Of a stretch of 30,722 nt of DNA, positions 1 through 30,722 are shown in pieces. The notes beneath the pieces are model-generated. The model searched no databases, was not told the DNA's origin, and saw only the letters and a list, made by a program, of their open reading frames with translations. This DNA is from a virus: positions 1 through 30,722 of IMG/VR virus record IMGVR_UViG_3300036760_001298; one strand, written 5' to 3'. Every line of letters starts with the position of its first letter. The first letter of the stretch is position 1. The position numbers were made by a program, and so were the translations under genes.

Positions 1-10
1 CTATAATCTG

Positions 11-484
11 CTAAAACCCGCTATGAAACTTGGGATTGCTGGATATTTCAGCAATAGGTACTTCTGTTTTATTATCTGCTGAACGGCGAGGAAACGGTGG
101 AGTTATTGTCCCCTTCAATACGCGATTAAGCCATACTTCTGCTTTTTCGCGGGCGTTATACCATTTATCATCTACGCGCTTTGCTGTGCGAGAATTCATA
201 ATGATACACATGGCAATATCCAATATGCAGCCCACCAAGTCAGGATAACGATTATCGCTAACCCCGGCAAATTCGCTTTCAAATTCATCGGCAACAGCGC
301 CGACGTTTTGATTGAATATAGCATCTGTATCATATTGTCCGGTCAGCATACCAATAACTAATGCCTGCGCTTCTCGGCAAGCTTGCGTGATCGTTTGGGG
401 GTTTTCGGCGTTGATTTCGTCGAATTCTTCTTTGCGCATCCGACTATAAAAGTCGGGCAATCGCACATAAATTTGGAATTTCAT
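11..484 (-). CDS. Mu gp36-like head-completion protein (DUF1320-type)
   Basis: 157 aa, complete; the TAG stop is 10 bases from the window edge. Proteins of this type belong to the head-tail connector of Mu-like phages. The length fits the family. A central helical segment around residues 80-110 (Tyr-Pro-Asp-Leu-Val... followed by a basic Arg-Thr-Ala-Lys-Arg patch) and the C-terminal Ser-Asn-Pro-Lys-Phe ending resemble it. It is the last gene of the portal-terminase-Gam set and starts 4 bp after the Gam-like gene ends. If the window is circular, the next gene is the small-terminase-like HTH protein at 30507, with a terminator between them. The assignment rests on resemblance and on position beside a Mu-like portal and terminase; another connector or adaptor family is possible. 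Confidence 0.6.
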   Translation of the reverse strand: MKFQIYVRLPDFYSRMRKEEFDEINAENPQTITQACREAQALVIGMLTGQYDTDAIFNQNVGAVADEFESEFAGVSDNRYPDLVGCILDIAMCIIMNSRTAKRVDDKWYNAREKAEVWLNRVLKGTITPPFPRRSADNKTEVPIAEISSNPKFHSGF

Positions 485-487
485 GGG

Positions 488-919
488 CTAAACGATTTTA
501 AATTCTTTCTTCTTTTCAAGTTTAAAGCCTATTTCACGCAATTTATCCGCATTTTCGTTAGGTTCGGAAAGCATTAGCAATTTGCGTATATCGGAAGTCT
601 TAATTGATTCCGATTTTTTCATATACGCTTCCAAACCAATATCTTTTAGTTTAGCGAGCAATTGCTCATCAGTCAGGTTCTTAGGTGCGATTAAACTGTC
701 CGCATTGCTTTCATATACGCCGTAATCGCCGTTTTTGGTGCGCGTTATTTCGGTTATTTCATTGGCTTTGCAATAGGCTTCCAAAGCTGCTAATATCTCG
801 GCAGCGTCCTTTTCGTTATCCTTTGCTTGCTTGGATAAATTATCTGCCGCGAGGATCAATTCTTTGTAGGTTTTCAGCGCTTTCGCGGCTTCTTGGGGGC
901 TTTTGATTTCAGTTTTCAT
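488..919 (-). CDS. Gam-like host-nuclease inhibitor (Mu Gam family)
   Basis: 143 aa. Mu Gam binds DNA ends and shields them from host exonucleases such as RecBCD. The order of elements matches Gam: an N-terminal helical, coiled-coil-prone part (about 1-50); a Tyr-Cys-Lys-Ala-Asn segment near 48-53, like Trp-Cys-Glu-Ala-Asn in Mu Gam; a Thr-Lys-Asn-Gly-Asp-Tyr-Gly strand; a Leu-Lys-Asp-Ile-Gly-Leu-Glu-Ala-Tyr helix followed by a Lys-Ser-Glu-Ser-Ile-Lys segment like the Lys-x-Glu-Ile-x-Lys of Gam; and a C-terminal Ile-Gly-Phe ending. It lies between the large terminase and the gp36-like gene. That is unusual, since Gam is an early gene in Mu. I assigned it by motif order only; a profile search would settle it. 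Confidence 0.55.
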   Translation of the reverse strand: MKTEIKSPQEAAKALKTYKELILAADNLSKQAKDNEKDAAEILAALEAYCKANEITEITRTKNGDYGVYESNADSLIAPKNLTDEQLLAKLKDIGLEAYMKKSESIKTSDIRKLLMLSEPNENADKLREIGFKLEKKKEFKIV

Positions 920-937
920 ATATCAAGTGAATAATGG

Positions 938-2503
938 CTAAAAATGAGAATCGCCGCGACCGCGGGATTCGGTAATTATTTCAATGGGCGTATCTCCGCA
1001 AGTATTTTGGAGCCAATGTATCGCGCCGTCATCAGCGTCCAGCGCATCATCATGCCATTTGGGAAAACGGATTAATTGGCTAATTCCTACCTGCATATCG
1101 GGCGTATTTCGAATATTCGAATTATAGACTATTTGCCGATTTGCATAGTATTTCTGCGTCTTTTTAATGCGCGTTATTTTGTCCAATTTGCGCCTACGGT
1201 CGCTCTTTAATTCGATGCGTATATGGAAATCATTATACTGCGCAATAATTTCGTCCTTGAAATCCTGCGCAGTATAAATAGTTCTTTCTGTTTCCTTATC
1301 CTGAAAAAAAGCATCTTCAATATAATATAAGGTAGGCAAATTACCTCGTTTTTGAGCAAATAAATACAGCCATTCCACAGCTTCTGGAACGGTGCTGCGC
1401 CGTACAAAACCGTCCAATAAATGATATTCGGTTCGCTCGTTTTTCACGATTTCTGCCCAACATCTTATCGCGCAAAAATCAGATTTTTTGTTCTTTTTAA
1501 AAGCGGGATCAATATAAGCGATAACAAACGGATATTCGGCTAAATTCATCTCAAGCCAACGAATCCAATCGGTTCGAAATAATGTACGGCGACTTTTTGG
1601 GTCTTGCATATATTCGCCGTCGAAATTTATGGGATTTCGCACATAAAGTTTCTTATAATCGGCGAGGGTGTCCTTTGCAAGCCAAGCGGGCGTAAATCCA
1701 TCGTATTTCCACGTTGGGTTATCCAATGGCTTTTCAGGCGGCAAAAGCGCATTCACTTTTTGTATCTTGACTTCTGGATTGTTTAGTAACATACCGATAA
1801 TTCCCTCAGTGGTGAAATAATTATTCGCTACTACCATGCGGCGAATAAATCCCGTCGCTTTTTTGCCGAAAACGCCCATCAGCGCGCCTGTGAGCCAATC
1901 GTACAATTGTTCCACCATATCAGGATTGCGAGCGAGCTTGTCGGTCTCCAAATCGTCTATGGCAACATAATCGGGGCGATAACCATTGATTCTCGTACCG
2001 CGCGGACTTTGTCCGGCTCCCAACGCCTTAAAAACAACGCCGGAATAAGTAATGAAAATACGTTCGGAACAGGTAGGCTCCAATTGTTTGCCGAAATCAT
2101 GAATAAATCGCTCGTTTTCTATCAATTCTGTGCGCAAATCCCCCAATAAATCTATCGCAGTTTCCAAGGATTGACCGACCAATAACATAAAATGCAATTT
2201 GCCTTTAATCATTAACCAGAGCGGAATTAATATATCCGCATGGGTGGATTTCGCCAAACCTCGCGCCCATTCCAATAAAATCCAGATTTCGTCGTCCTCC
2301 GCGATCATATTAGCGGCTTCAATATGAAAATCCGCACATTCAAAATCAGCATAATGCGGAAAATAGTATTCTACGAAAAACACGTATTGCGCCTTGGCGG
2401 TGGCTATGCGCTCTTTTTGCTGCTCGAACGTTTCATCGCTCGCAATAGGCGAAAATTTGCTATATGTTCGCTTAAATTCGTCCCAATCGTTTAAACCTTT
2501 CAT
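938..2503 (-). CDS. terL: Terminase large subunit (ATPase/nuclease)
   Basis: 521 aa, the usual size. It packages DNA into the prohead and cuts it. The N-terminal ATPase domain has a Walker A-like ARGLAKST at about 80-87, an arginine-containing variant seen in Mu gp28-type terminases, and a Walker B IDDLE at about 182-186. The C-terminal RNase H-like nuclease carries acidic positions in YIDPAF (Asp 332), YIEDAFF (Glu 396) and HDDALDADD (about 484-492). The start overlaps the upstream 65-aa gene by 32 bp. It belongs to the minus-strand packaging operon portal - membrane protein - TerL - Gam-like - gp36-like. In most tailed phages TerL precedes the portal; here the portal comes first. Confidence 0.9.
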   Translation of the reverse strand: MKGLNDWDEFKRTYSKFSPIASDETFEQQKERIATAKAQYVFFVEYYFPHYADFECADFHIEAANMIAEDDEIWILLEWARGLAKSTHADILIPLWLMIKGKLHFMLLVGQSLETAIDLLGDLRTELIENERFIHDFGKQLEPTCSERIFITYSGVVFKALGAGQSPRGTRINGYRPDYVAIDDLETDKLARNPDMVEQLYDWLTGALMGVFGKKATGFIRRMVVANNYFTTEGIIGMLLNNPEVKIQKVNALLPPEKPLDNPTWKYDGFTPAWLAKDTLADYKKLYVRNPINFDGEYMQDPKSRRTLFRTDWIRWLEMNLAEYPFVIAYIDPAFKKNKKSDFCAIRCWAEIVKNERTEYHLLDGFVRRSTVPEAVEWLYLFAQKRGNLPTLYYIEDAFFQDKETERTIYTAQDFKDEIIAQYNDFHIRIELKSDRRRKLDKITRIKKTQKYYANRQIVYNSNIRNTPDMQVGISQLIRFPKWHDDALDADDGAIHWLQNTCGDTPIEIITESRGRGDSHF

Positions 2504-2669
2504 ATTGTCTGGGATGTGTTTTTAGAAATCGGCGCTCCGAACGGCTTAATTTCGCTTGTTTTGAGCGCGAAGGGCGGTTACGCAAAATTCGGTTGCGTTT
2601 CGCCCATAAAGCGACCCCCAGCACGAACAAAAACGCACAAAAAGCTAACATGAGCATTAATTCTATCAT
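2472..2669 (-). CDS. Small basic membrane protein between portal and terminase
   Basis: 65 aa. The first 23 residues are a hydrophobic transmembrane helix (MIELMLMLAFCAFLFVLGVA...). The rest is a very basic tail (KRNRILRNRPSRSKQ...). Its ATG overlaps the portal stop codon (ATGA) and its 3' end overlaps the terminase start by 32 bp, so all three are probably translated in sequence. Single-helix proteins with cationic tails occur in phages as holins, antiholins or anchors for assembly; nothing here decides which. A separate holin candidate lies at 27680-27856 next to the endolysin, so a lysis role is less likely here. Coupling on both sides is the main argument that it is real. Confidence 0.6.
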   Translation of the reverse strand: MIELMLMLAFCAFLFVLGVALWAKRNRILRNRPSRSKQAKLSRSERRFLKTHPRQYERFKRLGRI

Positions 2670-3886
2670 ATTTTGGCAGCGGGCGAATTAGGGGTTGCGG
2701 GTAAACGATTTCCTGCGGGAACGCCGTAGGTTTCGAGGAAATAGCTCGGAGGAACTTCGTATCTGTCAGCGATTCCTAAATCAATTTGGCTTTTGGCGAC
2801 CATGCTAAGGCTTTGCTCAAATTCCAATTCAATGCAGCATCCGGCAGGCAAAATACGCGCGTTTATGAGCGCTGTTTTTATATGAGAATTAAGGATTCTT
2901 TCTACGCGGCGCTTATCATACTTCGTTTTTTCGTCGAATAATTGATCCTGCGCTTGAGACTGTTTGTACCCGCCAGTTCCGTGATCGTTCGTAGTCGTAG
3001 TTTGCCCGCAAATCAGCTTAGAAAGCTCCGTATTGGCTCGGACGACCATAAGGTCGTAAATATCCGAGTTTTGCCCCCTTTGCGCCTCCAATAGTTTAAT
3101 TTGCATATTGGGATTAATTACGCCGCGACCGCTGGAGCCTAATTTCTTCAATTGCTCCATAAATTGCATTTTGGCGCGATTATCCTGCGTATCCAATACG
3201 CCTAATAAGATCGGCATCCCATAAACTTCCAGATATTCACTCCAGCAAGCCATCGAATTACGCTTATACAGCGCATGCGGACACGCAGATACCAATACGC
3301 CTAAAGTACTGCGAAAATTGGTGTCGAAAACGTTTGGGTAGGCGTTTTGATCCCGAAAATTCACGCCAAGCGCGCCATATTTTGCCTGCGAATCAGGGTA
3401 AATCAATCCGCGTTCAGGGCTTATGTTTTCATAAGGAAAAATGTTTTGAATAACATCGCCGGAACTTAACGCTTCGAATTCAAATAGCCTATGTCCATAT
3501 AGCATAGTTTCCATAATACCTATAATAATAGGCTCCAGCCATTCCGAGGCGTTCAGCAAATCGGTTTGCGCATAAAGAGGCGCGCCGTTTTTCCCGTCCG
3601 TTCTGCGGTCGTACACGCGAATCGGCATAGCTAATACGCGCTCCAAACGATTGCCCCACTCGCACTGAATCACAGAATCCAAATATACCTCGCGGTATAG
3701 GCGATAAATCCCTGATCTATCGGGATTATAGGGATTCAGGGCGCATAAATAAGCGTCGCGCCAGCTTTTAATATCCTCGCGCCGCGGGTTTTCGGGATTA
3801 TACATGATCACGCCGAAACTCTTGGAATCCACCGATTGGGCGGGTTCAAATAGGCTGGGCGTGAGCGTTTTCGTTGCGGCGGGCAT
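2666..3886 (-). CDS. Portal protein, Mu gp29-like (DUF935)
   Basis: 406 aa from the chosen start (MPAATKTLTP). The frame stays open to 3970, but those extra 28 residues (MLRLLPPIAM...) lie in A/T-run intergenic DNA and look untranslated. A later ATG at 3805 (MYNPENPRRED) is also possible. Portals form the dodecameric vertex through which DNA enters. Family-like features are the Ile-Tyr-Arg-Leu-Tyr...Glu-Arg-Val-Leu-Ala-Met-Pro-Ile segment near 70-110, a tryptophan/tyrosine-rich middle, and a C-terminal helical part with polar repeats. It is the first gene after the long non-coding region at 3985-4337, so late transcription of the packaging genes probably starts just upstream. The DUF935 call fits the adjacent Mu-type terminase. 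Confidence 0.8.
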   Translation of the reverse strand: MPAATKTLTPSLFEPAQSVDSKSFGVIMYNPENPRREDIKSWRDAYLCALNPYNPDRSGIYRLYREVYLDSVIQCEWGNRLERVLAMPIRVYDRRTDGKNGAPLYAQTDLLNASEWLEPIIIGIMETMLYGHRLFEFEALSSGDVIQNIFPYENISPERGLIYPDSQAKYGALGVNFRDQNAYPNVFDTNFRSTLGVLVSACPHALYKRNSMACWSEYLEVYGMPILLGVLDTQDNRAKMQFMEQLKKLGSSGRGVINPNMQIKLLEAQRGQNSDIYDLMVVRANTELSKLICGQTTTTNDHGTGGYKQSQAQDQLFDEKTKYDKRRVERILNSHIKTALINARILPAGCCIELEFEQSLSMVAKSQIDLGIADRYEVPPSYFLETYGVPAGNRLPATPNSPAAKI

Positions 3887-3984
3887 TTTGCGGAGGTTCG
3901 CGGCAAATAAGAACCGCGAAATCGGCAAAACAAAACACCGCATCGCTATTGGCGGCAATAGGCGCAGCAACGCGGAAATAGGTT

Positions 3985-4337
3985 AAAAAAAACCCGCTCG
4001 TTTTCCCTTTTTCCACCCCCCTCCGAAAAAGTCCCTTTTTTTTACGGCTTTTGCGGCTATTCCGGCTGCCCAAAAAAAACACGGCTATTTTAGGCTATTT
4101 TAGGCTAATTTTTAGGCTGATTAACTTATTGATAATACTTAATTATTAACTTTAAAAGCCGTAAAAACTAAAAATTATGGATAAATTGAATGGCAGCGAT
4201 TTTTTTTTGAAAAGATGCGCATATATTACTAATAATCAGCTAATTGAAAAAACGCAGCCATTTTCGGCTGTCAGCCGGAATAGCCGAATTTTTAGCCATA
4301 TTTTTCGGCTAAATAGCCGGAAACTTCGGCGGGGCAC
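3985..4337. repeat. Gene-free region with phased GGCT/AGCC repeats, candidate origin or late control region
   Basis: About 350 bp without a convincing gene, between the end of the early operon and the portal gene. It is rich in A and T runs. GGCT occurs on the plus strand at 4046, 4055, 4064, 4083, 4093, 4103 and 4115, so spacing is mostly 9-10 bp, one helical turn. A second cluster in mixed orientation lies at 4256-4318. It includes the perfect inverted repeats CGGCTG-T-CAGCCG (4265-4277) and CGGCTA-AA-TAGCCG (4306-4319), and TAGCCGAA (4281-4288) facing TTCGGCTA (4304-4311). Phased repeats next to AT-rich DNA are typical of replication-origin iterons or of sites for a late activator. No exact TAnnTTTG promoter toward the portal was found, so an activator may be needed. 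Function is inferred from architecture only. Confidence 0.6.
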
Positions 4338-4361
4338 AAAAAAACCCGACTTTCGCCAGGT
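4338..4361 (-). terminator. Rho-independent terminator of the early operon
   Basis: On the minus strand, ACCTGGC, loop GAAA, then GTCGGGT form a 7-bp stem with two G-U pairs, followed by seven T. It lies 33 bp after the stop of the Gp37/Gp68-like gene and separates early genes from the repeat region and portal. Confidence 0.75.
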
Positions 4362-4394
4362 TCCCATCATTACGCTCTATTAACTTTCTTACCT

Positions 4395-5282
4395 TTACGC
4401 TGGAAATTCGTTATACAAACTGCCGTCGAGCATGCGACCGTTTTTCTTCTTGCCGCCGAAAATAAATTGGCAGCGAATCACTTCGTTAAATGAAGGATAT
4501 TGCTCGTGCAATTCAAGCGGATCGGTTTGTAAAATCATTTGCCCGTCTTTATGGGTTTCGAGCGGCAAACAATTACCCCATTGCTTGAAATAAAAGGGAA
4601 TGTTTGCACAACAATCGTCTCGCAATGAGCGAACCCAATTCGGTTGCGTGGGTCTAACTTCATTCTTTTTGCCGCCTTCTCCGCCGCAAATCACCCAGTC
4701 AATTCCGCGATGCGTGGGCAAACGCTTGCCGTTCATATCGTCTAAATCCAGTGATATTTTTCCCAAAAGCGGTTCGCAGCTCAGAAACTTGATGCGCGCA
4801 GGGGTTCGCAGCAATAACGGAATGCGCTCATTGGCATATTGCTGATTTTCGCAAGTAACGCCGAGCCAGATGTTAGGCGACCAATTTACTTTATCCATTA
4901 TTTTCAGGACGTTTTCGGGGCGCTTTGTAAGCATCATAAATGTGTGATGCGCATTTCGGTTCATAGTTTCGAACATCTGCTGTAGAAACTCGAGCGGCAT
5001 CTTCTCGTGAAAGCTATCCGTCATATTGCCCGCGAAAATTCGGAGCGGCTTTTTCCATCTATCCGGCATATCTAAGCGATGCGGCAGCGTTTTGAAAACG
5101 CCGTTGAAAAATATGCCCTTGGCGTTTTTCTTGGTAAGCCCGCTATGCTCCGCGCTGAGTTCGCGTGAGGCGAAACCCGCAGCCCAGCAATGATCGCAGG
5201 CGGGGCTTTTGTGGGAACATCCTACGGAAGGGTTCCAAGGAACGTCCCACCAATCGGAATGAATTGAATCGGATTTATTCAT
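4395..5282 (-). CDS. Phage Gp37/Gp68 family protein (DUF5131)
   Basis: 295 aa. The family is widespread in phages and mobile elements but its biochemical role is not established to my knowledge. The N-terminus has the hallmark three-cysteine signature: Cys22, Cys29, Cys32 in a GCSHKSPACDHCW context, after TrpAsnProSerValGlyCys. The Cys-X6-Cys-X2-Cys pattern and TIM-barrel-like repeating strands (RIFAGNMTDSFHE; FMMLTKRPE; WLGVTCENQ; KFLSCEPLLG; WVICGGEGG; PFYFKQWG) suggest a metal- or iron-sulfur-binding barrel related in shape to radical SAM proteins, though the canonical Cys-X3-Cys-X2-Cys is absent. It is the last gene before the early terminator and follows the ASCH gene by 12 bp, a pairing that suggests joint function. 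Confidence 0.85.
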   Translation of the reverse strand: MNKSDSIHSDWWDVPWNPSVGCSHKSPACDHCWAAGFASRELSAEHSGLTKKNAKGIFFNGVFKTLPHRLDMPDRWKKPLRIFAGNMTDSFHEKMPLEFLQQMFETMNRNAHHTFMMLTKRPENVLKIMDKVNWSPNIWLGVTCENQQYANERIPLLLRTPARIKFLSCEPLLGKISLDLDDMNGKRLPTHRGIDWVICGGEGGKKNEVRPTQPNWVRSLRDDCCANIPFYFKQWGNCLPLETHKDGQMILQTDPLELHEQYPSFNEVIRCQFIFGGKKKNGRMLDGSLYNEFPA

Positions 5283-5294
5283 ATTGTCAGTGAG

Positions 5295-5705
5295 TTAATA
5301 AGCGTTAGTATTTTCCCAAAAAATGCAATAGCCTTCCCAAATATGATCGGCGTTTTTTTTTTCGTCGAAAAATTTGTGGATGGATTGCATTGAAGTAAAT
5401 CCGTCCTTTTTTATAAAAGCGGTCAATGGGTCTCTGGATAAGTTTTTCCCCATTATTTCGATATGAACAAATATGTCGCTCACCTGAATAAAAATTGGCT
5501 CAATGCGCACGATTTCTTTTTCTACTATGAATTGGCAATTTTTGGTGCGCAAGCCCGTGAAAAAGCGGATTTTGTCTCCTATTTGCATCTCCCAACTGGC
5601 GCGCTGAATAGAGGCGCGGCAGGTATGGATTTTTGTTCCGTCGAGTATTTTCTCTGCGAATTGGGGCTTGATGCCCATGACTATTTTATTGCTGTGGGTG
5701 CGCAT
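5295..5705 (-). CDS. ASCH-domain protein
   Basis: 136 aa. ASCH domains have a PUA-like fold and bind RNA or modified nucleotides; some hydrolyse modified nucleosides. The signature is visible near the start: Met-Gly-Ile-Lys-Pro-Gln-Phe...Ile-Leu-Asp-Gly-Thr-Lys-Ile-His-Thr-Cys-Arg at about 10-31, matching the Gly-x-Lys-x-x-Thr-x-Arg core, then Met-Gln-Ile-Gly-Asp-Lys-Ile and a C-terminal Phe-Phe-Asp-Glu-Lys-Lys / Trp-Glu-Gly-Tyr segment. Total length fits a single-domain ASCH protein. It sits 14 bp after the helicase gene and 12 bp before the DUF5131 gene. The pair may act on nucleic acid or nucleotide metabolism of the infected cell; substrate unknown. Confidence 0.75.
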   Translation of the reverse strand: MRTHSNKIVMGIKPQFAEKILDGTKIHTCRASIQRASWEMQIGDKIRFFTGLRTKNCQFIVEKEIVRIEPIFIQVSDIFVHIEIMGKNLSRDPLTAFIKKDGFTSMQSIHKFFDEKKNADHIWEGYCIFWENTNAY

Positions 5706-5719
5706 TGTTTTCAGTGAGT

Positions 5720-7543
5720 TTAAAAGTCGGGTTTATTGTTTTCGTCCGGTTCGGTGAAGGTAATTGCGGGTTTTAATAGCGGCGGCTCTTCGGGGAGTTT
5801 GCCGCCGTTTTTCTGGAGTTCGCTATCCAATAGGAAGGCGTAGATATCTTCGCCATTTGTGTGGTTGCTGCAAAAAGCGATATCGCCCGGCTCCAAATCC
5901 TTCGCTTTTTTCAGGTTGACGTGGATTTTGAAGTATTGGCAGAACTTTTCCAGCATCTTGCGGAAAAACTGGGGCGTAACTTCATTATCGGCGCGCTTCT
6001 TATATTCGAGGTAAATTTCTTTGCGCGTGAAAGCCGATCCGTTTAGCAGACAGGGGCGAGCGCGACCCTCCTCGTCAAATAGCAAATTCGTCATATAATT
6101 GATAAACGAATCGCCGCAATAGCTTTCTACTTGGCGCAACTGGTAATTGACAATCGGGAATGGCTTTAAGGGTTTGCCTGTTTCCGCGAGTAAACGCAGG
6201 GTAGTTTGCAGGCTTTTGAGATGGAAAGCGTAGAACCGCTGCCATTCCGCATCGTCCCAATCTTCCAATAATTCGCGTCCAATATAGTCGCGCACTGTGC
6301 GTCTGCGGTTGAAAAAAGCGCCAAATTCCATAATATGTACGCGGCGCTCATCCGATTCTCCGTTAATATAAATGGAAAAGTTCGTGCTGACTAAGATTTT
6401 CGGAGATTTTTTATGTGAAACTTCGACAATATCCACGCCTTTTTTCTCAATTTCCAAACCGTCGGTTATGGGCGTATAAATCTTGTCGAGCGTGAAGTTT
6501 TTCGGCGTATCTCGAAAATGAATAATGCGCGTTTTTTCGCTCACCCGCGAGTAAATGAAGGGGTTTTCTTTCTTAGTGAGCGATTCCCCGGCAATATTGA
6601 CCGTTGGCGCCACGGGTTCCAAGCACTTACCGAATAGCGATTTTCCAGTCCCTCCATTGCGCTGTCCGGGGGTGGAACTGATTTTAGCGTCCACCAATAT
6701 AACTGCGCGGGATTCGGAGCTGTCTTTATAGGAAGATTGTAGGTAGCCCACAGTGGACATTAGGCTTTCCATGCGATGCGCGCCTGTTTCGGTTTCGACT
6801 AATTCTCCGTCAATATCGCGCAGCGCCTCTATTGCCAAGCCCATATAGCGGTAAACGTCCGAGGCTTGATAATCAATCGTATCAATAATCGGCGGCATAT
6901 CGCGGTCAATAATCCATTCCTGCCAAATATGGGCGTTCAATTCGCCGTACGTAAAAGTTTGCATCTTTTTCGCGGTAATTTCCACCCAGCGATTGCGGAA
7001 GTATTTAAAGGCTTTCGCGCGATTATCACGTTGAAATTTCAACTCCTTGACTGGAATTTGATCCAGCACATCGTCCTTCAGATATTGCGTGGACGCGCCA
7101 ATCATGGAAGAAAGCGCTTTATCGAGCGACCTATATTGATTGATAATTGATTTATATTTCAGTTGATTTTTGTCGTTTTCTTCGTCGTCTGCATTTGGGT
7201 TTTCATTGGTAGATTTTTCTTTTGCGTCCGCATATTCCGCATGGCGATATTCGCGCTCTTCTTTGATGCGTTTCAATATATGTTCCGCGACATCGCGGCG
7301 TTTTGCTTTTTCAACGATTTTTTCTTTGATGAATACTAAAATTGTAGCTTTTTCTTTGGGTTCCGAACGGTAGTTGGCGAAACCCTCGTCGCTGAGAAAT
7401 TTGAGCAAATCCTCATAGTTCACTTCAATAGTAATGCGTCCGCCTTTATCCGCGTACATTGACCAGAATTTATGGAATTTCGGCGGCGGCGCGACGTCCG
7501 GCGCAATAAAAACGTCGTTTATGGTGGGTGGCTTTTTGTTCAT
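5720..7543 (-). CDS. D5/SF3-type primase-helicase (DUF5906-like)
   Basis: 607 aa, probably the replicative helicase. The Walker A loop is GQRNGGTGKS at about 293-302. A Walker B-like strand follows (RIIHFRDTP, about 337-345). The SF3 motif C asparagine is in KILVSTNFSI, and the Arg-finger region is DERRVHIMEF. The N-terminal 220 residues are charged and helical (Lys/Glu-rich 65-135) with no visible TOPRIM or AEP primase motif, so priming may be lost or left to the host. Its ATG overlaps the upstream gene's stop (ATGA at 7540-7543). No phage DNA polymerase was found, so this helicase probably recruits the host replisome, perhaps at the repeat region 1.4 kb downstream. Confidence 0.85.
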   Translation of the reverse strand: MNKKPPTINDVFIAPDVAPPPKFHKFWSMYADKGGRITIEVNYEDLLKFLSDEGFANYRSEPKEKATILVFIKEKIVEKAKRRDVAEHILKRIKEEREYRHAEYADAKEKSTNENPNADDEENDKNQLKYKSIINQYRSLDKALSSMIGASTQYLKDDVLDQIPVKELKFQRDNRAKAFKYFRNRWVEITAKKMQTFTYGELNAHIWQEWIIDRDMPPIIDTIDYQASDVYRYMGLAIEALRDIDGELVETETGAHRMESLMSTVGYLQSSYKDSSESRAVILVDAKISSTPGQRNGGTGKSLFGKCLEPVAPTVNIAGESLTKKENPFIYSRVSEKTRIIHFRDTPKNFTLDKIYTPITDGLEIEKKGVDIVEVSHKKSPKILVSTNFSIYINGESDERRVHIMEFGAFFNRRRTVRDYIGRELLEDWDDAEWQRFYAFHLKSLQTTLRLLAETGKPLKPFPIVNYQLRQVESYCGDSFINYMTNLLFDEEGRARPCLLNGSAFTRKEIYLEYKKRADNEVTPQFFRKMLEKFCQYFKIHVNLKKAKDLEPGDIAFCSNHTNGEDIYAFLLDSELQKNGGKLPEEPPLLKPAITFTEPDENNKPDF

Positions 7544-7989
7544 AGCTCGACGGCGCTTAATTGGTCAATCATTCTGCGCAGCGATTGCACGAGCGCATGG
7601 GCGGATTTATAGCGGCTGTGCATCAATTCTGCGCGGCGCTGGTCGTGTTTTTCCCATAGCAGGTAGTTATCCCAATCGGCTTTCAACGTCCCCGCGTGTT
7701 GCGAGGCGAACAATAATTGCTTTTCAAGCAATTCAATTAGCGTATTTTTCCATGCGTCGGCTTTTCCTTTCACGCTTTTCTGCACATATTTATTCCATCG
7801 CGAGAATTGTTTGCGGACGTTTTCGTCGAAAAAGTTCAAGCCTTCGAGTTGATCAGGCAATAAATCCACGAGCCGCAAGTGATCAAGCATTGCCGCCTCG
7901 GAATAGCAGACGTTCTCCGGAATCGTGAAAGTCAGCGTAATATGTTTGACTTCCGGCTGTTTCAATCCGAAATTTGCTTGAGGATTCAT
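7540..7989 (-). CDS. Hypothetical protein upstream of the helicase
   Basis: 149 aa from MNPQANFGLK; the frame stays open to 8043, but the extra 18 residues (MRYASFPAVDKSKRRARA) are optional. I do not recognise it. It has a strand-rich N-terminus (VKHITLTFTIPENVCYSEAA), then a long helical, basic region (about 60-149) with repeated aromatic and lysine positions. Overlap with the helicase start by 4 bp (ATGA) suggests translational coupling and a role with the helicase, for example as loader or single-strand binder; this is inference from position only. Confidence 0.65.
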   Translation of the reverse strand: MNPQANFGLKQPEVKHITLTFTIPENVCYSEAAMLDHLRLVDLLPDQLEGLNFFDENVRKQFSRWNKYVQKSVKGKADAWKNTLIELLEKQLLFASQHAGTLKADWDNYLLWEKHDQRRAELMHSRYKSAHALVQSLRRMIDQLSAVEL

Positions 7990-8079
7990 AGCGCGCGCCC
8001 TCCTTTTGGACTTATCCACTGCGGGAAAACTCGCATAACGCAACTTGTGCGCATGTTTCGCGTATAAATACGCGGACGG

Positions 8080-8112
8080 TTGCGGGTTATTAGGAATAAT
8101 CCGCTATCTTTG
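8080..8112 (+). promoter_or_regulatory. Candidate Bacteroidota-type promoter on the plus strand
   Basis: TATCTTTG at 8105-8112 is an exact TAnnTTTG -7 element. A TTG at 8080-8082 lies 22 bp upstream, slightly longer than the usual 19-21. It points away from the surrounding minus-strand operon, and a terminator follows 28 bp later. Confidence 0.45.
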
Positions 8113-8168
8113 CAGGCAATTAACATAGTATAACAGTTGAGCGAGCGCGGGGGCGTTCGCTTTTTTTT
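8113..8168 (+). ncRNA. Candidate small RNA of about 50 nt
   Basis: The stretch between the TAnnTTTG element (8105-8112) and the end of the T run (8168) has no plus-strand gene. The transcript would start near 8119, with about 22 unstructured nt followed by the terminator hairpin. It would be antisense to the leader of the 7540-7989 gene and the helicase operon. Function unknown; existence depends on the promoter being active. Confidence 0.35.
8141..8168 (+). terminator. Strong plus-strand Rho-independent terminator
   Basis: GCGAGCGC (8141-8148), loop GGGG, GCGTTCGC (8153-8160), an 8-bp stem with one G-U pair, followed by eight T (8161-8168). No plus-strand gene reads into it. Confidence 0.75.
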
Positions 8169-8222
8169 AGTCAATACGATTCCATATTAAACATGATGCT
8201 AATATATCGCGAGCGTTCATAG

Positions 8223-8468
8223 TTATTGCTGAGATTCAAGGATAAGTTGCTTGGTTATTTTCGCTTTGATGCGCTTTTTTAGCTTGATCACATCTATGCT
8301 GAGACATTGAATAACTCCGCCAGATTTGAATTTCGTTCTTATTTCGCGGACCGAAATTAATTTCCGAATTTCTGTTGCCTTCATTGCCAATAATTGTCCG
8401 GCTATGCGAATAGAAATCCACTTTTCGAGGTATTGAAGATAATTTTCGGGACGGCGTAATTTTTTCAT
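8223..8468 (-). CDS. Small basic hypothetical protein
   Basis: 81 aa. Not recognised. Very basic and helical (MKKLRRPENYLQYLEKW..., then KLKKRIKAKITKQ), which suggests nucleic-acid binding. Its start codon shares one base with the stop of the upstream 190-aa gene (TAATG at 8466-8470). This tight coupling supports it as a real gene. It ends about 180 bp before the next gene, a gap that holds the plus-strand promoter-terminator pair. Confidence 0.55.
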   Translation of the reverse strand: MKKLRRPENYLQYLEKWISIRIAGQLLAMKATEIRKLISVREIRTKFKSGGVIQCLSIDVIKLKKRIKAKITKQLILESQQ

Positions 8469-9040
8469 TACCAGAGCGAAGTTTGACCGTCCAATTCTTT
8501 CTTTTTCGCCGATTTGCGCTCCGCTTTTTCGGTTTCGAGGGATATATCGGCTTTGCGGGAAACGTAAGGCGAGTCGGCAATTTCTTCCTGCATCGCATCC
8601 TCTTTTTCAGGCTCTTCCGCAGCCTCCATTGCTTCGATTTCGCGGTCTTGCGTCCAATTTTCTTCCGCATGAAATTCGGCTCCGTCATAATCTTCGCTCA
8701 CCCAACCCAGCGGTTCTTCGGTTGCGTTCACGCTATTATTAATGACCGCTTCGGTGAGCGGATCGGTCGCAATTTCGATTGTAGGAACGAATCGCGTAAG
8801 CAGATTATCCGACGGGACGTAATTATAGCAATAGTTGAGTTCGCGCTCCGATGGCATGGGCAGCCCATACGCCGTCGCAAATTCGCGGACGGTAACGAAA
8901 CGTGTATAATGGTGCATTCGCCCTAGTTCGTCCGCGAGCGCGTCTTTCATGCGTTTAAATTCGCTCACGTTTACGCCGAACAGGTGGACGGCGTGGTTTG
9001 CGGTTAGGCGCACTTCAGTTTGATGGTTGTGGATAAGCAT
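8468..9040 (-). CDS. Hypothetical early protein with acidic C-terminal half
   Basis: 190 aa. Not recognised. Residues 1-100 look folded (MLIHNHQTEVRLTANHAV, then a helix MKDALADELGRMHHYTRFVTVREFA resembling a small DNA-binding or winged-helix arrangement). Residues 105-190 are strongly acidic (EEPEKEDAMQEEIADS) and end in a lysine-rich segment and Leu-Trp. An acidic tail after a compact domain is seen in DNA mimics, inhibitors and single-strand binding proteins that recruit partners. No family is claimed. It is coupled to the 81-aa gene downstream and lies 9 bp after the 64-aa gene. Confidence 0.65.
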   Translation of the reverse strand: MLIHNHQTEVRLTANHAVHLFGVNVSEFKRMKDALADELGRMHHYTRFVTVREFATAYGLPMPSERELNYCYNYVPSDNLLTRFVPTIEIATDPLTEAVINNSVNATEEPLGWVSEDYDGAEFHAEENWTQDREIEAMEAAEEPEKEDAMQEEIADSPYVSRKADISLETEKAERKSAKKKELDGQTSLW

Positions 9041-9049
9041 ATTGCGGCG

Positions 9050-9244
9050 TTAAAATTGGTCTGCGATAATGATTTCCGCGAGCTGGGTCTCCAATTTCTC
9101 GTGGACCGTCGGGCATTGGTTGAATTGCATCTTTTCCAATACCGCGCCGATTTTGCGAAGCGAATAGGGGAATTGATGGGCGTTTGCTGCGTATTCGCGC
9201 TGGGCGATTTCGCATTTTTGGCGAGTAACGGGGGACATTGTCAT
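9050..9244 (-). CDS. Small hypothetical early protein
   Basis: 64 aa, or 62 aa from the second ATG at 9238. Not recognised. A helical protein with two cysteines (MTMSPVTRQKCEIAQ...; MQFNQCPTVHEKLETQLAEI). It lies 7 bp after the 49-aa membrane protein and 9 bp before the 190-aa gene, consistent with membership of the early operon. Confidence 0.5.
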   Translation of the reverse strand: MTMSPVTRQKCEIAQREYAANAHQFPYSLRKIGAVLEKMQFNQCPTVHEKLETQLAEIIIADQF

Positions 9245-9251
9245 ATTGCGT

Positions 9252-9401
9252 TTAAAAAAGTAAGCGAAGGAATTGCATGGTAAAAAAGCCTAAAATGAAG
9301 GCGATAAATAGGAGCATGAGAAATTCTCCGAGACGGTCGAGTTTGTTATTCACGCTAGTAGAAACTGAGTTAAGCTGCATTGTTCGTTGTTTATGAAGCA
9401 T
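9252..9401 (-). CDS. 49-aa membrane protein (short ORF)
   Basis: The reading frame runs from ATG at 9399-9401 to TAA at 9252-9254. The product starts MLHKQRTMQLNSVSTSV and has one hydrophobic helix at about 26-48 (EFLMLLFIAFILGFF, then TMQFLRLLF). The amphipathic N-terminus with Lys/Arg and the C-terminal helix give an N-in, tail-anchored layout. It is 7 bp from the next gene in the early operon. Small early membrane proteins in phages often interfere with host membrane or division functions; no specific role is claimed. Confidence 0.6.
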   Translation of the reverse strand: MLHKQRTMQLNSVSTSVNNKLDRLGEFLMLLFIAFILGFFTMQFLRLLF

Positions 9402-9532
9402 ATTATTTTATCCGGTAATAAATTTTTGTATTGAATTTGTAAATTAATTCGCGCTATTGTTAGGTCAATAAACATTTTATCATCTACCCTTCTTTCATTC
9501 AAAAAAAGTTGGAAACCGTACGTCTTTTTCAT
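9350..9532 (-). CDS. Possible 60-aa hypothetical protein
   Basis: The ATG (9530-9532) overlaps the stop of the HTH gene as ATGA, the same coupling used throughout this operon, and this is the main support. Against it: A+T-rich sequence and a 52-bp overlap with the 49-aa membrane gene in another frame. No recognisable motif. Otherwise 9402-9528 would be an untranslated spacer. Confidence 0.35.
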   Translation of the reverse strand: MKKTYGFQLFLNERRVDDKMFIDLTIARINLQIQYKNLLPDKIICFINNEQCSLTQFLLA

Positions 9533-9753
9533 TGGATTTTCCCTCGCGGGCGTTTAGAAGTTATAGGCGTGTTTTTGGCGGGTTTATGCAGCATCCATTG
9601 CAGAAATGCGTCTGTTTCGATAAATGCCTTGCAGCCTTCGCCGAGGCGCATAATCGGCGCGCCTTCTTTTTCCCAGCGCGCAAGCGTATCGGCGCTGATT
9701 TTCATTGCCTCGCAGAATTCCGCGAGGGGATAGACGGCGTTTTTGATTAGCAT
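9529..9753 (-). CDS. Excisionase-like helix-turn-helix protein
   Basis: 74 aa from MLIKNAVYPLAEF; the frame extends upstream to 9903, but that part overlaps a better gene. It has a MerR/HTH_17-type arrangement: LAEFCEAMKISADTLARWEKEG (helix-turn-helix, about 10-31), then the wing GCKAFIETDAFLQWM, as in excisionases and small DNA-binding proteins that bind bent DNA. The C-terminus is basic (KRPRGK). It overlaps the previous stop (ATGCTAA at 9747-9753). In a phage with a tyrosine integrase this is the best candidate for the recombination directionality factor, although it is 4.5 kb from the integrase. A plain early regulator is the alternative. Confidence 0.6.
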   Translation of the reverse strand: MLIKNAVYPLAEFCEAMKISADTLARWEKEGAPIMRLGEGCKAFIETDAFLQWMLHKPAKNTPITSKRPRGKIQ

Positions 9754-9944
9754 TTTTCGGGTTGGTATACAAGGGTTGGGCGGTCTTTGCATAGCATCGC
9801 GGCTATTGCGTCGGTTTGATACATCATATAGGCTTCGAATTCCTCGCTGCTCATATTTTCGCGCAAGGCGATATATTGCCTGCCGAGCGGGGAGTTCGCC
9901 CATGCGTCAATGATTTCTTGCGCTGCTTTCTCGGTATTATTCAT
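9747..9944 (-). CDS. Small hypothetical early protein
   Basis: 65 aa, helical and acidic (MNNTEKAAQEIIDAWANS; SSEEFEAYMMYQTDAIAAML). Not recognised. Its ATG overlaps the previous stop (ATGAATAA at 9937-9944) and its stop overlaps the next start, so it is coupled on both sides. Confidence 0.6.
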   Translation of the reverse strand: MNNTEKAAQEIIDAWANSPLGRQYIALRENMSSEEFEAYMMYQTDAIAAMLCKDRPTLVYQPEKC

Positions 9945-10146
9945 CTGGAAAGGAGATTTTAGTTATTACTATTCGATTATAAGCAATAGTAATTGTATTG
10001 ATTGTAACTATTTCAGTCAATTGCAATAAATCAGTTAATAAGGCGGCGCGAGTTTTAAAACCTTCGGGTAAGCAAGACAAAGGAAACTTCTTAGGTTTTC
10101 CATCAATTGGTAGAATCCAATAGCCGCTGATATAGTAGTTATACAT
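9937..10146 (-). CDS. Small hypothetical early protein
   Basis: 69 aa from MYNYYISGYWILP; the frame is open to 10206, but the internal start overlaps the preceding stop exactly (ATGTATAA at 10139-10146), the pattern of its neighbours. The N-terminus is aromatic and strand-like (YNYYISGYWILPIDGKPKKFP), followed by a helix (FKTRAALLTDLLQLTE) and a second strand-rich part. Not recognised. Confidence 0.55.
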   Translation of the reverse strand: MYNYYISGYWILPIDGKPKKFPLSCLPEGFKTRAALLTDLLQLTEIVTINTITIAYNRIVITKISFPDE

Positions 10147-10381
10147 ATCCCAGATTATTTTCTTTTGCCCGATTTGCAGATATATAAGCGGATAGACCCA
10201 GACCATCCAAATTGATGGTCTGGCGCTGATTAAGCGCGGCGTGGATCGCGTCTATCTTATCAAAAAAGCCGGATTCCTTTAATTCTTTCAGCCAAGCGCC
10301 GATTGATTCGCCGATTTGCGCGTTCACTGCTCGCATGATTCTGCCGAACTTGGTGCGGTTTTCCACATTAGGCGTTTCCAT
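10139..10381 (-). CDS. Small hypothetical early protein
   Basis: 80 aa. Helical N-terminus (FGRIMRAVNAQIGESIGAWLKELKES), polar C-terminus. Not recognised. The start overlaps the stop of the first early gene (ATGGAAACGCCTAA at 10368-10381); the stop overlaps the next start. Confidence 0.6.
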   Translation of the reverse strand: METPNVENRTKFGRIMRAVNAQIGESIGAWLKELKESGFFDKIDAIHAALNQRQTINLDGLGLSAYISANRAKENNLGYV

Positions 10382-10598
10382 GGGTTGCGCCCTCCGTGCT
10401 TAAGTTTTCCGAACCAATGCTTGCGAAACCCGTAAGTCTGTTTAGCTCCGCCAGCGCCGTGCCGAGCGCCTGACCCATCGTCATTTTTTCGCCGTACCGC
10501 AGGATGCGATGCGCTTGATACTTTTCCAGCATCAAATGCGACGCGGGATCGGTGCGGATCATGGATTCTTTTGCGGTTGCCGGTTGTGTTGCGTTCAT
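10368..10598 (-). CDS. First gene of the early operon, hypothetical
   Basis: 76 aa. Not recognised. The centre (ASHLMLEKYQAHRILRYGEKMTMGQALGTALAEL) is helical and could be a small DNA-binding or adaptor fold. It is the promoter-proximal early gene, divergent from the repressor at 10686, the position where Cro-like or early regulatory proteins usually sit, but no HTH is evident. Confidence 0.6.
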   Translation of the reverse strand: MNATQPATAKESMIRTDPASHLMLEKYQAHRILRYGEKMTMGQALGTALAELNRLTGFASIGSENLSTEGATHGNA

Positions 10599-10685
10599 TC
10601 TTTTTCCGTAAATTGCAGATGCGTTAGATTACGCCGTAAAGATAGTAACAAGATTTATTACGAATTACGAATTGGTAATAAAAAA
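10599..10685. promoter_or_regulatory. Divergent operator/promoter region between repressor and early operon
   Basis: 87 bp. Several TTAC/GTAA half-sites occur: the perfect palindrome TTACG-C-CGTAA (10629-10639), GTAAC at 10645, a tandem repeat TTACGAA TTACGAA (10658-10671) and GGTAA at 10674. On the minus strand TATCTTTA (10637-10644) matches TAnnTTTG in all but the last base and would start the early transcript near 10630; it overlaps the palindrome, as expected for repression. The repressor ATG has an A-rich leader (AATAAAAAA). These are natural operator candidates for the repressor; binding is inferred. Confidence 0.6.
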
Positions 10686-11402
10686 ATGGATAAAAGTCCT
10701 AATTCATTGGGTTTCAGGCTGAAAATTTTCAGAGAATCACAAAATCTTTCACAGAAGGATATTGGGGACTTAATTTCTATTACTAAAAATACTGTTTCAT
10801 CAATCGAAACAGGCAAGAGCGAACCGAGCCATGATTTGCTCATCGCTTTGCGAAAATCTCATAACCTTAATATAACGTGGGTTCTCACCGGGGAGGGGGA
10901 GATGTTTGAAATGCCTAACGGTTCGGAAAACGCCTCGGAAAAGCGCCCCACCCAATTGCCGGAAATTCACAACGTTTCGGAGGCGATACTGGTGAAGAGC
11001 TACGAAATCCCGTTTGTCCCCATCCCGGCGTACGCCAGTTTTTTGGAGTTCGCGGGGGATGTGCATATCAAGACGCTTTCCAAGATAGCGGTTTTCGCGT
11101 CGAGCAAACCGGACAAGCGCTCGATAGCTTTCGAGATTCAGGGCAATTCGATGGCTCCGGAGGCGATGCCGGGGGACACCGCGATTTGCCGCGAAATTCC
11201 GCCGTCCGATTGGGATTACCTCACGACGGTGGACCTATATATTTTCGCGCTCGCCGATATGATCACCCTGAAGCGGGTGCAGCGGGTGGGAGCGGATTCG
11301 TTAAATTTCATTCCTTCCAACCGAGACTACGCGCCTTTCGCCGTCCCCGCCGAGCGGGTGAAACGGGTTTTCCGCGTGGAGGAACTTCGGCGCAAAATGT
11401 AA
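10686..11402 (+). CDS. CI/LexA-like repressor (Xre HTH + S24 peptidase)
   Basis: 238 aa from MDKSPNSLGF; the frame is open upstream but this ATG is preceded by an A-rich leader and begins the HTH domain. Residues 9-62 form an Xre-type helix-turn-helix (LSQKDIGDLISITKNTVSSIETGK). The C-terminal half (about 105-232) is an S24/LexA-type autoprotease: catalytic Ser155 in GNSMAP, Lys196 in MITLKRV, and a possible Ala-Gly cleavage site at 123-124 (EFAGDV). DNA damage would trigger RecA-stimulated self-cleavage and induction. It faces the early operon across the operator region and is followed by two membrane-protein genes on the same strand, so these are probably expressed in the lysogen. Confidence 0.9.
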   Translation: MDKSPNSLGFRLKIFRESQNLSQKDIGDLISITKNTVSSIETGKSEPSHDLLIALRKSHNLNITWVLTGEGEMFEMPNGSENASEKRPTQLPEIHNVSEAILVKSYEIPFVPIPAYASFLEFAGDVHIKTLSKIAVFASSKPDKRSIAFEIQGNSMAPEAMPGDTAICREIPPSDWDYLTTVDLYIFALADMITLKRVQRVGADSLNFIPSNRDYAPFAVPAERVKRVFRVEELRRKM

Positions 11403-11421
11403 CTTCCAACCGACCGAAAAT

Positions 11422-11685
11422 ATGCAGAACGATGATCTCATATTAGCTCAAGCAATTCACCGAGCCTCTCAAAAAGGCTGGAGAATTGTAGCGCAAAATG
11501 CTAGCGGTTTTCAATTGCGCAAGCCGAAAACGGCAAGCGGCTGCTTACTTGTTTTTGGTTTTATTGGACTTTTTTTTTGGGGGCTTGGCTTGCTATTATT
11601 GATTTTGGCGGGCATTATGTACGCTACTTCAAAAGATCGGGTTATTTTCGTTACTAAGGAGCAATTAATCATGGGTGCATATTAA
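11422..11685 (+). CDS. Membrane protein in the lysogeny operon
   Basis: 87 aa, starting 19 bp after the repressor. Residues 1-36 are a soluble, PH- or YcxB-like strand motif (GWRIVAQNASGFQLRKPK). Residues 40-68 are one long hydrophobic stretch (CLLVFGFIGLFFWGLGLLLL...), enough for a hairpin of two short helices. The C-terminal DRVIFVTKEQL may return to the cytoplasm. Expression with the repressor suggests lysogenic conversion or superinfection exclusion; family not firmly identified. Confidence 0.65.
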   Translation: MQNDDLILAQAIHRASQKGWRIVAQNASGFQLRKPKTASGCLLVFGFIGLFFWGLGLLLLILAGIMYATSKDRVIFVTKEQLIMGAY

Positions 11686-11695
11686 TTGATAATTT

Positions 11696-12199
11696 ATGGT
11701 TCGCAATAGTCCTGGACAATATAAAAAATACGATAAAGCTGAGAAGTGGGTAGGCAAAGGAGTTAAATTATTTGAAAAAGGGATCATAAAATTGATCCGC
11801 AAAAAAAGTAGGGGCAAAGGGTGTTTATTGCTATTTATTTTCGCAGTTTCTATGACCTTTTTGTTGCTGTCAGCAAATTGGTTTTCTCCGCAACCGTTGC
11901 CGCGCGTTTGGATTTGTGAATCAACGCCAAACGGCAAATATCACGTTTTGCCAACCTGTCAGCATCTTGCGCGTTGCACAAGCCTGATCGAAACGACGCA
12001 GGATTCCGCCGTTTGGCGCAACTACCCGCCCTGCCGCCGCTGTTATCCGCAATCTCCCTACTTTTTTTGCCCCGTCGCGGGCAAAGCCTACCATAAAGAC
12101 CGCTGGTGCAAAGCCGTCAAGCGATGCAAAGAAGTCCGGGGCGCGCCATTGGATTCCCTCAAAAAAGCGGGGTTCGCGCCTTGCGAAAAGTGCGATTAG
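11696..12199 (+). CDS. Membrane-anchored protein with two tandem Cys/His (Ada-like) modules
   Basis: 167 aa. A basic N-terminus (about 1-41) and a helix at 42-60 (GCLLLFIFAVSMTFLLLSA) predict an N-in anchor with the rest outside. Two repeated modules follow. The first has Cys74, His83, Cys88, Cys94, Cys113, Cys116; the second has Cys125, His133, Cys138, Cys144, Cys163, Cys166. Spacing is almost identical (C-x7/8-H-x4-C-x5-C-x18-C-x2-C). The YHxxxxC...PCxxC pattern resembles the Ada metal-binding fold, so zinc binding or disulfides are likely. It is 10 bp after the previous membrane gene in the repressor operon, hence a candidate superinfection-exclusion or surface-modifying protein. Its stop overlaps the opposite gene's stop by 4 bp. 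Confidence 0.7.
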   Translation: MVRNSPGQYKKYDKAEKWVGKGVKLFEKGIIKLIRKKSRGKGCLLLFIFAVSMTFLLLSANWFSPQPLPRVWICESTPNGKYHVLPTCQHLARCTSLIETTQDSAVWRNYPPCRRCYPQSPYFFCPVAGKAYHKDRWCKAVKRCKEVRGAPLDSLKKAGFAPCEKCD

Positions 12200-12393
12200 T
12201 CAGTCAAAATAAACCCTTCTTCAACTTTTTTGCGAAAAAGCGCGGCATATTTTTCGAGAGTTTTTCGCGTATAATTCGCGCCGGATTCCAGTCTTTTTAT
12301 TGTATCGCAGCTGAGTTTAGTTTGCTCAGAGGCTTGCAATTGCGAAAGCCCTGCGGCTTTCCGCAAGGCTCGAAGTTCTGAAAATATGGTCAT
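12196..12393 (-). CDS. Small Xre-type helix-turn-helix regulator
   Basis: 65 aa, essentially one HTH domain: FSELRALRKAAGLSQLQASE, then a recognition helix near LSCDTIKRLESG, then a basic helix. It could act as a second repressor, Cro-like switch or antitoxin-type regulator. The start overlaps the previous stop as ATGA (12390-12393). It is the third gene of a minus-strand operon with its own promoter at 12921-12952 and converges on the lysogeny operon with a 4-bp overlap and no terminator between, so the two transcripts must be complementary at their 3' ends. Confidence 0.8.
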   Translation of the reverse strand: MTIFSELRALRKAAGLSQLQASEQTKLSCDTIKRLESGANYTRKTLEKYAALFRKKVEEGFILTD

Positions 12394-12632
12394 TTATAAT
12401 TTGCAGCGATATTCATTTTAATAGCATAATCCATCAATGATCTCGCAGCCATAATCGCGCTATCGGTATTCGAATATGTTCTAGGATTGCTAAAATCATT
12501 AAACATTATCAAAGATGCTGAACCATCTTCGAATTGTTTAAGCGTGTATTTCTCGCCGCAAAATGTACATTCGCCTTTTTCAGCGAGATTTTTAAGGGCG
12601 GCTTCTTTTTTGGCTGGGGACGGAGGAGTCAT
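12390..12632 (-). CDS. Hypothetical protein with a CxxC motif
   Basis: 80 aa. Cys22-x-x-Cys25 in GECTFCGEKYT suggests half of a zinc site or a redox pair. After it come a strand region and a helix (TDSAIMAARSLMDYAIKM). Not recognised. It is coupled to the Xre gene by ATGA overlap and lies 24 bp after the 79-aa gene. The two could form a toxin-antitoxin-like or regulatory pair; this is inference only. Confidence 0.55.
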   Translation of the reverse strand: MTPPSPAKKEAALKNLAEKGECTFCGEKYTLKQFEDGSASLIMFNDFSNPRTYSNTDSAIMAARSLMDYAIKMNIAANYK

Positions 12633-12656
12633 TTGATTGTAAATAAGCTAAGTGAA

Positions 12657-12896
12657 TTATTTTGATTTAAGTAATTGATCAAGTTGGTATGAATCAATCG
12701 AGACTTTAACTCTGGAGAATTTGCTTTTGATCAATCTGTTAAGATCGGATTTAGATAAATGTGGTCTCAATTCATTCAGCCTAAAATAATACGCGATTTT
12801 GTCGTGATCAAAATGCTTGAGTCCTTGAGGATTGAAGACGGAAGAAAAGAAGTCATTCCCTTGGTGTTGGAGTTCTAATACTGTTTTTGCGGTCAT
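12657..12896 (-). CDS. Hypothetical protein, first gene of a three-gene operon
   Basis: 79 aa. Mixed strand/helix, basic C-terminus (LNRLIKSKFSRVKVSIDSYQLDQLLKSK). Not recognised. It is directly preceded by the best promoter match in the window, with the ATG 25 bp after the -7 element, so it is probably expressed by host RNA polymerase without phage activators. Confidence 0.6.
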   Translation of the reverse strand: MTAKTVLELQHQGNDFFSSVFNPQGLKHFDHDKIAYYFRLNELRPHLSKSDLNRLIKSKFSRVKVSIDSYQLDQLLKSK

Positions 12897-12920
12897 GTTG
12901 CGAGTGCGTTAAATGTGATG

Positions 12921-12952
12921 CAAAGATAGAGGGTTGTACGTTACCTTCCAAA
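12921..12952 (-). promoter_or_regulatory. Bacteroidota-type promoter for the 12896-12196 operon
   Basis: On the minus strand TTTG (12952-12949), 20 bp, then TATCTTTG (12928-12921). Both elements match the TTTG / TAnnTTTG consensus exactly. Predicted start near 12914. Confidence 0.8.
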
Positions 12953-12953
12953 T

Positions 12954-12992
12954 AAAAGATGCAAATTTGTCAAATAAATTTGCATCTTTTTT
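12954..12992. terminator. Bidirectional terminator between integrase and the 12896 operon
   Basis: AAAAGATGCAAATTT (12954-12968), loop GTCAAAT, AAATTTGCATCTTTT (12976-12990): a perfect 15-bp stem whose outer A/T arms serve as T tract in either direction. It probably ends the integrase transcript, and lies next to the downstream operon's -33 element. Confidence 0.75.
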
Positions 12993-13030
12993 GCAACGCG
13001 CTGAAAATGAGGCAGAAAATTTTATCTGGG

Positions 13031-13196
13031 TTTTCGGCTTGCGAAAAGTGCTATTGAGTTGTCAAGTAAAACTTGACAACCCAACTATTCGGGATTTTCG
13101 AATAGTTCAACTATTAAGGAATCCTTACAAGTTCAACCCTCCGGAATTTCCGGATAGTTGGATTTTAATTAGGACGAATTCGCGCTAATTAAAATC
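13031..13196. repeat. Tandem array of six distinct palindromes after the integrase gene
   Basis: Perfect inverted repeats, each different: TTTTCG/CGAAAA (13031-13047); GTTGTCAAGT/ACTTGACAAC (13058-13080, 3-nt loop); AACTATTCG/CGAATAGTT (13083-13107); TAAGG/CCTTA (13115-13127, inside AACT...AGTT 13109-13133); TCCGGAA/TTCCGGA (13140-13154); GATTTTAATTAG/CTAATTAAAATC (13161-13196, 12-bp arms). With the terminator at 12954-12992 this makes seven in 243 bp. The last overlaps the integrase stop. None of the six has a T tract, so these are not simple terminators. Confidence 0.8.
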
Positions 13197-14433
13197 AATT
13201 CCACGCTTTGCGCATGGCTTGCGCGCGTTTTTCTTTGTCGGAACGGGTATAGCGGGCGGTCTGTTCGATCTTGCGATGTCCCACGATGCGTTGAATGTCG
13301 GTGAGCGCCATGCCGCGCTGTTCGCTGAGTGTTATAAAGGTATGCCGCGCCGAGTGGGTGGAAAGAAATCGCCACTTTTCCCCGGCGGTTTCGAGCCGCT
13401 TTGCTCCGCGAAATCGGATTTCCCGCCAGGGCGCGCAGATTCCCGCCATTTTCGCGGCTTCTTTCAGCGCGCGATTGAGGGGTTGGTTTTGCATCCGCGG
13501 GAGCGGGGTTGCGGCTTTTTCTTTTCGGTAACGGTCTAAAATCGCGCTCGCGGCTCCGCTCAAGGGAATTTCCACGTCCTCGCGAGTCTTCATCATTTTG
13601 ATGTCAATAAACCAATAGGCGACCCGTTCCCTTTTTTCCGCGTCAAGGTAAAAATCCTTTTTGATATGGTCCCACGCCAATTTAGCCAAATCTGAAAATC
13701 GCAAACCCGTATAGCAAGCGAAAACGAAAATATCCCGCGCCCGCGCCAATTGTGTCAATGCGCCGAAATCGGCCGCTGCGAATTTATGTAGCTCCTCCTG
13801 CGTCAAATAGGGCGTATTTTCCGTCTGGTTTCCTGCCGCGCTATATTTCAATATCTCAAAATTCGTATGCAGTTTCCGCTCCAGCGCCCAGCGAATAAAG
13901 CCTTTCATATTGTTAATTTTCTTTTGCGTCGTATTGTTGGTATTGCCTTCTTTTTCCTGCATAAAGAGGGTCCAATCGTCGAATAGTTGGGTAGTCAGCG
14001 CGTTGAAACTGCGGATTTCCGGCGCGAACGCCTCGAAACTGGCAAAGGCGTTGCGCTTGGCAATTGCAGTCCGCGCCGCGCTGTGTTGCTTGTGATGCTG
14101 GATAAATAATTCGGCAGCGGCTTTAAAATCCATTGCGGTCGCTTGTTTCGCGGACAAAGCGATTTCCAGTTGGTCGCGGGTTATCTGCAATCGCTCGAAT
14201 TTCGCTTTATTGACTGCGTTAAGCGCGTCGGCGTAAAGTTTATCGAGGATTGCGTTCTGCTGCTGCGACGCGGGCGCGTTCGGGCAAACTCGCTGCTTTT
14301 TAGCGTCCCAATCAGCGCATTGCAAGGAAATCTTAGTAGGAAAATACCAGCGAATCGCTTTGCCGCTTTGGTATTTGAGCTGGATATTCGCCTTTTCGCG
14401 GCTGATTTTGGCGACAAACGAGAGGGTTGCGAT
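13195..14433 (-). CDS. int: Tyrosine recombinase integrase
   Basis: About 412 aa if it starts at ATC 14433. The catalytic domain has Arg in YTGLRFSDL, His-x-x-Arg in STHSARHTF, His in IVGHRK and the nucleophile Tyr in ARYTRS, so the core is intact. The N-terminus beyond the first conventional start (TTG 14325) clearly belongs to the protein: ATLSFVAKISREKANIQLKY and WYFPTKISLQCADWD match the Bacteroidota phage integrase arm-binding domain. Back to the in-frame TAA at 14503-14505 there is no ATG, GTG, TTG or CTG. ATC at 14431-14433 (giving M-ATLSFVAK) is the most natural position; ATA codons further upstream or a sequence error are alternatives. A start at TTG 14325 would lose the first strands. 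The tRNA-like attP core lies 174 bp upstream. Confidence 0.85.
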   Translation of the reverse strand: MATLSFVAKISREKANIQLKYQSGKAIRWYFPTKISLQCADWDAKKQRVCPNAPASQQQNAILDKLYADALNAVNKAKFERLQITRDQLEIALSAKQATAMDFKAAAELFIQHHKQHSAARTAIAKRNAFASFEAFAPEIRSFNALTTQLFDDWTLFMQEKEGNTNNTTQKKINNMKGFIRWALERKLHTNFEILKYSAAGNQTENTPYLTQEELHKFAAADFGALTQLARARDIFVFACYTGLRFSDLAKLAWDHIKKDFYLDAEKRERVAYWFIDIKMMKTREDVEIPLSGAASAILDRYRKEKAATPLPRMQNQPLNRALKEAAKMAGICAPWREIRFRGAKRLETAGEKWRFLSTHSARHTFITLSEQRGMALTDIQRIVGHRKIEQTARYTRSDKEKRAQAMRKAWN

Positions 14434-14440
14434 GGATTTA

Positions 14441-14482
14441 GGCGCTAAGGTTGGCGCTTTTGCGGGCGCTATTTCAGGCGCT
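14441..14482. repeat. Four GGCGCT repeats with an exact 12-bp period
   Basis: GGCGCT at 14441, 14453, 14465 and 14477. In the integrase frame these read as a four-residue repeat (LAPE-IAPA-KAPT-LAPK). They could be an N-terminal extension or DNA-binding sites in the integrase leader. A TATCTTAG (14488-14481, minus strand), one base off the -7 consensus, overlaps the last copy. Confidence 0.7.
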
Positions 14483-14496
14483 AAGATAAGCGGTTT

Positions 14497-14522
14497 TATG
14501 CGTTAATATGCGGCTTTATGCG
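14497..14522. repeat. Three TATGCG repeats with an exact 10-bp period
   Basis: TATGCG at 14497, 14507 and 14517, one per helical turn, between the attP core and the integrase. Candidate arm-type integrase sites or excisionase sites. Confidence 0.6.
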
Positions 14523-14606
14523 CTTTGCTTGGTAATATACGCCGTTGCGCCTGTTTTATATGTGGTTGGTTGTTAATGAATTAATGAGGTTTGGCAGGGG
14601 ATGGAT

Positions 14607-14628
14607 TGTAGCATCGGCGGGAATCGAA
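14607..14628 (-). other. Probable attP core resembling a tRNA 3' end
   Basis: On the minus strand TTCGATT, CCCGC, CGATGCT, A, CA match, in order, a tRNA T-loop (with invariant TTC-G/A-A), T-stem 3' strand (with invariant C61), acceptor 3' strand, discriminator and start of CCA. The bases before it (TATGAA) do not pair with the T-stem strand, so it is only a tRNA fragment, as in a phage that integrates into a tRNA gene. It is next to the integrase. The exact crossover is unknown. Confidence 0.65.
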
Positions 14629-14670
14629 TTCATACGCATAATAAGTTGTTATTCATTCAATTAAAAGATA

Positions 14671-14702
14671 ACCCCTGCGATAGTTGGCGCTATCGCAGGG
14701 GT
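14671..14702 (-). terminator. Terminator of the late/DNA-modification operon
   Basis: ACCCCTGCGATAG (14671-14683), loop TTGGCG, CTATCGCAGGGGT (14690-14702): perfect 13-bp stem; on the minus strand it is followed by TTATCTTTT. It lies 11 bp after the DUF3310 gene and separates it from attP and the integrase. Confidence 0.85.
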
Positions 14703-14712
14703 CATAATTCAA

Positions 14713-14964
14713 TTATTCGCCTACATTATAGTCGCAAGCGTTTTCAAGCTCGAACTTGATTAATTCGTCCAGATAACAGGAGGCTTTCTGGAGGTCTATT
14801 ATCCCGCCTTTTTGCCGGTAGCGGATCGGATATTTGAAAATGTTCCAAAGCATCGCGCCGCGAAATTGCTCAGGCGTGGCGAGTTGATTCTTAAACACTT
14901 CAATAAATTGGTCGCCGCCAGGGAGTCGGTAACGCTGGGCTTTGGTTAATTCTTCTGGTTTCAT
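14713..14964 (-). CDS. DUF3310 protein
   Basis: 83 aa. The family pattern is clear: YRLPGGDQFIEVFKN, then LATPEQFRGAMLWNIFKYPIRY (Glu-x-x-x-Arg-Gly...Lys-Tyr...Arg-Tyr), then Lys-Gly-Gly...Asp-Leu-Gln-Lys-Ala...Tyr-Leu-Asp-Glu-Leu. DUF3310 is common in phages, often called nucleotide-kinase-like, with no proven activity I can cite. The start overlaps the methylase stop by 4 bp. Confidence 0.8.
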   Translation of the reverse strand: MKPEELTKAQRYRLPGGDQFIEVFKNQLATPEQFRGAMLWNIFKYPIRYRQKGGIIDLQKASCYLDELIKFELENACDYNVGE

Positions 14965-15977
14965 AGGTCGTAATTGCGGATTAGAAATTCTATTTTTTTG
15001 CGGCGCTTATCTCCTCTTTTACATTTTCCTGCGGAGAGATTCATCTCAATCGCTTGAAAACTCCAGTTATTTTGCGAGGCTATATGTTCGATTTCGGGCG
15101 ACCAATAGCAGCTTAATAAGAATTTGCCCTCTATTTTTTCCAGCGTCGTAAGCAAATTGAAAAAATCGCGCTCAGTGTAACCCTCGTAATGCCCTTGATC
15201 CGCATTCATATAGGGCGGATCGGCAAAGAAAAAAGCCTCTTTATGATCCCGCCTTTTTATCAACGTGAGCGCATCTATGTTTTCGATATTCACGCGCTTA
15301 AATCGGTCGCTATATTCTTTGCGAAATTGGAGCTTTTTATTGTGCAGTTTCATACCGACCTTATTCTCATGAGAAGCGCATATACCCGCTTTCAAGTTGT
15401 TTCCAAACGAAAAGTTTGAAACATACCAGAAAGCCCATGCGCGATCAATAGGGGAAAATCCTGCCGGTTTAGCGTATATTGTTTGCGCCTTAATATATAC
15501 GTCGCGAGCCAATAAACTCCATTGAATCTCAGCGTTTAGCTTAGTAAAGTTATCGCGCAATTGCGTCCAAAAATTAATGACCTCGCCGTTTATATCGTTG
15601 ATAGTCTCGTATTTGGATGGGGGTTTCGCCCACATAATCGCCAAACCTCCGGCGAAAGCCTCGACAAAATGCTCGTGTTTTGGAATTAGCGGCAAAATAA
15701 TGGGAATCATCTGCTTTTTTCCGCCCCAATAGGAAATTGGGCTTTTAGAGGTGTCGAATAATTCGCCCCCATATTTTTGCGGATTGCGGATTTCATCAGG
15801 GACGGTTTCGCCAGTAACGCGCTCGTAAATATCCAGCGTGGTTGAATCTTCGAGAAGGAACCGATGATTTTTACCTAAACAAGTAACTCGCTCCCAATCT
15901 TCAGCCTCAATAGATATGCGTAATAAATCGCGCAATCCGTTTTTGGTTTCTTCAGTCAAAAGTTGTTTCATTTTCAT
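14961..15977 (-). CDS. dam: DNA adenine methylase (D12/Dam class)
   Basis: 338 aa. N6-adenine methylation of DNA. SAM-binding motif around SYWGGKKQMI (82-91) and FVEAFAGGLAIMWAKP (104-119); catalytic DPPY at 253-256 in FFFADPPYMN; target-recognition part between them. An extra 75-residue N-terminal region (MKMKQLLTEETKNGLRDLL...) precedes the catalytic fold. No restriction endonuclease accompanies it, so it probably protects phage DNA or mimics host methylation. It follows a terminator at 16053-16089 and so may have its own promoter in 15978-16052, where no exact consensus was seen. Confidence 0.9.
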   Translation of the reverse strand: MKMKQLLTEETKNGLRDLLRISIEAEDWERVTCLGKNHRFLLEDSTTLDIYERVTGETVPDEIRNPQKYGGELFDTSKSPISYWGGKKQMIPIILPLIPKHEHFVEAFAGGLAIMWAKPPSKYETINDINGEVINFWTQLRDNFTKLNAEIQWSLLARDVYIKAQTIYAKPAGFSPIDRAWAFWYVSNFSFGNNLKAGICASHENKVGMKLHNKKLQFRKEYSDRFKRVNIENIDALTLIKRRDHKEAFFFADPPYMNADQGHYEGYTERDFFNLLTTLEKIEGKFLLSCYWSPEIEHIASQNNWSFQAIEMNLSAGKCKRGDKRRKKIEFLIRNYDL

Positions 15978-16052
15978 TTAATAGGGTTTCGCTTATATCG
16001 TAATAATCTGTATTTTGTTTTACCTATTCTCAAAATACGCATGATTACAGCG

Positions 16053-16089
16053 AAAAAAAACCGCCAATAGCGATTTTGCTACGGCGGTT
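16053..16089 (-). terminator. Terminator after the tail genes
   Basis: Minus strand: AACCGCC pairs with GGCGGTT (16083-16089 and 16059-16065), with inner stem TAGC/GCTA and a 6-nt loop, followed by a run of eight T (16060-16053). It lies 24 bp after the last tail gene. Confidence 0.85.
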
Positions 16090-16112
16090 CCAATCGCATA
16101 ATGACAATATAG

Positions 16113-17933
16113 CTATGGTAATTCGGGCAATATAGGCGTGAAATAATCCGAATTTATGGCGATGCAATAGCATCGCAAAATATCGTAAAGATTCGCCTGT
16201 TCGGTTTCGTCCAAACCCGCGCCGCAAGCGAAAATATACCATTCATCCAGCGGCATATCGTCGTAAGGGGTTCCTCCGAAATTGAAGGCGTTGATATAAA
16301 CAGGTAGATTCGTTCGCCCTACTGACGATTGAGAGACAGAAGTAACCAATACGCCGAAATCAAAAACGGTAATAGCGTCGCCATTTCGGGAAATAGATTT
16401 AAATAACGTATTGTTGTAAGCATAAAACTGCGTACCGTTGATTTCAGCGAAACTACTCGAATCCTGATAGATGTTCAGGGCAATATCCGGTGTCGGATCG
16501 GCGCAACCCATAATAATACCCGTCTGCGCTTTTGAAAACTTCAAAAAGAAGGCGCTATCCTGCGTATAAATAAATCCGTCAATAGGCGAGAATTGGGTAT
16601 TATAAAATGCGTTAGCAGGAGCGGTTATATTGCCTACGTCTATTGTGTGGTAATCATTACCGCCCCAGCCTACTTCCAGTAATCTATTGGTCAAATTCGG
16701 GTTTTTCCAACAAACGGTAGCCGCTTGCCGATGGTGCGCGGGCAATAAATATAGGCGCTCCAATTTGTCCCATAAGCCCGCCGTTTTCAGCCGCGCAATC
16801 GTGGAGCGGATAACTTTCTTATGATAAACATCCGGCTCCACGTCCATCTCCGAAATAAGCGTGAGGAAATCCGCGTCGTCGGTGAGCGACAAATTGAAAA
16901 CGCAGGGAGGCAATATGATAGGCTCGCAGTCAATAAATCCGCAAGCGCGATTCACGCGCTGATAATCGCTGAGAATTAGCTTGCATTCGCCTTGCGCGTA
17001 AGGATATTTCAAGGGTTTGGCAGTCCATTTCGCGTTATATTTGACATTAACTTCTTTTATATAGCCTACCCACGCGCCCTTTTTTTCATCCCAAATATCG
17101 AAAATATCATGCGCCAACATAATAGCCATGCAATCATGTTGCCGTTCGGTAATGAACTCCGTTTCCAGCTCATATTCTTTCACCAATATCTCCGATAATT
17201 TGATGGTTTTGCCATCGCTTTTAGTAAAAACAGTCGAATCCCCTTTGTTTTGCGGCGAATGTAGCGCCATCGGCAAGCGGATTTGATTATAAAAGGTCTG
17301 ATTTTTGTAGTCGAAACCCAATAAATCGCCGCATCCTTCAGAACGGTAACGCACCATGCGCGTATGGCAACTCGAATCTGGCGGCGGATGTTTGAAAATC
17401 CAATGCGCAGTACAATATAGGGGAATGGGAACCATATAGGGGCAAAAAGACTGCGCCATTGCTCCGTTCGCATTCGGCGGGGTAGTAATAATGTTGTAAG
17501 TTCCGCTTTGATACGCCCAGTAAAAATTCCCCAAATAACTATACATCGTGCCTTGAACGATAGTATAGTTATTGAATTCGTCCACCGCCAAAAACTGCGC
17601 TGTTAAACAAGCGTCAATTTCCTCATAAATGCAAAAGGTATAACATTGCCCCGCGTTCAAAAAATAGGGAATAATCATCTCTATATTCGCCGATGGAACG
17701 CCGCATTCATTGCATTGTTGGTACGAAATCGTGCCGATTTCGCCTACCGTCATCATACATTGGTCGCACAAGCCTATTTTCAGGTTCGTGTTGTCTGTGA
17801 AAACTTGAAACTTCACCAAGTCGTCTGGGAAAAATATGAGCGGCGTATCGGCAACGTCGCAGGGCGCTTGCGTATTGTCGCAGCATATTTGCTTAAATTC
17901 GAGAAAGGAATTGGGCGGATTATTCAGAATCAT
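16113..17933 (-). CDS. Large tail-tip / receptor-binding-type protein
   Basis: 606 aa. The N-terminal half is unusually cysteine-rich (FKQICCDNTQAPCDVADT; LCDQCMMTVG; QQCNECGVPS; QCYTFCIYEEIDACL) and strand-rich. The centre has an ERQHDCMAIMLAHDIFDIWD segment. The last 230 residues, with aromatic strands and DEWYIFACGAGLDETEQANLYDI, resemble the jelly-roll or LamG-like ends of phage adhesins. It is coupled (ATGA, 17930-17933) to the 797-aa tail protein and is the last gene before a terminator, where host-recognition proteins are usually placed. Exact family not identified. Confidence 0.6.
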   Translation of the reverse strand: MILNNPPNSFLEFKQICCDNTQAPCDVADTPLIFFPDDLVKFQVFTDNTNLKIGLCDQCMMTVGEIGTISYQQCNECGVPSANIEMIIPYFLNAGQCYTFCIYEEIDACLTAQFLAVDEFNNYTIVQGTMYSYLGNFYWAYQSGTYNIITTPPNANGAMAQSFCPYMVPIPLYCTAHWIFKHPPPDSSCHTRMVRYRSEGCGDLLGFDYKNQTFYNQIRLPMALHSPQNKGDSTVFTKSDGKTIKLSEILVKEYELETEFITERQHDCMAIMLAHDIFDIWDEKKGAWVGYIKEVNVKYNAKWTAKPLKYPYAQGECKLILSDYQRVNRACGFIDCEPIILPPCVFNLSLTDDADFLTLISEMDVEPDVYHKKVIRSTIARLKTAGLWDKLERLYLLPAHHRQAATVCWKNPNLTNRLLEVGWGGNDYHTIDVGNITAPANAFYNTQFSPIDGFIYTQDSAFFLKFSKAQTGIIMGCADPTPDIALNIYQDSSSFAEINGTQFYAYNNTLFKSISRNGDAITVFDFGVLVTSVSQSSVGRTNLPVYINAFNFGGTPYDDMPLDEWYIFACGAGLDETEQANLYDILRCYCIAINSDYFTPILPELP

Positions 17934-20323
17934 GCGCGTACGAGTTTGAAATTAGCTTTTGCGTCGTTAAAATTATAGCGGACTTCTCGAATAAACCAAA
18001 GCCCGTCAGCAGCGAAGGAATCGGCAATTTCAATCATGCGCGTTAAACCAGCGCGCAACGCAACGAAATCAGAATATACGAGCATATATTCAAATTCCAA
18101 GATTTCCGGCTGGTAAATCGGTAGGGAACAAGCTACCAATTCTCCCCTATTCCACTGCGGTTTAGCGGTTTCGCAGGGCGGGTCTGGATCGTTTTCGATA
18201 ATATACGAATAATCTTCGCAGCAAGGGGCGGTTTCTTGATATTGTTCCCTATCGTTCCCTTCTTTATAGGTCTGCTTTATCGTGTTTACGCTTTTACTCG
18301 AAAATAATACAGGAAACCAGCGAAACAAATTGCGTTGGGGCGCTATGCGCAAATTATAGCTATTGGCTCCGTCGAATAAGCCTGCGCCTGCTATGAGCGC
18401 CGTAAAATTTTCGTCTTTTTCAGTTAGATTCATCTGCGCGACGCTTTGCTTGACGCATACCACGAAAATGTTATTGTCATATTTGTAGTCGGTGGAATCT
18501 GCGCCCTGCCTGCGCGTAATTTCAATCGTATAGCCTGAACCAATATATTTGCAGCGCAAATCCGTTTCGGTGCGGTAAAAACGCTGTAAAGTCGTATATT
18601 CTCGCGGCGTATTAAATTCCTCTAAACCGTTGAAATCTTCGCTTTCCCATATCTCGAAACCCGCGACGATTTTATTGAAAATCTCCTGATCCGCTACCTT
18701 AAATTGATATTTCGGGATTTTGTCGAGCGATAATATGGGCGTTTGCGTATTGTCGTAAAAATAGCGCAGTTCCTCAATTCGAATGATAAAATCAGGCGGG
18801 TTTGCGATGCTCGGCGCGTTGGAAGTGGGTTCGAAAGTCATGCCGCAAGCCCATATTGCGCGCATATTATCGAATAGTTCCTCGAAACTCATGCTTACCG
18901 GATTTCGCGCTATGGTGCAACTCGGATTTCCAGGGTCTACTTCATCGCAAATAATATCGTCTTCCGAGGTAGGAATTTCGCGCCCTCTCAATAAAAGTCC
19001 GTTTGTGAGCGTGGTAAATGCCGCGCAGCCTTCCTCGACGCTTGAGAATGGCTGCGCGTCCGTCCTGCCGAAATAATCGCTGAAAACGCGGATTTTATTG
19101 TTGGTAACGCTCTCTGCTATTCGACTAAAGGCTTCGTTTACCGCGAAAACCTTTATATCAGATTCCTCGAAAGTCGAATCTAATTTGATAGTGAAACAGC
19201 AAGGCGGATCAATAATTATCGCCTGAAATACGATTGACCAGGGCCAATCGTCCACTAACCCCTGCTCATATACGCCATACACGCGGCAACTGAAATATAG
19301 TTCTATTTTATCCCCAACTTCTAAATGAATTATGCCTGTAAAACTTATATTTCCAGTGGAATAAAGATGCTTATTATCCCCAGGCGTATTGCCAACATGC
19401 GGGCTGGGTTCGCTAATATAGGTAGGAAAGGACCCCCCGGGTATTGTAACCCCGTTCTTCTGAAAATAGATGATTAGGTCGAAACCGTCGTAGTCGTGTT
19501 GCAATTCTGAGCTGTCCAATTCCGCGCCGGTGTAAACGTCAACGAAACCGTCTGCAGAAAAACACCAATCGAAATAATAATCGCCCGCCTCTTCCGCAAT
19601 GAAAATAGCGGGAACCGTTGTACCTATACCTTCGCCCATCGCATTGGCAATCCCTTGAAAAACGTGCAATTCCTGCTTAATCTGCGTATCCCAACCCGGC
19701 GCGCCGTATATTGTTTTGTCAAGCGAATAGGTTCCAACTCCTGAAGGAATTACCGCAAGTTGATTGTCAGTATATAGCTGAAAATTGGCGAGCTTCTTAA
19801 ATTGCGTGGTTTTTCGGATACTTTTTGAGTGCATCGTCAATTTATAGGGAGCGCGGTCGTATTCGTCCAATGCGACCGTTTCATCCACCGATTTCAACGC
19901 CAATAAATCCACTTTCGTAGAGATATTGTTCCAAAATGCGTTTTGCGAATTGTGATGTTCTATGGGCGCGGTTATGGTGCAAACTCCCCCCTTATATTCG
20001 AAACTTGCGCGGTTTAAAGCTATCCAACCTTCATAGAGAAATTCGTAGGAACTGCCGCATTCGTGGAATACTATCAGCTTCATCTCATTGTCCGGTCCGA
20101 AGGTTTTGTAGAAATCCAAAATTGTCTGGTAGCCGCCGTCGTATTGCGTATTGCCCCAAAATTCCAAGGGTTGGGAAAATTCGGTGAGAAAGCCGTGATA
20201 TTTCTCGTGACGCTTGATAGTTACCTCCATGCGCTTCCAGCCGATAGGTTCTTGAATGTCCACCGGAACCCCGCCGTTTAGCGACGGGTGCTGCAATTGA
20301 AAGAGAAATCGCGGATTCGCCAT
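17930..20323 (-). CDS. Large tail protein (distal tail / tail-tip hub)
   Basis: 797 aa. It starts directly after the small 77-aa gene (TAATG overlap) downstream of the tape measure, the position of distal-tail and tail-tip proteins. The N-terminus (NPRFLFQLQHPS..., then VPVDIQEPIGWKRMEVTIKR) and the Phe-x-Gly-Trp-type segments at about 100-125 (FLYEGWIALNRASFEYKGG) are strand-rich as in Dit-like domains. The C-terminus ends with FIREVRYNFNDAKANFKLVRA. No enzymatic motif seen. The assignment is mainly by position and length. Confidence 0.65.
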   Translation of the reverse strand: MANPRFLFQLQHPSLNGGVPVDIQEPIGWKRMEVTIKRHEKYHGFLTEFSQPLEFWGNTQYDGGYQTILDFYKTFGPDNEMKLIVFHECGSSYEFLYEGWIALNRASFEYKGGVCTITAPIEHHNSQNAFWNNISTKVDLLALKSVDETVALDEYDRAPYKLTMHSKSIRKTTQFKKLANFQLYTDNQLAVIPSGVGTYSLDKTIYGAPGWDTQIKQELHVFQGIANAMGEGIGTTVPAIFIAEEAGDYYFDWCFSADGFVDVYTGAELDSSELQHDYDGFDLIIYFQKNGVTIPGGSFPTYISEPSPHVGNTPGDNKHLYSTGNISFTGIIHLEVGDKIELYFSCRVYGVYEQGLVDDWPWSIVFQAIIIDPPCCFTIKLDSTFEESDIKVFAVNEAFSRIAESVTNNKIRVFSDYFGRTDAQPFSSVEEGCAAFTTLTNGLLLRGREIPTSEDDIICDEVDPGNPSCTIARNPVSMSFEELFDNMRAIWACGMTFEPTSNAPSIANPPDFIIRIEELRYFYDNTQTPILSLDKIPKYQFKVADQEIFNKIVAGFEIWESEDFNGLEEFNTPREYTTLQRFYRTETDLRCKYIGSGYTIEITRRQGADSTDYKYDNNIFVVCVKQSVAQMNLTEKDENFTALIAGAGLFDGANSYNLRIAPQRNLFRWFPVLFSSKSVNTIKQTYKEGNDREQYQETAPCCEDYSYIIENDPDPPCETAKPQWNRGELVACSLPIYQPEILEFEYMLVYSDFVALRAGLTRMIEIADSFAADGLWFIREVRYNFNDAKANFKLVRA

Positions 20324-20556
20324 TACAATAGGAGCGGAGCCTCGGACTCCTCAATTTGTAGGCTTGCCGGGTCGATAATTCTGAGCTTGCGGTATCCCTT
20401 AGCGGTTTTGACGAAAATCCCTTGCGTATTGGGGTTTTCCTTCATAAAGGAAATTACATCTTTTTGCAAAGATGCTTTTTCCGCCAATAGCGTTTTGATT
20501 TCGTCGTCAACCGCGAAAATTCGCTCGATGGATTTGGTAACTTCTTCAGGTTTCAT
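20323..20556 (-). CDS. Small coiled-coil protein between tape measure and tail hub
   Basis: 77 aa from MKPEEVTKSIERIF; the frame is open upstream, but that part overlaps the tape measure. Helical, with charged heptads at about 1-40 (VDDEIKTLLAEKASLQKDVISF). It lies 4 bp after the tape-measure stop and shares a base with the next start (TAATG at 20321-20325), so it is translated in sequence with them. Possibly an assembly chaperone or minor tail protein; not recognised. Confidence 0.6.
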   Translation of the reverse strand: MKPEEVTKSIERIFAVDDEIKTLLAEKASLQKDVISFMKENPNTQGIFVKTAKGYRKLRIIDPASLQIEESEAPLLL

Positions 20557-20560
20557 ATTT

Positions 20561-23500
20561 TTAAGTATAAGCGTTTTCAATATCCAGCGTTCGCTGGTTT
20601 TTTTGACGTGTGAAACGGGCGTAGCCGTTCGCGTCGTAAATATGCTCATTCACAGGCAAATCCTTGAGGGTTTCGGCAATAGATTGCATCGTCCTATTGG
20701 TTTCGTCCAATTTAGCCTCCAGCGCGTCGGTGCGGAGCGAACTTGCCTGCGGATTATGCGAATTTCCCGCCAATTCGACTTGATGCGTCAGCGAATCCAA
20801 CCAATCGGGTCGTAGGGAGCGGTCGCGCATTTTTTGCAGAATAGGCTTATATAAATTCGTTTCCTGCGCTGTCATTACGCTTTCGCCCTTGCTGAGGCGG
20901 GCGGGAATGGAATCGCTGGTGTTTGTGCCGGGACCCTGAATATCCAACGCGCCCGCCGCGAATTTCTGGGAGCGAATCGTCGCCACTTGCGCGGCGAAAT
21001 TCGCTGTGGCGAGCGCCGTCATTAATATGCGGTATGGCGTTCCACCGATGCCAAGCGTTACCGCGTCTATTTCCGCGCCCGCCGTCCATATTCCTACGAC
21101 GGTTTTTGCAAAATCAATTGTAGCGGACGCAATATCTATGAGCTTTTTACGCTCGCCTGCTTCTTTGCGAATGCGTTCTTTTTCGGCTTCGGCTTTTTTG
21201 ATTTCCGCTTGTTCCTGCTTATTGTTTTGCTGCAATTGCGCGATTTGCGCCTGCAATTCTTTTTTGCGCCTGCCGGATGCGCGAGATTCCGCGCCTTGCA
21301 AAAAGTCCAAGCGCTCGTTATTGGCGTTTATGCTGGTATTAGCGCGTTCGATTTGTCGGTCGTAGATTTCCGTTTCGCCCTGATCAATAAAGGCGTGGAA
21401 CGATTGATACATATTAGCGAAGGATTGAAAACCCGCCTGAATAATCGCGCCAACTTTTTCGACGCGCTCCTGCTCGAGCGCCGCTATTGCCGCATTTTTC
21501 TTAGCGATTAAGCTAAGTTCTGTTGCGCTGCCTTTTTCCGCCGCGTCTATCAATACGTCCCAATAATTGGTTTCAATTTCGATGCGTTTATTGAAGTTTT
21601 TGATGACGGCGGGAATTGACAATAAACCCGCATCGGGAATGGTTTTTAGATTTCCGTTACGGATGCCCTTGATTTCTTCCGCCTGCGCGATCATTAATAA
21701 TTTGACGCGCTCGAAATCGCCTTTTGCGATTGCCTCGCGCACGGCTGCTGCGTTTCGAGCGCGCACCATGTCAATGTGGACAGCTTCCGCGCCTATTTTC
21801 AGCAATAGTTCTGTATGCGATTGCTTTCGTTCAATAACGAGCTTTGCATCCGAATCCTGAATCGCTTGCTTTTTATTTGCTAAATCCTGTTCAGCCTGCA
21901 CAGCGTCTTGCGCATATTTATTGTCCACCGCTAGCTTCTTTTTCGCGGTGTCCTCTGCGAGATTTAGCGTAAGTCGGTCGAACTCAAATTGCGTGATGAG
22001 CTGATCGTCGAGTTTTGATTTCAGCAAATGCGATTTATCGCCGCTTTCGAGGTCAATTTTCGCTTTGTCCCGAGCCGCCCATATTTTGAGCAATTCGTTT
22101 CCCGCGTCGGTGTTAATTTGCTTGATGCGACCGTTGACCAATTCCTCTATGCGTATGCGGTCCGCTCCGGTAACGCCCGCGGCTTTCAGCTTTTCCGCAG
22201 CTTCTTTTTTCATCATCTCAATTTCCCCGTCGCGGTTGCCTTTTACCAAGGCTTCGCGGCGGGCAAATTCATCTCTCAACCCGGCGATATCTAGTTGAAT
22301 TTGCTCTTTTTTGAAGTCCGCGCGGAGTTTCTTTTCATATTCTGCTAAGTCGTCGAGGGCTTTTTTGCGGGCTTCAGCGGCTTTTTTCGCGGCTTCGCTG
22401 TCTTTATCTTCCTGCTCGTTTAACTTGGCGCGCAAATCTTTCAGATATTGTTCGTAAGCGGCTTTCACGCCTGGGGAAACCACGACAGGCAACCAAGCCT
22501 CAATTTCTGCAATGCGCTCGCGTATTTGTTTCGCGTTATTGTAATCTTCTTTACGCAATTTAGCCATCGTATTGTTTTCGTTAGCCTTATTGACGGCGCG
22601 CGTTTTTTCGGCTTGCGATTGATTGGTTGTGAGTTTTACTACGTCGCGGGCTTGATTGGCAAGGGCTTCTTGCGCAGTTATTTCCTCTTGTATATTGCGC
22701 ACTCGAAGTTTATGCAGGCGAATAGCGTCTTGCTGAGTGGCCACGTTAAATCTCAAACGCAAATTGCGCCCTTCCTCGACGTTTTTTAACTCGCCTTCCG
22801 ATTCGATGAGTTTTTTATTGAGTTCGATTAACTTTTGGTCTTCGGTGGCGCTGGTTTGCTGGGCGGCTTTCAAACGCAGACGTTCGTTGATTACTTTATT
22901 GCCCAATTCGTAAAAATGCGCAATATCCGACTGCGTAGAGGCTTCTACCAATAAGAACGGCATATATTGCCCATAAGCGGCGTTCAGTTCGTTGATCAAA
23001 ACGCGGCGCTCCGCAAGGGCTATATTATAAAGTTTCCCAGTAAGCGAATTTTCTTTTTCCGCTTGCGTAAGTTTATCATATTGCGGCGCGAGTTTGGCAA
23101 TTTGCTCGTTATATTTGCCCAGCGCGACAATTTGACTGGTGAAAATGCTTTTTTGTTCGATAATTTGTTCGTTCACATTCTTAGTTATTCCTAAAAATCG
23201 GCTTAACCAACCGATGGCGCCAATAGCTCCGTCAATAAATCCGTGGAAAACGCCTGATAGTTTCGTCCCGATGCCCGCGACGAATTGCTCGAAAAGATCA
23301 TTTAAGGTAGACATTTTACCTACCAATCCTTTTGATTGCGCCTCCATTCCACCCATAACTCCGGTCATTTTACCAAATTCAGTAAATGCGCCCGCGACGG
23401 AAGCAAGGGTTGCGTCTACTGTCTTTTTTACGTTATTATAAGACAATACTATTTTATCGCCCTGTTTTTCAGCGGAAATACCAAACTCCGTTAAACGCTT

Positions 23501-24211
23501 GAATTGTCCGAGCGGCACATCTAATATAGCTTCCGTTAATTGGTTGAACGGCTTGCCTAACGACGCGGCAATATCGCCGAAAGCGGTTAATTGTTCGATG
23601 CTGGGTTCTAACCCACGATTAGCATATTTGATAAACGAATCCGTTATTTCATTCACGCTGAAGTTTGTAACGGCGGCTAATTGATTTAGTTCAGCGAACT
23701 TTTCAGACGCTTCGGCTTGCGTCCCCAATATCTGTTTTAAGGATATTTGCAACTTTTCATATTGTCCGGTTACCTCAAAAACCTTAGTGGCGAAATTCGT
23801 GAGCGTATTGATGGCGAACGCGGCGACCATCAAGGGACCGATTTGTGAAATTGATTGCTTTAAGAGGTTGAAATCGCGGGCGGAATTGCTGACGCTTTCG
23901 GTTTGCGCTTTGCCGAGTTTCGCGGTTTCTCCGGTAAGGGACGCGAGCCTATTTTTGCTGTCCGCAATCTGCTTATTGTATTTTTGGATTTCGTCAATCG
24001 ATTGCTCTTTTTTGCGCTCGGAATACAGTTGGTTTAGCTTTTTACGCTCCTGTTCTAAAATCCCGACGGTTTTTTGACGCTCGGCGTTTTCGCGTTCCAA
24101 TAGCTTCAATAGCTCTTTTTCCGCGTCGGTGAGCTGACTTTGCGTTTTTAGGACTTTATATAAATCGCCAATATCCGCTACGAATTTGACGCTAACCGCT
24201 TCACTTGCCAT
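20561..24211 (-). CDS. Tape measure protein
   Basis: 1216 aa, the longest gene. It sets tail length; at the usual rule of about 0.15 nm per residue this gives roughly 180 nm. It has long coiled-coil stretches rich in Glu/Lys/Gln/Ala (about 20-95, 360-700, 960-1030), a phage-related minor-tail N-terminal region (VFEVTGQYEKLQISLKQILG; SVNEITDSFIKYANRG), and hydrophobic segments (LMVAAFAINTLTNFA; FHGFIDGAIGAIGWLSRFLG; ILMTALATANFAAQVA). The start has an A-rich leader (GCTAAAAAACAAT). The frameshifted chaperone extension overlaps its first 11 bases, the classic G-T/tape measure arrangement. Confidence 0.92.
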   Translation of the reverse strand: MASEAVSVKFVADIGDLYKVLKTQSQLTDAEKELLKLLERENAERQKTVGILEQERKKLNQLYSERKKEQSIDEIQKYNKQIADSKNRLASLTGETAKLGKAQTESVSNSARDFNLLKQSISQIGPLMVAAFAINTLTNFATKVFEVTGQYEKLQISLKQILGTQAEASEKFAELNQLAAVTNFSVNEITDSFIKYANRGLEPSIEQLTAFGDIAASLGKPFNQLTEAILDVPLGQFKRLTEFGISAEKQGDKIVLSYNNVKKTVDATLASVAGAFTEFGKMTGVMGGMEAQSKGLVGKMSTLNDLFEQFVAGIGTKLSGVFHGFIDGAIGAIGWLSRFLGITKNVNEQIIEQKSIFTSQIVALGKYNEQIAKLAPQYDKLTQAEKENSLTGKLYNIALAERRVLINELNAAYGQYMPFLLVEASTQSDIAHFYELGNKVINERLRLKAAQQTSATEDQKLIELNKKLIESEGELKNVEEGRNLRLRFNVATQQDAIRLHKLRVRNIQEEITAQEALANQARDVVKLTTNQSQAEKTRAVNKANENNTMAKLRKEDYNNAKQIRERIAEIEAWLPVVVSPGVKAAYEQYLKDLRAKLNEQEDKDSEAAKKAAEARKKALDDLAEYEKKLRADFKKEQIQLDIAGLRDEFARREALVKGNRDGEIEMMKKEAAEKLKAAGVTGADRIRIEELVNGRIKQINTDAGNELLKIWAARDKAKIDLESGDKSHLLKSKLDDQLITQFEFDRLTLNLAEDTAKKKLAVDNKYAQDAVQAEQDLANKKQAIQDSDAKLVIERKQSHTELLLKIGAEAVHIDMVRARNAAAVREAIAKGDFERVKLLMIAQAEEIKGIRNGNLKTIPDAGLLSIPAVIKNFNKRIEIETNYWDVLIDAAEKGSATELSLIAKKNAAIAALEQERVEKVGAIIQAGFQSFANMYQSFHAFIDQGETEIYDRQIERANTSINANNERLDFLQGAESRASGRRKKELQAQIAQLQQNNKQEQAEIKKAEAEKERIRKEAGERKKLIDIASATIDFAKTVVGIWTAGAEIDAVTLGIGGTPYRILMTALATANFAAQVATIRSQKFAAGALDIQGPGTNTSDSIPARLSKGESVMTAQETNLYKPILQKMRDRSLRPDWLDSLTHQVELAGNSHNPQASSLRTDALEAKLDETNRTMQSIAETLKDLPVNEHIYDANGYARFTRQKNQRTLDIENAYT

Positions 24212-24515
24212 ATTGTTTTTTAGCTTCGTTTATTTCCGCTGATTCTTCGTTATTCCATTTATTGACCAATTCGCACAGCCAAAAAAACCGATAAACGCTT
24301 AGGCGCTGAATATCGGAGATTTCCGCAACTCGTTTATGGAGGATTGTAGCGACTGCCGATTCATATTGTTTGACGATCCGGTATCCAGCCGCTCGAAAAG
24401 AGACAGCAGGTTTTTCATTTTCAGCTTTTCCACTATTGGAAGGTAGGTTTCCAAATCGAGCGCGGAGTCTGTCGGCAAGCCTATTAAATCTTTGATAGGC
24501 TTCTGTAAAAAAAAA
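24201..24515 (-). CDS. -1 frameshift extension of the tail-assembly chaperone (GT-like)
   Basis: Open frame in -1 relative to the 24299-24955 gene, running from the slippery T run to TGA at 24201-24203. After the slip it reads FTEAYQRFNRLADRLRARFG, then a linker, then YRIVKQYESAVATILHKRVA, then SDIQRLSVYRFFWLCELVNK. It adds 102 residues to residues 1-149 of the G-like protein, 251 aa in all. It has no useful start of its own, fills the otherwise empty 24212-24298 gap and overlaps the tape-measure ATG. In lambda-like phages GpGT carries the tape-measure-binding T domain. The recoding is inferred from sequence, not proven. Confidence 0.75.
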   Translation of the reverse strand, partial: FFFTEAYQRFNRLADRLRARFGNLPSNSGKAENEKPAVSFRAAGYRIVKQYESAVATILHKRVAEISDIQRLSVYRFFWLCELVNKWNNEESAEINEAKKQYGK

Positions 24516-24955
24516 TTGAGGAGTCCCTCTGCTTTCCAGCGCGCTATTTTTATTTTGGCGTATTCGGTGGAATAAACGAGCGGGTTTTCCGTCGCGTCGA
24601 AAAATACGACGGCTGCGGCTTTAAAAACAGTATCCGGCTCAAAAACCCAATCCAACCTATCCTTTAGGTCGCGGGCGATGGAAATTACTTGGGTGGCGTA
24701 ATCCGATTTTCGGGGGTCGAGCGCGAGAATCGCGTCATTATGCGCAGTAAGAATCTGCCGGTCAATTCGGCAATCCATTTCTGAAAACGCGACTAGCCCG
24801 TGAAAAAACCTCTCGACGGGCAAATCCGCGTCGTCCGCGCATTTATAGTATTGTACGCCGCCCGAAACAAACGCTGGGAGGACGGTGAATGGAAAAACTT
24901 GGAATTGGGGCGGGTTGTTTGGGTTGAGATTCGGCAGTTGGGTCTGCGGAATCAT
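24299..24955 (-). CDS. Tail-assembly chaperone, G-like (unshifted product)
   Basis: 218 aa from MIPQTQLPNLNPNN; the frame is open to 25057, but this start avoids a deeper overlap. After a Pro/Asn-rich leader come VFPFTVLPAFVSGGVQYYKC and helical segments (RFFHGLVAFSEMDCRIDRQIL; DLKDRLDWVFEPD), then EGLLNFFLQKPIKDLIGLPTD. The frame passes a run of nine T, where a -1 slip gives the longer GT-like product. It lies between the probable tail tube and the tape measure. It overlaps the upstream gene by 113 bp, more than usual, so its true start is uncertain. Confidence 0.7.
   Translation of the reverse strand: MIPQTQLPNLNPNNPPQFQVFPFTVLPAFVSGGVQYYKCADDADLPVERFFHGLVAFSEMDCRIDRQILTAHNDAILALDPRKSDYATQVISIARDLKDRLDWVFEPDTVFKAAAVVFFDATENPLVYSTEYAKIKIARWKAEGLLNFFLQKPIKDLIGLPTDSALDLETYLPIVEKLKMKNLLSLFERLDTGSSNNMNRQSLQSSINELRKSPIFSA
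24507..24515 (-). promoter_or_regulatory. Slippery T9 sequence for -1 programmed frameshifting
   Basis: On the minus strand CAATTTTTTTTTACAG. The heptamer T-TTT-TTT occupies 24515-24509 in exact register with the zero frame (codons AAT TTT TTT TTA), so both tRNA-Phe can re-pair one base back. Confidence 0.75.
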
Positions 24956-25331
24956 TGGGTTGGGTTGATTCGCTTGATTCGCTGCGTTCTGCAGGAATGG
25001 CGTCAGGAATTTCCACAGTAGGAAAATCTTCGTTAGCAACCACGATAGCATTGTCATTGGGGGGTTTAATATCTTTTTTCATCGTAAAAAAATCAAGTAG
25101 AAATTGCAAGTTTTCGCCGTCCTGTAATATGAAGCCCTCCCATTCGCTCGTTAAGCGAAAAGGAGGATTTGTTGGGAAAAAGTTGTATTTGTCCATTTTC
25201 CACCAAACAAATAACATTCCGACAGGGCAGCGGTAACGGGTCTTGTGCAAGTTTTTTTTGCAGTGTTGACCCGTTTCCTCAACGAAAATGAAGCCCGCGG
25301 CAATAAGCGCCCTGCCTAGCGATTGGTACAT
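24843..25331 (-). CDS. Hypothetical tail protein between tube and chaperone
   Basis: 162 aa, starting 3 bp after the previous stop. The first 85 residues look folded (LIAAGFIFVEETGQHCKKNL; YRCPVGMLFVWWKMDKYNFF; LTSEWEGFILQDGENLQFLL). Residues from about 88 are Pro/Ser/Glu-rich and disordered (PAERSESSESTQPNDSADPT). The tail overlaps the chaperone gene in another frame by 113 bp or more. Not recognised. The disordered C-terminus may be the leader of the chaperone joined by a second recoding event, but no good slippery site was found. Confidence 0.5.
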   Translation of the reverse strand: MYQSLGRALIAAGFIFVEETGQHCKKNLHKTRYRCPVGMLFVWWKMDKYNFFPTNPPFRLTSEWEGFILQDGENLQFLLDFFTMKKDIKPPNDNAIVVANEDFPTVEIPDAIPAERSESSESTQPNDSADPTAESQPKQPAPIPSFSIHRPPSVCFGRRTIL

Positions 25332-25334
25332 TCA

Positions 25335-26222
25335 CTAGACCGGGATATTTAGCAAGTTTATGATGACGGGATTCAGCAAACCGCAACCGGTAATTGCATA
25401 TTGCAGACTTAACGTTCCGCCTGCTGGAATATCTCCCAGCGTGGAAATATGCGCGAAATTCAGCGGGACCAATTGATTGTTTGTAATCGCGGTGTTGATT
25501 GGCGATAAGAAACCCAACACGTTTCCTGCGACTGAATGCGCCGCGCCGATAAGTTGAATGTTGCCGCCGCCAGTGCAGGCGTTATCTAAATGCAGGCGCA
25601 AATTCCACGTATCGCCCGCGCCGGTAACGCGAGAAATAAATTCGATTGTGAATTGCGGGTCGCATTTAAAGAAAGTCGCTGGGCGAACGAATTCTTCCGG
25701 GTCGTCCATATTGACCCAAGTCGCCTCTATCATATATAGGATTTCGCCTGTTTTTTCCTTTTTGATGGGTTTTTTAGGTTTAAATGAAGCGATTGATCCG
25801 GTATTCCAGATAAAATCCTTCAAGCCAAGCCATAATACCCAATCGCTCGAACGGCGCAACGAATTATAGAAAGGCGTATTGTTCACGATTCGCCAATCTT
25901 CGAAAGTAACTTTGTGTTTTCTCGAAGTAACGCGCTCGTCTAAATCTCCGAAACCTTCAGCGACTGTATCGGAGGCTCCGTCGTATTCGCCGACGATATT
26001 GCGCAAGCGAATGACTTGACCCGCTAACATGCCTGTCGTCAACGCCACATCTTCTAAGTCCGCATCGCCCGCAGCCGCGATAATCGCAGCGCGCAGCGTA
26101 CCTTGATAGCCTTCTTTTACGAAAGCCAGATGTCTTATGCTCGAAGCCTCGGTTTTTTCGCAGCAAGCATCGTTATAATCGGACTGATTTTGCGGGCATA
26201 CTTCATACCAGTTGTTTATCAT
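25335..26222 (-). CDS. Probable major tail tube protein
   Basis: 295 aa. Position just upstream of the chaperone and tape measure is that of the tail tube gene in siphoviruses, and no sheath gene is present. Strand-rich with a mid-protein segment (KHKVTFEDWRIVNNTPFYNS; ILYMIEATWVNMDDPEEFV) and a C-terminal Gly/Asn-rich beta part (AGGTLSLQYAITGCGLLNPV) that could be an Ig- or lectin-like decoration. Assignment is by position; no diagnostic motif. Confidence 0.55.
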   Translation of the reverse strand: MINNWYEVCPQNQSDYNDACCEKTEASSIRHLAFVKEGYQGTLRAAIIAAAGDADLEDVALTTGMLAGQVIRLRNIVGEYDGASDTVAEGFGDLDERVTSRKHKVTFEDWRIVNNTPFYNSLRRSSDWVLWLGLKDFIWNTGSIASFKPKKPIKKEKTGEILYMIEATWVNMDDPEEFVRPATFFKCDPQFTIEFISRVTGAGDTWNLRLHLDNACTGGGNIQLIGAAHSVAGNVLGFLSPINTAITNNQLVPLNFAHISTLGDIPAGGTLSLQYAITGCGLLNPVIINLLNIPV

Positions 26223-26227
26223 TTTCT

Positions 26228-26608
26228 TTAAGCTAAAGAAGGTTGGATTTGTAAAATATGAATCGGTTCGGTTTCGCTGTCTCGACCGTCTGGCGTAAAA
26301 TCCGCATCGACAAATTCAGCGACAAATAGCGCGTATATAGAACCGACGGGAAAATTTTTAGTCAAATCTTCCTTCAGCACCAAATAAACTTGATTGGGAT
26401 TGGACGCATGATTTTCGATCACGCCGTATTGCGTGTCGCTCATGTCAATTTCAGAACCGACTTTCGTAGACGCTGCTGTGCGACCGTTGCGAAATACGCA
26501 TTTCAGCGTATTAGTGATGGTGGGAAAAGTAACGATAGTGCCTACGTTGAAAGGCAAATCCACCAATATCTTTTTGTCCTCGCCTTGGCGAATGAGAGCT
26601 GCTGCCAT
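26228..26608 (-). CDS. Head-tail connector or minor structural protein
   Basis: 126 aa, strand-rich (KILVDLPFNVGTIVTFPTIT; VYLVLKEDLTKNFPVGSIYA; ETEPIHILQI). Not assigned to a family. It lies between the lysis genes and the probable tail tube, where neck, tail-terminator or decoration proteins occur. Confidence 0.5.
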   Translation of the reverse strand: MAAALIRQGEDKKILVDLPFNVGTIVTFPTITNTLKCVFRNGRTAASTKVGSEIDMSDTQYGVIENHASNPNQVYLVLKEDLTKNFPVGSIYALFVAEFVDADFTPDGRDSETEPIHILQIQPSLA

Positions 26609-26610
26609 GA

Positions 26611-26931
26611 TTATTTAGTTTTTTCGGGTGAATGTTTGGGATAATTTTCTGCGATGTATTTTACGCCCGCGAATGCTTCGTAATACGCGACGATGCGCGG
26701 TTCCTCGGCGACGAGGGCTGCGATTTCGGCTTGCGATTTGGCGTGAACTTCTTTCATTTTTCCCGCCGCGTCGCCTTTATGTTTAGCGTCCGGTTTGGAA
26801 CCCGCTTCAGCTTCGATAGCGCCGATCAATTCGCCGATTTTCCCGCTGTCAATTTTATCTTGGCGGCTCTGGTTTAACAGCGTTTGCCGCATTTCGGCGG
26901 TGCGCGGCTTAATGTTTTTGTCAATCTGCAT
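26611..26931 (-). CDS. Hypothetical helical protein
   Basis: 106 aa, charged and helical (AEMRQTLLNQSRQDKIDSGK; MKEVHAKSQAEIAALVAEEP), ending KHSPEKTK. Not recognised. Spaced 2-3 bp from both neighbours, so it is within the late operon. Confidence 0.55.
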   Translation of the reverse strand: MQIDKNIKPRTAEMRQTLLNQSRQDKIDSGKIGELIGAIEAEAGSKPDAKHKGDAAGKMKEVHAKSQAEIAALVAEEPRIVAYYEAFAGVKYIAENYPKHSPEKTK

Positions 26932-26934
26932 ATC

Positions 26935-27696
26935 TTAGCTAAAAAAGGTATTGCAATTAGTTTGAATGATTCTTGCGCAAAAAGCGCCTATTTCGGCTAC
27001 TTTTCGCATCCATCCGAAATAAAAAACGTGCTGATTTTTATGCAATGCAACGTCTCTCTCGATGGCTTCTTTTCTTATCAGCATTAAGCGATTATTTAGC
27101 CAAGACGGATCGCAATCATTCGCGGCGTTAATCGTGTATTTGCCGATAATTCCGTCTACTTTTAAGGTGTCCGAAGGCTTATTTTTCGCGTCGAAAGCTA
27201 TTCCCAGCGTCATAAATCGCAGTTGATTCACCGCAATTTGCAGGCGCGCTATGGCTAAACCTTCGCCGCTCGCCCAACTCATGTCAGTAACTTCAAAGGC
27301 AATCGCTTTGCTTTGGAATAAATCGCCGAAAATGCGGTGATAGAAATAAAGGACGAACTTTCTCGCGTCCGGGTAACTGAGCGCCTCGAATTTTTGCGGC
27401 GTTGGGTGCGCGTCCTGCAAAATAATTGGCGCGAGCGACATATAGGTAGTCTCGGTAACGCCGCGATTGGTGCGACCGCCGCGGTCGTGGATATTGGCGG
27501 GAATGGCGTTCCAATCCTTCAACGTGCCTTCGTAACCGATTATTTTGGTAACGAAAGCGTTAACGCAGGGAATAGAATCAATGGCGAAATTGAGCTTGTC
27601 ATATCTCGCCAAATCGTCCTTGGTAAAACGCCAAGTCGCAAGGGACGTGAGCGCCAATAATATCGCGCCGACGATATATTTATTTCCGTTTTTCAT
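26935..27696 (-). CDS. Endolysin, GH108-type muramidase with N-terminal anchor
   Basis: 253 aa from MKNGNKYIVGAILLAL. It cuts peptidoglycan. GH108 signature: catalytic Glu56 in IIGYEGTLKDW and DRGGRTNRGVTETTY at 71-85; a C-terminal peptidoglycan-binding-like part (VDGIIGKYTINAAND). An N-terminal hydrophobic helix at 8-21 follows Lys residues, so the enzyme is probably exported as a signal-anchor (SAR-type) endolysin. An upstream in-frame ATG exists (27744), but 27696 overlaps the holin-like gene's end as expected for coupled genes. Confidence 0.85.
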   Translation of the reverse strand: MKNGNKYIVGAILLALTSLATWRFTKDDLARYDKLNFAIDSIPCVNAFVTKIIGYEGTLKDWNAIPANIHDRGGRTNRGVTETTYMSLAPIILQDAHPTPQKFEALSYPDARKFVLYFYHRIFGDLFQSKAIAFEVTDMSWASGEGLAIARLQIAVNQLRFMTLGIAFDAKNKPSDTLKVDGIIGKYTINAANDCDPSWLNNRLMLIRKEAIERDVALHKNQHVFYFGWMRKVAEIGAFCARIIQTNCNTFFS

Positions 27697-27856
27697 CGCG
27701 TTCCCTCCGTTTTTTTTGATAATGGTACCATTGATATACGACAAAAGCCAACCCGATAATATGAGAGGCGACTACTACGAGCATATCAAGCGTATTCACG
27801 GAAAAAGTAATATCCATGAATACTAAGGAAATTGCGGTGTAGACGGAATCTTTCAT
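27680..27856 (-). CDS. 58-aa holin-like membrane protein (short ORF)
   Basis: ATG at 27854-27856 to TAA at 27680-27682. N-terminal amphipathic/hydrophobic part (MKDSVYTAISLVFMDITFSV), a helix at about 24-43 (DMLVVVASHIIGLAFVVYQW) and a strongly basic end (YQKKRRERDEKRK), the layout of small holins. It overlaps the endolysin start by 17 bp. Holin or antiholin is inferred from topology and the endolysin neighbour. Confidence 0.7.
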   Translation of the reverse strand: MKDSVYTAISLVFMDITFSVNTLDMLVVVASHIIGLAFVVYQWYHYQKKRRERDEKRK

Positions 27857-27864
27857 GTTTCATC

Positions 27865-27891
27865 GGGAGCCTGTTTTTTAGATAGGCTCCC
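27865..27891 (-). other. Hairpin after the capsid gene, possible attenuator
   Basis: GGGAGCCT (27865-27872), 11-nt loop, AGGCTCCC (27884-27891); 8-bp perfect stem without a T tract on the minus strand. Between the capsid and lysis genes such a hairpin may reduce read-through or protect the capsid mRNA end. Confidence 0.5.
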
Positions 27892-27910
27892 TACTTTTGG
27901 GTTATATTTT

Positions 27911-28834
27911 TTATACGCCTTGCCTAAGAACCGCTACGCCTAAATCCAGTTCGCGGGTTCCGCCGCAATACATTTTTAAGTTGAAAAGACTGCCTAGATA
28001 TTCCGGTTTATCTTTATCATAATACGGTTTCACGCGACCTAATGCTTTTGCGACTGCGTTCACGTCCCATGCGACGGCGGAAAGTCTATCCGTTAGCGGG
28101 GCGGGAACGTGGTTGTAAGCCTTTAATGCGCCGAGAGCGGTATAACTCGGAGTCCAAGAACGTAAATGCACCTCAAAGCCGAGCAAACGCTTAATTTCGC
28201 CATTCGTAACGAGGGTTTCAAAAAGTTGCCAAGCCTGTTCTAATTCCGGAAGATTTAGAATATCGTTGTGCATTACAGTAGAGAAAATAATATGCCTGTC
28301 GGTAAGCGGGACGTTCTGGTCGTCGAATTTGGTTTTCAAATCCAGCAAATCCTGATAAGTTACACGGAAACGTCCGTTGGCATGCGCGGTTCCAGTGGTA
28401 TCAATAATTTGCGTCGCAGGCAAGGGCTGGAGGGAAGTAACTTGCGTTACGCCGTCGTAATAGGTGCGATCACCCACCCATTTCCACAATAAATCATTAT
28501 GAATTACCGTTGGAATGTTTTTGCCCGCTTTTTTTAATACGAAAAGTCCTTTGTCGTACGAAATTTGATATTGCTCAATATCCGAAATTAGTTTCGGTTC
28601 TATGCAATAAAAATCAAGCGGATATTCTACGCCGTTTTCAATCGAATTGCTTATTGACAACGGAAAAACGGTAGGGTTTTTCAACACAGGATAGTCCGAG
28701 CCTTCGAGCGGCATAATAACAGATTTGCCGTTCGCGCTTAGAAAACTGTCGTGATTGATCGAATATTGGGCAAAGGAATTATCCAAGCCTAAATATATGG
28801 CTACCATGGTAGCCCAAAATTTCACGTCTAACAT
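27911..28834 (-). CDS. Major capsid protein
   Basis: 307 aa. It directly follows the prohead protease, the normal place for the capsid gene. Segments consistent with a phage capsid fold: an N-terminal arm (MLDVKFWATMVAIYLGLDNS), a strand-rich middle (DRTYYDGVTQVTSLQPLPAT; RFRVTYQDLLDLKTKF), DRHIIFSTVMHNDILNL, and a C-terminal GLFNLKMYCGGTRELDLGVAVL-type ending, similar in placement to the P-loop/A-domain end of capsid proteins. The Mu gpT family or another HK97-fold group is possible; I could not decide. Confidence 0.75.
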   Translation of the reverse strand: MLDVKFWATMVAIYLGLDNSFAQYSINHDSFLSANGKSVIMPLEGSDYPVLKNPTVFPLSISNSIENGVEYPLDFYCIEPKLISDIEQYQISYDKGLFVLKKAGKNIPTVIHNDLLWKWVGDRTYYDGVTQVTSLQPLPATQIIDTTGTAHANGRFRVTYQDLLDLKTKFDDQNVPLTDRHIIFSTVMHNDILNLPELEQAWQLFETLVTNGEIKRLLGFEVHLRSWTPSYTALGALKAYNHVPAPLTDRLSAVAWDVNAVAKALGRVKPYYDKDKPEYLGSLFNLKMYCGGTRELDLGVAVLRQGV

Positions 28835-28894
28835 ATAGTTTTATTAAGAGATTATGAAAAAAAATAGAGTAAAATAGTGTGAATGTGTTGCGGA

Positions 28895-29956
28895 TTAATC
28901 CTCGAAAGTTCTCACTTTCGCATAATGCGCATCGTGGAGCGCCTGCCATTGCGAGGCGTTTCCTTTTTTCATTTCCAGGAGACCTTTGTCGTCTTTTTCC
29001 ATCCAATCCTTGAAAGTCCACGCTTTGCGATCCGCCGAAATCTCGGTTGCGAAGTTATTCAAATCGCTGCTAAGCGATCTCGTAGCCACCGGTTGCGCGT
29101 TCAACGCTTCTTTAGTTGAATCGTAATCCGCAATCGCTAGTTTCGTCCAATGCGCAGCGGCTTCCGCTTTGATTGCTTTGGATTTTACAAAGCTTTCGAT
29201 CAAAACGGCGGCTTTTTCGGCTTTCGCGTCCGCTTCAGCCTTCTCAGTTTTTGCCTTTAACCTTTCGATTTCGGCTTCAGTTGCCGCTAATCGCGCCTGT
29301 AAATCGGCGTTTTGCTTAGCTAAATCCGCGTCGGATTCAACGGTTTTACCATTATCGGCGGGTTTCTTTTCCATATTATTGAGAGAAAAGTAATTAACGA
29401 GTTGAATTTTGGAGATATTTTTGAAATCGGCAGGCAATTTCTTGCCGTCGTTAGCAGTCTGAATGCGATCAATTAATCCCGCATCCAGCGCCTCCTGAGG
29501 GGTAAACCAAGTTTCTGCCATCATCCATTGAGCAACCATTTCAGGCGTTTGTTTGGATTTATTGACGTATATATCGCGGATTTGCCCCTCTATTTTGGTC
29601 AGCACATCCGCCATAAGTTGCATGTCTGCGTTATCTCCCGCTTGCACCGCCCATGGTTTATGAATCATAAATAACGATGGATCGTTCATCACGATTTCGT
29701 CGCTTGCCAGCGCGATTACGGTTCCGATTGATGCTAAAAGTCCGGTTACATAGGTTTCCACGCGCGCGCCTTTTTTGCGTTTGTGTAAAAGCGCATTATA
29801 AAGAGAGTATCCTTCGATTACATCGCCGCCGGGAGTATTCATATATAAACGTATAGTCGCCTTTGCAGGCGCGTTATTGATAGCATTGCGCAGGGTCGCC
29901 GCGCTATACCAGCCAATGCCGTCGTTTATTTGAATGTCTACTACGTTGGGATCCAT
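28895..29956 (-). CDS. ClpP-type prohead protease fused to a scaffold-like coiled coil
   Basis: 353 aa. Residues 1-170 form a ClpP-like serine protease: Ser76 in GLLASIGTV, His99 in MIHKPW, and a downstream Asp (possibly Asp128 in GQIRDIY). Residues about 195-260 are a coiled coil (ADLAKQNADLQARLAATEAE). The C-terminus (about 280-353) is acidic/basic and Trp-containing. Protease-scaffold fusions clear the scaffold from the prohead interior before packaging. It lies 61 bp upstream of the capsid gene. A hairpin (29957-29982) directly abuts its ATG. Confidence 0.88.
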   Translation of the reverse strand: MDPNVVDIQINDGIGWYSAATLRNAINNAPAKATIRLYMNTPGGDVIEGYSLYNALLHKRKKGARVETYVTGLLASIGTVIALASDEIVMNDPSLFMIHKPWAVQAGDNADMQLMADVLTKIEGQIRDIYVNKSKQTPEMVAQWMMAETWFTPQEALDAGLIDRIQTANDGKKLPADFKNISKIQLVNYFSLNNMEKKPADNGKTVESDADLAKQNADLQARLAATEAEIERLKAKTEKAEADAKAEKAAVLIESFVKSKAIKAEAAAHWTKLAIADYDSTKEALNAQPVATRSLSSDLNNFATEISADRKAWTFKDWMEKDDKGLLEMKKGNASQWQALHDAHYAKVRTFED

Positions 29957-29982
29957 GCGGATATTCTTTTCAGAATTTCCGC
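29957..29982 (-). other. Hairpin abutting the protease start codon
   Basis: GCGGA-T-ATTCT, loop TTTC, AGAAT-T-TCCGC: two 5-bp stems around a T-T mismatch. On the minus strand it ends one base before the ATG (29956), so it may limit initiation. A second inverted repeat CTGCAAT/ATTGCAG lies at 30022-30054 in the same 104-bp gap; nothing else was seen there. Confidence 0.5.
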
Positions 29983-30060
29983 AAAAAAGGCGTGAAATCG
30001 CTTAGAAAAAAAATAGTATCGCTGCAATGGGGTTGAAAAACGCGCCTATTGCAGAATTGC

Positions 30061-30507
30061 CTAAAATTCCGCGCGTCGGGACTTGACGTATTCGTCCATT
30101 AATTCCATCGCTTTTTCTTTCGATTCGGGATGGGAGTTAGCTACATGTTCGCAGAAACGTTTGGCGAAACCGATGATTCCCTTCCAAGTCTCTTTTTCAA
30201 TCGTAATTCTGAGAGATGCGCATAGTTTTTGGAGCGAATCAATTTCGCCGGTGAGGTTTTTATCAGTAAAATCGGTAGCGCTTGCAAGTTTTTCGAGAAT
30301 CTGCGTAGAGCGTAACTCTATGGTTTTGATTAAGTTACTTTCAATTTTAACAAGCGATGCGATGCGGTCGAAACATTTATCCTTCCAAGCTCCATCTTTT
30401 TTCCAGGATCGGACGGTTCGTTCTTCTACTCCGCATTGTTTTGCGATGCGGTCGTCGCTCCATCCTTCTTGAAATAGGAGGAAGGCGTTAATTCTATTAT
30501 CTGTCAT
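30061..30507 (-). CDS. Small-terminase-like HTH protein
   Basis: 148 aa. An N-terminal homeodomain-like helix-turn-helix (WSDDRIAKQCGVEERTVRSW, about 16-35) and a helical oligomerisation part (TIELRSTQILEKLASATDFT; GEIDSLQKLCASLRITIEKE), the layout of small terminase subunits, which bind the packaging site. It precedes protease and capsid genes, but the large terminase is at the other end of the window; joining the ends would bring them within about 2.7 kb. Confidence 0.65.
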   Translation of the reverse strand: MTDNRINAFLLFQEGWSDDRIAKQCGVEERTVRSWKKDGAWKDKCFDRIASLVKIESNLIKTIELRSTQILEKLASATDFTDKNLTGEIDSLQKLCASLRITIEKETWKGIIGFAKRFCEHVANSHPESKEKAMELMDEYVKSRRAEF

Positions 30508-30635
30508 AAAGATGTTAGGTTACGCGAAACTAAGCAAAAAAGCGGCAAGTATTACACAAAAAGGCAAAAAACGGAAAATAGTATAGCAATATATACGTAT
30601 TTTGGATACATAAGGATTAAATAGGCGTTTTTTAT

Positions 30636-30666
30636 TTTGTATTAATCGTTATTTATCATATATTTG
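30636..30666 (+). promoter_or_regulatory. Plus-strand promoter match near the right edge
   Basis: TTTG (30636-30639), 19 bp, TATATTTG (30659-30666): both boxes exact. It points out of the window. Downstream, an ATG at 30679 opens a frame (MAFPYNKTRAKRVVD) that runs to the window end. If the window is circular the frame stops after one more codon (CTA TAA); if not, it may be a real gene continuing outside. The A+T-rich setting also allows a chance match. Confidence 0.4.
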
Positions 30667-30692
30667 CATTATTTTTTATGGCTTTCCCCTAT

Positions 30693-30715
30693 AATAAAAC
30701 CCGCGCAAAGCGGGT
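30693..30715 (-). terminator. Minus-strand terminator at the right edge
   Basis: Minus strand: ACCCGC, loop TTTGC, GCGGGT, then TTTATTAT. Nothing transcribed on the minus strand precedes it inside the window; joined to position 1 it lies about 17-18 bp after the gp36-like stop. Confidence 0.65.
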
Positions 30716-30722
30716 AGTTGAC

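Follow-up and report, generated by a model that had tools for sequence, protein, structure and literature searches.

Two overlapping reading frames meet at a conserved run of nine T's in a putative phage tail assembly chaperone gene

The tail module and its reading frames

The DNA analysed here, referred to below as the window, is a stretch of 30,722 nucleotides from a virus (IMG/VR record IMGVR_UViG_3300036760_001298). Its tail module lies on the minus strand and includes a putative tail assembly chaperone gene directly upstream of the tape measure gene (Table 1). A preliminary description of the window had likened this place, between tail tube and tape measure, to that of lambda G/GT. The position next to the tape measure gene holds in the window as well as in relatives, whereas the tube protein can be named by position only and has no family hit.

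Table 1. Features of the tail module and of the slip region, in window coordinates
Feature	Position	Strand	Basis or remark
Virion structural protein, 797 aa (p797), same tail module	17930..20323	-	phrog_15220, 6e-61; served to find syntenic loci
Tape measure protein (TMP), 1216 aa	20561..24211	-	PHROG tail length tape measure families, best named 3.5e-37; tblastn to annotated tape measure proteins
-1-frame extension, 102 aa, putatively fused to the chaperone's N-terminal part through a -1 shift	24201..24509	-	Open frame; profile of relatives' extensions
Putative tail assembly chaperone, short zero-frame product, 218 aa	24299..24955	-	Open frame, coding statistics, tblastn homologues
Dual-coding overlap, 208 nt: zero-frame tail (69 aa) and -1 extension	24299..24506	-	Composition, profile match, constraint in relatives
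Perfect 8-bp hairpin AAGCCUAU / AUAGGCUU, 10-nt loop	24477..24502	-	6 nt 3' of T_TTT_TTT; possible local stimulator
T9 slip site	24507..24515	-	Overlapping heptamers T_TTT_TTT (24515-24509) and T_TTT_TTA (24512-24506), both zero-frame
162-aa ORF between tube candidate and chaperone	24843..25331	-	Open frame only; no family match
Candidate major tail (tube) protein, 295 aa	25335..26222	-	Position only; no family match

The chaperone gene likely starts at the ATG at 24955, from which the zero frame reads CTC AAT TTT TTT TTA CAG across a run of nine T's (T9). The -1 frame has no stop between 24620 and a TGA at 24203-24201 (140 codons), and a -1 slip at the run would yield a fused product of 251 aa, with 102 aa from the slip onward. 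This extension ends 11 nt within the tape measure gene, which begins with an ATG at 24211, and covers the gap at 24212-24298; the +1 frame has many stops. The 140-codon frame holds no ATG, no GTG and a single TTG at 24269, near its end, so that independent initiation is not expected by ordinary rules and the extension is invisible to gene callers. The zero-frame T_TTT_TTT heptamer, the open extension that fills the gap and its concealment from gene calling all agree with the preliminary description, which did not list the second heptamer in the same run, T_TTT_TTA. It was also silent on the zero frame, which continues for about 70 codons beyond the slip to a stop at 24299 and is coding and under selection there, as described below.

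Several other observations concern the window as a whole. The 162-aa ORF overlaps the chaperone N-terminus by 113 nt (24843-24955) in another frame, which would mean that the chaperone truly starts further downstream or that this stretch, too, is dual-coding. The phage is mosaic, in that its head genes are distantly related to those of Winoviridae, Porphyromonas and hankyphage-type phages, and its tail genes are related to a metagenomic family reached through the tape measure and not to the tails of the head-module relatives. A permuted record is suggested by the gene order, with portal and large terminase at the low end and, at the high end, capsid and a protease of the ClpP type. A run of ten A's at 5353-5362 on the coding (minus) strand, within a 136-aa ORF (5295-5705), is a possible slippage site or hypermutable run.

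Coding signals within the window

When the zero-frame protein was held constant by synonymous resampling, the probability of a -1 frame open over the overlap was 0.003, and when segments of equal length were taken from the phage's own genes, just 35 of 1213 had an open -1 frame. Coding potential was scored with inhomogeneous Markov models of orders 2 and 3, trained on the other genes of this phage. The zero frame ranks first both before the slip and within the overlap. Past the zero-frame stop (24212-24298), -1 is the top coding frame, leading the nearest frames by 11-14 nats at order 2 and by 10-13 nats at order 3.

A sequencing error would be expected to leave only the -1 frame coding in the overlap, and this arrangement was rejected because the observed zero-frame lead is reached by none of 58 control segments. 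The opposite arrangement, in which only the zero frame codes in the overlap, is compatible with composition, as 4-32 of 90 control segments come as close, depending on model order. Composition alone therefore cannot prove the -1 frame within the overlap, and relatives were needed.

Relatives of the tail module

Direct single-protein scans of IMG/VR with the chaperone, the N-terminal part of the tape measure protein, the MCP and p797 returned no relatives, leaving the window as a singleton. Neither a search of GenBank phages with the fused chaperone nor a DNA scan for a degenerate slip site returned anything. Scans with TerL alignments led to head-module relatives whose tails are unrelated to that of the window. 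Homologues of the chaperone were obtained through two further IMG/VR scans. The first was seeded with an alignment of a conserved tape-measure domain (A3) and retrieved 80 loci, 15 of which contain chaperone homologues by tblastn (E down to 6e-15). These matches span residues 28-216 and hence take in much of the zero-frame tail beyond the slip. The second scan, seeded with an alignment of chaperone homologues (A4), matched 216 places, of which 80 were kept; the chaperone alignment had no match in 395 Bacteroidota genomes.

In what follows, close relatives are the 79 complete loci of the second scan, with frame and diversity statistics computed on 58 ungapped distinct sequences, and distant homologues are 13 divergent loci from the first scan (17-84% identity).

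Conservation of the run and of both frames

A run of exactly nine T's is found in 79/79 close relatives and in 12 of the 13 distant homologues, and at least 90 related phages carry the run together with both reading frames. The -1 frame is open past the zero-frame stop in every locus of both sets. In each complete relative examined, the extension lies directly before the tape measure gene, and all 13 distant homologues have a zero-frame tail plus a -1 extension ending near the tape measure start. The dual-coding overlap is 133-235 nt long in relatives. The preliminary description had proposed looking for conservation of the run and of the extension frame, and had counted a changed run with a broken -1 frame, or a variable T count, as evidence against its reading. 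Conservation is what was found, and the sole exception to T9 retains its extension.

That exception, locus L271, has CTG GGA AAG where the others have NNT TTT TTT, as placed by alignment. Its site is the G_GGA_AAG of lambda, located at the same two codons as T9, and both frames are kept. Among the 12 distant homologues with T9, the preceding codon varies (GGT, GAT, GCT, ACT or AGT) and the following codon is TTG or TTC. The codons GGT TTT TTT TTG are invariant in the 58 distinct close sequences, compared with only 7% of third positions upstream. TTG makes up 29 of 774 upstream Leu codons in the close relatives, yet it is invariant at the slip site. Elsewhere in the 538 kb of these loci, just 12 A/T runs of at least nine occur.

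Selection on two C-termini

Within the overlap, stops are absent from the zero and -1 frames of all 58 distinct sequences and present in the +1 frame of all 58. Upstream of the slip the -1 frame is interrupted in 58/58, and past the zero-frame stop only the -1 frame is stop-free. Amino-acid diversity in the overlap is 0.159 in the zero frame and 0.193 in the -1 frame, against 0.268 in the +1 frame. Diversity by codon position is 0.099/0.028/0.344 upstream of the slip versus 0.076/0.120/0.194 in the overlap, where the dominance of third positions collapses. In pair tests with randomly placed substitutions, amino-acid changes in both frames were jointly below random (P from 0 to 0.025), and changes in the -1 frame given the zero frame were fewer than random in two pairs (P of 0.005 and <0.003). 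Had the substitutions fallen at random, one frame or the other would often have acquired a stop.

Profiles provide a separate comparison. The window extension scores 32.6 bits against a profile of the relatives' -1 extensions from which the window had been left out (best of 2000 shuffles, 13.5 bits), and the window zero-frame tail scores 10.3 bits against the relatives' profile (2/2000 shuffles as high). A profile search had also been suggested in the preliminary description for the fused product and the extension; its yield lies in this match among relatives, not in known families, where nothing significant was matched.

To judge from these substitution and profile data, both frames of the 208-nt overlap are under selection, giving rise to two predicted alternative C-termini. 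It can be regarded as nearly certain that the arrangement with two products exists and is under selection. There is also a good case, if a less firm one, that recoding here swaps C-terminal domains instead of adding one. The short and long chaperones would then each carry a conserved functional C-terminal domain of their own (about 45-76 aa and 83-102 aa, respectively), the two being read in overlapping frames from one stretch of 133-235 nt, throughout a large uncharacterised phage family. If this is true, one gene gives rise to two chaperones with different ends.

How the second frame might be reached

A system of the lambda G/GT type agrees with the position, the shift direction, the conservation and the absence of an internal start. 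In lambda, the short chaperone binds the tape measure protein, and the minor -1 product carries a T domain that binds tube subunits (PMC5009743). The G/GT system is kept by a wide range of long-tailed phages, even though its sequences have little similarity (PMC5009743). We infer a G/GT-like role for the window gene from its position, architecture and conservation, not from homology to a known chaperone, and the most plausible reading, which merits considerable confidence, is that a programmed -1 frameshift operates in a tail assembly chaperone gene of the G/GT type, a type that P2 E/E' also represents. The majority of ribosomes would read through T9 and stop at 24299 to make the 218-aa chaperone. 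A minority would slip back by one base with two Phe-tRNAs on U_UUU_UUU, or one codon further along at U_UUU_UUA, and would complete a 251-aa form with a different C-terminus. By extension from lambda, the shared N-terminal part may coat the tape measure protein, and tube subunits may be recruited by the -1 domain, with the ratio of the two forms presumably set by the slip frequency.

The same 251-aa product would result from normal translation if RNA polymerase added one extra U at the run. Bacterial polymerases slip at runs of nine A's or T's, and T9 is exactly at the threshold length for transcriptional slippage (PMC1088944; PMC5009743). In E. coli, ribosomes slip less readily on U_UUU_UUU and U_UUU_UUA than on A_AAA_AAG, and U7 is a modest site (PMC5009743). 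Also in keeping with an action of the polymerase, none of the nine T's varies, neither the one that closes the codon ahead of TTT TTT nor those in the rarely used TTG, although dual coding can also explain the invariance of the last two T's. The window further has a small stem directly upstream of the run, and the relatives share no conserved RNA structure downstream. Against this stands L271, where G_GGA_AAG replaces T9 with both frames kept and offers no run long enough for the usual polymerase slip; this substitution favours the ribosome. In more distant phages from the head-module group, the sites are of the A6 type, which is too short for the polymerase. On balance, slippage by the polymerase is unlikely, though it deserves attention, and the slip is probably ribosomal.

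The usual spacing between slip site and stimulator is 5-9 nt, and low-level frameshifting in its absence is known in tailed phages (PMC5009743). The window has a hairpin within this range (Table 1), and a stem like it, at a spacing of 4-9 nt, occurs at 0.37% of window positions; the z score of the hairpin region is only about -0.6. The relatives contain no conserved RNA structure 3' of the slip (alifold 0.0), and the window hairpin is not shared. This 8-bp hairpin may therefore be, at most, an optional local aid.

Two other explanations fare much worse. Overlapping small genes are frequent in tail operons, and the -1 ORF might be one of these, translated from a start of its own. The 140-codon frame has the single late TTG as its one conceivable start codon, however, and both the run and its phase at the frame junction are invariant, making a separate gene very improbable. 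An even smaller chance attaches to a homopolymer sequencing or assembly error that splits a single-frame gene, a reading encouraged by the nature of the site and by single-frame proteins of similar length encoded by the syntenic genes in some phages with related tail modules (L178, L179, Pan5 and LS06), but excluded by the constant T count in relatives and at odds with a zero frame that is coding and conserved through the overlap.

Comparison with known systems

Among databases, the short, fused and extension sequences and those of relatives gave no significant match in Pfam, PHROGs or 50,697 GenBank phage records. The family phrog_8914, of the Bacteroides phage B124-14 type and annotated in some members as tail assembly chaperone, did not match anything in the window at E<=10. 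The syntenic genes of three Bacteroidota prophages, Pan5 and LS06 were considered as homologues and rejected, as hhalign found nothing. Against a profile of phrog_8914-type and syntenic genes, the C-terminus of the extension has a weak score of 4.2 bits (7-13/1000 shuffles). AlphaFold models from single sequences were poor (pLDDT 58.8 for the extension, with three helices, and 38.6 for the short product), and Foldseek found no significant match to them. One further phrog_8914 gene, in locus L180 (reverse strand, about 4685-5460), is split at an A run, with the zero frame covering profile positions 7-143 and a -1 extension covering 181-249; since this gene is single-frame in L179 and in Bacteroides phage B124-14, the split in L180 reflects either frameshifting in this gene as well or a miscounted run.

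A survey of head-module relatives (L002-L012 and L015-L174, including Porphyromonas phage 012a, hankyphage p00, TCUEAP3, pippi8-1, FPSV-S1, fF4, Peternella_1 and metagenomic loci) found that in 48/58 loci the gene preceding the tape measure gene has a -1 extension reaching 35 aa or more beyond its stop, compared with 11 for +1. Most of these extensions have A_AAA_AAC or A_AAA_AAG 9-12 nt before the stop, and annotated records either lack the extension or call it as a separate small ORF. In Porphyromonas phage 012a, TCUEAP3 and hankyphage p00 (L003, L004 and L012), the -1 frame upstream of the zero-frame stop is also similar (YYQI...E...GEL). TCUEAP3 lacks an in-phase canonical heptamer, and the slip site of these three may lie elsewhere or be non-canonical. 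The unannotated extensions of Winoviridae, hankyphage and Porphyromonas phages resemble that of the window in place relative to the tape measure gene and in shift direction, but their chaperone sequences are unrelated and their slip usually occurs just before the zero-frame stop.

The arrangement in the window resembles lambda G/GT in its place before the tape measure gene, its -1 shift, its short and long products and an extension that reaches the tape measure gene; the lambda heptamer itself is present in L271. In lambda, however, the shift occurs near the 3' end of g (PMC5009743), whereas the window slip is followed by about 70 dual-coding codons, its slip site is U9, and no sequence homology was found. 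P2 E/E+E' is similar in having a T-run site (T_TTT_TTG; T7G in Smp131) and a -1 shift, and E' has no ribosome binding site of its own and overlaps the next gene (PMC3931495). The P2 site is T6G, with an E/E' overlap of 37 nt (PMC3931495) as opposed to 208 nt in the window, and its run is T6 (T7 in Smp131) and not T9; again no homology was found. A further difference from both lambda and P2 is that the short form does not just end after the slip, as the same DNA supplies it with about 70 aa of conserved tail. In Shigella mxiE and Thermus dnaX, slippage on an A/T run also changes the product, with a run of nine in dnaX (PMC1088944, PMC5009743), but there the mechanism is that of RNA polymerase, which the G_GGA_AAG variant of L271 does not fit.

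Overall, the kind of system is known, the chaperone family is one with no match in Pfam, PHROGs or GenBank phages, and its long dual-coding overlap sets it apart from P2 and from the phages surveyed. Gene callers miss the second product of this family entirely. An invariant T9 in more than 90 loci, selection in two frames and a natural swap between T9 and G_GGA_AAG make a clean case for the study of slip-site evolution, and the T9 family offers an equally clean case for testing whether such a run acts on the ribosome or on the polymerase.
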